Shown: one piece after another, positions 1 to 64,000 of the stretch
Layout: each line of letters opens with the position of its first letter
How positions within the stretch are numbered: position 1 is the stretch's first letter
Origin: Bifidobacterium breve
GTDB taxonomy: Bacteria; Actinomycetota; Actinomycetes; Nanopelagicales; Nanopelagicaceae
DNA length: 64,000 bases
Reading direction: 5' to 3'
Assembly: GCA_945860245.1 (NCBI GenBank)
Contig: CAMAPO010000004.1
Location: 30,930 to 94,929, forward strand
The notes under the pieces: model-generated
Database searches by the model: none
What the model saw: only the letters and a program-made list of their open reading frames with translations
Told to the model about the DNA's origin: nothing
Position numbers and translations under genes: made by a program

Positions 1-865
1 TTACATATTTAAATGCCCAACGACCTTTATCGCAGTTCCATTCTTCGTTAACTGCGGCATCATCACCAGCAAGGCGACGTAAAGTCTTGCCGCGACGAAC
101 ATCGGTGCGCATATCGCAACCTGATGCACAGTGTTCGCAAGCAGATGGAGTTGAAACCAAATCAAAGGGACGAGCGCGGAAACGGTATGCCGCACCAGTT
201 AACGCACCAACTGGACAGATCTGCACAGTATTACCGGAGAAGTAAGATTCAAATGGTTGGTTTTCATAAATTCCAACTTGTTGCAGTGCACCGCGCTCGT
301 TGAGAGTAATAAATGGGTCATTTGCAATCTGTTCTGAGAAGCGAGTACAACGAGCGCAAAGCACACAACGCTCACGATCTAGAAGTACTTGTGAAGAGAT
401 CGCAATTGGCTTCTCGAAGGTGCGCTTTACGCCTTCAAAGCGGGTCTCACCATTTCCGGTGCTCATCGCTTGGTTCTGCAATGGGCATTCGCCACCCTTG
501 TCGCAGACTGGGCAATCAAGTGGGTGGTTAACAAGTAGAAGTTCCATAACTCCGCGTTGTGCTTTTTCAGCAACCGCCGATGTCAATTGTGTTTTTACAA
601 TCATGTTTGGTTCAACTGGGATTGTGCAAGATGCCTGCGGCTTAGGGAAAGCGCGGCCATTGATTTCAATATCAACTAAACATTGGCGGCAGGCTCCAAC
701 TGGATCCAAAAGTGGATGATCACAAAAACGTGGAATTTGAATTCCTAGTTTTTCTGCGGCACGAATAACTAAAGTTCCCTTTGGAACGCTGACTTCAAAA
801 CCATCAATCACAACGGTAATAAGTTCTACCTCTTGTGCTGTTGGGTTCTCTTGAGTCGTTGTCAT
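1..865 (-). CDS. nuoG: NADH-quinone oxidoreductase subunit G, partial (C-terminus beyond the window edge)
   Basis: Reverse-strand frame open from ATG at 863-865 to position 1. Translation [62 protein letters not shown]... has NuoG-type Fe-S cysteine motifs. Not given in this frame in the ORF track because it has no stop in the window. Confidence 0.93.
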
Positions 866-2145
866 TATGCGTTCGCTCCCGAAAAGAGAGTTGATTTAAC
901 CGGATCGAATGGGCAGCCCCCATTTGTTAAGTGAGCGATGTATTCGTCACGGAAATATTGAATTGAAGATGTGATCGGGCTGGTTGCGCCATCACCAAGT
1001 GCGCAGAACGAGCGACCCATGATGTTGTCGCAGAGATCAAGTAACTTCGCTAGATCATCTTCGGTGCCAACGCCGTTTTCTAGATCACGCAGAATTTGAA
1101 CCAACCACCAAGTGCCTTCGCGACAAGGTGTGCACTTACCGCAAGATTCGTGCTTATAAAATTCAGTCCAACGAAGTACTGCGCGAACAACACAAGTTGT
1201 TTCATCAAAGATTTGCAGAGCTTTTGTGCCAAGCATTGAACCAGCAGCAGCAACGCCTTCGTAATCCAGCGGTGTATCTAAATGCTCATCGGTAAATAAC
1301 GGCGTTGATGATCCACCTGGTGTCCAGAATTTAAGTTTGTGGCCAGCACGGACTCCGCCAGAGAGTTCGAGAATTTCGCGCAGAGTAATTCCAAGAGGTG
1401 CCTCAAATTGACCAGGGTTTGTTACGTGGCCAGAGAGTGAATAAAGCGTGGTTCCCTTTGATTTTTCAGTGCCCATTGCCTGATACCACTGCGCACCGTT
1501 GGCGATGATGGCTGGTACTGATGCAATTGATTCAACGTTATTTACAACTGTTGGGCGCGCATAAAGACCGGCGATCGCAGGAAACGGTGGACGAAGTCTT
1601 GGTTGCCCGCGGAAGCCTTCAAGTGAATCAAGGAGCGCAGTTTCTTCACCGCAGATATATGCGCCAGCACCAACGTGCAGCACAATATCAATTCCTTTAC
1701 CGAGGTGACCAGCTTTGTAAGCATCTTCAATCGCTTGATTTACGCGGCGAACAACGTGGGTTACTTCTCCGCGAATATAAATAAATGCCTGCTTTGCGCG
1801 AATCGCGTGGCAAGCGATGATGCAACCTTCAATTAAGACGTGTGGGTTAGCCATCAAGAGCGGCGTATCTTTACAGGTACCTGGTTCTGATTCGTCTGCG
1901 TTAACGACTAAGTAATGATCTTTCTCATCACCTTGTGGAATAAATCCCCACTTCATTCCCGTTGGGAATCCTGCGCCACCGCGACCGCGAAGTCCAGAAT
2001 CTTTTACAAGTTGGATAACCGCATCCGGATCCATAGCAAGTGCTTTTGCAGATGCTTTGTAACCACCGTGACGGGTGTATGCCGCAATTGTGAATGAATC
2101 TTTCTCATCCCAATGCGCAGAAAGCACTGGAGCTAGTTTTGTCAT
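865..2145 (-). CDS. nuoF: NADH-quinone oxidoreductase subunit F
   Basis: 426 aa; [30 protein letters not shown] and [12 protein letters not shown] motifs. Confidence 0.97.
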
Positions 2146-2771
2146 TACTTGCCCTCTCTCGAAAGTTTTAAACCGAGCAGAGTAGGCTCGCCAGCTTGCA
2201 GACCTTCATTAGCTTTCCCATCATTGATACCGGCAAGAACAGCAGATGCTTCTTTCCAAGTAACAAGTGAATTTGGTCCGCGCGTTGGAGCCTTTGGTGT
2301 TCCTTTACGCATTGAATCAACCAATTCTTTTGCAGATGAAACATCTTGGTTATCGTAAAATTCCCAGTTAGCCATTACGACAGGCGCGTAATCACAAGCC
2401 GCGTTACATTCAATGTGTTCTAACGAAACTTTACCATCGGCGGTCACGCCATCATTTTCAACGCCCAGGTGCTCTTTCAGCGCTGCAAATATTGCATCTC
2501 CGCCCATTACTGCGCACAAGGTATTGGTGCAGACGCCGACGTGATATTCACCAACTGGCTTGCGCTTGTATTGGGTGTAGAAAGTTGCAACCGCTGATAC
2601 TTCAGCAGTCTCAAGAGTCAGTAACTTTGCGATTAGCTCGATGCCTTCATTGGTTACATAACCAGCAAGTGATTGCTCATAATGCAGTAAAGGCATTATT
2701 GCAGAACGGCTGCGGGGGTAGCGTTTAATGATCGCATCCATAACTTGTAATTGATCAGGTGTGTAAGCCAT
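2145..2771 (-). CDS. nuoE: NADH-quinone oxidoreductase subunit E
   Basis: Thioredoxin-like 2Fe-2S pattern CTNTLCAVMGG...ECNAACDYAPVV; in the nuo operon. Confidence 0.95.
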   Translation of the reverse strand: MAYTPDQLQVMDAIIKRYPRSRSAIMPLLHYEQSLAGYVTNEGIELIAKLLTLETAEVSAVATFYTQYKRKPVGEYHVGVCTNTLCAVMGGDAIFAALKEHLGVENDGVTADGKVSLEHIECNAACDYAPVVMANWEFYDNQDVSSAKELVDSMRKGTPKAPTRGPNSLVTWKEASAVLAGINDGKANEGLQAGEPTLLGLKLSREGK

Positions 2772-4111
2772 TAGCGGTCAACGCCTCCCATCACAGGATC
2801 GATTGAGGCAACTGCGCCAATAATGTCGGCGACCATTGAGCCTTCGCACATTGCAGAAGTTGATTGCAGGTTGTTGAAAGATGGTTCGCGGAAGTGAACG
2901 CGATAAGGACGAGTTCCGCCGTCAGAGACAACGTGTGCACCGAGTTCACCGCGTGGTGACTCAACTGCGGAATAAACCTGACCTGCCGGAACGCGGAAAC
3001 CTTCAGTAACTAACTTGAAGTGGTGGATCAAAGATTCCATTGAAGTGCCCATAATTTCGCGGATATGGCTAAGTGAATTACCCATTCCGTCCGCACCGAT
3101 TGCCAGTTGTGCCGGCCATGCGATCTTCTTATCAGCAACCATCACTGGTGCGCCTTCAAGTGATTTAAGTTTTTCAGCGCATTGTTCAATAATGCGAAGT
3201 GATTGTTCTAGTTCGTTGATGCGAATTAAGAAACGACCATAAACATCGCAGGTGTCAGCTGTGACAACATCAAATTTATAATTTTCATAACCTGAGTAAG
3301 GCTGAATTTTGCGCAGATCAAGTGGCAGACCTGTTGCACGGATTACTGGACCAGTTACTCCAAGAGTTGTTGCACCAGCAAGATCTAAGTAACCAATACC
3401 TTCAGTGCGCTTCATCCAAATGCTGTTACCGACGAGCAACTTCTCATTATCTTTAAAGCTATGGCGCAGATCTTTAACTGTTGCCAAAATTTTCTCGACT
3501 GTGCCGGTGGGTAAATCTTGGGCGACTCCACCTGGGCGGATATAGGCCATATTCATACGTAGGCCAGAGATAAATTCAAAGATATCCAGAACCTTTTCGC
3601 GTTCGCGGAAGCAGAAGATCATTGGTGAAAGTGCGCCGAGTTCTAGCGCACCAGTACCGAGTGCGACCATATGTGAAGAAATTCGGTTGAACTCCATCAT
3701 CATTACGCGAATAACGTTAGCTTTTTCTGGAACATCATTGGTGATGCCGAGCAGCTTTTCAACACCTAAGCAGTAAGCCGCTTCGTTAAATAACGGAGCT
3801 AAGTAATCCATACGAGTCACAAATGTTGTGGCCTGGGTCCAATTGCGGAATTCAATATTCTTTTCAATTCCTGTGTGCAGGTAACCGATTCCGCAACGAA
3901 CTTCTGTGACAGTTTCACCTTCAAGTTCTAGAACTAAACGGAGCACACCGTGAGTTGATGGGTGCTGTGGCCCCATGTTTACAACAACGCGTTCTTCTTT
4001 CGCTTGTCCGATTTCAGTAACAAGTGAATCCCAATCGCCGCCGGTTACCGAAAAAACAGTACCTTCAGTGGTTTCGCGTGATGATGCATATGGATCCGCG
4101 TAAGTGCTCAC
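2771..4111 (-). CDS. nuoD: NADH-quinone oxidoreductase subunit D
   Basis: [22 protein letters not shown] signature; 446 aa. Confidence 0.97.
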
Positions 4112-4743
4112 TTGTAAGACCTCCGATCTGATGGAGGAGGTACAACCGCGCCCTTGTATTCCACAGCGATTCCGCCAAGTGCGTAATCCTTACGCTGAGG
4201 ATGTCCTTGCCAATCATCTGGCATCAAGATGCGAGTTAAACCAGGATGTCCGTCGAAGATGATTCCGAACATGTCAAAAGTTTCGCGCTCGTTCCAGTTT
4301 GATCCGGCCCATACTTCAACAAGTGATGGGATATGTGGATCGATATCTGGCACCGAAACTTCAAGGCGAATGCGCTGATTATTTGTTACAGATAACAAGT
4401 GATAAACAGCGTGGAGTTCGCGGTTGGCATCGTCTGGATAGTGCACACCAGATACGCCCATCGACATTTCAAATTTCAATTTATCGCGCAAGATGAGAGC
4501 AACTTCAACTAAACGCTCACGCTTAATGTGCAGCGTTAACTCGCCACGATCGACAACCACGCGTTCAATAGCATCTGCAAAATCAGGGTATGCGCGCTCT
4601 AGATCATCGGTTACCTGATCAAAATACCCGCCGAATGGACGCTGGGCCGAGCCCGCGCTGGCTGCGCTAGCAACCAAACCGCCGTAACCAGAGGTATCCC
4701 CAGTTCCGTGCGCGCCAAACATTCCTTGTTTGTCTTCAGACAT
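4108..4743 (-). CDS. nuoC: NADH-quinone oxidoreductase subunit C
   Basis: [38 protein letters not shown] signature; 4-bp overlap with nuoD. Confidence 0.95.
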
Positions 4744-5298
4744 TTACGCCAGCAACCCCTTTAACTGATGGGTTGGAACCGCTGCCATTGCTGCTGCTTC
4801 AACTTCCTTAATAACTTTTTCGCGGTTAGGTCCAAGTTTTTCATCATAAATCTGATCGTGCAATTTAAGGATTGCATCCATCAACATTTCTGGACGTGGC
4901 GGGCAACCCGGCAAGTAAATATCAACTGGTACTACGTGATCAACGCCTTGCACGATCGCGTAATTATTAAACATTCCACCTGAAGATGCACAAGCGCCCA
5001 TTGCGATAACCCACTTTGGCGCTGCCATTTGATCATAAATCTGGCGAAGCACGGGAGCCATCTTGTTTGAAACGCGACCGGCAACGATCATTAAATCTGC
5101 TTGACGTGGGGATGCGCGGAAAACTTCCATTCCAAAACGTGCAAGATCGTAACGACCTGCACCGGCTGCCATCATCTCGATCGCACAACATGCCAAACCA
5201 AAAGTTGCTGGCCAAAGGGAATTCTTACGCATATAACCTGCGAGTTTTTCAACTGAAGTTAAAACAATTCCGCTTGGTAACTTCTCTTCTAATCCCAT
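4744..5298 (-). CDS. nuoB: NADH-quinone oxidoreductase subunit B
   Basis: [32 protein letters not shown] and [10 protein letters not shown] motifs. Confidence 0.97.
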
Positions 5299-5654
5299 TC
5301 GAGACCTCCACGGCGCCAGACATATGCATAAGCAACAAAGACTGTTGCGATAAAGATCGCCATTTCAACCAAGCCGAAGAGTCCCAACTGATCAAAGGTG
5401 ACAGCCCATGGATAAAGGAAAACGATTTCAATATCGAAGATAATAAAGAGCATTGCAGTTAAGAAATATTTAACTGGAAAGCGTCCACCTTGTGCAGCTT
5501 GCGGTGATGGTTCGATTCCGCATTCGTAGGCTTCTAACTTTGCGCGGTTGTAGCGTGCCGGCCCAGTAAGGGCTGCGGCCAAAATTGAAAAAACGGCGAA
5601 ACCAAAGCCAACTGCGGCAATAGCCAGAATCGGAACATATGGATTTGCGCTCAC
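5289..5654 (-). CDS. nuoA: NADH-quinone oxidoreductase subunit A
   Basis: [42 protein letters not shown] signature. Likely GTG start at 5654 ([19 protein letters not shown]); the longer ORF to 5885 overlaps menG and is implausible. Confidence 0.9.
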
Positions 5655-5694
5655 AGGCGAAATCTTAAGGCGGGCAGCGGGGTAGCGCTGACCG

Positions 5695-6387
5695 TTACGC
5701 CTTGACGGCCATGTGAACTGCAACAACACCAAAGGTGAGGTTACGCCAGCCGATTTGGCTCCATCCCGCATCTGCGATCTGGGCGGCGAGCGCTTTTTGA
5801 TCTGGCCAGGCGCGGATCGATTCAGCCAAATAAATATAGGCATCTGGGTTAGATGAGGTCTTTTTCGCAATGAAGGGGAGGGCACGCATTAAGTAATTGG
5901 TATAGATCTTTCGAAATGGTGCCCAGGTTGGGCTAGAAAACTCGGCTATAACTATCCGGCCGCCCTTTTTGGTCACCCGTAGGGCTTCCCTGAGCGCCTT
6001 ATCGGTATCAGAAGTATTGCGTAGGCCAAAAGAGATGGTCACAACGTCGAATTCGCCATCAGAAAAGGGGAGATTTAAGGCATCAGCGAAGGTAAAGGGT
6101 AGATGCGGGCGGGCTTTGCGGCCGGCCGCCAACATCCCTTGCGAAAAGTCAGCTGGAATCACATCAGCACCCGCGGCAGCCAACGGTGCAGAACTAGCTC
6201 CTGTACCCGCGGCCAGATCCAGGATCTTCATCCCCGGCTTTGGCGCAATGATCGCAGTGGTTGCCCGGCGCCATCTCTTGGTCTGGCCAAGGCTCAGTAA
6301 ATCATTGACCAGGTCGTATCTCTTGGCCACGCCATCGAACATTGCCGCGACTTCGTCTGGGTTCTTATCCATATTTGCGCGCGACAT
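5695..6387 (-). CDS. menG: Demethylmenaquinone methyltransferase (MenG/UbiE family)
   Basis: [33 protein letters not shown] and [16 protein letters not shown] motifs; next to men genes. Start [13 protein letters not shown]. Confidence 0.9.
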
Positions 6388-6448
6388 GGGCTCAGTCTCT
6401 CGCAAGAGTAGGCTCATCCACAACTTAAAAGCGATTTAGGGAGAATTA

Positions 6449-7039
6449 ATGTCGATCTCAACTGGCTCACTTCGCGCGACGGTATTTCCGCGCAGCACTG
6501 CTCTGACCCATGCGGGATTCATTATCGGTGGCACCTTATTTATCGCTGCCTTGGCACAAATTGCTATTCCTGTTCCGGGCTCGCCGGTCCCAGTTACTGG
6601 GCAAACTTTGGCGGTTTACTTAATCGGTACCACTTACGGAGCGCGACTCGGTTTTGCAACATTTGCTACATATCTATTAGCCGGAATCGCTGGTGCACCA
6701 GTCTTTGCGCCAGCTGCAACTGTAGGACTTGCGCGCCTTACCGGTGCAACCGGTGGATATTTAATTGGAATGTTGGTTGCAGCTTTTGTACTTGGCGCGC
6801 TCGCCGATCGCAAAGCAGATCAAAAATTTAAAACTTCTTTTCCTGCGTTGATTTTAGGAAGCGCAATTGTCTTTACCTTTGGATTGGTATGGCTTCACAC
6901 ATCACTTAATTTAACTTGGGCGCAAACAATTAGCGCTGGTCTGACACCATTTATCTTTGGTGAAGTTATCAAAATCGCAATTACCGCAACTTCACTTCCG
7001 CTTATCTGGCGGAAAATTTCTCAGAAACTCACACGCTAA
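6449..7039 (+). CDS. bioY: BioY family biotin transporter
   Basis: QIAIPVPGSPVPVTGQTLAVYLIGTTYGARLG...PVFAP..GLARLTGATGGYLIG is BioY-like. Confidence 0.88.
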   Translation: MSISTGSLRATVFPRSTALTHAGFIIGGTLFIAALAQIAIPVPGSPVPVTGQTLAVYLIGTTYGARLGFATFATYLLAGIAGAPVFAPAATVGLARLTGATGGYLIGMLVAAFVLGALADRKADQKFKTSFPALILGSAIVFTFGLVWLHTSLNLTWAQTISAGLTPFIFGEVIKIAITATSLPLIWRKISQKLTR

Positions 7040-7050
7040 AGTAATTTCTT

Positions 7051-8271
7051 ATGCCTTCCCTTATTCCAGTAACTTCTGCGCGCCTTGGCGATCACCTGCC
7101 GTTATTAGAACTTCTGCCAGATAGCGCACCGCTGACTTGGGTACGTGGCGGAGATGGATTGGTCGGTTGGGGAAATTACGCATCTACAGTTGTTAAAGGT
7201 GCAAACCGCTTTACCGATGCACGAAATTGGTGGCATCAACAGTTAGAAAAATTCGCAATTGCTGATTCAGTTCACGCCAGCGGAACTGGACCAATTCTCT
7301 TTACCTCGTTCTCCTTTGATCCAGATGAGGAATCTGTACTAGTAATCCCCCAAATTGTCGTTGGAATGCGCAACGGCAGCTCTTGGATCACTTGGATTGG
7401 CGATCAAGCACAGCCAAAACTCTTGGAAGAAGTTCCAGCGCTGGCAGATGCTGAATTTAATTGGGGCGATGGTTCGCTAAGCCCATCTGAATGGCAATTG
7501 CGTGTAACACAAGCTATTAAAGAGATTGAAGATACCAATCTTGAAAAAGTTGTTCTCGCGCGCGATTTAAAAATTAATTCACATCGCCAAATTGATGCCC
7601 GAAAGATATTACGTAATTTAAGCGCTGAATATCCTTCGACTTGGATCTTTGCAGTCGATGGTTTGGTCGGTGCAACACCCGAACTTCTGCTGCGCCTCTC
7701 GCGCGGCATGGTTACCTCGCGCGTTCTCGCTGGCACAATCAGCAAGACCGGTGATGACGAGAAAGATTTAGCACTTGCCGCATCCCTCGCGCGATCATCC
7801 AAAGATTTAGAGGAACATGAATACGCAGTCCGATCAGTTGCAGATGCGCTCGAACTATTCTGCACATCAACTAACGTTCCCGAATCTCCCTTTGTATTGC
7901 ACTTAGCAAATGTTATGCATCTGGCAACAGATGTAACTGGTGCGCTAATCGAAAGCAAGAAGAGCGTTGATGCTTTTACTATTCTCGATAAGTTACATCC
8001 ATCAGCAGCGGTCTGCGGAACTCCCACTAACATCGCCGCCGATGTCATTAAACGAATCGAAGGTATGTCACGTGGTCGTTACGCTGGCCCCGTCGGCTGG
8101 CTTGACGCTCGCGGTGATGGCGAACTTGGTATCGCTTTGCGCTGCGGTCAGATCACCGAAAATGAGATCCAAATTTATGCTGGATGCGGAATTGTTGCTG
8201 GCTCTAACCCAGAGAAAGAGCTGACCGAGAGCAGTGCGAAATTTGCACCAATGCGAACTGCATTAATTTAA
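7051..8271 (+). CDS. menF: Isochorismate synthase
   Basis: Chorismate-binding fold: KVVLARDL, TPELLLRLSRGMVTSRVLAGT, HPSAAVCGTPT and GRYAGPVGWLDARGDGELGIALR. Confidence 0.9.
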   Translation: MPSLIPVTSARLGDHLPLLELLPDSAPLTWVRGGDGLVGWGNYASTVVKGANRFTDARNWWHQQLEKFAIADSVHASGTGPILFTSFSFDPDEESVLVIPQIVVGMRNGSSWITWIGDQAQPKLLEEVPALADAEFNWGDGSLSPSEWQLRVTQAIKEIEDTNLEKVVLARDLKINSHRQIDARKILRNLSAEYPSTWIFAVDGLVGATPELLLRLSRGMVTSRVLAGTISKTGDDEKDLALAASLARSSKDLEEHEYAVRSVADALELFCTSTNVPESPFVLHLANVMHLATDVTGALIESKKSVDAFTILDKLHPSAAVCGTPTNIAADVIKRIEGMSRGRYAGPVGWLDARGDGELGIALRCGQITENEIQIYAGCGIVAGSNPEKELTESSAKFAPMRTALI

Positions 8272-9842
8272 ATTGATTCCATCTTGGCATAAAGGCTCTT
8301 AATTAGATCAGCATTAGATTCACGGCTCGGTACATCGCAGACCACCACGCTGAATCCTGAAATTGGTTTCTTAATCTCATCCCGCAATTGTTCAACCGAT
8401 GAAATAACCTTTGCATCTAGCCCCATAGCTTTGGCTATAGCAGCAGGATCGAGGCCATGTGGAGTTCCAAAGACTTGCTCAAATCCATTAATTCCACGTT
8501 GCGGCAGCGTTGAGAAAATTCCACCACCATCATTATTTATTACAAAGATTCGCAAGTTAATTTCTTCACGATGAATTAAGCCGGTGATATCGTGCAAAAA
8601 GGCAAGGTCTCCCAGCACTGCAAATGTTGCGCTATTAGCAGTTGCAATACCAAGAGCGGTCGAGATATTTCCATCAATTCCCGCAAGGCCACGATTAGCA
8701 AAAGTCAAAATTCCTTTTCGTGCAGCACCGAAAGCCTCGATATCGCGAATCGGCCGAGAAGAAGAGATAAATAGAGTTGCGCCATCTGGCAAATGTTGCG
8801 AAATCTCACGGGCGATTAAGGGTTCTGACCAAGCGGATATTTCTTTTACAACTTTAGAAGTTCGCTCTGAATACTTGTTCCACTTAGCCAACCACTCAGG
8901 ATCTGCCGGGGCGGTGTAAAGCTCTGGTAATTCAGTGAATTTCTTCTCTGCCATTCGATCAGAATCAACGGTTGCGATACGTGGGTCGATTACAAAAGTT
9001 GCTCGCGCTAAATTGATGAGTGCATTTACCGAACGAGATAAAGTCGTGCGCCCAATAACTATCACAGTATCTGGTGCTAGATCTTTTGCAATGGTGATTG
9101 AGGTTAGAAAGAGGCTGGCATGTGCGTTTGCGTTAGGAAAAGTTAATGGATCCTCACTTAAAATTGGCCAGCCAAGTTGCTCAGCAAATTTTGCTACTTC
9201 TTCAACCGCTAAACCACCACGATCGTGTCCGATCACCAATAAGCCGCGAGTAGATTTGCTAGCCAAGGTGCCAGCTTTCTTGCGATCAAATTTTCTAGGA
9301 GGGCTCACTTTTAAGCCATCTAACCAAGCAGTGTCAGTGTTACCAATTAGCGGTTCTTCAAATTGCACATTTAAATGCACTGGTCCGGTTTGCAAAGCAT
9401 TTAGTGGAAGTTCTAATGGATAGACCGCACCTGAAACATCGGCAAAGTAGCGAACTGCTTTGCCGAAAATTCTTGCTTGTTCAGTAGTTTGATTTGCGCC
9501 AGTGCGACGTAATTCGGCTGGGCGATCAGCAGTTATTACAAAGAGTGGAATATTTGAGTGTGAGGCCTCAAGTACTGCTGGGTGGAAATTAGCAACTGCA
9601 GTTCCACTTGTACAAATTACGGGTACGGGGCGGTTTGTCGCTTTCGCTAGACCAAGTGCAAAGAAAGCGGCAGTTCGCTCATCAATGCGGATATGTAATT
9701 TTATTAAACCTAAATCTTGCGCAGTTACTAGCGCCAGCGATAGCGGCGCATTACGTGAACCCGGAGAAATAACCGCATCGGTGATTCCAGCTTCAATGAT
9801 TTGGCGCACGATTACACGCGCCAAGCGCGTTGCTTGGTTCAT
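8268..9842 (-). CDS. menD: SEPHCHC synthase (MenD)
   Basis: TDAVISPGSRNAPLSLAL, GTAVANFHPAVLEASHSNIPLFVITADRPAELRRTGANQTT and RGLAGIDGNISTALGIA motifs. Confidence 0.95.
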   Translation of the reverse strand: MNQATRLARVIVRQIIEAGITDAVISPGSRNAPLSLALVTAQDLGLIKLHIRIDERTAAFFALGLAKATNRPVPVICTSGTAVANFHPAVLEASHSNIPLFVITADRPAELRRTGANQTTEQARIFGKAVRYFADVSGAVYPLELPLNALQTGPVHLNVQFEEPLIGNTDTAWLDGLKVSPPRKFDRKKAGTLASKSTRGLLVIGHDRGGLAVEEVAKFAEQLGWPILSEDPLTFPNANAHASLFLTSITIAKDLAPDTVIVIGRTTLSRSVNALINLARATFVIDPRIATVDSDRMAEKKFTELPELYTAPADPEWLAKWNKYSERTSKVVKEISAWSEPLIAREISQHLPDGATLFISSSRPIRDIEAFGAARKGILTFANRGLAGIDGNISTALGIATANSATFAVLGDLAFLHDITGLIHREEINLRIFVINNDGGGIFSTLPQRGINGFEQVFGTPHGLDPAAIAKAMGLDAKVISSVEQLRDEIKKPISGFSVVVCDVPSRESNADLIKSLYAKMESI

Positions 9843-10786
9843 TTAAGTAACGCTCCAACTCTCATAATGCGATTCTTCCACCATTCATATCGCTCTGGTG
9901 ACACATCAAGGCCAGCTAAATGTGGAGATATCTGACTTAAAGTGATTTTTCCATCGATAATTTCATGTTTTGCAACATCGCTAGCTAAAAGCGATCCAGT
10001 AGCCAAACCACAGTCAAAGGTTAGATCACTAATGGATGCAGCGAGTTCAAGTCCATACTCGATTCCGATGGCGCTCTCTAGGGCACTCGAGACAACAACT
10101 GGTAAGCCGTGATGTGCTGCAATATCAAGTGATCGTTGGATTCCGCCTAATGGTTGAACTTTGAGCATCACGATATCTGCGGCACCCGTGAGGTCAACGG
10201 CGAATGGATCGGACGCTTTACGAATGATTTCATCTGCTGCAATACGAAGTGGAATATTTATCTTGCTCTTTAGTTCGCGCAGTTCTTCAACTGTTGCACA
10301 AGGTTGCTCGACGTATTCAAGTGGCCCAATCTCTTCGTAATATGCATATAAATGGGTGAGCGCTTCATCTACTGACCAGAGTCCGTTTACATCAACCCGG
10401 ATGGAAGCCTTTGGCGCGCTAGAGAAAACTCGAGCCACGCGGATGACATCTTCGGTGAGATTTCGTCCGACCTTTACTTTAAAAGTTTTAACACCTGCGT
10501 AAGTTCGCATCAAAGATTCGATCTCTTTTTTATCGTTGAGTTCAGGGATTATCCCGTTGACTGCAATGGCATCTCGATATCGCGCAGGGCGAGCAACTGT
10601 AGCTGCTTCTATGGCGCTAGCTAGCCACGGCCGACATTCGTTATCGTCGTATTCCAGAAATGGTGAGAACTCCCCCCATCCTTGCGGGCCCTGCATAAGC
10701 GCAACTTCGCGAAACGTTACGCCCCGAAAATTGGTGCGCGTAGGAAGAGTGATTACACGAAGCGTTGCAAGGAGGTCATCAAACAT
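9839..10786 (-). CDS. menC: o-succinylbenzoate synthase (enolase superfamily)
   Basis: FKVKVG, VDVNGLWSVDEAL, EYVEQPC and ADE motifs; between menD and menB. Confidence 0.9.
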   Translation of the reverse strand: MFDDLLATLRVITLPTRTNFRGVTFREVALMQGPQGWGEFSPFLEYDDNECRPWLASAIEAATVARPARYRDAIAVNGIIPELNDKKEIESLMRTYAGVKTFKVKVGRNLTEDVIRVARVFSSAPKASIRVDVNGLWSVDEALTHLYAYYEEIGPLEYVEQPCATVEELRELKSKINIPLRIAADEIIRKASDPFAVDLTGAADIVMLKVQPLGGIQRSLDIAAHHGLPVVVSSALESAIGIEYGLELAASISDLTFDCGLATGSLLASDVAKHEIIDGKITLSQISPHLAGLDVSPERYEWWKNRIMRVGALLK

Positions 10787-10791
10787 AAGAA

Positions 10792-11670
10792 TTAGGGGCG
10801 CTTTGGAAACTTTCCGAAATCAGGAGCGCGCTTTTCCTTATAAGCATCGCGCCCTTCTTGGCCTTCTTCGCTTAAATAAAATAGCAAGGTGGCATCTCCT
10901 GCTAGTTGCTGAATTCCGGCAAGGCCATCATCAGCGGCATTCATTGAAGATTTAATTAAGCGCAGGGCAAGTGGAGAATTGCGCAGCATCTCGCGGCACC
11001 AAGAAACAGTTTCTGCTTCCAAATCTTTGAGTGGAACAACAGTGTTAACAAGTCCCATATCAAGGGCTTCTTGCGCATCGTATTGACGAGTCATAAACCA
11101 GATCTCTCGCGCTTTCTTCTGACCAACGCTTGCGGCAAGTAAGCCTGAACCGTATCCGCCATCAAAAGAACCAACCTGTGGTCCGGTCTGTCCAAACTTG
11201 GCGTTGTCGGCAGCAATTGTTAAATCACAGACCACGTGTAGAACATGTCCGCCACCAATTGCCCAACCGGCAACCATTGCAACAACTGGTTTTGGGGTTC
11301 TGCGAATTTGAATTTGCAGATCTAAAACATTTAAGCGACCGATACCTTTTTGCGCCAGTGAATCTTCACCGAGATATCCATCATCACCGCGAACGCTGAT
11401 GTCGCCACCAGAACAGAATGCTTCATCGCCGGTTCCAGTAAAGATAATTACTCCAACATCAGAGTTATCGCGCGCTAATGAAAAAGCTTCTTGTAATTCA
11501 ATAATTGTTTGTGGTCTAAATGCATTGCGAACATCTGGTCGATTGATTGCAATCTTGGCCATACCTTCGCCAACTTGGTAGGTGATATCTGTAAATTTCT
11601 CGCCGCCCGCACCGGTTGCCCAGGCAGGGATGGCACGGTTACCAAATTCACGCTTGATCGGCTTGCTCAC
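10792..11670 (-). CDS. menB: 1,4-dihydroxy-2-naphthoyl-CoA synthase
   Basis: Crotonase fold with [46 protein letters not shown] and [17 protein letters not shown]. Confidence 0.95.
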
Positions 11671-11712
11671 GATTCCTCCATCTACGACTACGAGCGATAG
11701 CCTACGCGTGCA

Positions 11713-12807
11713 ATGGAGCAGACGTCACAACGAGAGATTCGTGCGATAGATCCCACGTGGACCATCGCCGATATAAGTGCGCGCCTAGCCAAAGCCTTGG
11801 GCGACGAAGGCCCAGCAATCACATTGGGGCCAATTTCTGCCAAGACCGTCCCATCTGAGATTTCACTTGTCGTATCAACTAGCGGATCAACTGGAGATGC
11901 GAAAGAGGTAGGACTTTCTGCGGCAGCGCTCTTAGCTAGCGCCAAGGCAACAAATAAATTTTTTGGCGCCAATGCAGGTCAAATCTGGTCGCTCTTATTG
12001 CCGCTGACACATATCGCAGGAATAAACGTGCTTGTGCGCGCTCTTGAACTCGGCACAATTGCAATCGATGCACGTGGGATAACTGGCAAATATCCAGATG
12101 CTGATTACACAGCGGTAGTTCCGACCCAGCTCTTCCGCGCGTTAAATGGTGATGGTGATTTACTTGCGCATTTACTTGTCTCAAAATCGGTTTTAGTTGG
12201 TGGAGCGGCTCTAGATAAAAATTTAGGCGATCAAGCGCGCACTGCTGGAATCAATATCGTTGAAAGTTACGGAATGACTGAAACTTGTGGTGGCTGTGTC
12301 TATGACGGTATGCCAATTGGCGATACCTCAGTTGAGATAAATAAAGATGGGCTTATCAAGATTTCCAGCGCTTCGCTGGCGACAACTTATTTAAATGATA
12401 CTTCGGGGTGGAGTTCTAAATTAGAAAATGGATACTTCCTGACATCTGATCTTGGTGAAATCAAAGACGGTAAGTTAATAGTTACTGGCCGCGCCGATGA
12501 TGTGATTGTCACAGGTGGAGAAAATATCTCTTTGACCAAAGTTGAAGAAGTTGTTCGGAACACGTTTGCAGGTATCGAATGTGCCGCTTTTGCCATTGCA
12601 GATCAACAGTGGGGACAAGCGTTGCACTTAGCGATTGCGGGTGGCGTGAAGCCAGATCAATCGGCTATAAACGAAGCTCTATCAGCACAAATCTCAGTTG
12701 CTGCAAAGATAAAAGGTGTTATCTATTTGAATAAATTGCCAAGGAGTGCTTTGGATAAAATTGACCGCCAAGAATTAGTCAATATTGCATCGCGGGAAGG
12801 TAGGTGA
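11713..12807 (+). CDS. menE: o-succinylbenzoate-CoA ligase-like AMP-binding enzyme
   Basis: [35 protein letters not shown] and [18 protein letters not shown]; within the men cluster. Confidence 0.88.
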
Positions 12808-13658
12808 ATTCTGTGAATAAATGGATTATCGGCGCCCGCCCGCGCACTTTGGCTGCTGCCGTAGCACCTGTTCTTGTTGCCACCGCATACGCCGGGAGTA
12901 ACTGGGAACCTATTCGTGCACTCTCCGCCCTTTTAGTCAGCCTTTCGCTACAAATTGGCGTGAACTACGCCAACGATTATTCCGATGGAATTCGTGGCAC
13001 AGATGATTCGCGCATTGGCCCAGTGCGACTTACCGCATCAGGTTTGGCTTCACCTAAATCAGTTCGTACTGCTGCGATAATTTCATTTCTATTTGCTGCG
13101 CTCATCGGCTTAACTCTGGCTGCGGCTACATCTTGGTGGGTAATTTTACTGGGCGCGCTTGCGATCAACGCTGCTTGGGGTTACACCGGTGGCGCGAAGC
13201 CCTATGGCTATTTAGGTCTTGGCGAAATTTCCGTCTTCTTATTCTTCGGTATTGTTGCAACTGTCGGTAGTTACTACGTGCAGACCGAAGAGTTAAATCT
13301 GCAGATCTTTATAGTTGCAATCCCAATGGGTTCACTTGCTTGCGCGATTTTGGCCATAAATAATCTGCGCGATCGTGCGCAAGATCAAATCGTTGGCAAA
13401 AAGACTTTAGCCGTGCGTTTAGGAGATAGCGGTGCCCGTAAGTTATATATCGCGCTCTTGATCTCTGCTCATCTCTTTGCGCTGCTAACTCTCAAGCCGG
13501 CAGTTCTATTAACGTTACTTGCCACTCCCCTGACTTGGAGCCTTGCCCGCGGTGTTGTACGCGGAGTATCAGGCGCTGACTTAATCCCGTATCTGGCCAA
13601 GACGGGTAAGTTACAACTGGCTTTTGCCCTCCTTTTTGCACTCGGCTTAATTATCTAA
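12804..13658 (+). CDS. menA: 1,4-dihydroxy-2-naphthoate polyprenyltransferase
   Basis: ARPRTLAAAVAPV...NYANDYSDGIRGTDDSRIGPVRLTASGLASP; UbiA family. Confidence 0.93.
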   Translation: MNSVNKWIIGARPRTLAAAVAPVLVATAYAGSNWEPIRALSALLVSLSLQIGVNYANDYSDGIRGTDDSRIGPVRLTASGLASPKSVRTAAIISFLFAALIGLTLAAATSWWVILLGALAINAAWGYTGGAKPYGYLGLGEISVFLFFGIVATVGSYYVQTEELNLQIFIVAIPMGSLACAILAINNLRDRAQDQIVGKKTLAVRLGDSGARKLYIALLISAHLFALLTLKPAVLLTLLATPLTWSLARGVVRGVSGADLIPYLAKTGKLQLAFALLFALGLII

Positions 13659-13677
13659 CCTTCGCTAGAATAGGAGC

Positions 13678-13938
13678 ATGATTAAGTTGCAAGCCATAAT
13701 CTTCTTGACCTCTCTTGCTTTAACTTTGTATACCTTTATCGATTGCGCCCGGCGCGATGATTCTCAAATTAATAAATTGCCTAAGTGGGGTTGGCTCTTA
13801 CTCATTGTTCTGCTCTCACCATTTGGAGCGATTGCCTTTTTAATTATTGGACGTGTTCGTGGAGAACGAGGTCCGCGCCCACCTAAGCGACGCATTTTGC
13901 CGCCAGATGATGACCCTGATTTTCTTCGTAAACTTTAA
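13678..13938 (+). CDS. Small membrane protein, PLDc_N-like
   Basis: DCARRD...LPKWGWLLLIVLLSPFGAIAFLIIGR pattern typical of phospholipase D N-terminal domain small proteins. Confidence 0.75.
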   Translation: MIKLQAIIFLTSLALTLYTFIDCARRDDSQINKLPKWGWLLLIVLLSPFGAIAFLIIGRVRGERGPRPPKRRILPPDDDPDFLRKL

Positions 13939-13945
13939 TTAGCTA

Positions 13946-14860
13946 TTAAAGGCCGCTATATGTGTGCTTGCCGGTTCCCCAGACATTTACATACACATAG
14001 TTAAATAAGAATGTAGATCCGGCAAATAAGCAGAGCCATGCTGCGCGCTTGCCACGCCAGCCAATTGTTACGCGCGCATGTAAATATGCGGCGTAAGCAA
14101 CCCAGGTAATAAATGCCCAAGTCTCTTTTGGATCCCAGCCCCAATATCTTCCCCATGCACTTTCGGCCCAAATTGCGCCGGCGATCACCGCAAAAGTCCA
14201 AAGCGGAAATACGAAGGCGACTAAACGATAGGAAAGCTGATCTAAAGTTTCTAAATCTGGCAAACGTTTAGCCCACGGCTTGCGCTCACCTTTCGATTCC
14301 ATCGCATCCAAATAAAGATAAGCACCAGCGATGACATTTGCAAGTAAGAAAACTCCGCCCGAGATAATTGCGGCGATGACATGAATGACTAACCACGTTG
14401 ATTTCAGCGCTGGTACTAGTGGTGAACTATCTCGGTAAAGCAAAGTAATAGCGGTTCCAAGTGTGAGCAGAACTGATATCGAGACAAATAACCCGAGCCA
14501 ACGTAGATCATGTTTGCGAAGAGCAAGTAAATAGGCACCCGTGAATGCAAGAGCACCTGTAATCGAAAACTCGTACATGTTTCCCCAAGGAACATGCTTT
14601 GCAGATATACCGCGTGCGATTACGCCGCAAAGAAGTAGTAAAAATCCTAAGATCATCATCGCAGTTGCAATACGGGCAGCGCGTTCGGTGCGGGTGTAAT
14701 CCAAAGTCTTTGTTAAGATACTTCCAGTTTTATTATCGCTCTGCTCTGGCGCTCTAACTGCCCAGGCGGTTTCAAAGGCGTGAGCAATGAAGGAGATAGC
14801 AAAAATTCCCATTGCCGAATAAACAAAGTAATTAGAGATATAGGCCCAAGTAATCTGCAT
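13946..14860 (-). CDS. ccsB: Cytochrome c biogenesis protein CcsB/ResC
   Basis: WGNMYEFS and WGRYWGWDPKETWAFITWVAYAAYLHARVTIGWRG (WWD-like motif). Confidence 0.92.
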   Translation of the reverse strand: MQITWAYISNYFVYSAMGIFAISFIAHAFETAWAVRAPEQSDNKTGSILTKTLDYTRTERAARIATAMMILGFLLLLCGVIARGISAKHVPWGNMYEFSITGALAFTGAYLLALRKHDLRWLGLFVSISVLLTLGTAITLLYRDSSPLVPALKSTWLVIHVIAAIISGGVFLLANVIAGAYLYLDAMESKGERKPWAKRLPDLETLDQLSYRLVAFVFPLWTFAVIAGAIWAESAWGRYWGWDPKETWAFITWVAYAAYLHARVTIGWRGKRAAWLCLFAGSTFLFNYVYVNVWGTGKHTYSGL

Positions 14861-16336
14861 CTACATCTCCTTTCTCACGTGTGTGACAAAACGTTCAATT
14901 TCTGCTGCTAACCCTGGTGCACCATTCTTAGCCAGGCCAGCAACTTCTACAACTCCAGTTGATGTGATCCTTATCCATATACGGCGACGCCTGCCAAAGA
15001 GCGAGGCAAGTAACCCTAAAATCGCTGCGATTGCGCCGTATAAGGCATAACTCTTCCCCGGATCATCGACGATCTGCAGGTTTATCCAAGGTACAAAGGT
15101 TTCAAATTTTATTGAGCCTTGCGGATATGCGTAACTCTCACCCGGCTTCAGAGATTCAAGGGCAATTCGCTTCATCTTTGAGGTATCAATGCGATAAACA
15201 GATTGGGGAATTCCGGAATCTAAACCGAGGTCACCTTCCCAGATAGAAAAGAGCAGCTTTGGATCTAACGCTTCTGGGAAAACTGAAATTCCACCCTCGC
15301 CACCTTCGCGCGCAAATGTTGGGTAGAAGCTGGCAACGAAACCAAGTTGCGGATCGGCATCCGGAACTTTTATCGATCCGATAGAGCGCAAGTTTCCATC
15401 TTGTGGCAAGAATGGAATAGGCCCTTGTAAAGCAACTTGGCCAGTTGAATCACGCACTGTAACTATCGGTGAGTAACCATTGGCCTGAAGGTAAACGCGA
15501 GTATTTCCAAAGGTAAGCGGACTATTCACCTTGAGAGTTTCAATGGTGGATGTGGTTTCACCTGGATTGGTTACTCGAACTGTCGCGGTGTAATCCTGGG
15601 CAGCATTTGTTACTGGATCATATTTAGCGACGAAATCAATAACTTCAATAATAAAAGGCTGCAGCGAATCTGCTTTGACTAGCTTTCCAAATGAGAGATT
15701 GTCATATGAAGTTGGAAGGCTAATGAAGCGCTCACCTTTATTTACTATCGCTTCACCGCGCATTCCAAATAAGGAACCAACGCTGACTCCAATTAAAATT
15801 AAAATAAGTGAGAGATGAAAAAGTAAATTTCCCGTCTCGCGCAAGTAGCCTTTCTCGGCAGAGATACTTCCTTCTGCGTTACGCACCCGAAAACGCTCTT
15901 TCTTAAACCAGTTCTGAGCCTTGGTGAGTTCTGTTCCATCTCCGGCAAATTGTTGGAAAGATTCCATGCGCGATAAATTTCGTGGAGTCAGCGGCGGCAT
16001 GGCGCGCATCGCCTGGAAGTGTTCAAAAGTGCGCGGCAGAACGCAACCAATTAATGAGATGAAGAGCAGGATGTATATCGCGCTAAACCAAGGTGATGAG
16101 TAAACGGTAAATCCAGAGAAACGTTCTATCCAACGCGCTAATTCGGGGCTATCTAAATAATATTGACGCACCGCCATTGGATTCTGGGATCGCTGCGGAA
16201 GAAATGATCCAGGGATCGCTGCCACACCAAGCATCATCAAGAGAATTAGCGCAGTGCGCATACTTGTTAGTTGGCGCCACATAAAGCGGAGCAAGCCGGT
16301 TGCTCCTAATTCGGGAAGAGTTGCTTCGGTCGTCAT
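14861..16336 (-). CDS. resB: Cytochrome c biogenesis protein ResB
   Basis: LRFMWRQLTSMRTALILLMMLGVAAIPGSFLPQR...NLLFHLSLILILIGVSVGSLFG; ResB family; beside ccsB and ccdA. Confidence 0.9.
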   Translation of the reverse strand: MTTEATLPELGATGLLRFMWRQLTSMRTALILLMMLGVAAIPGSFLPQRSQNPMAVRQYYLDSPELARWIERFSGFTVYSSPWFSAIYILLFISLIGCVLPRTFEHFQAMRAMPPLTPRNLSRMESFQQFAGDGTELTKAQNWFKKERFRVRNAEGSISAEKGYLRETGNLLFHLSLILILIGVSVGSLFGMRGEAIVNKGERFISLPTSYDNLSFGKLVKADSLQPFIIEVIDFVAKYDPVTNAAQDYTATVRVTNPGETTSTIETLKVNSPLTFGNTRVYLQANGYSPIVTVRDSTGQVALQGPIPFLPQDGNLRSIGSIKVPDADPQLGFVASFYPTFAREGGEGGISVFPEALDPKLLFSIWEGDLGLDSGIPQSVYRIDTSKMKRIALESLKPGESYAYPQGSIKFETFVPWINLQIVDDPGKSYALYGAIAAILGLLASLFGRRRRIWIRITSTGVVEVAGLAKNGAPGLAAEIERFVTHVRKEM

Positions 16337-17061
16337 TAAATCACCGGTGCAAAATCAGTAATAAGTGAGCGCAGCGAGATCATCAAATCTGTCCAAATTC
16401 CAAGCACTTGCGCGATACCAATCAGGACTAAGAACACTCCACCTATTTTGGAAATTAAATCTCCATGCTTAGTCAAGAACCGTCGTAGTCGAGCCGATTT
16501 ATCTAAGTAACGTCCTGATGCGATAAATGGTGCACCAAGTCCGATGCAATATCCGAATGAAAGAATTGCACCACGCGCCGCACTTGATTCTTGAAATGCC
16601 AAAGTCTGCACAGTTGCAAGTGCCGGCCCGATGCAAGGTGTCCAACCAACCCCAAATAAGAAGCCGAGCAAAGGCGCACCGATTAATCCACCATTTGTCG
16701 CGACCTTGGGAGAGAATGTGCGCATCATGGGAAAGCGACCCATAAAGATTAGGCCAAGCAAAATTGTTATAACTCCCAAAATACGTGTGATGGTCTCATC
16801 GTTGGTTGCGATGCGAGATCCAATACCACCAAAAAGTGCACCGTAAGAGATAAAGAGAACGCTAAAGCCAAGTACAAAGAGTGTGGAGCCAAGAAAAACT
16901 CGGTCTTTAGATTTAGAGTAACCAGCGGCAAAAGATAAATAACCAGGTACTAAAGGAAGTACGCAAGGTGATATGAATGAAATCAGACCAGCAAGTACCG
17001 CAACCGGAAAAGCAACGAGTAAGAATCCGCCGAGTAACTGTTCTACGAAGAAGTCAATCAT
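16336..17061 (-). CDS. ccdA: Cytochrome c biogenesis transmembrane protein CcdA
   Basis: SPCVLPLVPGYLSFAAG...GVGWTPCIGPALA; multi-TM. Confidence 0.92.
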   Translation of the reverse strand: MIDFFVEQLLGGFLLVAFPVAVLAGLISFISPCVLPLVPGYLSFAAGYSKSKDRVFLGSTLFVLGFSVLFISYGALFGGIGSRIATNDETITRILGVITILLGLIFMGRFPMMRTFSPKVATNGGLIGAPLLGFLFGVGWTPCIGPALATVQTLAFQESSAARGAILSFGYCIGLGAPFIASGRYLDKSARLRRFLTKHGDLISKIGGVFLVLIGIAQVLGIWTDLMISLRSLITDFAPVI

Positions 17062-17603
17062 TCTGCTTCAAGCTTTCGAATCAAATTACTTAATGAGGTG
17101 AGAGTTACTTCCCCCGAAATACGCGCCGCCACATTGCCGCTCTTATCAATTAATACCGTTGAAGGAATTGCATTGGCCGGCAAAGTGCCCTTAAATCCAA
17201 TTAAAAGTGAGTCATCGATGAAGGTTGGATATGGGATTGCGAACCTACGAGCAAATGCTTCTGCGGTGGCGGGATTATCACGGGTTAAAATCCCCATAAA
17301 TTGCACCTCTGGATATTGCTTGGAAAGCTCAATCAAGGTTGGAATTTCGGCTCGGCAAGGTGAGCACCAAGATGCCCAGACATTTACAACTGCAACTTGT
17401 TCGGGGTTAAAGGTAAAAGTCTTTCCGCTAAGTGTCATTCCTGATAAAGCCGGCGCAGCTTTCCGCTTTGAAATTTCAATCTTAGTAACCGCTCCGCTAC
17501 CTTCAATAAAACTTTCTTCGGGGGCGGAACTGCCGCCACCGCAGGCAGTTAGAGAAATTGCAGAGAAAAGCGTAAGCACGATTAAAGAGATTGGCTTACG
17601 CAT
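17058..17603 (-). CDS. TlpA/ResA-like thioredoxin lipoprotein
   Basis: Lipobox-like LTACGG; VVNVWASWCSPCRAEIPTLIELSKQYP redox motif. Confidence 0.9.
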   Translation of the reverse strand: MRKPISLIVLTLFSAISLTACGGGSSAPEESFIEGSGAVTKIEISKRKAAPALSGMTLSGKTFTFNPEQVAVVNVWASWCSPCRAEIPTLIELSKQYPEVQFMGILTRDNPATAEAFARRFAIPYPTFIDDSLLIGFKGTLPANAIPSTVLIDKSGNVAARISGEVTLTSLSNLIRKLEAE

Positions 17604-17610
17604 ATATCCA

Positions 17611-18234
17611 TTATTTCTTTGGTGGTAACAAATGTGCAGCAGGTTCAGAGTAAGTAAGTCCAGAAATCACGCCATCATCATCAAAGTGAACGCTCGTAAC
17701 CGATGCCAACGTGCACTCGCGCTTGCGCGGATCGTGCAACATTGATCGCCCCTCAATTGCACTTCTGGTAATCCAAATTGGTAATTGATGTGAAACCACA
17801 ATTGCATCTTTGCCGTTAGCTGCTTTATTGGCGGCGAAGATTGCAGCGAGCATGCGGTTGATTTGTTCGTCATACGGCTCGCCCCACGATGGCTTCCAAG
17901 GGTTATATAAATGGCGCCACGAACCTGGATGCTTCAGCGCTCCACTTCCAACTTCAAAACTCTTACCTTCAAATATATTTGCCGCTTCTATTAAGCGATC
18001 ATCGGTTGTAATTGTAATTCCATGCGCTTTCGCAATTGGCGCTGCAGTTTCTTGGGCTCGTTGCAGCGGGGAAACGTGCAGTGCACCTAAATCAATTGAT
18101 TTAGACCATTGGCCCAATACTTCTGCCATTTCTTGTCCACGGCTAGATAAACGCCAGCCTGGTTGTCTTCCGTAGAGAATTTTCTGTGGATTCTCGACTT
18201 CGCCGTGGCGCATTACATGGACTGTTGAACTCAT
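17611..18234 (-). CDS. Histidine phosphatase family (phosphoglycerate mutase-like)
   Basis: VHVMRHGEVENPQKILYGRQPGWRLSSRGQEMAEVL; start MSSTVHVMRHGE at 18234. Confidence 0.88.
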   Translation of the reverse strand: MSSTVHVMRHGEVENPQKILYGRQPGWRLSSRGQEMAEVLGQWSKSIDLGALHVSPLQRAQETAAPIAKAHGITITTDDRLIEAANIFEGKSFEVGSGALKHPGSWRHLYNPWKPSWGEPYDEQINRMLAAIFAANKAANGKDAIVVSHQLPIWITRSAIEGRSMLHDPRKRECTLASVTSVHFDDDGVISGLTYSEPAAHLLPPKK

Positions 18235-18296
18235 AGCGCTAAGCATAAAGCGTCTTACGGCAGGGCAATATCCCACTGAATCGCTAGGGTAGTGAC

Positions 18297-19064
18297 ATGC
18301 CACTCACACCGCAGCGCGCGGCTTTCTTCGATGTCGACAACACCTTGGTGCGGGGCTCAACTATCTACTTCCTTGGCCGGGGCATGTACCAACGTGGCTT
18401 CTTTACAAAATCAGATATTTCGCGATTTGTATTAGCAAACCTGAGATTTCGCTTAACAGGAACTGAGAAGCAAGATGAGATAAATCGTTTTCAAAAATCA
18501 GCGCAAGATTTTATCGGTGGGCACAATGTCTCTGAAATTAATGCAGTTGCCCAAGAAATTTATGATGAGTATGTATCTCCCGCGTTGTGGGAAGGAACAA
18601 TAGAAATTGCCCAACGACATCTAAATGATGGAGTTGAAGTTTGGCTGGTGACTGCTGCACCTGAAGATATGGCGACGCTAATTGCCGAACGGTTGGGATT
18701 TACAGGAGCACTTGGCAGTAAAGCTGCAATTGAAGATGGTCATTACACCGGTGCTATGAATGGGCCTCTTTTACACGGCCGCGAGAAAGCTACTGCGATA
18801 CAACAGCTGGCCAAAGAGAAGGGGTTTGATCTGACAACTTGTTTTGGATATTCAGATAGCCATAATGACTTACCTCTTCTTCTAACTGTCGGAAATCCAT
18901 CTGCAATAAATCCTGATGCAAAGTTGCGGATTCGCGCCTTGCAGGAGCGCTGGCCAATTCATGACTACCGTCGGATGAGATTTCTAAACCGCTTACTGGG
19001 GCCATTGGTCTCTCGCATCGCGTGGTTAGGTACCAGGCTTACCCCACGCCGCAACTCCCGCTGA
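18297..19064 (+). CDS. HAD-superfamily subfamily IB hydrolase
   Basis: AAFFDVDNTLVRGSTIYFLGRG...CFGYSDSHNDLPLLLTVGNPSAINPDAKLR. Confidence 0.9.
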   Translation: MPLTPQRAAFFDVDNTLVRGSTIYFLGRGMYQRGFFTKSDISRFVLANLRFRLTGTEKQDEINRFQKSAQDFIGGHNVSEINAVAQEIYDEYVSPALWEGTIEIAQRHLNDGVEVWLVTAAPEDMATLIAERLGFTGALGSKAAIEDGHYTGAMNGPLLHGREKATAIQQLAKEKGFDLTTCFGYSDSHNDLPLLLTVGNPSAINPDAKLRIRALQERWPIHDYRRMRFLNRLLGPLVSRIAWLGTRLTPRRNSR

Positions 19065-19117
19065 GTTAAAAAGCCAATTCGCGCTCTAACCTCACTTGCC
19101 AGTAATGTAGGCAAGTT

Positions 19118-21319
19118 ATGGAAACGCGCTCCTTTGCAGATTACTTACGTACCTTGGATGACGCTGCCCTCATTTCACTCTTTTCTTATCGGCCAGATCT
19201 AGTAACGCCTGTACCACCTGATGTTGCATCGCTGGCAGTTCGTGCAACATCTGCACCAAGTCTGGCGCGGGTGATTGATTCTCTAAACGCCTGGCAATAT
19301 CAAGTCTTAGAAGCTTGCGCTGTTGTTGCTGAACCATTTAATGAAAAGAGCGTTACCACACTTACAGATAAGGCAGCACTCTTTCTTATCCCAGGGCTAA
19401 TCGAACGTGGGCTGATTTACACAGGAAAAGATGGGCTTTACCTACCGACTACCGTGCGCGAAGTTCTTGGCAGCGATATCGCCGGAGTTGGTCCACAATC
19501 TATGGCGAAGTTAGATTTAAAGAAGTTAGAGCAAGCACCGCCTGCGGCAAAGAAAGCACTTGATGCCATGGTGTGGGGACCACCACGAGGCACGGTCACA
19601 GATGTTAAGAAACCTGGCGCCGGAGTTGCTTGGCTATTGGAGAATAACTTTTTAGTAGTAGCAAACTCTCATACAGTTTTAATGCCGCGCGAAGTTGCAA
19701 TTGCCTTACGTGGCGGCAAATTACATAAAGAACTTTTTATTCAAGAACCAGAACTTGCGGGTGATAAACGAGATAGTAAGAGCGTTCAACTTGCAGCAAT
19801 TGCAAATATATCAACCTTCTTGCGCTGGACTGAAGAGATCCTAAATTTCTGGGCCCAAGAACCTGCCGATGCGCTTCGTTCAGGTGGGTTAGGCGTGCGG
19901 GAGCTAAAGATAATTTCACACCACCTCGGCGTAGATTCCAACTGTGCCGCCTTTGTTGCAGAACTCGCTTACTTAGCCGGACTCTTAACTATTGACGCCG
20001 ATGATCGAATTCTTCCGACCAGTCAATTTGATATTTGGTTGACTCAATCTCCTTCTACACGCTGGCAATCACTTGTCTCGCAATGGCTGATTACTTCTCG
20101 CATGAGCGGCTTAGTCGGCAGAGAAGAATCAAAGAACGTCGCCCCCCTTGGCCCCGAATTAGATCGCGTAGCCGCTGCACCAATTCGTAAATTAACGCTG
20201 CGCTTGCTGCAAGAAAGCCAAGGTTCGGCACCAAAAATTGAGTCACTGCTGTTGCTAGCACAATGGAATTCCCCAGCAAAACGTAGTGGCGGCATACCAA
20301 GTGATTACCTAACTTGGAACTTACGTGAAGCAGAATGGCTCGGCATAACTGGGCAGGGCGCAATTTCAAAGTATGGAATCGGGCTGCTATCTGGTGGCGA
20401 TCTAGATGAAATCAACGAAGATCTTCCGAAACCAGTTGATCACATTCTTATTCAGAGCGATCACACCGCAATTGCACCAGGCCCACTTGAGCACGAGATC
20501 GCACAAGAGTTAGCCATTCTCGCTGAAATCGAAAGTCGTGGTGGTGCAACTGTCTATCGTTTTAGCGAAGCAACTATTCGCCGCGGTTTAGATCACGGAC
20601 GTACCGGGGATGAGATCAAGGTATTCTTAAAGAAAACTTCTAAAACTGCAATGCCACAGCCACTGGAATATTTAATTGCTGATGTTGCAAAGAAGCACGG
20701 AAAGTTGCGAGTCGGCAATACATCTGCATTTATTAGATGTGAAGATCCGGCTTTGATCGCGCAGATCATTAGCGATAAACGTTTAGAGATGTTATCGCTG
20801 CGCCAGATATCTCCAGAAGTTTTAATCTGTCAGCATGATGCTGCCGATGCAATGTCTATCTTGCGCAGCTTTGGATATTTACCGGCAGGTGAAGATTCGC
20901 AAGGAGCGCTACTTAGCGGTCCGAGAATTCAACGCGCTAAAGGCAAAGCCCGACCACCAAGAATCATTGGTGAGTTCGATCGTCCTGATGAGTTGCAGTT
21001 AGAAGCAGCGCTGCGCACACTTCGCACTGGAGAAAAATCTAGCCATCGCCAAAGTACCTTACGCAATATCGCAAGCAATGCGCTGGGTTCACTTCCCCGC
21101 ACAACCGCCAATGAAACTTTAGATATCTTGGCTGATTATCTGCAAAACCAACCGGCAACATCACTTTCGATTGGTTACGCCGATAACAATGGCCTAGTTT
21201 CACATCGCATAATTGATCCCTTAAAACTCTCTGCCGGTTCGCTACTCGCGCGCGATCACGCGACCGGTGAGGTGCAAACCTTTAGAATTGCGCGCATAAC
21301 TGGGGTGGCGGCGATATGA
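19118..21319 (+). CDS. Helicase C-terminal-associated (XPB/Ssl2-like, motor-less) protein
   Basis: 733 aa; FADYLRTLDDAALISLFSYRPDLVTPVP... and C-terminal ISPEVLICQHDAADAMSILRSFGYLPAGED; no Walker motifs; upstream of XPB helicase. Confidence 0.7.
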   Translation: METRSFADYLRTLDDAALISLFSYRPDLVTPVPPDVASLAVRATSAPSLARVIDSLNAWQYQVLEACAVVAEPFNEKSVTTLTDKAALFLIPGLIERGLIYTGKDGLYLPTTVREVLGSDIAGVGPQSMAKLDLKKLEQAPPAAKKALDAMVWGPPRGTVTDVKKPGAGVAWLLENNFLVVANSHTVLMPREVAIALRGGKLHKELFIQEPELAGDKRDSKSVQLAAIANISTFLRWTEEILNFWAQEPADALRSGGLGVRELKIISHHLGVDSNCAAFVAELAYLAGLLTIDADDRILPTSQFDIWLTQSPSTRWQSLVSQWLITSRMSGLVGREESKNVAPLGPELDRVAAAPIRKLTLRLLQESQGSAPKIESLLLLAQWNSPAKRSGGIPSDYLTWNLREAEWLGITGQGAISKYGIGLLSGGDLDEINEDLPKPVDHILIQSDHTAIAPGPLEHEIAQELAILAEIESRGGATVYRFSEATIRRGLDHGRTGDEIKVFLKKTSKTAMPQPLEYLIADVAKKHGKLRVGNTSAFIRCEDPALIAQIISDKRLEMLSLRQISPEVLICQHDAADAMSILRSFGYLPAGEDSQGALLSGPRIQRAKGKARPPRIIGEFDRPDELQLEAALRTLRTGEKSSHRQSTLRNIASNALGSLPRTTANETLDILADYLQNQPATSLSIGYADNNGLVSHRIIDPLKLSAGSLLARDHATGEVQTFRIARITGVAAI

Positions 21320-22425
21320 CGAGCACAAATGAGTCTAAATACGGCAGACTTGACCCTATGTTGGCTGCGATTGAAGCTTTGGTGCGATGCGAATCCCCAA
21401 CTGAAGATATCGCTGCTTGCCAGAACGTAGTTCGATTAGCTAGCGATATCGCAACTCGCATTCTTGGAACACCGGCGCAAATTAAAGAGATTAAGGGACG
21501 CCCCGTATTTTGGTGGGGCGCCAGCCAACCAGAAATACTTTTACTTGCTCACCTCGACACTGTTTGGCCGCATGGTTCATATCAACCACTCTGGGAGGTC
21601 GCGGGCGATGTTGTTCGCGGGCCTGGCGTTTTTGATATGAAAGCGGGCTTTGTGCAAGCGCTATTTGCGCTAAAAGATATTGAAGGCGTTGCAGACCGCG
21701 TAGCACTCGTTGCCACAACCGATGAAGAGACTGGATCTTTTGCATCGCGAGAATTAATTATGGAGCTATCCGCCGCTGCCAAAGCAGTATTAGTTTTAGA
21801 AGCATCACTTGATGGCAAAGTTAAGACCGGGCGTAAAGGCACTGCAATGTACAAGGTCGCAGTGCACGGATTAGCCGCGCATGCAGGCCTAGAACCTGAA
21901 AAGGGCGTAAACGCCACCGTTGAAATCGCCCACGTTATTCTGCAACTTGCTGGGCTAGAGAATAAGGAGCACGGAACAACTGTTGTTCCGACTCTATTAA
22001 AGTCTGGCAATAGCGCCAACACAGTTCCGGATCTAGCCGTACTTGAAATTGACGCTAGATCTTTTGCGCAATCCGAAATTGATCGAGTTGATGCAGCGAT
22101 TAAATCTCTTAAAGCAAAAAGTGCTGGCGCACGCCTTGAGATAACTGGTGGGCTAAATCGTCCGCCGCTACAGCCAGCCTCAACAAAAGCGTTGTATGAA
22201 AGAATTGAAGTAGTTGCAAAATCGATCGGAATGGCCCCGCTAGGTTGTGCAGAAGTAGGTGGGGCAAGTGATGGCAACTTCGCCGCGGCTGCAGGTGCAC
22301 AAGTTCTAGATGGTTTAGGCGCAGTCGGTGGCGGTGCACATGCACCAAGTGAGTGGCTGAGTTTGAAATCTATCGAAGAACGCAGCGCCCTGCTGCACGC
22401 ATTTATTAAAGATTTGTTGAAATGA
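21316..22425 (+). CDS. M20-family metallopeptidase (carboxypeptidase G2-like)
   Basis: LLLAHLDTVWPHGS, GPGVFDMKAGFVQALFAL, ATTDEETGS, GTAMYKVAVHGLAAHAGLEPEKGVNA and GGASDGNFAAAAG. Confidence 0.9.
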   Translation: MTSTNESKYGRLDPMLAAIEALVRCESPTEDIAACQNVVRLASDIATRILGTPAQIKEIKGRPVFWWGASQPEILLLAHLDTVWPHGSYQPLWEVAGDVVRGPGVFDMKAGFVQALFALKDIEGVADRVALVATTDEETGSFASRELIMELSAAAKAVLVLEASLDGKVKTGRKGTAMYKVAVHGLAAHAGLEPEKGVNATVEIAHVILQLAGLENKEHGTTVVPTLLKSGNSANTVPDLAVLEIDARSFAQSEIDRVDAAIKSLKAKSAGARLEITGGLNRPPLQPASTKALYERIEVVAKSIGMAPLGCAEVGGASDGNFAAAAGAQVLDGLGAVGGGAHAPSEWLSLKSIEERSALLHAFIKDLLK

Positions 22426-24071
22426 GCGAAGGCCCGCTAATTGTCCAGAGCGATAAAACGCTTCTGCTAGATATTGATCATCCGCTTTCGACTGAATGTC
22501 GCCGCGCGATTGCGCCATTTGCTGAATTAGAACGATCTCCTGAACATATCCATACTTATCGCTTAACAAACTTGGGTTTATGGAATGCTCGCGCAGCAGG
22601 CCATGATGCAGAGTTGGTAATCGATACTTTAATTAAATACTCAAGATATGCCGTGCCGCATTCACTGCTTATAGATGTTGCCGAAACCATGTCGCGTTAC
22701 GGACGTTTGCGGTTGGAAGCAGATCCAATACATGGCCTGATCTTGATCACAACCGATGTCGGCGTACTGGAAGAAGTTATTCGCGCCAAGAAGATCGCTC
22801 CACTTTTAGGTACTCGTATTGATCCCGAAACTATCGCAGTACATCCCAGTCAGCGCGGTGCAATTAAGCAATCGCTGCTGCGACTTGGTTGGCCCGCAGA
22901 AGATTTCGCGGGATATGTTGATGGGCAAGCCCACGAAATTGCTCTTAAGCAGAATGATTGGAAGATCCGTCCCTATCAAGAGTTAGCCGCTGAAGGATTT
23001 TGGCATGGTGGCTCAGGGGTAATAGTTCTTCCTTGCGGTGCGGGGAAGACAATTGTTGGAGCTGCAGCCATGGCGCACGCAAAAGCAACCACCTTGATTT
23101 TGGTTACAAATACTTTGGCGGCGCGGCAATGGCGCGAAGAATTGTTACGCCGAACAACTTTAAATGAAGATGAGATTGGTGAATATTCTGGAGCGAAGAA
23201 AGAGATTCGCCCAGTAACAATTGCGACCTATCAGGTGATGACCAAGAAGAAGAATGGCGTTTACTCTCACTTAGATCTATTTGATACCCACGACTGGGGG
23301 CTGATTATTTATGATGAAGTACATTTACTGCCAGCGCCAATCTTCCGATTTACTGCAGATATTCAATCACGACGCCGCTTAGGTCTAACTGCCACTTTAG
23401 TTCGTGAAGATGGCATGGAAGGTGAAGTATTTTCACTTATTGGACCAAAGCGTTTTGATGTTCCTTGGAAAGAGATTGAGGCGCAAGGCTATATAGCTCC
23501 GGCGGAATGTATTGAAGTCCGGGTAAACCTCACCGAAGCCGAGCGACTTTCTTACGCAACTGCAGAGCCAGAAGAGCGATATCGCTACTGCGCAACCACC
23601 AGAACTAAGCGCAATGTTGTTGAGAAACTTGTCGATCTTCACGCAGGGGAACAAATTCTCGTAATTGGCCAGTACATCGATCAATTAGATGATTTATCGG
23701 AGACTTTGGGCGTTCCGGTAATCAAAGGTGAGACGCCGATTAAAGAGCGCGAAAGGTTATTTGCTGCTTTCCGCATCGGTGAAATTACCTGCTTAGTTGT
23801 CTCAAAGGTCGCTAACTTTTCAATTGATCTACCTGAAGCGACAATTGCTATTCAAGTATCTGGAGCTTTTGGCTCACGCCAGGAAGAAGCCCAGAGACTT
23901 GGGCGTATTGTGCGGCCAAAAGCTGACGGTCGTGGTGCAAAGTTTTATTCTGTGGTTTCACGCGACACTATTGATCAAGATTTCGCACAGAATCGCCAAC
24001 GCTTCCTTGCTGAACAAGGTTACTCATATCGAATTATTGACGCTGACGATGTTTTTCAAGGGAAGATCTAA
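22422..24071 (+). CDS. DNA repair helicase XPB/ERCC3-type
   Basis: RPYQELAAEGFWHGGSGVIVLPCGAGKTIVGAAAM, DEVHLLPAPIFR, GLTATLVREDGMEGEVFSLIGPKRFDVPWKEIEAQGYIAPAEC and RLGRIVRPK. Confidence 0.95.
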   Translation: MSEGPLIVQSDKTLLLDIDHPLSTECRRAIAPFAELERSPEHIHTYRLTNLGLWNARAAGHDAELVIDTLIKYSRYAVPHSLLIDVAETMSRYGRLRLEADPIHGLILITTDVGVLEEVIRAKKIAPLLGTRIDPETIAVHPSQRGAIKQSLLRLGWPAEDFAGYVDGQAHEIALKQNDWKIRPYQELAAEGFWHGGSGVIVLPCGAGKTIVGAAAMAHAKATTLILVTNTLAARQWREELLRRTTLNEDEIGEYSGAKKEIRPVTIATYQVMTKKKNGVYSHLDLFDTHDWGLIIYDEVHLLPAPIFRFTADIQSRRRLGLTATLVREDGMEGEVFSLIGPKRFDVPWKEIEAQGYIAPAECIEVRVNLTEAERLSYATAEPEERYRYCATTRTKRNVVEKLVDLHAGEQILVIGQYIDQLDDLSETLGVPVIKGETPIKERERLFAAFRIGEITCLVVSKVANFSIDLPEATIAIQVSGAFGSRQEEAQRLGRIVRPKADGRGAKFYSVVSRDTIDQDFAQNRQRFLAEQGYSYRIIDADDVFQGKI

Positions 24072-24288
24072 ATCTCTCTGGATCGACTCTGTAAAAGTCG
24101 TGGTGCTCACCATCAATATGTATCACTGGAACTTCATGGCCATATAACTTCTCTAATTCAACGTCACCATCAATAAAGTTAACTTCTATTTCAAAGTTTA
24201 ACTCTTCTTTTAAATCTGTGAGCGTTGCTTCAGCAACTTCACAAAGGTGACATCCATGGCGTGAAAAAATTGTTATTAAGGTGCTCAT
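24034..24288 (-). CDS. Glutaredoxin-like protein (DUF836-type)
   Basis: ITIFSRHGCHLCEVAEATL...VNFIDGDVELEKLYGHEVPVIHIDGEH. Confidence 0.85.
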   Translation of the reverse strand: MSTLITIFSRHGCHLCEVAEATLTDLKEELNFEIEVNFIDGDVELEKLYGHEVPVIHIDGEHHDFYRVDPERFRSSLEKHRQRQ

Positions 24289-24620
24289 TTTTTCTTGGAA
24301 GGTTTTGAGGTAAAGACCCGATCCACTAATTCTTGGATTACTAAAGTTGCATCGCCTTTTGCGCGATAGAGATTTTCCTCTGCACTTTTCAAAACTGTTT
24401 CTGCAGTTGTCTTGGTAACTGTGCCGACTAACGGACCATACTTCTTTGAGAAAATCGTGTGAGCCAAATGTCCAATTACGCTAGCTAACTCTCCACGGGC
24501 TTCCTCTAAAGTGGGTTCAGGTCGCGCTGAAACAGAGGAGAAGTTAAGCACCGCTGGTCGCTCAGATTTCATTCGCGCAATTACTTGATCTAAATCACTC
24601 TCGGCGTTGTTAAGGGACAT
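24285..24620 (-). CDS. Hypothetical protein
   Basis: 111-aa ORF with 4-bp overlap to the glutaredoxin-like gene; no domain recognised. Confidence 0.7.
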   Translation of the reverse strand: MSLNNAESDLDQVIARMKSERPAVLNFSSVSARPEPTLEEARGELASVIGHLAHTIFSKKYGPLVGTVTKTTAETVLKSAEENLYRAKGDATLVIQELVDRVFTSKPSKKK

Positions 24621-24655
24621 GGATACATTCTCGCATCCTGATACCGTTGGGCGCT

Positions 24656-27037
24656 ATGGCGAGCAAAAAATTGAGATCTATGAAGCGATCCTTCGCCATA
24701 TCCATATCTTTCGCGATTTTTATAGCGGGCTTCACGCCTCTGGCCTCGGCGCAATCTCAGGTATTAGTGAGACCAGCCACGCAATGGGGAAGTGTTTACG
24801 CCGCACCTGCCACAGCTGGAACACAGTCTCCAAAACCAAAAGTTGCTCATTTAGAGAAGAAGTCAAAGATTATTGTTAAATACAATAATTTTCCGGAGTG
24901 GACAAAGGTTCAAGTTCAGGCAGCCGTTGATGTTTGGGCAGAGAATTTTGAATCTAAAGTTCCTATCTATATTGATGCAACCTGGGGACGTTCCTCCTCT
25001 TATAGTATTCTAGGAAGCGCTCGTCCAGGAAGTTACTTTGCTAATTTTTCTGGTGCCCCTGATCCCAGTCTCTGGTATCCATCGGCTTTGGCAAATGCTT
25101 TGGCCGGTAAAGATCTTGATGGCGATAATCCGGAAATGGTTATCACAGTAAATTCGTTAGCTAGTTGGTATCGCGGTGATGGAATTGGACCTAGTAAAAC
25201 AGAATACGATCTGCAATCAGTAATCCTGCACGAGATGGCGCACGGCTTGGGATTTTTATCAACTGATAGCTATGACACATTTTTCGGGTATGGATCAATC
25301 GATCAACCAACTCCATATGATGCGTATGTTCAAACTGGTGATGGCCGCAGGCTTTCTGATCTTCCCTCACCATCACTCGAACTTGGTGAAGCGCTTACCT
25401 CAAAGTTAGTCTGGTCTGGCGCTCAAGGAATTGCGGCAAATGGTGGAGTAAAACCTTTGCTGTATTCACCAAAAAAGTATGAAGATGGTTCTTCAGTTAG
25501 CCATTTAGATGAAGCAACTTTTGATCGAGCTGGTAAAAATTCTGTGATGTCTCCAAACTTAGAGGCGGGTGAAGTTTTTCACGAACCAGGGCCACTATTA
25601 CTTGCGATGATGCAAGATTTGCGAACCAAGCCACCTGTCGGAATTGCAGTAGGAATCCCACAAGCAGTACGAAACTACGAAGCGCTAATTTCAGATTCTG
25701 GCGCGATCATTAAATTTGATCCACCAGCAAATGCTCGAGCAGCGCAGGTAAAGAGTTATATGGTGAAGAACCTAAAAACTGGGGCAGAAAAGAGCTTTAC
25801 CGACAGTCCAGCGCTATTTTCTGGCTTGAAAAATGGCACTTCTTATACTTTTGCCATCACTGCATCCAATTCGCTCGGAACATCTGAGCCAGTGACCACA
25901 AATGCCATCACCCCAAAAGCGGGTTGGATCAAGAAGGTTATTGATTCTAACGCCGATGTTAAGAACTTAACCACAGTTACATTTAATGGAAACCCTGCAA
26001 TTATCTATCAAGATGAAATTAACGGAGCTCTTAAAGTTGCGCTTTGGAACGGAAAACTTTGGATCAAATCAAATGTGGATGGACGTGGCGGTTCTGCCGG
26101 TCGCACTAGAAATCCAATTAGTGGCGATGTTTCAGCATGTGTAAGTGGATCTGGAAAGACCCAGACTTTACATATCTTCTATTCAGATTCTGTCGATAAA
26201 GATCTCCGTTACGCCACCTACGATGGTAAAAAATTTAAATTTGAAGTTATAGACGGTAACGGTAGCGCTGTAAATAAATATGAGGACCCAATTCGAGTCC
26301 GCACCGCTAGTGATGTGAGCGTTGCCAATGCTTGTTCGGTTAGCGCAGTCGGTGTGCAAGTCTTCTATCGTGATGAATCACAAGGGATTTTATTGGGTGC
26401 TGTAAAAGCTAGCGGGAGTAAAGAGTGGAAGTACGAACTTATCGATGGTGATCGCAAAACAGATGATCGAACTACTGGCGATGTGGCTTTTCACTTAGAT
26501 GCGCTATTCGATGGCAAATCTACGATTTTGTTGTACGACTCAGTGTTAACAATTAATCAACGCAAGGAGACGACCTCCGGTGCGATCCGCGTGGCCCAAA
26601 GAGCTGGAGTAAGCCCACAAGGTTGGCGCTATTCCACTCTTGATACATCGGCAGGCCCAATTGCTGTTGTGGGATATGACGTCGCCCTGCAAAAAGGTGC
26701 GCGCGGCATCTTGGCTACTTGGCTAACCTCATCCGTGCTGACTTTGCCAAGGGCTGAACAAATCCGTTGGGCTTATCTAGCTACTCCAACGGTGATCAAG
26801 ACTCTGCCAACAAATGGGTATGGGACTCCAAGTAAATTCTTAAGCAGCAACGGTTCGACCACAATCTTTAACTGTCAGCAACGTCTGTGTGCGTTAGATG
26901 TGTCTACCGACGCTCTTTCTTTGGTGGCAAAGGAGCAGAACGTTGATGGTTTTGATTCAGCGTGGATAGTTTTAAATAAGGTCCGTTATTTAATATCCGG
27001 GATTGATGGCAATTTACTTTCGCTGCGCGCTGCTTAA
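24656..27037 (+). CDS. Secreted zinc metalloprotease-like protein with FN3-like and C-terminal propeller-like region
   Basis: Signal peptide; SVILHEMAHGLGFLSTDSYD zinc motif; FN3-like KSYMVKNLKTGAEKSFTDSPALFSGLKNGTSYTFAITASNSLGTSEP. Start uncertain (24647 TTG, 24656 ATG or 24680 ATG). Confidence 0.75.
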   Translation: MASKKLRSMKRSFAISISFAIFIAGFTPLASAQSQVLVRPATQWGSVYAAPATAGTQSPKPKVAHLEKKSKIIVKYNNFPEWTKVQVQAAVDVWAENFESKVPIYIDATWGRSSSYSILGSARPGSYFANFSGAPDPSLWYPSALANALAGKDLDGDNPEMVITVNSLASWYRGDGIGPSKTEYDLQSVILHEMAHGLGFLSTDSYDTFFGYGSIDQPTPYDAYVQTGDGRRLSDLPSPSLELGEALTSKLVWSGAQGIAANGGVKPLLYSPKKYEDGSSVSHLDEATFDRAGKNSVMSPNLEAGEVFHEPGPLLLAMMQDLRTKPPVGIAVGIPQAVRNYEALISDSGAIIKFDPPANARAAQVKSYMVKNLKTGAEKSFTDSPALFSGLKNGTSYTFAITASNSLGTSEPVTTNAITPKAGWIKKVIDSNADVKNLTTVTFNGNPAIIYQDEINGALKVALWNGKLWIKSNVDGRGGSAGRTRNPISGDVSACVSGSGKTQTLHIFYSDSVDKDLRYATYDGKKFKFEVIDGNGSAVNKYEDPIRVRTASDVSVANACSVSAVGVQVFYRDESQGILLGAVKASGSKEWKYELIDGDRKTDDRTTGDVAFHLDALFDGKSTILLYDSVLTINQRKETTSGAIRVAQRAGVSPQGWRYSTLDTSAGPIAVVGYDVALQKGARGILATWLTSSVLTLPRAEQIRWAYLATPTVIKTLPTNGYGTPSKFLSSNGSTTIFNCQQRLCALDVSTDALSLVAKEQNVDGFDSAWIVLNKVRYLISGIDGNLLSLRAA

Positions 27038-27038
27038 A

Positions 27039-28241
27039 TTAGCGGATCGGGGCTTGCAGAATATCTCCGGCGGTAGTTAAAAGTACTAGACCGCCTTCTG
27101 CGGAATATCCGACAGTCAATGGAGCGTTCAGAAGTGAATTTGTCAGCGCACCAATTAAAAGGCCCTTCCCATCAAATTGCAGCGCCACCGATTGACCTTT
27201 AACCTGCTTCCAGCCAGTAACACCTTTAAGGGCGGTAGTCGGTTCGAAGATAGCAAATACCGAACCATTTGCTCCAGATGCTGCCACGCTAGCTCCCGTA
27301 GATAAAATTCGAGTCGTCCACGTTGGGGTAAAAGTGGAATTAAACTTTGTTATCGCAGTCTCAATTTTTTTACCACTCTTTACAACTCCCGTTAAAAAGT
27401 TAGATGCAGTGGCGCTCTGCCAATCACGTAGCGCACCGGCTGCTGAACTTCGCACCACACTGGAGATAGAACCTGCCTTAGATACTTTTAATAAAATTCC
27501 ATCAACTTTTCCGGCTAACTTCTTGCCCGCTAAAGTTTCACTACTGGAACCAAATAGTGAAGTAGATCCATCAGCGGCACGGAAGATGACGTTAAATTTA
27601 CTTTTCGTTGTTCCTAATTTTACTTCTTTTTCGAGTGCTTCAGCTTTAATTAAGGCCAGTGACTGGCCGCTTTCACGAGATAGCAAGATTGATACACCTG
27701 TTGCATTGGTAGATATGGCATCAACTAGCGCGGGTCGAGTTATTTTAAAATCTATTTGTGGTGCTAAATCTCCAGTAGATGAGATCTGCCAGAGTGAAAT
27801 ATTTTTCATGTCTGCGCGCATTTCATCTGGCATTTCCACTGTTACCGAATCAGGATTCAACGCACCAGCAACAGCTGTAATAGTTTCTAATTGCGCTGGC
27901 GAGGCGCTATTTCCGCCTACCCAGATCGTTCCCTTTGCATCAGCGGTTATAGCGGTGGCTACCTCATCGCTGCCGGAGTCAATAGTTTTACTCCAAATTA
28001 GCGCACCGGTAAAGTCAACTGCCCGGATCTGTATATCTGAACTTTTCCCAACGATATTAGAATAAGTAATTATCGCTTTACTTGTGACGACCATTCCTTC
28101 GGCGCCAATTTCTTTTGTTACCTCAACAAATTGCTTCATTGCAACGCTCTTTGGGGCAGAGTCTGCCGTCGGCGCAACCGCAACTGTAATCGCAGTTGCT
28201 GCTAAAAATATTTTATTAAGCGAGTTCTTGCGAACGATCAC
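27039..28241 (-). CDS. Hypothetical secreted protein, beta-propeller-like
   Basis: 400 aa with signal peptide (FLAATAITVAVAPTADSAP); repeated strand-rich segments; GTG start. Confidence 0.6.
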   Translation of the reverse strand: MIVRKNSLNKIFLAATAITVAVAPTADSAPKSVAMKQFVEVTKEIGAEGMVVTSKAIITYSNIVGKSSDIQIRAVDFTGALIWSKTIDSGSDEVATAITADAKGTIWVGGNSASPAQLETITAVAGALNPDSVTVEMPDEMRADMKNISLWQISSTGDLAPQIDFKITRPALVDAISTNATGVSILLSRESGQSLALIKAEALEKEVKLGTTKSKFNVIFRAADGSTSLFGSSSETLAGKKLAGKVDGILLKVSKAGSISSVVRSSAAGALRDWQSATASNFLTGVVKSGKKIETAITKFNSTFTPTWTTRILSTGASVAASGANGSVFAIFEPTTALKGVTGWKQVKGQSVALQFDGKGLLIGALTNSLLNAPLTVGYSAEGGLVLLTTAGDILQAPIR

Positions 28242-29025
28242 GTGCGGCCTTCATCGCTTTTGCTACTACGCCAGAAATATCCGAGTCGCTAAAAGAATTT
28301 AGAGCCGCGAAAGTTGTCCCGTTAGGGCTAGTTACCTTTTCGCGCAGGGTTGTTGGGGAATCTCCTGATTGGTCAAGTAACTTTGCGGCACCGACAATCG
28401 TCTGAATCGTAAGCGTGGTTGCATCGGCCTGCGAGAGTCCCAGAGCGATGGCTCCTTCAACCATCGCTTCTACAAATCTAAAGAAATAAGCTGGACCGGA
28501 TCCGCTAGTTGCGGTGACCGCATCTTGCAGTGATTCATCGACTTCAATCACCTTTCCGACCGCGCCTAAAAAGCCAAGGACAAACTCCCTTTGTTCTGGG
28601 GTGACCAGCACACACGAAGAAATTGCCGCCATCCCCGCGCCTACCAAAGTTGGAGTATTTGGCATAACTCTTATTACAGGATTCGCCCTTGTTCCAATTA
28701 AATCGGCGATGTGGTTAATCTGCTTACCGGCGACGAAGGAGATGATTAGGCAACCAGGGCGAATGTGCGCCTTTATCTCCTGTAATACCCCAGCCATGTC
28801 TTGTGGTTTGACTACCAATAATATTAGATCGCACTTTGCAACGTTATCGCCCAGCGCAGCGTTAGCTACTTTATATCTATCGATTAACTCAAGTGCTCGC
28901 TCTTCACGCTTTTCAGAGATAGTGATAGCACTAGGTGAAATCCCATATGTAATTAGCGCAGAGATAAGGGCTTCGCCCATTACCCCAGCACCAATGACGG
29001 CAACCTGTTTTTCTGAATTAGCCAT
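28216..29025 (-). CDS. proC: Pyrroline-5-carboxylate reductase
   Basis: VAVIGAGVMGEALISAL, NPVIRVMPNTPTLVGAGM and ATSGSGPAYFFRFVEAMVEGAIALGLSQADA. Confidence 0.95.
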   Translation of the reverse strand: MANSEKQVAVIGAGVMGEALISALITYGISPSAITISEKREERALELIDRYKVANAALGDNVAKCDLILLVVKPQDMAGVLQEIKAHIRPGCLIISFVAGKQINHIADLIGTRANPVIRVMPNTPTLVGAGMAAISSCVLVTPEQREFVLGFLGAVGKVIEVDESLQDAVTATSGSGPAYFFRFVEAMVEGAIALGLSQADATTLTIQTIVGAAKLLDQSGDSPTTLREKVTSPNGTTFAALNSFSDSDISGVVAKAMKAARDRSQELA

Positions 29026-29055
29026 AGCGAAAGAGTACGCGTAGGCTCTGCAACT

Positions 29056-29865
29056 ATGTCAGAAATAAAGCCAGGTTTCGCACGCGATTGGGTGGAATTT
29101 ACCGATCCCAATGATGAGGAAGAAATCTTTAAATGTGACCTTACTTGGCTGACTTCATATTGGACCTGTATTTATGGCGATGGCTGTAAAGGCGTCTTTG
29201 AAAATCGACCAAATGCGGGTTGCTGCACAGAAGGTGCAATGTATTCAGATGAAGCTGATGAAGAGCGCGTTCGTAAAGTGGCGGCAGATTTAACTCCAGA
29301 AATGTGGCAGTTCTATGATCAAGCTCGCCCTAAGAAGCCAAATGGTCAACTTCGTATCTCAGATTTAGATGAAGATAAAGAACGTAAGACTCGCACCGTT
29401 GAAGATGGGTGTATTTTCTTAAATCGCAAAGGTTATGAAGCTCCAGGATTTACTGGTTCTTTTGGTTGCGTGTTACATCACTTGGCACAGAAAGAGAACC
29501 TTCACTTTGTTGACACCAAACCAGATGTTTGTTGGCAACTTCCACTTCGTCGCAGTTTTGAAACGCGCGAAGTTGGCGAGCGCGAATACTCAGTCACGGT
29601 GATCGGTGAATACGAACGCCTTGCTTGGGGCGATGGTGGAGATGATTTTGATTGGTACTGCACCAGTAATACAGATGCACACATCGGTAGCGAACCAGTT
29701 TATATTTCTAACCGAACTGAACTGCAAGCGTTAATGGGTGAGGCGGCATATGCAGTGCTCGCCGAGCATTGTGATGCCCGCGTTAAAGGAATTAACGATG
29801 CTAAAGCGCGCTCACTACCTTTATTTGTTATTCAACACCCAGCATCAGTTGCCGCTGGGAAGTAG
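29056..29865 (+). CDS. Cysteine-rich conserved hypothetical protein
   Basis: 269 aa; CIYGDGCKGVF...AGCCTEG and later CIF...GCVLHH, CWQLPLRRSFE, DWYCTSN; resembles DUF3109/CxxC-type proteins. Confidence 0.7.
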   Translation: MSEIKPGFARDWVEFTDPNDEEEIFKCDLTWLTSYWTCIYGDGCKGVFENRPNAGCCTEGAMYSDEADEERVRKVAADLTPEMWQFYDQARPKKPNGQLRISDLDEDKERKTRTVEDGCIFLNRKGYEAPGFTGSFGCVLHHLAQKENLHFVDTKPDVCWQLPLRRSFETREVGEREYSVTVIGEYERLAWGDGGDDFDWYCTSNTDAHIGSEPVYISNRTELQALMGEAAYAVLAEHCDARVKGINDAKARSLPLFVIQHPASVAAGK

Positions 29866-29892
29866 TCAGCGCCTTCGTCTAGGCTAAGGCTT

Positions 29893-31260
29893 ATGGCTAA
29901 GGTCGAGAAGGATCCATTCCGCTGCGCGGAATGCGGTTGGACATCGCAGAAATGGGTTGGTCGCTGCGGCGAATGCCAAGCCTGGGGCAGCGTGGAAGAG
30001 ATCGCCGCACCTAAGAAACTCTCACTAGTTCCCGGCAAAGTTACCCACGCCGCAATCCCTATTGGTGATGTTGATCTTTCAGCGGCGCGTGCACGTGCAA
30101 CAGGTGTATCTGAGTTAGATCGCGTACTTGGTGGAGGCTTAGTACCAGGTGCTGCAATCTTGCTCGCCGGCGAACCCGGTGTAGGCAAATCAACTCTGCT
30201 CTTATCTGTTGCAGCGCAAACTGCCGCAAAAGGAATCCCTGCGCTCTATATCAGCGGTGAAGAATCTGCATCACAAATTCGCTTACGCGCAGAACGTATT
30301 AACGCAGTAGATCCCAAACTCTTTCTCGCCTCCGAAACTGATCTCGGCGCTGTAATCTCACATATTGATTCAGTTAAACCAGAACTTTTAATAATCGATA
30401 GCGTGCAAACAATTGGCTCTGCCGCAGCCGATGGCTCTCCTGGTGGCGTAACACAAGTTCGCGAAGTTGCTGGTGCATTGATTCGTATCTGCAAAGATCG
30501 CGATATCACTTTGCTACTTGTCGGACACGTAACAAAGGATGGTTCTATCGCAGGTCCACGACTTCTTGAACATATCGTTGATGTGGTTCTGCAATTTGAA
30601 GGCGAACGCCATTCTCGTCTGCGGCTAATCCGCGCAATTAAAAATCGTTTTGGAGCATCAGATGAAGTCGGTTGCTTTGATTTAAGCGATACCGGAATCG
30701 AAAGCGTCCTTGATCCGACAGGTCTATTTACTTCAAGACATGCCGAACCAGTTCCGGGTACTTGCGTAACCGTCACACTTGAAGGACGTCGTCCCCTGCT
30801 TGCTGAAATTCAAGCACTCGTTAGTCAAGGTCGCGAAAATGACTTTGGAAATGCACGTCGCGTTACCAGCGGCCTTGATTCAGCGCGCACCTCAATGACT
30901 TTGGCAGTTCTTGAACTGCGTGCAAATGTGCGCGTTGGTGGTCGCGATGTTTATGCCGCAACAGTTGGCGGAATGAAGATGTCAGAACCTGCTGCGGATT
31001 TAGCGCTTGCTCTCGCTGTCGCATCTGCTGCAAAGGCGTTGGCACTTCCCGCAGATCTAGTCGCAATTGGTGAAGTTGGTTTAGCTGGAGAAATTCGCAA
31101 AGTCAGTGGAGTATCGCGTCGTTTGGCCGAGGCGTATCGTTTAGGTTTCAAGCGCGCACTTGTGCCAGCAGGCAGTGATGTAAAGATTGATGGCATGGAG
31201 ATCTTTGAAGTATCGCGCCTTGATCAAGCGTTGCAACGCGTAAAAATCACTGGGGATTAA
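29893..31260 (+). CDS. radA: DNA repair protein RadA
   Basis: FRCAECGWTSQKWVGRCGECQAWG zinc finger, LLAGEPGVGKSTLLL and KNRFGASDEVGCFDL. Confidence 0.96.
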   Translation: MAKVEKDPFRCAECGWTSQKWVGRCGECQAWGSVEEIAAPKKLSLVPGKVTHAAIPIGDVDLSAARARATGVSELDRVLGGGLVPGAAILLAGEPGVGKSTLLLSVAAQTAAKGIPALYISGEESASQIRLRAERINAVDPKLFLASETDLGAVISHIDSVKPELLIIDSVQTIGSAAADGSPGGVTQVREVAGALIRICKDRDITLLLVGHVTKDGSIAGPRLLEHIVDVVLQFEGERHSRLRLIRAIKNRFGASDEVGCFDLSDTGIESVLDPTGLFTSRHAEPVPGTCVTVTLEGRRPLLAEIQALVSQGRENDFGNARRVTSGLDSARTSMTLAVLELRANVRVGGRDVYAATVGGMKMSEPAADLALALAVASAAKALALPADLVAIGEVGLAGEIRKVSGVSRRLAEAYRLGFKRALVPAGSDVKIDGMEIFEVSRLDQALQRVKITGD

Positions 31261-31292
31261 TACTTTATTAAAAAGACGATAATCTTGCGCGC

Positions 31293-32645
31293 ATGAGCCA
31301 CTTCGCAGCGCTTTCCAAACTGCTTGGCCCTGAAAGTGCATTAATCTCCGATCTAGATATCACAACTTCTTATTCACGAGATCAAGCACCCTTTGCATTT
31401 AGCGCACCACCAATTGCAGTTTTACTAGCGCGCAGCGCCACCGAAATTTCAATTGCTCTCAAATATGCCAATGAAAATAAGATTCCGGTCGTTACCCGTG
31501 GTGCCGGCAGTGGTTTATCGGGTGGTGCTAATGCATCGGCAGATTCGCTCGTGATATCACTTGAGAAGATGAACCAAATTATTGAAATTGATGCGGCAAA
31601 TCAGATTGCCAGAGTTCAAGCCGGGGTAATTAACCTTGATCTTGATACTGCAGCAAGCAAACTCGGTTTGGCCTATCTGCCAGATCCCGCAAGTCGCGAT
31701 TGGTCATCACTTGGTGGCAATGCGGCCACAAATGCGGGTGGTATGTGCTGTGTTAAATATGGCGTTACTTCAGCACATGTACGTGCAATGCAAGTAGTTT
31801 TGGCAAGCGGTGAAATTATTGAGTTAGGGAAAGCAACCAAGAAATCTGTTACTACCTATGACTTGTTACATTTATTTATTGGATCCGAAGGAACTCTTGG
31901 AGTAATCACCGAGCTAACTTTAAATTTAGAGATTCGCCCTGCGGCTCCATCTACTTTGGTCGCTACTTTTCCAAATATTACGAAGGCGGCGAGTGCCGCT
32001 GCGGCGTTATTGCAGTACCGACCTTCTATGCTAGAAATCGTTGATCAGACAACGCTTAAGGCGGTTGAGGCTTGGCATCCCCTCGGATTTGAAGTCGCTG
32101 GTGCGGTTCTGCTTATGCAGTTGGATGAAAACCATTCACTCGCTGAAGCAGCTTTAAAAACCTGTAAAGAATTTGGCTTGATTGATGGTGTTTACTCAGA
32201 TGATCCCAATGATGCTGCAGATTTAATTCGGGTTCGCAAAATGGCTTACCCGGCACTTGAAAGAATGGGCGCTACTTTGCTTGATGATGTTGCGCTACCG
32301 ATTACCGAGATTGCTCAATTTGTTGAGAAGGTAGAAGAATTGAGTAAGAGAAGTAATTTGGTAATCGGAATTTTTGGGCACGCGGGTGATGGAAATATGC
32401 ATCCGACTATCGTTCACGATCACGGCGATACCGCAGCAGCCGAGCGCGCTCAAAAAGCATTTAGCGATATCGTTGAAATTGCACAGTCACTTGGTGGATC
32501 AGCAAGCGGTGAGCACGGAATTGGCTCGATAAAGGCAGGATTCGTCGCTAATGAAATCTCAGCGACGGTAATTGAACTGCAACGTGCGGTAAAGAAGGTA
32601 TTCGACCCAAATTCAATTCTGAATCCAGGAAAGAAGATTCCTTAA
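31293..32645 (+). CDS. FAD-linked oxidase (glycolate oxidase GlcD-like)
   Basis: PVVTRGAGSGLSGGANA, GSEGTLGVITELTL, GHAGDGNMHPTI and GSASGEHGIGSIKAGF. Confidence 0.93.
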   Translation: MSHFAALSKLLGPESALISDLDITTSYSRDQAPFAFSAPPIAVLLARSATEISIALKYANENKIPVVTRGAGSGLSGGANASADSLVISLEKMNQIIEIDAANQIARVQAGVINLDLDTAASKLGLAYLPDPASRDWSSLGGNAATNAGGMCCVKYGVTSAHVRAMQVVLASGEIIELGKATKKSVTTYDLLHLFIGSEGTLGVITELTLNLEIRPAAPSTLVATFPNITKAASAAAALLQYRPSMLEIVDQTTLKAVEAWHPLGFEVAGAVLLMQLDENHSLAEAALKTCKEFGLIDGVYSDDPNDAADLIRVRKMAYPALERMGATLLDDVALPITEIAQFVEKVEELSKRSNLVIGIFGHAGDGNMHPTIVHDHGDTAAAERAQKAFSDIVEIAQSLGGSASGEHGIGSIKAGFVANEISATVIELQRAVKKVFDPNSILNPGKKIP

Positions 32646-35140
32646 TTAGTTGTTGCAGCTAGATCTTCTGGCGAATCTGGCATATTTGCCTTAGCGGCGC
32701 CGGTAAATGTGAATTTAGCTTCGGCTGCTTCACCTTCAACATCAACAACGATTATTTCGCCAGCTTTCAACTCACCAAAGAGAATTCGCTCTGAAAGTGA
32801 ATCTTCAATCTCGCGCTGAATCGTGCGACGCAATGGACGGGCGCCAAGAAGCGGATCATAACCACGGGCCGCCAATAGATCTTTAGCGGCTTGCGTAAGT
32901 TCGATTCCCATATCTTTCGCCTTCAAGCGCTCATCTAAGTTAGCGATCATTAGATCAACAATTTGAATAATTTGATCTCTCGTCAATTGGTGGAAGACGA
33001 TTACATCATCGATACGGTTAAGGAATTCAGGGCGGAAGTGGTTCTTAAGTTCATCTTGAACCTTGCCCTTCATGCGATCGTAATTTGTTAAATCATCATC
33101 GATATTGGCAAAGCCAAGTCCTAGGCTCTTTGAAATATCGCGTGTACCAAGGTTGGTAGTCATAATGATTACTGTGTTTTTAAAGTCAACGGTGCGACCT
33201 TGTGCATCTGTTAAACGACCATCTTCAAGAACCTGTAGAAGTGAGTTAAAGATATCTGGGTGGGCTTTTTCGATCTCATCGAATAAGACAACCGAGAATG
33301 GGCGGCGGCGAACTTTCTCAGTTAGCTGTCCACCTTCGTCATAACCAACATATCCTGGAGGTGCGCCGAATAAACGTGATGCTGTGTGGCGTTCCGAGTA
33401 TTCCGACATATCTAGTTGGATAAGTGCGGTCTCATCACCAAATAAGAATGATGCAAGGGTGCGAGAAAGTTCAGTCTTACCAACACCTGAAGGACCAGCG
33501 AAGATAAATGAACCACCAGGGCGCTTTGGATCTTTTAACCCGGCACGTGTGCGGCGAATAGCCTGTGAGAGGGCCTTAATCGCTTGATCTTGGCCAATTA
33601 CGCGGCGGTGAAGTTCATCTTCCATACGAAGCAGACGAGCAGTCTCTTCTTCAGTTAATTTAAATACTGGGATTCCGGTTGAGGCAGAGAGAACTTGAGC
33701 GATGAGTTCTTCATCCACTTCAGTTACCTTATCGAGATCGGTTGCCTTCCAATTCTTTTCAGCTTCAACCTTTTCCGCAATAAGAGTCTTCTCTTTATCG
33801 CGAAGTGCAGCAGCGCCTTCAAAATCTTGGCCATCAATTGCTGACTCTTTAGCCTTACGAGCTTCAGCGATTTTGTCATCATATGCGCGAAGTTCAGCAG
33901 GAGCAGTCATGCGCTTAATGCGAAGACGAGATCCAGCTTCATCAATCAGGTCAATCGCCTTATCTGGCAAGAAACGATCGGATACATAGCGATCTGCCAT
34001 ATTTGCCGCAGCGGCAAGTGCGCCATCGGTAATTGAAACGCGGTGATGGGTTTCATAGCGATCGCGAAGGCCTTTCAAGATTTCAATTGTGTGAGCAACT
34101 GATGGCTCTTTAACTTGAATTGGTTGGAAACGACGTTCTAGCGCAGCATCTTTTTCAACATGCTTGCGGTATTCATCCAAAGTAGTTGCGCCAATTGTCT
34201 GCAGCTCACCGCGCGCCAACATTGGCTTAAGAATGCTTGCTGCATCTATTGCGCCTTCGGCAGCACCTGCACCAACAAGGGTGTGGATTTCATCAATAAA
34301 CAAAATAATATCGCCACGAGTTTTAATCTCTTTCAATACTTTCTTTAAGCGTTCTTCAAAATCTCCACGATAGCGGCTACCGGCAACAAGTGCGCCTAAA
34401 TCAAGTGAATATAACTGCTTATCTTTCAGGGTTTCTGGGACATCGTTCTTGTAGATCGCTTGCGCAAGACCTTCAACAACAGCAGTTTTACCAACACCTG
34501 GTTCGCCAATTAAGACTGGGTTATTTTTGGTACGACGAGAAAGTACTTGCATCACACGTTCAATTTCAGTTTCGCGACCAATTACTGGATCAAGCTTTCC
34601 TTCACGCGCTGCTTGGGTGAGGTTACGTCCAAATTGATCTAAGACAAGTGAGGTAGATGGCGTGCCTTCTGCAGGTCCACCCGATGTTGCCGCTTCTTTT
34701 CCTTGGTATCCAGAGAGAAGTTGAATAACTTGTTGACGTACGCGATTTAAATCTGCGCCGAGTTTTACAAGAACTTGTGCAGCAACGCCTTCGCCTTCAC
34801 GAATTAAACCAAGCAAGATATGTTCGGTGCCGATGTAGTTGTGGCCTAATTGCAACGCTTCACGTAGTGAGAGTTCAAGAACTTTCTTGGCGCGAGGAGT
34901 AAATGGAATATGTCCGCTAGGTGCTTGCTGACCTTGGCCGATAATTTCTTCAACTTGGGCGCGCACGCCTTCAAGTGAGATACCGAGCGCTTCTAGACCT
35001 TTTGCCGCAACGCCTTCGCCTTCGTGGATCAAACCCAGGAGAATATGTTCAGTACCAATGTAGTTGTGATTGAGCATTCGTGCTTCTTCTTGAGCCAAGA
35101 CAACAACGCGTCGGGCTCGATCGGTAAAGCGCTCAAACAT
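32642..35140 (-). CDS. clpC: ATP-dependent Clp protease ATP-binding subunit ClpC
   Basis: 832 aa; [37 protein letters not shown]; two AAA modules ([32 protein letters not shown]). Confidence 0.97.
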
Positions 35141-35296
35141 TGGCAGACTCCTTTGAAGGCGGTAATTATTCGGTGCTAGCCAAGGATATAACCCAAGGCA
35201 GGGAAGGCGCGAGGTGGATACCTTGTGGTATATAGAACCCCAGATCTGGGTCCGATATTCCCAATTAGGGCCAGGAGTAGCGTTTTTTGGCTCTGG

Positions 35297-35791
35297 CTAA
35301 AGGGTTAAGAGCATGCGGGTATTACCCAAGGTATTGGGCTTGGCTGCTTCTAAATCTAGGAACTCGGCGACACCGGCATCGTATGACCGCAGTAATTGTT
35401 GATAAACATCAGGTGCAACTGGAGTACCGATTATCTCTACAAATCCGTGACGACCAAAAAATGAAGTTTGGAAAGTCAGGCAGAAAATTCTCTCGACTCC
35501 AACTTCGCGGGCGCGCTCAATAATTTTTTCAAGTATCTGATGGCCGATACCTTGCCTATGAAAACTCTCTTCTACAGCCACAGTACGAACTTCGGCTAAG
35601 TCATCCCACAAGATATGAAGTGCGCCACAACCAACTACTTTCCCATCAATTTCAGCAACGGTAAACTCTTGAACGCTTTCATACAACGTGACCGTCTCTT
35701 TGGTAAGCATCTGACCAGGTGCGGCATATGAATCTACAAGTTGGCGAATAGTTTTTACATCACTGGTGCGTGCTGGGCGAATAACAATCAT
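35297..35791 (-). CDS. GNAT N-acetyltransferase, amino-acid N-acetyltransferase-like
   Basis: IRPARTSDVKTIRQLVDSYAAPG...VAEIDGKVVGCGALHILWDDLAEVRTVAVEESFHRQGIG..ERIFCLTFQTSFFGRHGF. Confidence 0.88.
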   Translation of the reverse strand: MIVIRPARTSDVKTIRQLVDSYAAPGQMLTKETVTLYESVQEFTVAEIDGKVVGCGALHILWDDLAEVRTVAVEESFHRQGIGHQILEKIIERAREVGVERIFCLTFQTSFFGRHGFVEIIGTPVAPDVYQQLLRSYDAGVAEFLDLEAAKPNTLGNTRMLLTL

Positions 35792-35793
35792 GT

Positions 35794-37308
35794 TTACTCG
35801 ACTTCAGGTTTTACCAGCGGGAATAAAATTGTTTCGCGAATTCCTAAGCCAGTGAGCGCCATTAATAAGCGATCGACTCCCATACCCATTCCGCCAGTAG
35901 GTGGCATCGCAAATTCCATAGCACGTAAGAAATCTTCATCCACTTGCATCGCTTCTAAATCACCTTTTGCACCAAGTGTTGCTTGTTCAATTAAACGCTC
36001 GCGTTGAATTACTGGATCAATGAGTTCGGAATATCCAGTGGCTAATTCAAAGCCATCTGCATATAGATCCCATTTTTCAGCAACGCCCGGAAGTTCGCGA
36101 TGGGCGCGAACCAGTGGTGAAGTATCCACAGGAAATCCCATAACAAAAGTTGGAGCGATCAATTGATCTTTTGCTACATGTTCGAAAATTTCTTCGGCGA
36201 GCTTTCCGGTTATCCACTTGGGATCGATCTTTATACCCAGTTTGACCGCAATTTTCTTTAAATCCTCCAGCGGAGTAAGCGCAGTAACGCTCTCGCCGAC
36301 GCCCTCAGTTATCGCATCGTAGAGAGAAATTTCCCGCCACTTTCCACCTAGGTCTGCTTGTCGACCATCGTGATGTGTAACTACATGCGAACCAGAAATC
36401 GCCAGCGCCGCATTTTGCACCAAGGTGCGAGTTAAATCCGCAATCGAACGCCAATCGCCATAAGCCTGATAACTCTCGATCATTGCAAACTCAGGAGAGT
36501 GAGATGAATCAGCTCCCTCGTTGCGGAAGTTACGATTGATTTCAAAGACACGCTCAATGCCGCCAACAACACAACGCTTTAAAAATAGTTCAGGTGCGAT
36601 GCGCAGAAAGAGTTCCATATCGTAGGCGTTGCTGAAAGATTTAAATGGACGTGCTGCCGCTCCACCATGCATCACCTGCAACATTGGAGTTTCTACTTCG
36701 ACAAAGTTTTCGCTATGGAAAGTCGCACGCAAAGAACGCATCACAGCTGGGCGCAGGCGCGCATTGGTGCGAGCTTCGTCGCGAACAATTAAATCTACAT
36801 AACGCATGCGCACACGCGTTTCTTCGGACATTGGTTTGTGATCATTTGGTAAAGGGCGAAGGGATTTAGCAGCGATCGCATAACTATTTGCCAGAATTGA
36901 AAGCTCACCGCGCTTAGAAGTAATAATTTCGCCAGTAACGCTGACGATATCGCCTAGATCTATATCACTCTTCCAGGTATCTAAAGTTTCTTGCCCAACT
37001 TTGTCGAGCGATAACATCGCCTGAAGTTCAGTGCCATCGCCTTCACGTAAAGTTGCAAAACAGAGTTTTCCGGTATCACGTTTAAAGATAATGCGACCTG
37101 TCAGGCTTTGCATATCACCAGTTGTCGAATCAGTTTCAAGGCTGGCATACTTCGCGCGAATTTCTGCCAGCGATGCAGTGCGTGCGACTGAAACTGGATA
37201 AGGCTCAACTCCGCGCTCAATTAACCCAGCGCGTTTTTCGCGGCGGATGCGTAATTGCTCAGGCAGATCATCTTCTACCGAAGTGGCGGGTTGCTGTTCT
37301 TCACTCAT
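35794..37308 (-). CDS. lysS: Lysyl-tRNA synthetase
   Basis: RRKAGL.., FRNEGADSSHSPEFAMIESYQAY and PPTGGMGMGVDRLLMALTG class II motifs. Confidence 0.96.
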   Translation of the reverse strand: MSEEQQPATSVEDDLPEQLRIRREKRAGLIERGVEPYPVSVARTASLAEIRAKYASLETDSTTGDMQSLTGRIIFKRDTGKLCFATLREGDGTELQAMLSLDKVGQETLDTWKSDIDLGDIVSVTGEIITSKRGELSILANSYAIAAKSLRPLPNDHKPMSEETRVRMRYVDLIVRDEARTNARLRPAVMRSLRATFHSENFVEVETPMLQVMHGGAAARPFKSFSNAYDMELFLRIAPELFLKRCVVGGIERVFEINRNFRNEGADSSHSPEFAMIESYQAYGDWRSIADLTRTLVQNAALAISGSHVVTHHDGRQADLGGKWREISLYDAITEGVGESVTALTPLEDLKKIAVKLGIKIDPKWITGKLAEEIFEHVAKDQLIAPTFVMGFPVDTSPLVRAHRELPGVAEKWDLYADGFELATGYSELIDPVIQRERLIEQATLGAKGDLEAMQVDEDFLRAMEFAMPPTGGMGMGVDRLLMALTGLGIRETILFPLVKPEVE

Positions 37309-37327
37309 AATGGCGAGAGTCTACCTA

Positions 37328-38092
37328 TTAGATATTTCGCTCGTGGATAAGGCGCAGCCCAATCAAGGTCAGATCAGGCTCATGCTCATCAATAGTTTCA
37401 GCAACTCCAATAATTAGTGGAGCAAGTCCACCAGTTGCAATCACCGTTGGAGCGCCTTCATAGCTAAGTGCTAATTCAGCAACGATGCGATCTACTAAAC
37501 CATCTACTTGTCCGGCAAATCCAAAGATGGTGCCAGATTGCAACGCTTCGACGGTGTTCTTTCCGATAACGCTCTTAGGGCGAATCAGTTCAACTTTACG
37601 AAGTTGCGCCGCGCGCGCAGCAAGTGCATCAACTGAAATTTCAATACCCGGTGCTAAAGCGCCGCCTAAAAATTCTCCCTTAGGTGAGACCACATCTAGA
37701 TTTGTTGATGTTCCAAAATCTACGACAATCGCTGGACCGCCATAGAGAGTATGAGCGGCTAAAGTATTTACGATGCGATCTGCACCGATTTCTTTCGGGT
37801 TATCAACCAAGAGTGGAACACCTGTCTTGATTCCTGGTTCCACAATCGTTGTCGGGATCTTTGAGAAATAGGTTGCGATCATTGTTCTTATTTCACGTAG
37901 GGTTGCCGGGACTGTGGAACAAATTGAGAGTCCAGTAATTTCAAATCCGGTTACCAGCGCGTTATATTGCAACCACAGCTCATCTGAGGTTGTTCGAGGA
38001 TCAGTCTTTACTCGCCAGGAGCGAATCAATTCATCTCCCTGGAAAATACCCAATACGGTATTTGTATTTCCAACATCAACAGTTAGCAACAT
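37328..38092 (-). CDS. coaX: Type III pantothenate kinase
   Basis: MLLTVDVGNTNTVLGIF...NPKEIGADRIVNTLAA...AIVVDFGTSTNLDVV. Confidence 0.95.
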   Translation of the reverse strand: MLLTVDVGNTNTVLGIFQGDELIRSWRVKTDPRTTSDELWLQYNALVTGFEITGLSICSTVPATLREIRTMIATYFSKIPTTIVEPGIKTGVPLLVDNPKEIGADRIVNTLAAHTLYGGPAIVVDFGTSTNLDVVSPKGEFLGGALAPGIEISVDALAARAAQLRKVELIRPKSVIGKNTVEALQSGTIFGFAGQVDGLVDRIVAELALSYEGAPTVIATGGLAPLIIGVAETIDEHEPDLTLIGLRLIHERNI

Positions 38093-38094
38093 AA

Positions 38095-38919
38095 CTACTC
38101 CGCTCTCAGATCTAGGCCGATATCAAAGACGGGCGCAGAATGTGTCAGCGCCCCAATTGCGATGAAATCAACGCCGGATTGCGCATATGCGCGCGCGTTG
38201 GTAATTGAAATCCCGCCTGATGCTTCTAATTTAAAAGCACCATTAACTAAAGCGACTGCTTGCGCACATTGTTCTGGGGACATATTGTCTAAGAGAACTA
38301 GGTCAGGCTTCTGCGTTAAAACATCCTTTAACTGCTCCAAAGTATCTACCTCAATCTCAATCTCGGCTTCTGGATAGGCAGCGCGCACTTTTGCGAAAGC
38401 AGCGACCACACCTCCTGCCGCCGCAATGTGATTATCTTTGATCAGCGCGGCATCACTTAAGTTCATACGGTGATTGGTACCGCCTCCCATACGGACTGCA
38501 TATTTTTCAATAGTTCGCATTCCTGGAGTTGTCTTTCGCGTATCACGCACCTGACATTTTGTTCCGGATACTTCTGCTACCCACTTGCTAGTCAATGTAG
38601 CAATTCCGCTTAGGTGGCCAAAAAAATTAAGCGCGGTGCGCTCAGCTAATAAGATCGCGCGCGTATTTCCGTGCACTGTAATTAATAAATCGCCCGCTTT
38701 TACTCGATCCCCATCTTTCTTAGCAAGAGTTATATCAGTCAACCCGACTTCGGCGAGAACTGCGTGCGCAATATTTATTCCAGCAATTACTCCATCGGTG
38801 CGCGCGATAAAGTCAGCAGTTGCAGTTGCATCTGCGGCGATAGTTGCCTGTGAAGTTATATCAACTCCCCCAGCTAGATCTTCGGCAAGTGCAGCCTTTA
38901 TTAACTCTTGATCGTTCAC
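38095..38919 (-). CDS. nadC: Nicotinate-nucleotide pyrophosphorylase
   Basis: LAEDLAGGVDITSQATI, RDTRKTTPGMRTIEKYAVRMGGGTNHRMNLSDAALIKDNH and EASGGI. Confidence 0.95.
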   Translation of the reverse strand: MNDQELIKAALAEDLAGGVDITSQATIAADATATADFIARTDGVIAGINIAHAVLAEVGLTDITLAKKDGDRVKAGDLLITVHGNTRAILLAERTALNFFGHLSGIATLTSKWVAEVSGTKCQVRDTRKTTPGMRTIEKYAVRMGGGTNHRMNLSDAALIKDNHIAAAGGVVAAFAKVRAAYPEAEIEIEVDTLEQLKDVLTQKPDLVLLDNMSPEQCAQAVALVNGAFKLEASGGISITNARAYAQSGVDFIAIGALTHSAPVFDIGLDLRAE

Positions 38920-40529
38920 TTTGCACCCACTTCTTGATAGCTAGTATTCCAATTTCCATTGCTATCTAACTCTTGAACAATTCTTTTGCGCCAATTACTC
39001 TCTGGATTTGGAAAATCTTCGCGCCAGTGAGATCCACGGGTTTCTTGTCTAATCAGCGCAGCTTTTAGAATCGCTTCGGCTAGTTGGAATAAGTTCGTTG
39101 TCTCCCACGCTTCAACACAAGGGTTGGAACTAGTTCGATCCTGAATACGGGTTAAATCAGCACTGGTCTGCAATAAAGAATCGGAAGAACGCAATACACC
39201 GGCTCCTCGACTCATACTTAATTGCAATTCGCGTCGCGTCGCTGGGTCTAACAAAATTGCTTTCGAGGTATCTGCAACTGGTACAGAACGCTCACTTAAG
39301 TTTGCAGCGATATCTGCAGCAATTCGCACGCTGAAAACCAAACCTTCAAGGAGTGAATTCGATGCCAACCGGTTGGCACCGTGGACTCCAGAACAAGCCG
39401 TTTCTCCACACGCGTAAAGTCCACTCACGCTGGTGCGCCCATTTAAATCAACCCGAACGCCACCGGATGCATAGTGCGAAGCGGGCGCTACCGGAATCAA
39501 ATCTTTGCTGGGATTAATTCCGTGTGAGAGACAAGATGCGTAAATAGTTGGGAAGCGAGTTTCAAAACCAGATAAGTGGCGCACATCTAGCCAGACGTGA
39601 TGAGCCCCGGTCTTATTCATATGGCGCATTGATGCAATTGCAACCACATCACGTGGTGCGAGTTCAGCTAATTTATGTTCGTTTAACATAAAGCGATCGC
39701 CCGCATCATCTAATAAATAGGCACCTTCACCGCGCACCGCTTCGCTAATCAGTGGTTGTTGGCCCTGAGTGTTATCTCCCAACCATAAAACGGTGGGATG
39801 GAATTGAATAAATTCCACATCTGCAACTTTTGCACCAGCGCGCAACGCTAAGGCCACGCCATCACCAGTTGAGACAGAAGGATTAGTTGTTTGTGCAAAA
39901 ACTTGACCGAGCCCACCGGTTGCTAACACAACTGCTTTACCCAGTGCGCGACCTACTCCATCGCGACTTCCGGCGCCAATCACGTGCAGCGTTACGCCAC
40001 AGACTGCACCATTTGCATCTTTTAGCGCATCTAAAACAAGAGCATCTTCAACAACTTCAATTTCTGGATCATCGTGCACCGCAGCTAAAAGCGCACGCGA
40101 AACTTCAGCACCGGTTGCATCGCCCCCAGCATGCAAGATGCGATTGCGTAAATGTCCACCTTCACGAGTAAGTGAAATTTCACCTGAATCTTCAGTATCA
40201 AATTTAGCGCCACGTTCGATCAACTTACGTACCGCTTCAGGTCCTTCAGTTACCAGAACGCGCACCGCTTCAACATCACATAAATCTGCGCCTGCTACCA
40301 AAGTATCTTTTAAATGTTGATCGGGAGTATCACCAGGTCCAAGTGCGGCAGCGATTCCGCCCTGTGCCCACTTAGTAGAACCTTCATCGACCTTTGATTT
40401 TGTAACAATTAAAACTGAGAGACCAAAGGTGCGCGCTTGCAGCGCAGTCGTAAGTCCGGCAATTCCTGAACCCACCACAATTACATCTGCGGTTGCGGTC
40501 CATCCTGGTTCAGGTGCAAGTAACTTCAT
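38916..40529 (-). CDS. nadB: L-aspartate oxidase
   Basis: VIVVGSGIAGLTTALQA...KWAQGGIAAALGPGDTPDQHLKDTLVAGADL and ACGETACSGVHGANRLASNSLLEGLVF. Confidence 0.95.
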   Translation of the reverse strand: MKLLAPEPGWTATADVIVVGSGIAGLTTALQARTFGLSVLIVTKSKVDEGSTKWAQGGIAAALGPGDTPDQHLKDTLVAGADLCDVEAVRVLVTEGPEAVRKLIERGAKFDTEDSGEISLTREGGHLRNRILHAGGDATGAEVSRALLAAVHDDPEIEVVEDALVLDALKDANGAVCGVTLHVIGAGSRDGVGRALGKAVVLATGGLGQVFAQTTNPSVSTGDGVALALRAGAKVADVEFIQFHPTVLWLGDNTQGQQPLISEAVRGEGAYLLDDAGDRFMLNEHKLAELAPRDVVAIASMRHMNKTGAHHVWLDVRHLSGFETRFPTIYASCLSHGINPSKDLIPVAPASHYASGGVRVDLNGRTSVSGLYACGETACSGVHGANRLASNSLLEGLVFSVRIAADIAANLSERSVPVADTSKAILLDPATRRELQLSMSRGAGVLRSSDSLLQTSADLTRIQDRTSSNPCVEAWETTNLFQLAEAILKAALIRQETRGSHWREDFPNPESNWRKRIVQELDSNGNWNTSYQEVGAK

Positions 40530-41347
40530 TGCGCACCAGTATTTCCAGCAGATGGGTTCATCTGCATATTGTCGATCAAACGGACCCCATTAAGCCAACC
40601 CGCGATAATCGCACGCTGCTTTGAGGTGGAATCTGTGGCAATTTTAAAGTTATCTTCATCGATGATTTCGGCATAGTCCAATATAAAGCCTGGCTGCTGT
40701 GAGCAAATCTGGAGCATCGCAGTCCGCGCCGCATTAATCGTCTTGCAATCTTTAGCCGCCAGCAACGCGCTATAAATTACCGTCGCCGTCTTGCGATCGC
40801 TCGCACTCAATCTGATATTTCTCGAAGATAGCGCTAGCCCACCACTCTCTCTTATTGTGGGTGCGGCGATGATCTCAATATGCTTATAACTCTCTTTTGC
40901 TAGATTCTTAATCAATACCAACTGTTGAAAATCTTTTTCACCGAATATTGCTTGCGTCGGTTGTAGCAAATCAAATAGGCGCGAAACAACGGTGACAACT
41001 CCATCGAAATGTCCAATGCGATTAGCGCCTTCAAATATCTCCCCGATTGGGCCCGCAACTTTATTTACAGTTTTATCTGGATAGATTTCACTTATTTGAG
41101 GTAGCCAAAGGTGGGTTACACCAGAATCGCGTGCGATTTCAATATCACGATCTGGGGTATGAGGATAGAGTTCCAAATCTTTACTATTTTCAAACTGAAG
41201 TGGATTTACGAAGATACTTGCAACTACAAATTCGCTCTTGCCTTTTGCCAATTTAAAGAGGGATGCATGCCCAGCATGCAAGGCGCCCATGGTGGGAACA
41301 AAGGTGCAGCCGTCAGCTAACTCAGCAGCGCTGTTAACGATCTTCAT
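40526..41347 (-). CDS. panC: Pantothenate synthetase
   Basis: FVPTMGALHAGHASLFKLAK, SIFVNPLQF, FGEKDFQQLVLI and ESGGLALSSRN. Confidence 0.95.
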   Translation of the reverse strand: MKIVNSAAELADGCTFVPTMGALHAGHASLFKLAKGKSEFVVASIFVNPLQFENSKDLELYPHTPDRDIEIARDSGVTHLWLPQISEIYPDKTVNKVAGPIGEIFEGANRIGHFDGVVTVVSRLFDLLQPTQAIFGEKDFQQLVLIKNLAKESYKHIEIIAAPTIRESGGLALSSRNIRLSASDRKTATVIYSALLAAKDCKTINAARTAMLQICSQQPGFILDYAEIIDEDNFKIATDSTSKQRAIIAGWLNGVRLIDNMQMNPSAGNTGAQ

Positions 41348-41401
41348 ATCGGGCTCCAGTCCTTTCAGGTACCGGGCGGTGATGGCTTTAAGTTTAGAGC
41401 C

Positions 41402-41848
41402 TTAAGGCAATTGCTCCAAAATCTCCGAAATCTTTCCTTGAGTCAGCAAAATTGCATCTGGCTCAATCGAATGCCACGGTTCAATTACAAAGCGGCGCTC
41501 ATGTGCGCGTGGGTGTGGCAGGTACAACTCATCAGCTGAGCTAAGCAGCGACCCGTATTGGATTAGGTCTAAATCAATTGTGCGCGGTCCCCATTTTTCA
41601 CTTCGCTCTCTTCCAAGTGTCTTTTCAATACCGTGCAAAAGCGCCAATAAATCTAGGGCGGGTAACTCGCTTTCGACGATACAAATCGCATTTAAGTAAT
41701 CTGGTTGAGGTATATCGCTCACTGGTTTAGTGGAATAGTAATTTGAGACCAATTTAAAGTCTGTGGCTTCTCGCAGTATTGCCACTGCTAAATCCATCTG
41801 CTCTTTCGGGTTGCCGATATTGGCACCTAGCGCAATTACCGCTCTCAT
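41402..41848 (-). CDS. folK: HPPK, 2-amino-4-hydroxy-6-hydroxymethyldihydropteridine pyrophosphokinase
   Basis: ALGANIGNPKEQMDLA and ERSEKWGPRTIDLDLIQYG...LPHPRAHERRFV. Confidence 0.95.
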   Translation of the reverse strand: MRAVIALGANIGNPKEQMDLAVAILREATDFKLVSNYYSTKPVSDIPQPDYLNAICIVESELPALDLLALLHGIEKTLGRERSEKWGPRTIDLDLIQYGSLLSSADELYLPHPRAHERRFVIEPWHSIEPDAILLTQGKISEILEQLP

Positions 41849-42201
41849 CGATTAATCGTTACCGAAATATCTCTTACTTGAGCCTTTACCGGTGCTTGCG
41901 GCTTATGTACAGTGACTGAAACTGTGACAATTTGTGAATAAGAGTTTTTGATTCGATCGGCAATTCGTGCTGCTAATTTTTCAATCAGTGCGACTCGATC
42001 ACCGGTTACTTCTTCAACTACTAAATCGATAATCTCTGCATAGTTAACCGTGTCAGAGACATCATCGGTGACGCTGGCACGGCTCAAATCTAATTCGAAG
42101 GCAATATCCACAAAAAAATCCTGCCCAGCAATATTTTCAGATTCAAATACGCCGTGATAGCCAAAGGATTTTATTCCTTTAATTTCAATGCGGTCAGCCA
42201 T
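41845..42201 (-). CDS. folB: Dihydroneopterin aldolase
   Basis: IEIKGIKSFGYHGVFESENIAGQDFFVDIAFELDL...VNYAEI. Confidence 0.93.
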   Translation of the reverse strand: MADRIEIKGIKSFGYHGVFESENIAGQDFFVDIAFELDLSRASVTDDVSDTVNYAEIIDLVVEEVTGDRVALIEKLAARIADRIKNSYSQIVTVSVTVHKPQAPVKAQVRDISVTINR

Positions 42202-42955
42202 TAGCCAATACCAAATTCTTATGTGGGCTCACGCTATGAACTCTAACTCCCCAAACTCTTTTCGCAAGCAGGCTCTTAGTTAGCTCAATAGTCGCCATCT
42301 CTCGCTCATCTGGAGTTTCGCCACCAAGGAAGCGTTTGCGCGATGCGCCGATTAATACTGGATAACCTAAATCGGTAATCTCTTCTAACCGATTTAAAAT
42401 CTCCCAATTCTGTAGGCCATCCTTCGCAAAACCCAAGCCTGGATCAATTATTAAATTATTTTTTGCAATTCCACTACGCAGCGCAGCCTCGATTTGAATA
42501 TTTAACTCAGCGACAACATCCTTAACAACATCGCCATAAACCGCGCGATTATTCATATCTTTTGAGTGAGCACGCCAATGCATCAATATGTATGGGCATC
42601 CCATCTCAGCAACGGTTTCGTGCATCAGATCATCAGCCAACCCCCCACTAACATCATTAACAATGCTGGCACCTGCAGTGATCGCCAATTCTGCGGTCTG
42701 CGCCCGCATTGTGTCGATGCTGATCGGAACTCCTGCTTGCGACAATTTCTCGATTACCGGAATTACCCGCGTTTGTTCTTCGGTCGCGGATACACGTTCT
42801 GCGCCAGGTCTTGTTGATTCACCGCCAATATCAATGATGTCAACACCTTCGGCGATCATTTCTAACCCGCGCGCAACTGCTTTTTCATATGTGTCATGTT
42901 TTCCGCCATCTGCAAATGAATCAGGAGTGACATTTAAAATGCCCATGATCTTCAT
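42194..42955 (-). CDS. folP: Dihydropteroate synthase
   Basis: MGILNVTPDSFADGGKH, DIGGESTRPGAE, IVNDVSGG and DPGLGFAKDG; ATG alternatives at 42970 and 42955. Confidence 0.95.
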   Translation of the reverse strand: MKIMGILNVTPDSFADGGKHDTYEKAVARGLEMIAEGVDIIDIGGESTRPGAERVSATEEQTRVIPVIEKLSQAGVPISIDTMRAQTAELAITAGASIVNDVSGGLADDLMHETVAEMGCPYILMHWRAHSKDMNNRAVYGDVVKDVVAELNIQIEAALRSGIAKNNLIIDPGLGFAKDGLQNWEILNRLEEITDLGYPVLIGASRKRFLGGETPDEREMATIELTKSLLAKRVWGVRVHSVSPHKNLVLANG

Positions 42956-42973
42956 TGGAGTACCAAACACTTA

Positions 42974-43585
42974 TTAGCTTTTAGTGATGAGGCTAATTGC
43001 TTCTGCACGTGTGGTTGGGTCGCGTAAAACGCCACGCACCGCACTCGTTGTTGTGCGCGCTTGCGATTTGCGAACCCCACGCATTGACATACATAAATGC
43101 TCGCAATCAATAATCACGATAACTCCCATAGGGTCGAGGATCTTCACCATTGCATCGGCAATCTGAGTCGTTAAACGCTCTTGTACTTGTGGGCGACGGG
43201 CGAATAGATCAACTAAACGGGCGACTTTAGATAAACCAGTTATTTTTCCACGTGGGATATATCCGACGTGGGCGACTCCGTGAAAAGGCGTCAAATGATG
43301 CTCGCAATGTGAAAAGACTTCAATATCGCGAATGATTACTAACTCTTCATGGCCAATATCAAATGTTGTTGTCAGTACTTCCTCAGGAGATTTCCAAAGA
43401 CCTTCAAAATTCTCTTTAAAGGCGCGCGCAACTCGCCCTGGAGTTTCTTTCAAACCTTCGCGATCAGGATCTTCACCGAGCGCAAGAAGCAGTTCACGAA
43501 CTGCAGCGGCTGCGCGCGCCTCATCAAAGGGATGAAGCGCACGACCTTCATCAGATCCCATTGAAACTGCGTTTACATCGCTCAC
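42974..43585 (-). CDS. folE: GTP cyclohydrolase I
   Basis: [52 protein letters not shown] and [13 protein letters not shown]. Confidence 0.97.
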
Positions 43586-43587
43586 CT

Positions 43588-45645
43588 TTAAGAATTTTCC
43601 TTATTCTTACTCTTCTTAACTCGTGATGGTTTCTTATCTACAACTGGTTTAACGATTAAGCGCTCAGGTACAGCAACGGGTGGTTGGTGCGATGGAATGC
43701 GAGTTGCTGAGCCTGTCCAAGAAGGACGACGGGGCCAGGAATTGACCTTGGCAAAGATCGCCGCAATTTCCTCTTTGTTAAGCGTTTCTTTCTCAAGTAG
43801 CTGCAGCACCATCGCATCTAACGTTGCACGATTTTCTACCAAGATATCGAAGGCTTCTTGGTGGGCGTTCTCAATTAAGTTGCGAATTTCGCCATCAACT
43901 TTGGCGGCAATGTTTTCAGAGTAATCACGTTGATGTCCATAATCGCGACCCATAAATGGTTCGGAGGCATCTGTGCCTAATTTTATGGCGCCGATGGCTT
44001 CAGTCATTCCGTATTGCGTAACCATGGCACGAGCTAGCGCAGTTGCCTTTTCAATATCATTTGAAGCACCAGTTGATGGATCGTGGAAGATAAGTTCTTC
44101 TGCCGCGCGACCACCGAGTGAATACGCTAATTGATCTAATAATTGATTACGGGTTGTGGAGTACTTGTCATCATCTGGAAGAACCATTGTGTAACCGAGG
44201 GCGCGACCACGCGGCATGATCGTGATCTTATGGACTGGATCTGTGTGAGGCAGCGCGTGCGCAACTAGCGCGTGACCACCTTCGTGATACGCGGTTACGC
44301 GGCGCTCGTCATCGGACATGATCCGAGATTTACGCTGTGGCCCAGCCATAACGCGATCAATCGCCTCATCAATTTGCAGGTTAGAGATAACTTTCTTCTC
44401 TTCACGAGCGGCTAATAACGCAGCTTCATTTAAAACATTTGCAAGATCAGCGCCAGTAAATCCAGGTGTACGTCGAGCGTAGTTCAGCAGTTCAACTTCA
44501 TCAGAAAGTGGCTTTGTCTTAGCGTGAACTTTGAGAATCTCTTCTCGCCCCTTTAGGTCTGGGCGATCCACAGCAATCTGACGATCAAATCTTCCGGGGC
44601 GCAGTAGCGCAGGATCTAAAACATCGGGGCGGTTAGTCGCGGCGATGAGAATTACTTGTCCGCCAGATTCAAAACCATCCATCTCAACTAATAATTGATT
44701 TAGTGTTTGTTCACGTTCGTCGTGTCCACCACCCATGCCAGCACCACGCTGGCGACCAACGGCATCAATTTCATCAACGAAGACAATTGCTGGTGCATTT
44801 GCTTTAGCTTGTGCAAACAAATCACGCACACGGGCGGCACCAACTCCAACAAACATTTCTACAAAGTCAGAACCAGAGATTGAATAGAACGGAACTTTCG
44901 CTTCTCCAGCGACAGCGCGTGCCAATAAAGTTTTACCGGTTCCGGGAGGACCGTATAAAAGGACTCCCTTTGGAATTTTGGCACCAAGTAGCGCGTACTT
45001 GGCAGGGCTGGCAAGAAAGTCTTTGATTTCTTCAAGTTCGGCGATCGCTTCATCTGCACCGGCAACATCTGCAAAGGTATTTTGTGGTACATCGTTATCT
45101 TGTAGTTTCGCTCTAGATTTACCAAACGAGAATACTTTATTGCCACCTTGAGCATTGCTCATTAAGAAGAAGAATAAGAAGCCAATTAGAAGTATTGGGA
45201 AGATTGAAAATAAGAAAGAGACGAGTAAAGATTGAGTCGGAACGCTAACGTTCCACCCCTTTGGTGGTGGATTCCCCGTTAAAGCATCCACAATCGTTGG
45301 CTCTTGGCGGGCAACATATGAAGCTTCAACTTTATTTGCACCATTAATCAAAGATCCCGGCTTAAGAATCAATTGCAGCTTCTGAGATTTATCAATTACA
45401 AGGGCAGATTCAACCTTTGATTGGGCAATGGCATCGAGCGCTTGTGAAGTCCGAATCTCGGTATAACGATTTCCAACGCTAGATACTTGTCCAAAAATTG
45501 AAACTCCGAGAATCGCAACTACTATCCAGAAAAGTGGACCGCGAAGGATTCGCCCAGTGCGAGTTGTTGGGACTTTTTTGGGCGCTTTTTTACTCTTTGT
45601 GGCCTTTGCAGCCGCATTCTTCTTCAAGGGATTTTTCTTCTGCAT
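43588..45645 (-). CDS. ftsH: ATP-dependent zinc metalloprotease FtsH
   Basis: [56 protein letters not shown] and [10 protein letters not shown]; lysine-rich N-terminal extension. Confidence 0.97.
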
Positions 45646-45662
45646 ATTTTTATCCGCATCCC

Positions 45663-46214
45663 TTATGAATACATGTGCTTTGCCAGCACGCCGACAAATG
45701 AGAGATTGCGATACTTCTCGTTAAAATCTAAGCCATAACCAACTACAAAGTCGGCTGGGATATCAAAGCCAACGTACTTACAAGCAACATCAACTTTAGC
45801 TGCTTCTGGCTTACGTAGAATCGCCAAAATTTCAACAGACGCTGCACCGCGTGACATCAAGTTAGCGCGCAACCAAGAGAGAGTTAAACCAGAATCAACA
45901 ATATCTTCTATTATCAAAATATTGCGACCGGTGATATCACGATCTAAATCTTTAAGGATGCGAACTACGCCGCTTGATTTTGTACCAGAACCGTAAGATG
46001 AAACTGCCATCCAATCCATATCGATATGGCGTTGCATCGCTCGGGTTAGATCTGCCATCGCCATAATCGCACCTTTAAGTACACCCACGAGAAGTAGGTC
46101 GCGATCTTTGTAATCAGCATCAACGCGCGCTGCAAGTTCAGCAACCTTTGATTGCAGTTGTTCTTGCGTAACAATTACACGTTCAATATCTGTGCCGACA
46201 GCAGCTAGATCCAC
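45663..46214 (-). CDS. hpt: Hypoxanthine phosphoribosyltransferase
   Basis: LLVGVLKGAIMAMADL, SSYGSGTKSSGVV and ILIIEDIVDSGLTLSWL. Confidence 0.95.
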   Translation of the reverse strand: MDLAAVGTDIERVIVTQEQLQSKVAELAARVDADYKDRDLLLVGVLKGAIMAMADLTRAMQRHIDMDWMAVSSYGSGTKSSGVVRILKDLDRDITGRNILIIEDIVDSGLTLSWLRANLMSRGAASVEILAILRKPEAAKVDVACKYVGFDIPADFVVGYGLDFNEKYRNLSFVGVLAKHMYS

Positions 46215-46251
46215 TTAGGGACTCCTTTAATATCAAATCTCTTGGGGAGAT

Positions 46252-47214
46252 TTATGGGCGGGCTAAGAGCGAAAGTCTGCCCGAAATCCGAGCAACCTTC
46301 ACACCACCCGGCAGGCTCGCCTCTCCTTGGCCACGCCAAGAAGTGACCATCGCCTCGACGCCAGAAAGGTGATCTGCGCTGACAGAGCCGCTGGGTGCTC
46401 CTGCAGCATAGATCGCCGCTCGCAGTACGCGAGATCGGATAGCCCGAGGCAGCTCGGCTAAGGCGGCGCAATCCAAATCGCTCAAATCAACTCGTGAGAT
46501 AACTGCCTGCGCCATCTCATCTAAGGCATCGGCATCATCACGCAAAATTGCCGCGCTTCGCGCCAGAGCAGCTGCGATACCAGGGCCAATCTCTTCTTCT
46601 ATCACCGGCATCACTTTATTTCGCACACGTACTCTAGAAAATTTCTCATTAATATTGTGCGGATCGTTCCAAGGAGTTATTTCGGCTTCAATACATGCCG
46701 CGACAGTTTGCGCGCGGGTCAATTGTAAAAATGGACGGGTATATTTTCCATTGATAACTGCCATGCCTGATAAAGATCGAGTACCTGATCCGCGAGCTAA
46801 TCCAAGTAAAACGGTTTCTGCTTGATCATCTCGTGTATGACCTAAGAAAATTTGGGTTGCACCGTGTGCATTAGCAATCGCATCTAAGGCGGCATATCTA
46901 GCGGTGCGCGCATCTGCTTCTAAGCCAGATTTTTCGACAATAGAAACTTTTTCAATAATTACTTCTTGATAACCAATTACTTTTAATTGTTCTTGTACCT
47001 TCTTCGCTTGATCCCCTGAACCGCTCTGCAATTGATGATCGATTGTTACAGCGACCAAAGTGATCGCTAATTCCGGTGCTTCTTTAAATAAGGCGCAAGC
47101 AAGCGCGAGTGAATCTGCGCCACCCGAAACTGCAACAATTGCAGAATCTCCGGCGGTTAAATTCTCAAGAAATGGGCGAACTGCGTTACGAAGATCAAGC
47201 AGCGCAGAGGTCAT
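46252..47214 (-). CDS. tilS: tRNA(Ile)-lysidine synthase
   Basis: AIVAVSGGADSLALACAL, ARTARYAALDAIA...LGHTRDDQAETVLLGLARGSG and RVRNKVMPVIEE. Confidence 0.94.
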   Translation of the reverse strand: MTSALLDLRNAVRPFLENLTAGDSAIVAVSGGADSLALACALFKEAPELAITLVAVTIDHQLQSGSGDQAKKVQEQLKVIGYQEVIIEKVSIVEKSGLEADARTARYAALDAIANAHGATQIFLGHTRDDQAETVLLGLARGSGTRSLSGMAVINGKYTRPFLQLTRAQTVAACIEAEITPWNDPHNINEKFSRVRVRNKVMPVIEEEIGPGIAAALARSAAILRDDADALDEMAQAVISRVDLSDLDCAALAELPRAIRSRVLRAAIYAAGAPSGSVSADHLSGVEAMVTSWRGQGEASLPGGVKVARISGRLSLLARP

Positions 47215-47223
47215 GGACCAACT

Positions 47224-48429
47224 CTAGACCCGACCACCGAATGGCATAAGCCCTTTAACGCTATAGATGCTGGAGAAAAGCAACCCTTTATCTTTTGAAT
47301 TTGCTTCCCACATCATTCCGTTACCCGCATAAATAGAGATGTGGTGAATCGAGGAAATTGTTCCTTTATATGAATAGAAGAGTAGATCTCCAGGAACTAG
47401 TTCGTTTAGCGAGACATGCTTGGTGTAACCAGCATAAAGTGAGGAGTTAAGGCGATCCCAATTAGGCCAGCCTAAGCCAGCGGATTTATATGCCGCATAA
47501 ACTAGCCCAGAACAGTCAAATGAATTTGGTCCTTCTGAACCCCAAATATATGGCTTGCGCGCTAAGACCTGTTTCTTCGCGAATGCCACTGCAACTTCTC
47601 GTTGTGCTTCACTTGTTCGAATTGTTGAACGACCCTTGAAACCGATATCAGGCCAGACTTTTTTCTGTCCACCGGTATTGGCAGCAGTATTTGCCAAACT
47701 CTCTTCAAGCAGCGCCAACGCACGTTGTTGTTCAAGAGTAATGCGTACTCTCTTTGCACTTGCTAATTCTCGCGCCAACTTATCTTGGATATTTTGTAAT
47801 TTATCAACTTCTTTTTGCTGCAGAGCTTTGGCATCGTCAGCAACTTTCTTCGCTGCAGCAACTTTTGCAGTCGCTTTTTCTTGGGCAACTTTTGCTTCAT
47901 CTGCTTTAACTTTTGCAGCGCGCGCAACGATCTCAGCTGCTTTGTAGCGATCCAGCGCCATCGAATTCTGCACACCTAATTTATCTAAAGTTGTGATTTG
48001 ATCAATTAAATCCTGGGGACCGTTAGCGCTCAACAATGGCTCGATTTCAGTCAAAGAGCCGCCCAATATGTAAGCACTTGCTGCCATCTTTCCAATTACA
48101 CGATGAGCTGCCGAAACTGCTAACTGAGTTTCGCGGGCATATTCCGCGGCTACATTCGCTGCAGAAGTCGCCACCGCTAGCTCTTTCTTCGCCCTTACAT
48201 ACAAAGCTTGCGCAGCGTTTGCCCTTGCTGTTAAAGAACGTAAAGTTTGATTAGCCGCCGCCAATTTCTTCGCCGCCGCATCTGCCACCTTCTTCTTAGC
48301 CGCTTCTGCTTTCTTCGCCGCCTCAATTTGTGCCAGGGTTGGTTTTGGGGTCGCAGCGATGGCAGGGGTAGTCGTAAGCGTCAGCCCAAAAATTATGGCT
48401 AACGCTGCGGCTTTACTGCGATGCGACAC
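47224..48429 (-). CDS. NlpC/P60 peptidoglycan endopeptidase with coiled-coil N-terminal region
   Basis: Signal peptide from GTG start VSHRSKAAALAIIFG; Ala/Lys-rich coiled coil; PYIWGSEGPNSFDCSGLVYAAYKSAG...GDLLFYS...HHISIYAGNG. Confidence 0.9.
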   Translation of the reverse strand: MSHRSKAAALAIIFGLTLTTTPAIAATPKPTLAQIEAAKKAEAAKKKVADAAAKKLAAANQTLRSLTARANAAQALYVRAKKELAVATSAANVAAEYARETQLAVSAAHRVIGKMAASAYILGGSLTEIEPLLSANGPQDLIDQITTLDKLGVQNSMALDRYKAAEIVARAAKVKADEAKVAQEKATAKVAAAKKVADDAKALQQKEVDKLQNIQDKLARELASAKRVRITLEQQRALALLEESLANTAANTGGQKKVWPDIGFKGRSTIRTSEAQREVAVAFAKKQVLARKPYIWGSEGPNSFDCSGLVYAAYKSAGLGWPNWDRLNSSLYAGYTKHVSLNELVPGDLLFYSYKGTISSIHHISIYAGNGMMWEANSKDKGLLFSSIYSVKGLMPFGGRV

Positions 48430-48501
48430 AAAACCCCCAACAAGTAAGACCTCAGAATAAATCAGATTTCTGAGGAACTTCTGTGATTTCGGCAAGTGTC
48501 G

Positions 48502-49305
48502 CTAGTTGGATACGTCTCGCTTGGTAAATAGAACTGTTGCAATCACCAGCGCAACGCTGACATAAATCGCCGAGAGGGAGAGAGCATGAGAATACGAAAC
48601 ATTTTGGCTGCCACCGGTTGCGATTGTCGATAGCTGATTTCCAGGCAACCAATTTAAGGTGCTGGATTTTAACGCACCAACAATGTTTTCGATAATTAAT
48701 AACCAAAGTACACCAAGTGAAATCGAACTAATCGGTGAGCGAAGAATTATTCCTAAAACCATTCCGACAATTCCAAATCCTAGAATTGAGAGAAAAACAT
48801 TTAGCAGGGTCTTAGCAATCTCTAGTCGGCCATCACCGTTAAACCAGAGCTCAGTACTGACGTTCTTACCTCCAGCGAGTGCATATGAGACTCCAATTGA
48901 AATCACCGCACTGACCAAAGTCATGACCATTGCAAATACTTTCATCGAAGCCAATTTGCCTACCAAAATTCGGATACGACCCGGTTGTCGCACTAATAGG
49001 TTACGCAAAGTTCCAAGTGAATATTCCTGCGCAGTCTGTGCCGCGAAGACACAGAGCGCGACGATACCGAGAAGGCCACCGATGCTGGAGAAAGATTGTG
49101 TGGCACCGCTAGGTAATGAGAGCATCTCGCGGGTAATTTGCACACCGCGGTCACCGTTTCCTTGTGGTGAATCAATCATTAAGAAAAGGACTGAAGAAAC
49201 TAGAACGCTAAAGAAAGAGACAGCACCTAGCGTCCCCAATAGCAAAGTAGGGCGGCGCAATTTTCGCCATTCGGCAAAGAAAATTCGGATGATGCTGCCA
49301 ATCAC
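48502..49305 (-). CDS. ABC-2 type transporter permease
   Basis: Multi-TM; 4-bp overlap with the ATPase gene; EYSLGTLRNLLVRQPGRIRILVGKL. Confidence 0.85.
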   Translation of the reverse strand: MIGSIIRIFFAEWRKLRRPTLLLGTLGAVSFFSVLVSSVLFLMIDSPQGNGDRGVQITREMLSLPSGATQSFSSIGGLLGIVALCVFAAQTAQEYSLGTLRNLLVRQPGRIRILVGKLASMKVFAMVMTLVSAVISIGVSYALAGGKNVSTELWFNGDGRLEIAKTLLNVFLSILGFGIVGMVLGIILRSPISSISLGVLWLLIIENIVGALKSSTLNWLPGNQLSTIATGGSQNVSYSHALSLSAIYVSVALVIATVLFTKRDVSN

Positions 49306-50210
49306 TTCTGATCTCCTGTCAGCTCAAAGAAAGTTTCTTCCAGATTTGGCACCTGTGGTGACAATTGAGTTATCAGAATTCCACTTTCAAAAGCCAATTT
49401 ATTTAAAACTCCTGCCCATTCGGCCGGTCCCTCGATGTGCGCAGTGCCATCGCGCAAGTGAGCTTTATGACCGGCAGCTTCGGCGATCGACATTATCTTC
49501 TCTAAATCTTGCTCGTGCTCAGTTCTTACGATCATAAATGGTTGTTGTTGATCAAAAAGTTCTTGAATTGGGCCAGCGAAAACAACTTCGCCTTTTCGCA
49601 ACATCACTAAATATTCGCTGATTAGTTCCAGCTCTGACAATAAGTGAGAAGAGACAAATACAGTGGTTCCATTATCTGCAAGGCTACGAAGTAATTGGCG
49701 GATTTCTTGTATACCTTCAGGATCTAAGCCATTAGTAGGTTCATCTAAAACTAATAGCTTTGGATCTGGAAGCAGCGCTGCAGCAATTCCTAAACGTTGT
49801 TTCATTCCCAATGAATATGTTTTATACTTTGAACCACCACGGTCGGCTAATCCAACTTGTTTCAGTAATTGATCGACGCGTTCTTGAGGAAATCCACCAA
49901 GGGTGGCTAATACTCTTAAATTCTCAGAGCCAGATAACGCTGGATAGAAAGCGGGCCCTTCGATCATTGCACCAACGCTAGGTAAGTACTTATCTGGAGA
50001 TGTAATTGGCTCACCTAATATTTGACCACTCCCACCCGTTGGAGAGATCAGCCCAAGGAGCATTCGAATCGTGGTCGTCTTGCCCGCACCATTTGGACCA
50101 ACAAAGCCACAAATCGTCCCGATCGGTACTTCAAATTTTGCGTGCGAGACTGCAAGCCCAGTTCCATATTTCTTGCTCAAATCATCAACTGAGATCGCTA
50201 GTTTGGACAT
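49302..50210 (-). CDS. ABC transporter ATP-binding protein
   Basis: GFVGPNGAGKTTTIRMLLGL, YSLGMKQRLGIAAALL and LLVLDEPTNGLDPEGI. Confidence 0.95.
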   Translation of the reverse strand: MSKLAISVDDLSKKYGTGLAVSHAKFEVPIGTICGFVGPNGAGKTTTIRMLLGLISPTGGSGQILGEPITSPDKYLPSVGAMIEGPAFYPALSGSENLRVLATLGGFPQERVDQLLKQVGLADRGGSKYKTYSLGMKQRLGIAAALLPDPKLLVLDEPTNGLDPEGIQEIRQLLRSLADNGTTVFVSSHLLSELELISEYLVMLRKGEVVFAGPIQELFDQQQPFMIVRTEHEQDLEKIMSIAEAAGHKAHLRDGTAHIEGPAEWAGVLNKLAFESGILITQLSPQVPNLEETFFELTGDQK

Positions 50211-50247
50211 GTATTGAATATAGCAATTGCACCTTAGAATTATCGCT

Positions 50248-51471
50248 GTGAGTAAAGAGACCTGGGGCTATCAGCCACGCAATCAAAGGCCAGCGCCAGA
50301 TTGGGAGTTAAATCCCCAAACTAGTGCGGTGCGCGCGGGTCTAGCACGTTCGGGTTTTGGCGAAACATCTGAAGCGCTCTATTTAAATAGCGGGTTTACT
50401 TATTCAACTGCGCAAGAAGCTTTTGATTCATTCGCTGACGAGACCGACCATTACCTATATACCCGATTCCACAACCCGACTATCGCGATGTTTGAAAAGC
50501 GATTAGCTGCTATTGAAGGCGCTGAATACTGTGTTGCAACTGGTTCTGGAATGTCAGCCATGTTTGCATCAGTTGCATGTTTGGTAAAAGCCGGTGATCA
50601 CATAGTCGCATCGGCAGCAATGTTTAGTTCTTGCCATGTTGTCCTTACAGAACTTTTGCCGAAGTGGGGCGTAACTGTTGAGTTAGTTAAAGGCAACGAT
50701 CCGGCAAAGTGGACTGCTGCTTTGAGCAAGCCCACAAAGGTGGTCTTTATAGAATCACCGAGTAATCCACTTATGGAAATTGTTGATATTCGCATGGTTA
50801 GCGATCTTGCCCATAAGGCCGGCGCAACTGTAATAGTCGATAACGTAATGGCATCACCTGTGCTGCAAAAGCCCCTTGAACTTGGCGCCGATGTTGTTAT
50901 GTACTCTGCCACCAAACATATCGATGGTCAGGGTCGGGTACTTGCCGGTGCGGTATTAGGCTCTTTCTCTTACATCCACGAATATCTTGTTCCATTTATC
51001 CGTCACACCGGTCCTTCGCTTAGTCCATTTAATGCGTGGGTGCTTTTGAAATCTCTGGAAACAATGGAGATGCGCGTGCAGCGGATGTGTCAGAACGCAC
51101 AAGCGATTGCGGAATTCTTTGAGACGCGGAAAGAAATCAAATCTGTGAAATACCCTGGTCTTAAATCCCATCCTGATCACGCACTTGTTCTGAGACAAAT
51201 GACTGGTGGTGGAAGCACAATTGGTATTGAATTTGCTGGTACTCAGAAAGATGCCTTTAAGTTTATGGATGCCCTTCGAATCATAGATATTTCAAATAAC
51301 TTAGGCGACAGCAAATCACTTATTACGCATCCAGCTTCGACTACGCAACGCCGTTTATCGCCAGAAGTTCAGGCAGAGATGGGTATTACGCCGTCAGTGC
51401 TGCGCTTATCGGTTGGTCTAGAACACGTAGATGACTTAATTAAAGATTTAACTCAAGCCTTTAACAGCTGA
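50248..51471 (+). CDS. metZ: Cys/Met metabolism PLP enzyme, O-succinylhomoserine sulfhydrylase-like
   Basis: FHNPTIAMFEKRLAAIEGAEYCVATGSGMSAMFA, MYSATKHIDGQGRVLAG and SLGDSKSLITHPASTTQ-type motif; GTG start likely at 50248. Confidence 0.85.
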   Translation: MSKETWGYQPRNQRPAPDWELNPQTSAVRAGLARSGFGETSEALYLNSGFTYSTAQEAFDSFADETDHYLYTRFHNPTIAMFEKRLAAIEGAEYCVATGSGMSAMFASVACLVKAGDHIVASAAMFSSCHVVLTELLPKWGVTVELVKGNDPAKWTAALSKPTKVVFIESPSNPLMEIVDIRMVSDLAHKAGATVIVDNVMASPVLQKPLELGADVVMYSATKHIDGQGRVLAGAVLGSFSYIHEYLVPFIRHTGPSLSPFNAWVLLKSLETMEMRVQRMCQNAQAIAEFFETRKEIKSVKYPGLKSHPDHALVLRQMTGGGSTIGIEFAGTQKDAFKFMDALRIIDISNNLGDSKSLITHPASTTQRRLSPEVQAEMGITPSVLRLSVGLEHVDDLIKDLTQAFNS

Positions 51472-52349
51472 GCCGCCACCAGTAATACTGATAACAGACT
51501 TAAATAACTTATTGACCAATGAAAGATCTTTCCTGCAGCTTTTTCATAATTTTCAGAATTCTCATCCAAGCCACGAAGCTGCAGGGCAAATACAATACCT
51601 AAAATTACATTTGTTGCCAGCGCCCACATTTGCAAATCTGCATTAATAAATAGTGCGACTGAAGATGCAATCATCGCAATTGTGTACACCCACATTTGGC
51701 GAAGTAGATGGGTTTTACTTGCCACGACTGGCAGCATAGGAATTCCAGCCGCGGCATAATCATCTTTATATTTAATTGCCAACGCCCAAAAATGTGGTGG
51801 TGTCCAGAAAAATATAACTAGAAAGAGCGACCAAGCGGTCACAGTTAGCGAATTAGTAACTGCAGCCCAGCCAATTAGAGCAGGCATACAGCCAGCAGCC
51901 CCACCCCAGACAATGTTCTGCGGTGTCCGTCTCTTGAGCGCGATTGTATAAACAAGGACATAAAAAGCAATAGCAATGAAAGATAATAAAGTTGCTAGTG
52001 GAGTTGTGAAGAATTGAAAAATGGCTAGCGAAATTAGACCGATGCAAGTGGCAAAGAGCGTTGCCTCTGTTTTATTTAAAACACTAGTTGCAATGGGACG
52101 ATTAGCGGTGCGTTTCATTAACTTATCTGATTCAGATTCGATCACCATGTTAAAAGCATTTGCACTTCCAGCAGCCAAGGTTCCGCCAACTAAGGTTGCA
52201 ATCGTTAATGAAAGATCAGGCAATCCGCCCTTAGCTAAAACCATCGCAGGAAGAGTTGAAACCAACAGGAGCTCAACAACACGCAATTTCATTAGGTCTA
52301 CATATCCGCGGACTTTTGCAGCGGGATTTAGGCGTGAACTAGCGGGCAC
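51453..52349 (-). CDS. ctaB: Protoheme IX farnesyltransferase
   Basis: DLMKLRVVELLLVSTLPAMVLA...RTANRPIATSVLNKTEA...WTPPHFWALAIKYKDDYAAAGIPMLPVV. Confidence 0.95.
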   Translation of the reverse strand: MPASSRLNPAAKVRGYVDLMKLRVVELLLVSTLPAMVLAKGGLPDLSLTIATLVGGTLAAGSANAFNMVIESESDKLMKRTANRPIATSVLNKTEATLFATCIGLISLAIFQFFTTPLATLLSFIAIAFYVLVYTIALKRRTPQNIVWGGAAGCMPALIGWAAVTNSLTVTAWSLFLVIFFWTPPHFWALAIKYKDDYAAAGIPMLPVVASKTHLLRQMWVYTIAMIASSVALFINADLQMWALATNVILGIVFALQLRGLDENSENYEKAAGKIFHWSISYLSLLSVLLVAAQLLKA

Positions 52350-52434
52350 GGGGCAAGATTACTCAGCATTAATGAGTCGCGTTCTCTTGATCGTCTAAGA
52401 ATGATCGTCTATCGGGCGTAAAGAAGAAAGGAAT

Positions 52435-52518
52435 ATGACAAAAGACACCTCCCAACAAGCCCCAATGGATGCAGCTGGCGGCGGCAGTGAAGAGGATGAG
52501 GAAGGCGATGACGACTAA
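52435..52518 (+). CDS. Candidate 27-aa acidic microprotein (MTKDTSQQAPMDAAGGGSEEDEEGDDD)
   Basis: ATG at 52435 with strong SD-like AAAGGA just upstream, TAA at 52516-52518. Below the ORF-track length cutoff; no homology information. Confidence 0.45.
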   Translation: MTKDTSQQAPMDAAGGGSEEDEEGDDD

Positions 52519-52540
52519 TTTCCAAAGGTAAACTCGATCT

Positions 52541-53620
52541 ATGATGAGAAAGAGACTGAGTTTTCTTTTTGCACTTTCTTTAATAGTTCCATCGCTGCCA
52601 AGCAGCGCAAGTGCGACAACTGATCAAAGTAAATTAATACTCATTAAGACAATCACAGGCGAAATATCGCCTAAATCCGTTCAAGCTTCCAATAACGGTT
52701 TAATCAGCGCTCATAACATGATGTATCGCCATAGCGTAACAATTTATGATGCAGAAACCATGGAACTTAAAAGCACGATTCCTGATTCGGTAGAACTCTC
52801 AAAGTTTGGATATAAGAAATATTCTGGGCTTTATAAAGGTGCTCCGGTAGAAGGTGCCTATTCGCCAGATGGTCAATACTTGTATTTCACAAATTATGCG
52901 ATGTATGGCAAGGGATTTAATAAAGAAGGTACTGACACATGCTCACCTGCTTCAGGTTTTGATAATAGTTACTTATCTAGAATAGATTTAGAGAGAAATG
53001 AAATTGATGCTGTTTATCCTGTCGGATCTGTTCCGAAGGTTGTAAAGGTAACTCCTGATAATAAATATATTCTGGTTTCAAATTGGTGTTCTTATACCGT
53101 CACCATAATCTCTGTGGAAACTCAGAAGAGCGTTAAATCAATCAAGATCGGACGATATCCCCGCGGTATTTCAATCTCTAGCGATAGCAGATTTGCCTAC
53201 GTTGCCGAAATGGGTGGCAACCGAATTCATCGCATCAATTTAGAAGATTTTTCGGTGGAGTACATACCGATTGGTTCAAATCCACGCGCGATTGAATTAT
53301 CTCCCGATAACTCCACTCTTTATGCAACGCTAAATATCTCTGGCAAAGTTATCGCTTGGGATTTGGCGGCTAATAAGGCTATAAAGTCGGTCTCGACTGG
53401 AAAAGCTGCCCGCAGTTTGGCAATTTCATCTGATGGCTCGTCGCTCTTCGTTGTTAATTTCCGAAGCGGGACTCTCTCTAAAGTTAGAACTTCGGATATG
53501 AAGGTTATTCAAAACGTCAAGGTTTGCTCTGAGCCCATTGGAGTTACTTATGACTCTGCGACATCGCGAACTTGGGTCGCTTGTTACGGCGGATCAATTA
53601 AAGTTTTTGCTAACCAATAA
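52541..53620 (+). CDS. YVTN-type beta-propeller secreted protein
   Basis: Signal peptide; repeats such as VTPDNKYILVSNWCSYTVTIISVETQKSVKSIKIGRYPRGISISSDSRFAYVAEMGGNRI. Confidence 0.85.
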   Translation: MMRKRLSFLFALSLIVPSLPSSASATTDQSKLILIKTITGEISPKSVQASNNGLISAHNMMYRHSVTIYDAETMELKSTIPDSVELSKFGYKKYSGLYKGAPVEGAYSPDGQYLYFTNYAMYGKGFNKEGTDTCSPASGFDNSYLSRIDLERNEIDAVYPVGSVPKVVKVTPDNKYILVSNWCSYTVTIISVETQKSVKSIKIGRYPRGISISSDSRFAYVAEMGGNRIHRINLEDFSVEYIPIGSNPRAIELSPDNSTLYATLNISGKVIAWDLAANKAIKSVSTGKAARSLAISSDGSSLFVVNFRSGTLSKVRTSDMKVIQNVKVCSEPIGVTYDSATSRTWVACYGGSIKVFANQ

Positions 53621-54788
53621 TAGCGGTGGATGTATCAATAACTGGCACCAAAAGTGGCGCAGCAATCTTGCCTAAGTAAATATCCAATATTTCTCGTGCT
53701 CGATCACTCGCTGATCTAGTTTTCTTGATTTTGTCAGCGATGATCGTGAACGCGTATTCGCGATCACCCGATTGAACATAACCGGCCAGGCTAACCGTCC
53801 CAGAAAGTGTTCCGGTCTTGGCTTTAACTAAACCCACAGCCTGTGGCGCAGTTTCGATATAGCGTTCGCTTAACGTCCCCGTTTCGCCACTCACGGGTAA
53901 TCCAGCTATTAATTGTGAATACAGTGGGTGTGAATGAATTTTATAGAGGAGCTGCGACAAAACATTTGCGGTTAACTTATTTTCTTTTGATAAACCGCTA
54001 GCATCTTTAATGACGATTTTTGAAGGATCAATATCTAAATCACGAAGCACTTTATTAAATGTTTTTACTACTCCATTTTGATTAAACTGATTTCCTGCTG
54101 CTTTTGCTGCTAGTCGAGCCATGCGTTCAGAGACGTCATTATCGCTCCAGATTAAGAACCAATTCATAATTTCCCTCACCGTTGGTGAAGTTGAATAAAA
54201 TGCTTGCTCTCCGGCAATTGATTTTGCTTCGGATTCGCTAACCTTTACAAAGTTCGTCTTGATTCCCTTCTTTTTGTAATATGACTTCAGTCTTAAAACT
54301 TCTGATGAATAAAGATCGTTGTAAAAAATATCTAATTTCTTGACCGCACCTTCTGTGTTCTTCTTAACTGCGCTCAGTCCTTTAGCCGCAAATCCATAAA
54401 AGTAAGTTCGCTTCATCTTGCTAGCTGCTTTAGCATCAAGTGATATCCAAGGGTCGTACTCGCCATCGACTACCAAGGAATTTGGCGTAGGCCCCAACGA
54501 AACGGATGTAGCAAAGACGGTTGCAGAATCCAAATATCTCAATGTTGCTGCAGCAGATAAGAGTTTCATGAGCGATGCCGGCTTGCGTTGTGAGTTCGCA
54601 TTTGATTCAAAGACAATTTCCCCTGTGCTCACATCAATGAGAGAAACCGATGGATTGCTCAACGCAGGTGAAGCAGCCATGCGCGCAAATACATTTGCTG
54701 CGCTAACGGGATCGAATGCAGATGCACTTGAGGTCGTAAAAATACTCGCCGCCACAATGGCAGCGCTTAACCCCAAAAACTTTTTCAT
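53610..54788 (-). CDS. dacB: D-alanyl-D-alanine carboxypeptidase (PBP4/DacB family)
   Basis: Signal peptide; RKPASLMKLLSAAATLRYL (SxxK), SDNDVSERMAR (SxN-like) and KAKTGTLSGTVSLAGYV (KTG). Confidence 0.9.
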   Translation of the reverse strand: MKKFLGLSAAIVAASIFTTSSASAFDPVSAANVFARMAASPALSNPSVSLIDVSTGEIVFESNANSQRKPASLMKLLSAAATLRYLDSATVFATSVSLGPTPNSLVVDGEYDPWISLDAKAASKMKRTYFYGFAAKGLSAVKKNTEGAVKKLDIFYNDLYSSEVLRLKSYYKKKGIKTNFVKVSESEAKSIAGEQAFYSTSPTVREIMNWFLIWSDNDVSERMARLAAKAAGNQFNQNGVVKTFNKVLRDLDIDPSKIVIKDASGLSKENKLTANVLSQLLYKIHSHPLYSQLIAGLPVSGETGTLSERYIETAPQAVGLVKAKTGTLSGTVSLAGYVQSGDREYAFTIIADKIKKTRSASDRAREILDIYLGKIAAPLLVPVIDTSTAIIG

Positions 54789-54840
54789 CTATATTTTGCC
54801 TTTCCTAGCGTTTAACCCTTATTAAGTTTAGAGTGCGCAT

Positions 54841-55491
54841 ATGGAAATTAATACACCTGCCACGATTGGACCAGGAGAATTCTTTCCCGTAGTCGGAGTC
54901 GGGCCACACGAGAAACCTTGGCCAACAGGCTCGCAATATGATCCAGAGTTACTAGAAAATGGCGATCGCCGAAATGTTCTAGATCACTACAGATATTGGT
55001 CAGTCGATGCAATTGTTGCTGATTTAAATACCAAACGCCACAAATTACAGATAGCAATTGAGAATTGGCAACACGATTTAAATATTGGATCCGTAGTTCG
55101 CACTGCTAACGCTTTTAATGTTTCTGCAGTTCACATAGTTGGTAAGCGCGATTGGAATAAGCGCGGCGCAATGGTTACTGATAAATACCTCAGCGTGATT
55201 CACCACCCAACGATTGCCGATTTTGCAAGGTGGTGCAATGAAAACAACTTGCCAATTATTGGTATAGATAACGTTCCATCATCTAAGCAACTTGAAGGTT
55301 CTCAGCTTCCCGAATCTTGCGTTCTCCTCTTTGGCCAAGAAGGTGCGGGTATGTCGGACGAAGGTATTGCGGCATGCGAAGTTTTATATGCTATTCAACA
55401 ATACGGATCGACTCGTTCAATGAATGCATCTGCCGCCGGCGCTATCGCGATGTATCACTGGGCGCTGCAGCACCTTCCCAAATTAACTTAG
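54841..55491 (+). CDS. TrmH/SpoU family RNA 2'-O-methyltransferase
   Basis: NLDIGSVVRTANAF-like NIGSVVRTANAFNVSAVHIVG, LLFGQEGAGMSDEGIAACE and SMNASAAGAIAMYHW. Confidence 0.88.
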   Translation: MEINTPATIGPGEFFPVVGVGPHEKPWPTGSQYDPELLENGDRRNVLDHYRYWSVDAIVADLNTKRHKLQIAIENWQHDLNIGSVVRTANAFNVSAVHIVGKRDWNKRGAMVTDKYLSVIHHPTIADFARWCNENNLPIIGIDNVPSSKQLEGSQLPESCVLLFGQEGAGMSDEGIAACEVLYAIQQYGSTRSMNASAAGAIAMYHWALQHLPKLT

Positions 55492-55495
55492 CTGT

Positions 55496-56449
55496 TTAAT
55501 CACCTAGATCAGTTGGAGCGGGCACATCTTCCATCGCCTCACGCACAGCAACAAGGCGGCGATCAATCTCGTCCGCTTCATCCATGCGCCCAAGGCTGCG
55601 TAAAACCGTTGACATGCGAGTTTCGATATCAACGATGAGTTCAAAGTCTTTTGGCTCATCCTCAGAAATGATGTGTAATACGCCATCCAAAGTGGATAAA
55701 CCATCTTCTAGTTTACCAATCAGTATTTCGGCCTTGCCATATTCAAGAAGTGCAAAAGTTTCGCGACGGTGGTCGTGGCCAGTTTCAAATACATCGATTG
55801 CTTTACGCGCTGCTTCTAGCGCTTTCTCGCCATCGCCAATTTCGACATAGCAAGATGCAATTTTCTGATCACAACGAGCAACCTGGATTACTTCTTTCTC
55901 GCTCTTAAAAATTAAACGCGCATCTTTAAAAGTTTTAATTGCTAAATCATAATTCTTTAACTCGCGATAGGCGCAGCCAAGTAGATGAAGATCGTTTGCT
56001 GCGCCAATTTGATTGCCATCAACCAAATGTTCCTGAGCGCATTCATCCATGATCTCGACAACTTTTTCAAAATTCTTCGAGGCATACCACCACTCGCCCA
56101 ATGTGCAGGCGAGTTCAAGTGACAGTGGTGATTTACTCTCACGTAAAATTTCTACAGCCTTACTCATTGCAGAGGCAGCTTCATCCATGCGCTTTAGTTG
56201 ATTTAAGTTGTAACCAATAGCAGAGTAAGCCTGAGCGAGTCCTTCACTAGATTCTGTAGAGCCAAGTTCGGCAAAAATATCGCGTGCGGTTTCAGCGAGC
56301 GCTAAGGCTTCATCATATTGACCGCGAGCAAAGATTCGGGCGGAGAGTTCGTAATAAGTATTTGCGCGATCAGCACCGTGTACTTCCGGTATTCGATCCC
56401 AGAGCATTTCCTCTGATACGAGCTCGTCTTGGCCATCATCTTCGCTCAT
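55496..56449 (-). CDS. TPR-repeat protein
   Basis: 317 aa; repeated TPR-like helices (YYELSARIFARGQYDEALALAETARDIFAELG; YDLAIKTFKDARLIF). Confidence 0.8.
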   Translation of the reverse strand: MSEDDGQDELVSEEMLWDRIPEVHGADRANTYYELSARIFARGQYDEALALAETARDIFAELGSTESSEGLAQAYSAIGYNLNQLKRMDEAASAMSKAVEILRESKSPLSLELACTLGEWWYASKNFEKVVEIMDECAQEHLVDGNQIGAANDLHLLGCAYRELKNYDLAIKTFKDARLIFKSEKEVIQVARCDQKIASCYVEIGDGEKALEAARKAIDVFETGHDHRRETFALLEYGKAEILIGKLEDGLSTLDGVLHIISEDEPKDFELIVDIETRMSTVLRSLGRMDEADEIDRRLVAVREAMEDVPAPTDLGD

Positions 56450-56597
56450 CGATACCCCGTGTCATTTTCTTCTTCTGGCTTACGGTGAATGAGTGGAACC
56501 TACTCCGAAATCCGAGGAAAAATCGGGTAATTAAGTAGCAAGTGGGTGAAGTTTTTCGAGTGGACAGGCTCAACTTCCTTCCTTTACCCTTGGCTTA

Positions 56598-56614
56598 TTG
56601 CAAGTCATTTGCAT
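56598..56614 (+). promoter_or_regulatory. Candidate Nur (nickel-responsive Fur-family) box
   Basis: TTGCAA-GTCAT-TTGCAT, 27 bp upstream of the NiCoT start codon; close to the Streptomyces Nur box pattern tTGCaa-N5-ttGCAA as I recall it. Confidence 0.5.
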
Positions 56615-56640
56615 CTAGGAATAACCCCATTAGGAGCTAA

Positions 56641-57828
56641 ATGAACACGATCGTCAAGGACGCACCTCGCATTCCCCTGCGCGAGCGCCTGACCAATGCT
56701 GAATGGCGCCGGATGGCCGCCATGTTCGGGTTCATCGCCTTCTTGCACATTTCAGGCGCGCTCTTAATGTGGCAGGCCACCACCGGAAATTACGAACTTT
56801 CCGACGGCACAATCTTTGGTTGGGGAACTGCAGCCCTTGCTTACACCTTAGGAATGCGCCATGCCTTCGATGCCGATCACATCAGCGCGATTGATAACAC
56901 AACACGAAAATTGATGTCAGAAGGTCAACGACCTTTATCGGTTGGATTCTTCTTTTCACTCGGACACTCATCAGTGGTTGCCGCTTTAGCAATCCTGCTT
57001 ACCTTTGGAATTAAAGCGCTAGGTTCGCAACTTAAAGATGAGGATTCGGCTCTGCATCATTACACCGAAATTATTGGTTTAACAGTTTCTGGCACTTTCT
57101 TAATGCTCATCGCAATTCTCAATTTGATCATTTTGATTTCTATTCTTGGTGTATTTCGCAAGATGCGCCAAGGTTTATATAACGAAGAAGAGCTAGAAAA
57201 ACATTTAAATTCTCGCGGTTTGCTGATGCGCTTCTTTGGTCCGATTGCCCGACGCATTGATAAGAGCTGGAAGATGTATCCGCTCGGTATTCTCTTTGGA
57301 CTTGGTTTTGATACTGCAACTGAAGTTGGATTGCTAGTTCTTGCTGGAACTTCAGTGATCGCAGGTCTGCCTTGGTGGGCGGTAATGTCTCTACCACTCT
57401 TCTTTGCTGGCGGAATGAGTTTGCTAGATACAATCGATGGTTCATTTATGAACTTTGCTTATGGTTGGGCATTTTCAAAGCCCGTCCGTAAGGTTTACTA
57501 CAACATCATAATTACTGGCCTATCTGTGGCAATTGCATTTTTTGTTGGCGGTCTTGAAATTTGTCAGGTAATTGCCAATCAACTAGAACTTTCTGGTGGT
57601 TTTTGGGATTATGCCTTGGCTTTTAACTTAAATAGCGCTGGATACTTCATTGTTGGATCCTTTGTTGTGGTTTGGACTATCGCTTTGCTTCTTTGGAGAT
57701 ACGGCAAAATTGAAGAGCGTTGGCATAACACCGCGCACGCAGCGCAAATGGAACGTGGCGAAGTTAGCAACCACGCTGCTGCCGGCGTTGACTTAGGTCC
57801 GATAAAAGACGGCTGGAAGATCGATTAA
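56641..57828 (+). CDS. NiCoT family nickel/cobalt transporter
   Basis: LGMRHAFDADHISAIDNTTRKLM signature (HxxxxDH), LGFDTATEVGLL and SLPLFFAGGMSLLDTIDG; multi-TM. Confidence 0.93.
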   Translation: MNTIVKDAPRIPLRERLTNAEWRRMAAMFGFIAFLHISGALLMWQATTGNYELSDGTIFGWGTAALAYTLGMRHAFDADHISAIDNTTRKLMSEGQRPLSVGFFFSLGHSSVVAALAILLTFGIKALGSQLKDEDSALHHYTEIIGLTVSGTFLMLIAILNLIILISILGVFRKMRQGLYNEEELEKHLNSRGLLMRFFGPIARRIDKSWKMYPLGILFGLGFDTATEVGLLVLAGTSVIAGLPWWAVMSLPLFFAGGMSLLDTIDGSFMNFAYGWAFSKPVRKVYYNIIITGLSVAIAFFVGGLEICQVIANQLELSGGFWDYALAFNLNSAGYFIVGSFVVVWTIALLLWRYGKIEERWHNTAHAAQMERGEVSNHAAAGVDLGPIKDGWKID

Positions 57829-57845
57829 TTCTGATTGAGCAGAAA

Positions 57846-57888
57846 AGTGGGCCCAGACGGGCTCGAACCGTCGACCCACGGATTAAAA
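57846..57888 (+). repeat. Direct repeat (att-like), orphan tRNA-Lys 3' half
   Basis: agtgggcccagacgggctcgaaccgtcgacccacggattaaaa; identical to 60408-60450; no 5' tRNA half follows. Confidence 0.95.
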
Positions 57889-58063
57889 TTCTGACCTAAT
57901 AAGTTCTTAAGCGTATCTTTAAGTGCCATACGTCCCACCGTTAAGAGTGACTCACGCCTGGAAGTTTCTGGTAGAACCACTAGATGTTAGGGAAGTGTTG
58001 AGTAAGGTGAAGAGATGAAGTTAGTAACCATCAATTGCTGTTAAGAGGCTTTGGAGTTAGCGA

Positions 58064-58399
58064 ATGAGTGATTGGCTAGATGCTATTGCCCAAGGTAATT
58101 TTAATTTAACTATGCTTGACACTAATGGTGAACCTATGTACTACCTAACCCGCAGGGAAGAGGGGGTCCACTTCACTTTTCAATATTTTGCACCATCTGG
58201 GTCCAATCTGCCTGACTTAGAAGTTGATTTTGATATTGCAGCAGCAAATATTCCAAATGTTTTCAGGCGTTATGGAATTGACCCAAACTTAGACTTTATT
58301 AAAGGATTTGAAGTCATTTCAAGTAGTGGCCAAGGTGAAGAGTTTGGTAAGGCTATTACCGATGGATTAATACCCATCGAAAATGCGCACTATTGGTAA
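58064..58399 (+). CDS. Acidic hypothetical protein, 111 aa
   Basis: ORF with SD-like GGAG upstream; MSDWLDAIAQGNFNLTMLDTNGEPMYYLTRREEGVHFTFQYF...; no family recognised. Confidence 0.7.
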   Translation: MSDWLDAIAQGNFNLTMLDTNGEPMYYLTRREEGVHFTFQYFAPSGSNLPDLEVDFDIAAANIPNVFRRYGIDPNLDFIKGFEVISSSGQGEEFGKAITDGLIPIENAHYW

Positions 58400-58476
58400 C
58401 GCATCAAATAAGAGTAATTTTACCTATCTTTTCTCTCAAAGCACTGTCAACATAGTAAGTGAAGGGAAGGTTTCTA

Positions 58477-59211
58477 ATGTGTAAGGTGGGAGAACGAGAA
58501 TTTTGCATAGTGCTTGGAGAAGACTCGAGTAAGTGGAGTAAGTATTGCCCGCTGCCTGTACCCACTTTCTTTGATGGCGCGGTAGAAAGTTTTTCACGAG
58601 CTGTTAGCGAGTTAACTAAAGGCAATAAGAAAGAATCGTTAGAGGCCCTTACTGCTTCTAATGCTGCGGAAGTTGGCAAATTTTATATTGACCACGGTCA
58701 GCAAAGTGCTTATTTTAGAGTTACCAATAGGAAGGAAGTCGACAATGCTAACCGGCTTGAAAAAAAATTAAACCTCAGTCCACGTGATAAACCTGCAATA
58801 ACAAAAGAGGTTTTTAAACGAGATTTCTACCGTTGTCGTTACTGTAATTTACGAATTATTACTGGTGAGGTTTTTAGTGAATACAGTCGCATTGTTGGGT
58901 CAGATATTTTCTCTGACGAAAGGGAGAATACTAAACGGAATGGATTAACACTCGGACTTCGGGGAGTTGCAGACCACGTAGAACCGTATGCTTTAGGGGC
59001 AGGAACGGAACTAGATAATTTAGTTACTAGTTGTTACTCGTGTAACTTTGGTAAAGCGGGATATACATTAGACCAACTAAAGATCGAGGACCCCCGCTCG
59101 AGACAGCCTAAGGATGATGGTTGGAAAGGCTTAACAAATTATTTACCTGCTTTAAAATTATTGGGCGTATTAACTAATTCCGAGGTCAACGAGCCTAGGC
59201 AAAGGTCATAG
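58477..59211 (+). CDS. HNH endonuclease
   Basis: RDFYRCRYCNLRII...RGVADHVEPYALGAGTELDNLVTSCYSCNFGKAGYT (CxxC, DHV, N, CxxCN-GK). ATG at 58477 follows GGGAAGG; the ORF track uses upstream GTG at 58459. Confidence 0.88.
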   Translation: MCKVGEREFCIVLGEDSSKWSKYCPLPVPTFFDGAVESFSRAVSELTKGNKKESLEALTASNAAEVGKFYIDHGQQSAYFRVTNRKEVDNANRLEKKLNLSPRDKPAITKEVFKRDFYRCRYCNLRIITGEVFSEYSRIVGSDIFSDERENTKRNGLTLGLRGVADHVEPYALGAGTELDNLVTSCYSCNFGKAGYTLDQLKIEDPRSRQPKDDGWKGLTNYLPALKLLGVLTNSEVNEPRQRS

Positions 59212-59230
59212 AGTTGAGTAAGGTCAAGAG

Positions 59231-59710
59231 ATGAAGAGAGATACACAATTGGTCGGAGCTGCAGGTGAGCACCTAGTTTTATCTCGTCTACTGAACCGCC
59301 AATATTTGGCAGCGCAGGCGCCACCTGGCGCAGCCAAAGTAGATATCTTGGTCAACCACCTTGATGACAAGCCTCCGCGTCTAATTCAGGTCAAAACAAT
59401 TACTGGCAAGAACATCAATAATGGCTGGCATATGAGTGAGAAGCACGAAAAAATGGTAGACCCAAACATTTTCTATTGTTTCGTGGCCCTTGGAGATATC
59501 GACAGTGACGTTTATGTTATTCCATCCGAGATTGTTGCGACTGTTGTAACCGATGAAATGATTAAATGGCTGGCAACGCCGGGCGCTAAAGGACAACAGC
59601 GCAACTATACAAAAATGCGGCGGATCCAAAATCAATATAAAGACAAGTTTGATTCCGCCCCAGATGGGTGGATAGAGCAGTATCTTGAAAAATGGGAACT
59701 ATTAGGGTGA
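59231..59710 (+). CDS. PD-(D/E)XK-like putative nuclease, paralog 1
   Basis: LVGAAGEHLVLSRLL (Glu), KVDILV (Asp), LIQVKT (QxK) arrangement; 159 aa. Confidence 0.75.
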   Translation: MKRDTQLVGAAGEHLVLSRLLNRQYLAAQAPPGAAKVDILVNHLDDKPPRLIQVKTITGKNINNGWHMSEKHEKMVDPNIFYCFVALGDIDSDVYVIPSEIVATVVTDEMIKWLATPGAKGQQRNYTKMRRIQNQYKDKFDSAPDGWIEQYLEKWELLG

Positions 59711-59714
59711 AGAG

Positions 59715-60194
59715 ATGAATCGTGACAAGCAACTTGTAGGTGCTGCAGGTGAGCATCTAGTTTTATCAAGACTACTAGCAAAGGGAATTCTTGCTTCTCA
59801 GGCGCCGCGGGGCGTAAGAAAAGCGGATATTTTGGTTAATCCACTTGATGGAGGGCGACCGGTATTGATTCAAGTTAAGACCACCTCCGGTTCAAGGACT
59901 CGAGTTGGCTGGCCTATGAATGTCAAGGACGAAACAATTACAGAAATTGATTTGTTTTACTGTTTCGTAAATCTTGGAGAAGACAATCCACAGGTGTATG
60001 TGATTCCCGCCAAAATAGTTGCAAAAGTAATCAAAAGAGGACACCAGACTTGGCTGAAGACGCCAGGAAGTAAGGGTCAAAAGCACAACGAGACCAATAT
60101 GAGATGGATAAGCAATTCGTTTCGATTGAAGAATGAATATACGCCTGATGGCTGGATGGATAAATACCTAGAGAATTGGGAATTATTGGGATGA
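59715..60194 (+). CDS. PD-(D/E)XK-like putative nuclease, paralog 2
   Basis: Same length and motifs as paralog 1 (LVGAAGEHLVLSRLL, KADILV, LIQVKT); about 56% identical in my ungapped hand alignment; starts 4 bp after the paralog 1 stop. Confidence 0.75.
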   Translation: MNRDKQLVGAAGEHLVLSRLLAKGILASQAPRGVRKADILVNPLDGGRPVLIQVKTTSGSRTRVGWPMNVKDETITEIDLFYCFVNLGEDNPQVYVIPAKIVAKVIKRGHQTWLKTPGSKGQKHNETNMRWISNSFRLKNEYTPDGWMDKYLENWELLG

Positions 60195-60210
60195 AAAGAA
60201 AATTAACTCC

Positions 60211-60396
60211 TTGACTAAGCCAATACCGCTCAAAAAAAGTAAAGAAGTTCAAATGATAGAAGAACCGATGATGTTAAATACGCCCTGCACAAAGTTTGAC
60301 TTTACAAAGATGGATGACGACAGAGTCATTACCTTTGCTATTCTCCATTTGGAAGGAGCAGCAGAGGAAGTACACAGGCGTGGTCTGGCCTACTAA
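60211..60396 (+). CDS. Small hypothetical protein (61 aa or shorter)
   Basis: TTG-start ORF MTKPIPLKKSKEVQMIEEPMMLNTPCTKFDFTKMDDDRVITFAILHLEGAAEEVHRRGLAY; possible ATG start at 60255. Marginal support. Confidence 0.4.
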   Translation: MTKPIPLKKSKEVQMIEEPMMLNTPCTKFDFTKMDDDRVITFAILHLEGAAEEVHRRGLAY

Positions 60397-60407
60397 AAGG
60401 ACTGATG

Positions 60408-60450
60408 AGTGGGCCCAGACGGGCTCGAACCGTCGACCCACGGATTAAAA
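60408..60450 (+). repeat. Direct repeat (att-like) within tRNA-Lys 3' half
   Basis: Identical to 57846-57888. Confidence 0.95.
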
Positions 60451-60482
60451 GTCCGTTGCTCTACCGACTGAGCTATAGGCCC
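60410..60482 (-). tRNA. tRNA-Lys(UUU)
   Basis: Reverse strand GGGCCTATAGCTCAGTCGGTAGAGCAACGGACTTTTAATCCGTGGGTCGACGGTTCGAGCCCGTCTGGGCCCA folds as a cloverleaf; anticodon TTT. Confidence 0.96.
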
Positions 60483-60535
60483 CACTGTAATTTGGCTAAA
60501 TAACTGCCAAACACTCGCCGTATCGTAGCGGATTT

Positions 60536-61501
60536 TTACCGCCCTTTTGACGCTCGCATTAAGCGGTCGCGAATGGCAAGCGCTAAACCATCTCCAACAG
60601 GTTCGGTGACTACAACTGATTTAAGTCCCTGTGCATCACCTGCACGAAGTGCGGCATACATAACTCGTGCAAAATCTTCTACCGAATTTGGAGCAGCCAG
60701 GCGAATCACATTTGCCGGTGTTTGAATATCAGCAAGTGCAATAAAGCCTTCGCCAGCAATTGGCGTTCTATTTAAATTAACTGTTGCATTTGGTGCATAA
60801 TGATTTTCTAGTGAACCGCTAACTCGAATATTCGACCCTGCACTAGAAACTTTTAGGCTGGTTGAGTCTTCGATCATTTCAATTGTGATTGCACCGGGGC
60901 GCAAGATCCGCGGTGCATCTGATGTGCAATCAATAATTGTTGATTCAACCCCAACTTGAGAAGGTCCACCATCAAGGATTAAATCCTGCGTATCTAGGTA
61001 TTCACCGATCTCATCCTGAACCGCTTGTGCAGTTGTTGGTGAAACATGTCCAAAGCGATTGGCACTTGGTGCAGCAATTCCTTTGCCGCCGGTCTTTGCA
61101 AATTCAGATAAGAGCGCAAGTGCAATCACATGGTCTGGAACTCGCAGCCCAACTGTGGGTTGGCCGCCAGTTACAAAATCTTCAGCCAAAATAGATCGCT
61201 TTAAAACTAAAGTCATTGGCCCGGGCCAGAAATCACGAGCAAGAGAGATTGCATAACTTGGGATCTCATCTGCCCAATCAGCAAGTGATTGCATGGAATG
61301 GATATGTACGATCAACGGATGATCTGCCGGGCGGCCCTTAACTTTATAAATACGAGCGACAGCATCTTTATTTGTAGCATCGGCGCCGAGGCCATAAACG
61401 GTCTCGGTAGGAAGTGCGACTAAACCACCAGCTTTTAGTAATTGGGCTGCCGATGTGAGCGCATCAGCGGTGCAGTTGGAGACGAATTCGCCGGCGGTCA
61501 T
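60536..61501 (-). CDS. L-threonylcarbamoyladenylate synthase (YrdC/Sua5 family)
   Basis: GGLVALPTETVYGLGADATN, KGRPADHPLIVHI and APSANRFGHVSPTTA; likely start MTAGEFVSN. Confidence 0.93.
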   Translation of the reverse strand: MTAGEFVSNCTADALTSAAQLLKAGGLVALPTETVYGLGADATNKDAVARIYKVKGRPADHPLIVHIHSMQSLADWADEIPSYAISLARDFWPGPMTLVLKRSILAEDFVTGGQPTVGLRVPDHVIALALLSEFAKTGGKGIAAPSANRFGHVSPTTAQAVQDEIGEYLDTQDLILDGGPSQVGVESTIIDCTSDAPRILRPGAITIEMIEDSTSLKVSSAGSNIRVSGSLENHYAPNATVNLNRTPIAGEGFIALADIQTPANVIRLAAPNSVEDFARVMYAALRAGDAQGLKSVVVTEPVGDGLALAIRDRLMRASKGR

Positions 61502-61540
61502 GTGCGCAATTATCGCGCCTTTTTGCGAGAAGATAACCAC

Positions 61541-62680
61541 ATGGCTTCGCATGTAAAGGTTATGCAGATAATCGCCCGCATGAATGTGGGCGGTCCTGCA
61601 GTAATTGTGGCTGAGTTGATGCGCGGACTGGATAAATCAGCGATTGAGCAGATTCTCGTAACTGGCTTCTGCGATGAGAATGAAGCCGATTATTTGGATA
61701 CGGTGGCAAAAGATGTAAAGGCAACGCGTATTGCAGGCCTTGGGCGATCAGTTTCTTTAATTGCAGATTTAAAAGCTTTCTTTGGCTTGGTCTCACTGAT
61801 CCGTAAATACAAACCAGATGTGATTCACACCCATACCGCTAAGGCAGGAGTGCTCGGAAGAGCGGCATCTTTGCTGGCTGGCCGTGGAGCGGTTCGGGTA
61901 CATACTTTCCACGGGCATTTGCTGCATGGTTACTTCAGTAAAACAATGACGCAGGCAGTTATTTTGATTGAGAAGTTCTTCGCAGCTCGCACCAAAGTGC
62001 TAATTGCTATCGGGAGTAAAGTTAAAGATGAGTTGCTCGCTGCTGGTATCGGCAAAGCAGAAAAATACCGGGTCTTCTTTCCGGGGCTGCCTACACCTAA
62101 GAAATTCTCTAAAGAAGATGCACAGAATTCTCTGGGACTCAGCACCCAAACTTTCTATATAACTTTTGTCGGGCGCTTGACTCAAATAAAGCGACCTGAT
62201 CGCTTATTGGATGTGGCAAATGAATGCAAGCAGCGTGGTTTAGATCTGCGCTTCTTGGTCGCTGGCGAAGGCGAACTCTTTGAAAGTTCTAAGGCGCGCG
62301 CCAAAGGTGAGCAGTTAAATATGACTTTTTTAGGTTGGCGCAGCGATATTGCTCAGATTTTTGCCGCCAGTGATATCGCGATTTTAACTTCTGATAACGA
62401 AGGTATCCCACTTACTCTGATTCAGGCCGCGCAAGCTGGTCTGCCAATAGTTGCTACTGAGGTCGGTTCGATTTCAGATATTGTCATAAGCGAGAGCACT
62501 GGGTATTTAACCTCAAAGAGCGCCTTGGATATGGCCGATGCGATCGAAAAGTTAGTAAGAGATGCCCAGTTACGCAAGATTATGGGTGAGGCGGGTAGGG
62601 CGAGAGCTACCCAGTATTTCTCGTTGGAACGGATGCTGAAAGATCACGCAGATTTATATCGCTCGCTCAGAATCACATGA
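61541..62680 (+). CDS. Glycosyltransferase family 4-like
   Basis: ARMNVGGPAVIVAELMRGL, HTHTAKAGVLGRAA, FVGRLTQIKRPDRLLDV and SDNEGIPLTLIQAAQAGLPIVATEVG; ATG at 61541. Confidence 0.93.
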   Translation: MASHVKVMQIIARMNVGGPAVIVAELMRGLDKSAIEQILVTGFCDENEADYLDTVAKDVKATRIAGLGRSVSLIADLKAFFGLVSLIRKYKPDVIHTHTAKAGVLGRAASLLAGRGAVRVHTFHGHLLHGYFSKTMTQAVILIEKFFAARTKVLIAIGSKVKDELLAAGIGKAEKYRVFFPGLPTPKKFSKEDAQNSLGLSTQTFYITFVGRLTQIKRPDRLLDVANECKQRGLDLRFLVAGEGELFESSKARAKGEQLNMTFLGWRSDIAQIFAASDIAILTSDNEGIPLTLIQAAQAGLPIVATEVGSISDIVISESTGYLTSKSALDMADAIEKLVRDAQLRKIMGEAGRARATQYFSLERMLKDHADLYRSLRIT

Positions 62681-62732
62681 TTTTCACAGTTCCCTCACAG
62701 CCATAAGTAAATAAATAGGAGATACTTAACCC

Positions 62733-63458
62733 ATGACTACAACACGTGTTCGCAAGATAGCCGCCACATTAATCGCACTCGCCTTAGCCGGAGGTATTGC
62801 CGCGTCCCTTCCTGCAGAAGCTGCAACGCCTGAAGCGCGTTATGTGACCGTTAACTCTTCGGGTTCCATAAAGGTAACTCCAGATGCGGTTCGATTAAAT
62901 GCCAATGTTTCGGTTGTAGCCGTATCAAATAAGGTAGCCATGTCCAAGACTTCAACGGCAGCTGCAGCAGTTCGCGCAGCGCTGACAAAGGCTGGAATTG
63001 CAAAGAAAGATATCGCAACTCAGAGCATCTCGGTCCTTCCCGAATATAACTACACGCAAGAAAAAGGTTCTGTCATAATTGGTTATCGTGGGTCTCAAAG
63101 TTTCGTTGTTACCATTAGAAATGCAGAAAATGCTGGGGCAGTCGTTGACGCGGTAGTCGCAGCAGGCGGCGATGATCTGCAGATTCAAGGCGTTACTCCC
63201 TTTGTTCTTGATTCATCTAAAGCAACTGAATCAGCGCGCGCCGATGCGGTTATGAATGCTAAAGCGAAGGCAACTTCATATGCGAAGTTGTTAGATGTCA
63301 AACTTGGGCGCGTAAATTATTTAGTTGAAAACTCAAGTCCGATCAGTTATCCACCAATTATGGCGATGGGAAAGGCAGCAGATTCTGAAGCAACGGTTGT
63401 TGATTTGGGAGAGCAAGATGTAACTGTCTCAATCACGATTCAGTGGTCACTTCTTTAA
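62733..63458 (+). CDS. SIMPL domain-containing (DUF541) secreted protein
   Basis: Signal peptide; VTVNSSGSIKVTPDAVRLNANVSVVA...IATQSISVLPEYNYTQEKGSVIIGYRGSQSFVVTIRN. Confidence 0.88.
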   Translation: MTTTRVRKIAATLIALALAGGIAASLPAEAATPEARYVTVNSSGSIKVTPDAVRLNANVSVVAVSNKVAMSKTSTAAAAVRAALTKAGIAKKDIATQSISVLPEYNYTQEKGSVIIGYRGSQSFVVTIRNAENAGAVVDAVVAAGGDDLQIQGVTPFVLDSSKATESARADAVMNAKAKATSYAKLLDVKLGRVNYLVENSSPISYPPIMAMGKAADSEATVVDLGEQDVTVSITIQWSLL

Positions 63459-63546
63459 AAATCCTTGATTCCTGCGATTTCAGGGCAGTGATTTAACCGA
63501 TTTTGGTCTGCACCCCTCTAACGGGTACGATTTGCGAGCCTCAAAC

Positions 63547-63619
63547 GTCCCCATCGTCTAGGGGCCTAGGACATCGCCCTTTCACGGCGGTAACACGGGT
63601 TCGAATCCCGTTGGGGGCA
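63547..63619 (+). tRNA. tRNA-Glu(UUC)
   Basis: GTCCCCATCGTCTAGGGGCCTAGGACATCGCCCTTTCACGGCGGTAACACGGGTTCGAATCCCGTTGGGGGCA; anticodon TTC. Confidence 0.95.
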
Positions 63620-63726
63620 CGCAAGGCCAAAGAATTTTGGCAAACTGCAAGGCTGAATTTATTCGGCACAAAGTTATAAAAAGGCTTTAAGGTGACATAA
63701 GAGCCACTTATGTTTTCTATCTTTAA

Positions 63727-63800
63727 GGCCCGGTAGCGCAGTTGGTTAGCGCGCCGCCCTGTCACGGCGGAGGTCGCGGGTTCAAGTCCCGTCCGGGTCG
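63727..63800 (+). tRNA. tRNA-Asp(GUC)
   Basis: GGCCCGGTAGCGCAGTTGGTTAGCGCGCCGCCCTGTCACGGCGGAGGTCGCGGGTTCAAGTCCCGTCCGGGTCG; anticodon GTC. Confidence 0.96.
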
Positions 63801-63802
63801 CG

Positions 63803-63835
63803 AGAAGAGAGTGTCCACACACTCTCTTCTTTTTT
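63803..63835 (+). terminator. Rho-independent terminator downstream of tRNA-Asp
   Basis: Perfect 12-bp inverted repeat AGAAGAGAGTGT-CCAC-ACACTCTCTTCT followed by TTTTT. Confidence 0.9.
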
Positions 63836-63868
63836 AAGTTCTAAATAATTTAATAATAAATAAATATT

Positions 63869-63942
63869 GGCTCGGTAGCTCAGTTGGTACGAGCGCGCGA
63901 CTGAAAATCGTGAGGTCGACAGTTCGATCCTGTCCCGAGCCA
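63869..63942 (+). tRNA. tRNA-Phe(GAA)
   Basis: GGCTCGGTAGCTCAGTTGGTACGAGCGCGCGACTGAAAATCGTGAGGTCGACAGTTCGATCCTGTCCCGAGCCA; anticodon GAA. Confidence 0.95.
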
Positions 63943-64000
63943 CAACTATTTTTGTCTTTTCTCATTGAATGGTGGATGAAAGTTGTACATTTAGAAAATG

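What the first reader, a model, noticed from the sequence alone, without database searches (positions are those of the whole stretch)
57846..60450. Minimal nuclease-carrying island integrated at tRNA-Lys(UUU), bounded by 43-bp perfect repeats and lacking an integrase
Seen: a 43-bp perfect direct repeat at 57846-57888 and 60408-60450. The right copy is the 3' half, up to the anticodon loop, of an intact tRNA-Lys; the left copy is an orphan. Established: tyrosine recombinases integrate elements into tRNA genes, restoring the tRNA at one end and leaving a displaced 3' fragment at the other. Inference: about 2.6 kb was inserted between the NiCoT and YrdC genes, and all recognisable cargo is nuclease-like. 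With no recombinase present it is either a trans-mobilised satellite or a decayed element retained for its cargo. An HNH plus two PD-(D/E)XK-like genes in a tRNA hotspot fits a candidate compact defence or mobile-interference module that I cannot match to a named system.
Basis: partly seen in the sequence, partly recalled or inferred. Interest (0 to 1): 0.85.

Follow-up and report, generated by a model that had tools for sequence, protein, structure and literature searches.

The report
Integrase-less nuclease island in tRNA-Lys
A freshwater actinobacterium carries a small foreign DNA insert in a lysine tRNA gene that holds DNA-cutting enzyme genes but lacks the enzyme that inserted it; one end matches a family of tRNA-targeting mobile elements, mapped here, in which full-size members carry that enzyme and cut-down members do not.

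Summary
In detail: an exact 43-bp direct repeat (57846-57888, 60408-60450), the right copy being the 3' part of an intact tRNA-Lys(UUU), with 2.5 kb between, no recombinase gene, an HNH gene and two PD-(D/E)XK paralogues. Related genomes show single-tRNA empty sites and other cargo at the same tRNA, including an integrase-bearing 9-kb element with the same repeat (G293). The new result is that about 120 bp just inside the orphan repeat is a conserved 'E-end'. A model built from three copies found it in other genera; all 15 hits with E<0.02 abut a tRNA 3' half cut at the anticodon loop. In integrase-bearing members (G176 on one contig; three in G263 across contigs; sister element G285) it is the end far from the integrase and usually carries 11-bp-spaced GTGTTAG repeats, also present beside the integrase: probable attP arms. 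G026 holds a 0.73-kb copy keeping both ends of G285's element (96%) but no integrase. The window island keeps a degenerate E-end and lacks the integrase-side arms, so it is an integrase-less derivative of this family, probably stranded or hybrid, with cargo of defence-island type. New variant of tRNA islands; function untested.

The parts
57846..57888 (.). orphan attachment repeat (displaced 3' part of tRNA-Lys, cut at the anticodon loop), attL side
   Evidence: exact 43-bp repeat; same 44-45 bp orphan in G293, G010, G296
57889..58009 (+). conserved 'E-end': probable attP arm on the integrase-distal side
   Evidence: 88% identical over 99 bp to G296; homologous to G263 tRNA-Asn end; order-wide model hits next to tRNA halves
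57907..57917 (+). TTAAGCGTATC motif, conserved in nearly all E-ends
   Evidence: alignment of 15 E-ends
57984..58005 (+). two degenerate copies, 11 bp apart, of the GTGTTAG arm-type repeat (ATGTTAGGGAA, GTGTTGAGTAA)
   Evidence: canonical copies in G263, G176, G252
57994..58020 (+). 27-bp direct repeat, copy 1; with copy 2 it brackets orf111-HNH (possible nested insertion or deletion junction)
   Evidence: 25/27 identical to 59210-59236
58064..58399 (+). orf111: small accessory protein of unknown function; weak relatives in 13 other genomes of the genus
   Evidence: adjacent to an HNH gene also in G026
58459..59211 (+). HNH endonuclease-like protein, 250 aa (Met at 58477 is an alternative start)
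   Evidence: Pfam HNH above cut-off; PHROG HNH families
59210..59236 (+). 27-bp direct repeat, copy 2 (overlaps PDa leader and start)
59231..59710 (+). PDa: PD-(D/E)XK-fold protein, 159 aa
   Evidence: invariant E13, D38, Q53-V-K55 in 15 relatives
59715..60194 (+). PDb: paralogue of PDa, 159 aa
   Evidence: AlphaFold pLDDT 87.7; Foldseek best hit I-Ssp6803I, also SPARDA and Hjc
60211..60396 (+). orf61: doubtful 61-aa ORF, TTG start
   Evidence: no relative in 135 genus genomes
60408..60450 (.). right copy of the 43-bp repeat, inside tRNA-Lys (attR side); no arm-type repeats in the 210 bp to its left
60409..60482 (-). intact tRNA-Lys(UUU)
   Evidence: ARAGORN, Rfam tRNA E=9.5e-16

Best explanation
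The segment is an integrase-less derivative of a family of tyrosine-integrase elements that insert at the anticodon loop of tRNA genes in freshwater Nanopelagicales-type Actinobacteria. In autonomous members the order is intact tRNA, integrase-side arm repeats, integrase gene, cargo, conserved E-end, displaced tRNA 3' half. Inferred mechanism: the integrase binds the arm repeats on both sides of the element's attachment site and recombines its core with the tRNA; the element's copy restores the tRNA and the host's 3' half is pushed to the far end. Here that product is visible at tRNA-Lys(UUU), but the integrase gene and its side arm are gone, while a degenerate E-end and four or five cargo genes remain. 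Recombination among islands accreted at the same tRNA, or internal deletion, probably removed the integrase part, leaving a stranded or hybrid island. Its cargo, an HNH nuclease with a small partner and two PD-(D/E)XK nucleases, is the kind found in restriction and defence islands and most likely attacks or restricts foreign DNA. Shown: repeat, fold class, E-end family, empty and occupied relatives. Inferred: arm function, route of integrase loss, cargo role.
For: Observation. Empty sites: EamA within 1-35 bp of a single tRNA-Lys in G006, G040, G043, G052, G223, G224, G225, G226, G295. Clean pair of complete genomes: G296 carries a 2.5-kb integrase-less insert in tRNA-Lys whose flanks are 96.8% and 99.6% identical to empty G295. 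Same site with integrase: G293, 44-bp orphan 9 kb from an identical tRNA-Lys, 381-aa integrase beside the tRNA. E-end: 88% identical between window and G296 over 99 bp, while flanking genes are 67-77% identical. A three-sequence model finds further copies at E down to 1e-9; all 15 hits with E<0.02 abut tRNA 3' halves. Integrase link: G263 integrases next to tRNA-Thr, -Val, -Asn are 59-60% identical to the first of them, and the same three tRNAs have orphan halves with E-ends; complete elements on one contig in G176 (integrase 62%) and G285 (42%). Integrase-less relatives: G026 0.73 kb keeps both ends of the G285 element at 96% plus the integrase C-terminus; G021 about 1.1 kb; G323 with integrase fragment. 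PD: conserved motif and confident fold, PDa-PDb dN/dS about 0.16 with dS near saturation, neighbours read as restriction-modification genes in G010, G119/G106 and G166.
Against: The window's arm repeats are degenerate and none is found on the tRNA side, so membership rests on one end. G296 also keeps only the E-end without the GTGTTAG repeats. No integrase of the family has been seen at tRNA-Lys(UUU) itself; the one found there (G293) has a different end sequence. The PD gene also sits beside tRNA-Leu in another integrase family (G228), so the right half may have another origin. The assembly is fragmented and 93% complete, so an integrase elsewhere cannot be excluded. Defence function rests on association only; PADLOC is negative at useful thresholds.
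Confidence: 0.72

Rival explanations
1. Trans-mobilised satellite: the island is still mobile and is excised and integrated by an integrase supplied by another element, as MITEs use transposases or CALIN cassettes use integron integrases.
For: Integrase-less versions recur (window, G296, G021, G026); G026 keeps both element ends at 96% identity to integrase-bearing G285; the G296 insert lies in flanks 97-99.6% identical to an empty genome, so it was gained or lost recently; the E-end is more conserved than flanking genes.
Against: The window lacks arm repeats on the tRNA side and its E-end repeats are degenerate; no E-end-type integrase is known in the host genome.
Confidence: 0.2
2. Composite: two different islands accreted at tRNA-Lys. 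The left half (E-end, HNH) came from the E-end family, the right half (PD genes next to the tRNA) from an element like that of IMCC26103 (G228), and a deletion fused them.
For: PD lies about 216 bp from tRNA-Leu in G228, as PDb lies about 214 bp from tRNA-Lys here; PD is also in an island with the same tRNA-Lys repeat but a different end in G010; a 27-bp direct repeat marks a possible junction inside the island; tandem accretion at this tRNA is seen in G296.
Against: The 214 bp beside the tRNA show no similarity to G228; only the PD coding region aligns (72%).
Confidence: 0.3
3. Selfish or homing cargo: HNH and PD proteins act as homing-type endonucleases that spread themselves between islands rather than defend the host.
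For: Foldseek best match of PDb is the homing endonuclease I-Ssp6803I (E=3e-4); the PD gene is duplicated in tandem; orf111-HNH is bracketed by a 27-bp direct repeat.
Against: PD genes sit beside restriction-modification-type genes in several genomes, not in introns or inteins; SPARDA, Hjc and EcoRV folds also match.
Confidence: 0.15
4. Chance or assembly artefact: the repeat is a tRNA pseudogene or misjoin, not an insertion.
For: Fragmented assembly (47 contigs); contigs of other genomes often end in tRNA repeats.
Against: Whole island plus both flanks lie on one 95-kb contig; the same structure occurs in complete genomes (G296, G228); exact repeat with conserved E-end.
Confidence: 0.03

Closest known systems
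tRNA-gene genomic islands as defined in Islander (PMC4383910)
   Same: intact tRNA plus same-orientation 3' fragment bounding foreign DNA; tandem accretion
   Different: Islander requires an integrase in the island; this one has none
Actinobacteriophage tyrosine-integrase att sites, e.g. phage Boilgate at M. smegmatis attB-4, tRNA-Lys-TTT (PMC10865867)
   Same: 43-bp common core at the same tRNA isotype, anticodon-loop crossover, pairs of arm-type sites flanking the core
   Different: no phage genes here; arm motif and integrase clade are different and known only from this survey
Tycheposons (as described in PMC10872708)
   Same: tRNA-bordered cargo elements of streamlined aquatic bacteria with a tyrosine recombinase
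   Different: 4-200 kb with a recombinase; the window island is 2.5 kb without one
Non-autonomous 'hitchers' such as MITEs and CALIN cassette arrays (PMC11389934)
   Same: deletion derivatives that keep recombination sites but lost the enzyme gene (best shown by G026 versus G285)
   Different: site is a tRNA integrase att, not transposon ends or attC; movement in trans not shown
PD-(D/E)XK nucleases: I-Ssp6803I, SPARDA DREN, Hjc
   Same: fold and E-D-QxK motif of PDa and PDb
   Different: 12-23% identity in the structural matches; no Pfam, NCBIfam or PADLOC family covers them
Septu PtuB HNH proteins
   Same: weak HNH-region similarity (E=0.003)
   Different: no PtuA ATPase, below any useful cut-off

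Membership tests
Islander-type tRNA genomic island | intact tRNA and a displaced same-orientation 3' fragment at the ends | tested here: met
Islander-type tRNA genomic island | integrase gene inside the island | tested here: not met
   no PF00589 match in the island; only two Xer-like matches in the genome
Islander-type tRNA genomic island | empty site in relatives | tested here: met
   nine genomes with EamA directly beside a single tRNA-Lys; G295/G296 pair
E-end integrase family defined here | E-end directly inside the orphan tRNA 3' half | tested here: met
E-end integrase family defined here | canonical GTGTTAG repeats, 11 bp spacing, at the E-end | tested here: inconclusive
   two degenerate copies at 57984 and 57995
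E-end integrase family defined here | arm repeats and integrase beside the intact tRNA | tested here: not met
   none in 60195-60407
Tycheposon | tyrosine recombinase, 4-200 kb | tested here: not met
   2.5 kb, no recombinase
AICE / phage satellite (PICI-like) | replication, transfer or packaging genes | tested here: not met
   no such match for any island ORF
Restriction-modification system | methyltransferase partner | tested here: not met
   none in the island
Septu | PtuA ATPase plus PtuB HNH | tested here: not met
   no ATPase; PtuB hit E=0.003 only
PD-(D/E)XK superfamily | fold and catalytic motif | tested here: met
   invariant E13, D38, Q53, K55; model and Foldseek
PD-(D/E)XK superfamily | nuclease activity | not testable with these tools
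   needs biochemistry

The most novel reading that the evidence does not exclude
Streamlined freshwater Actinobacteria host a family of tRNA-anticodon-loop integrases whose short integrase-less derivatives (0.7-2.6 kb, often one gene each) are mobilised in trans and stack at tRNA genes, working as a MITE- or cassette-like gene-shuttling system built on tRNA att sites; the window island is one such cassette carrying nucleases.
Probability: 0.3. Interest if true: 0.7.

Novelty: new variant of a known kind. Interest (0 to 1): 0.5.

Why it matters
It is a standing question how genomes of about 1.3 Mb with few visible mobile elements keep exchanging genes. A conserved attachment-arm signature makes integrase-less islands findable at any tRNA, ties them to a defined integrase clade, and gives matched autonomous and deleted copies (G285 versus G026) and a matched empty and filled pair of complete genomes (G295 versus G296) on which mobilisation in trans can be tested directly. 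It also places an uncharacterised PD-(D/E)XK family repeatedly in restriction- and defence-type islands.

Tried and rejected
A named defence system: PADLOC, Pfam and NCBIfam gave only HNH above threshold. A coding origin of the E-end: an ORF runs through it on the minus strand in window and G296, but the differences show no codon periodicity (my reading). A conserved fold of the E-end as single-stranded DNA (attC-like): no stable fold in the window copy, z=0.41, weak in G296, z=-1.81. Exact E-end pattern in viral contigs: 0 hits. PD relatives in viral contigs and phages: none; one plasmid. Integrase relatives in viral contigs and phages: at most about 31% identity in the best-scoring hits, so no phage owner found. 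Similarity of the 214 bp beside tRNA-Lys to the G228 right end: none. E-end on G293 or G010 islands at the same tRNA: absent, different end sequences.

Full report
Observation. The 43-bp exact repeat at 57846-57888 and 60408-60450 is present as described; a probe from it is found nowhere else in the window. The right copy lies in an intact tRNA-Lys(UUU) and starts at the anticodon loop. The interval has the lowest GC of any stretch of its size in the window. Its ORFs are orf111, an HNH protein, two 159-aa paralogues and a doubtful 61-aa ORF. There is no recombinase; the genome assembly (93% complete) has only two matches to PF00589, with the size and housekeeping neighbours of XerC and XerD.

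Empty and occupied sites. In nine genomes of the genus an EamA transporter gene lies within 1-35 bp of a single tRNA-Lys, with YrdC nearby on the other side. The window lacks EamA, so the left flank was also rearranged. A 31-base att probe finds two or more copies on one contig only in G000, G276, G293 and G296 among 135 genus genomes. In G276 both are full tRNAs about 5 kb apart with a 1,560-aa protein between. G293 carries a 9-kb element at an identical tRNA-Lys with a 381-aa tyrosine integrase directly beside the tRNA and a 44-bp orphan repeat at the far end. G010 has an island with the same repeat and restriction-type cargo including a PD gene. G296, a complete genome, has two single-gene inserts without integrase, separated by a full tRNA-Lys copy; its flanks are 96.8% and 99.6% identical to the empty site of G295, also complete. 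This pair shows gain or loss at precisely this site with no integrase in the insert.

The E-end. The 99 bp from the orphan repeat inwards are 88% identical between the window and G296, although NiCoT, TPR, YrdC and GT genes are 77, 76, 69 and 67% identical at DNA level and the cargo differs completely. G263 has a homologous stretch directly next to an orphan tRNA-Asn half. A sequence-only model from these three copies, run over 296 genomes of the order, gave further hits in several genera. All 15 hits with E<0.02 (the three seeds included), and 17 of all 23, directly abut a tRNA 3' half, mostly beginning at tRNA position 27-31, of Lys(UUU), Lys(CUU), Asn, Thr, Val, Tyr and Arg genes (three of the 15, in G231, G110 and G101, match known tRNAs less well, 79-90%, isotype not resolved, and in G252 only 22 bp match). 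The alignment shows an AAGCGT/ACGCGT motif about 24 bp in, a second such motif 34 bp further in several copies, and in most copies one to three GTGTTAG repeats at 11-bp spacing. The window copy has the first motif and two degenerate repeats at 57984 and 57995.

Link to an integrase. G263 has three integrases of one clade (59-60% identical) beside intact tRNA-Thr, -Val and -Asn, each followed by two GTGTTAG-type repeats and then the tRNA, and orphan halves of the same three tRNAs with E-ends on other contigs; joining these into three elements is inference across contig gaps. G176 has a whole element on one contig: tRNA-Lys(CUU), repeats, integrase (62% to G263), excisionase-like gene, E-end and tRNA half, 4.9 kb in all. 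G285 has a sister element at tRNA-Arg (integrase 42%, different repeat motif) of 7.7 kb. Direct repeats on both sides of a core are what lambda-type integrases use as arm sites; that reading is inference from established knowledge and from the mycobacteriophage Boilgate attP, which shares a 43-bp core with tRNA-Lys-TTT and has flanking arm-type sites (PMC10865867).

Integrase-less members. G026 has a 729-bp unit at tRNA-Arg whose first 205 and last 182 bp are 95.6% and 96.7% identical to the two ends of the G285 element, including the last codons of the integrase; the interior is one small ORF. G021 has an E-end insert of about 1.1 kb at tRNA-Val with an acetyltransferase-like gene. G323 has a remnant with the last third of the integrase between two tRNA-Lys(CUU) halves, each with an E-end. 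So deletion derivatives form in this family, and some keep both ends. The window island, like G296 and G021, has an E-end but no repeats on the tRNA side. It is therefore best called a derivative whose integrase half has been lost or replaced, not a proven mobile satellite.

Cargo. PDa and PDb belong to a family with invariant E13, D38, Q53, V54 and K55 in 15 relatives. The AlphaFold model of PDb is confident (mean pLDDT 87.7) and its best PDB matches are I-Ssp6803I, SPARDA nuclease domains and Hjc, all PD-(D/E)XK nucleases. PDa and PDb show dN/dS about 0.16, with near-saturated dS. Neighbours of PD relatives include a 5mC methyltransferase with a second gene that looks like a type II endonuclease (G119, G106), DndB-like plus HNH plus 5mC methyltransferase (G166), a methylase-like protein with GIY-YIG (G010), and a helicase-like island with integrase at tRNA-Leu in IMCC26103 (G228) (these gene names are my reading of the translations, not family searches). 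In IMCC26103 the PD gene lies at about the same distance from its tRNA as PDb here. orf111 has weak relatives in 13 further genomes and is next to an HNH gene in G026. A 27-bp direct repeat (25/27) brackets orf111-HNH, which may mark a nested insertion or a fusion point. Defence is the most likely role by association; a homing role is possible.

Verdict. The family is a new variant of a known kind (tRNA islands with anticodon-loop att sites); no paper describing it in these bacteria was found in the searches made, but subscription literature was not searchable. That the organism is a Nanopelagicales (acI, Planktophila-like) bacterium is my knowledge of strain IMCC26103, which the tools place in the same genus, not a tool result.

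Noticed in passing
L106:1758-4728 (IMCC26103, G228 73757-76728): A 2.9-kb integrase-less segment bounded by tRNA-Leu(UAA) repeats, next to a 12.9-kb integrase-bearing island; inside it two similar stretches of about 115 bp seem to hold an inverted partial tRNA-Leu, one beside each gene, as if two single-gene cassettes were joined.
   Followed up: partly
L180:7968-10578 (G296): Two single-gene inserts in tandem at tRNA-Lys, separated by a second full tRNA-Lys gene with a different upstream flank, so the insert brought a complete extra tRNA gene.
   Followed up: partly
L253:801-1529 (G026) and L254:2567-10246 (G285): 729-bp deletion derivative and its 7.7-kb integrase-bearing counterpart at tRNA-Arg(ACG); ends 96% identical between different genomes; arm repeats here read TGAAAGCAAAA instead of GTGTTAG.
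   Followed up: yes
L092, L093 (Rhodobacterales): PD-(D/E)XK relatives sit directly after what look like dnaG and rpoD genes in two genomes, an unusual fixed chromosomal position for this family.
   Followed up: no
L070 (G010:C124), L129, L133: A shared set of island genes (VWA-like lipoprotein, membrane protein, in two of them a nuclease-like protein) recurs in variable regions of several genomes; in G010 it is next to a tRNA-Lys copy.
   Followed up: no
window:57829-57845: The EamA transporter gene present between NiCoT and tRNA-Lys in relatives is missing from the window; NiCoT is followed by only 17 bp before the orphan repeat.
   Followed up: partly
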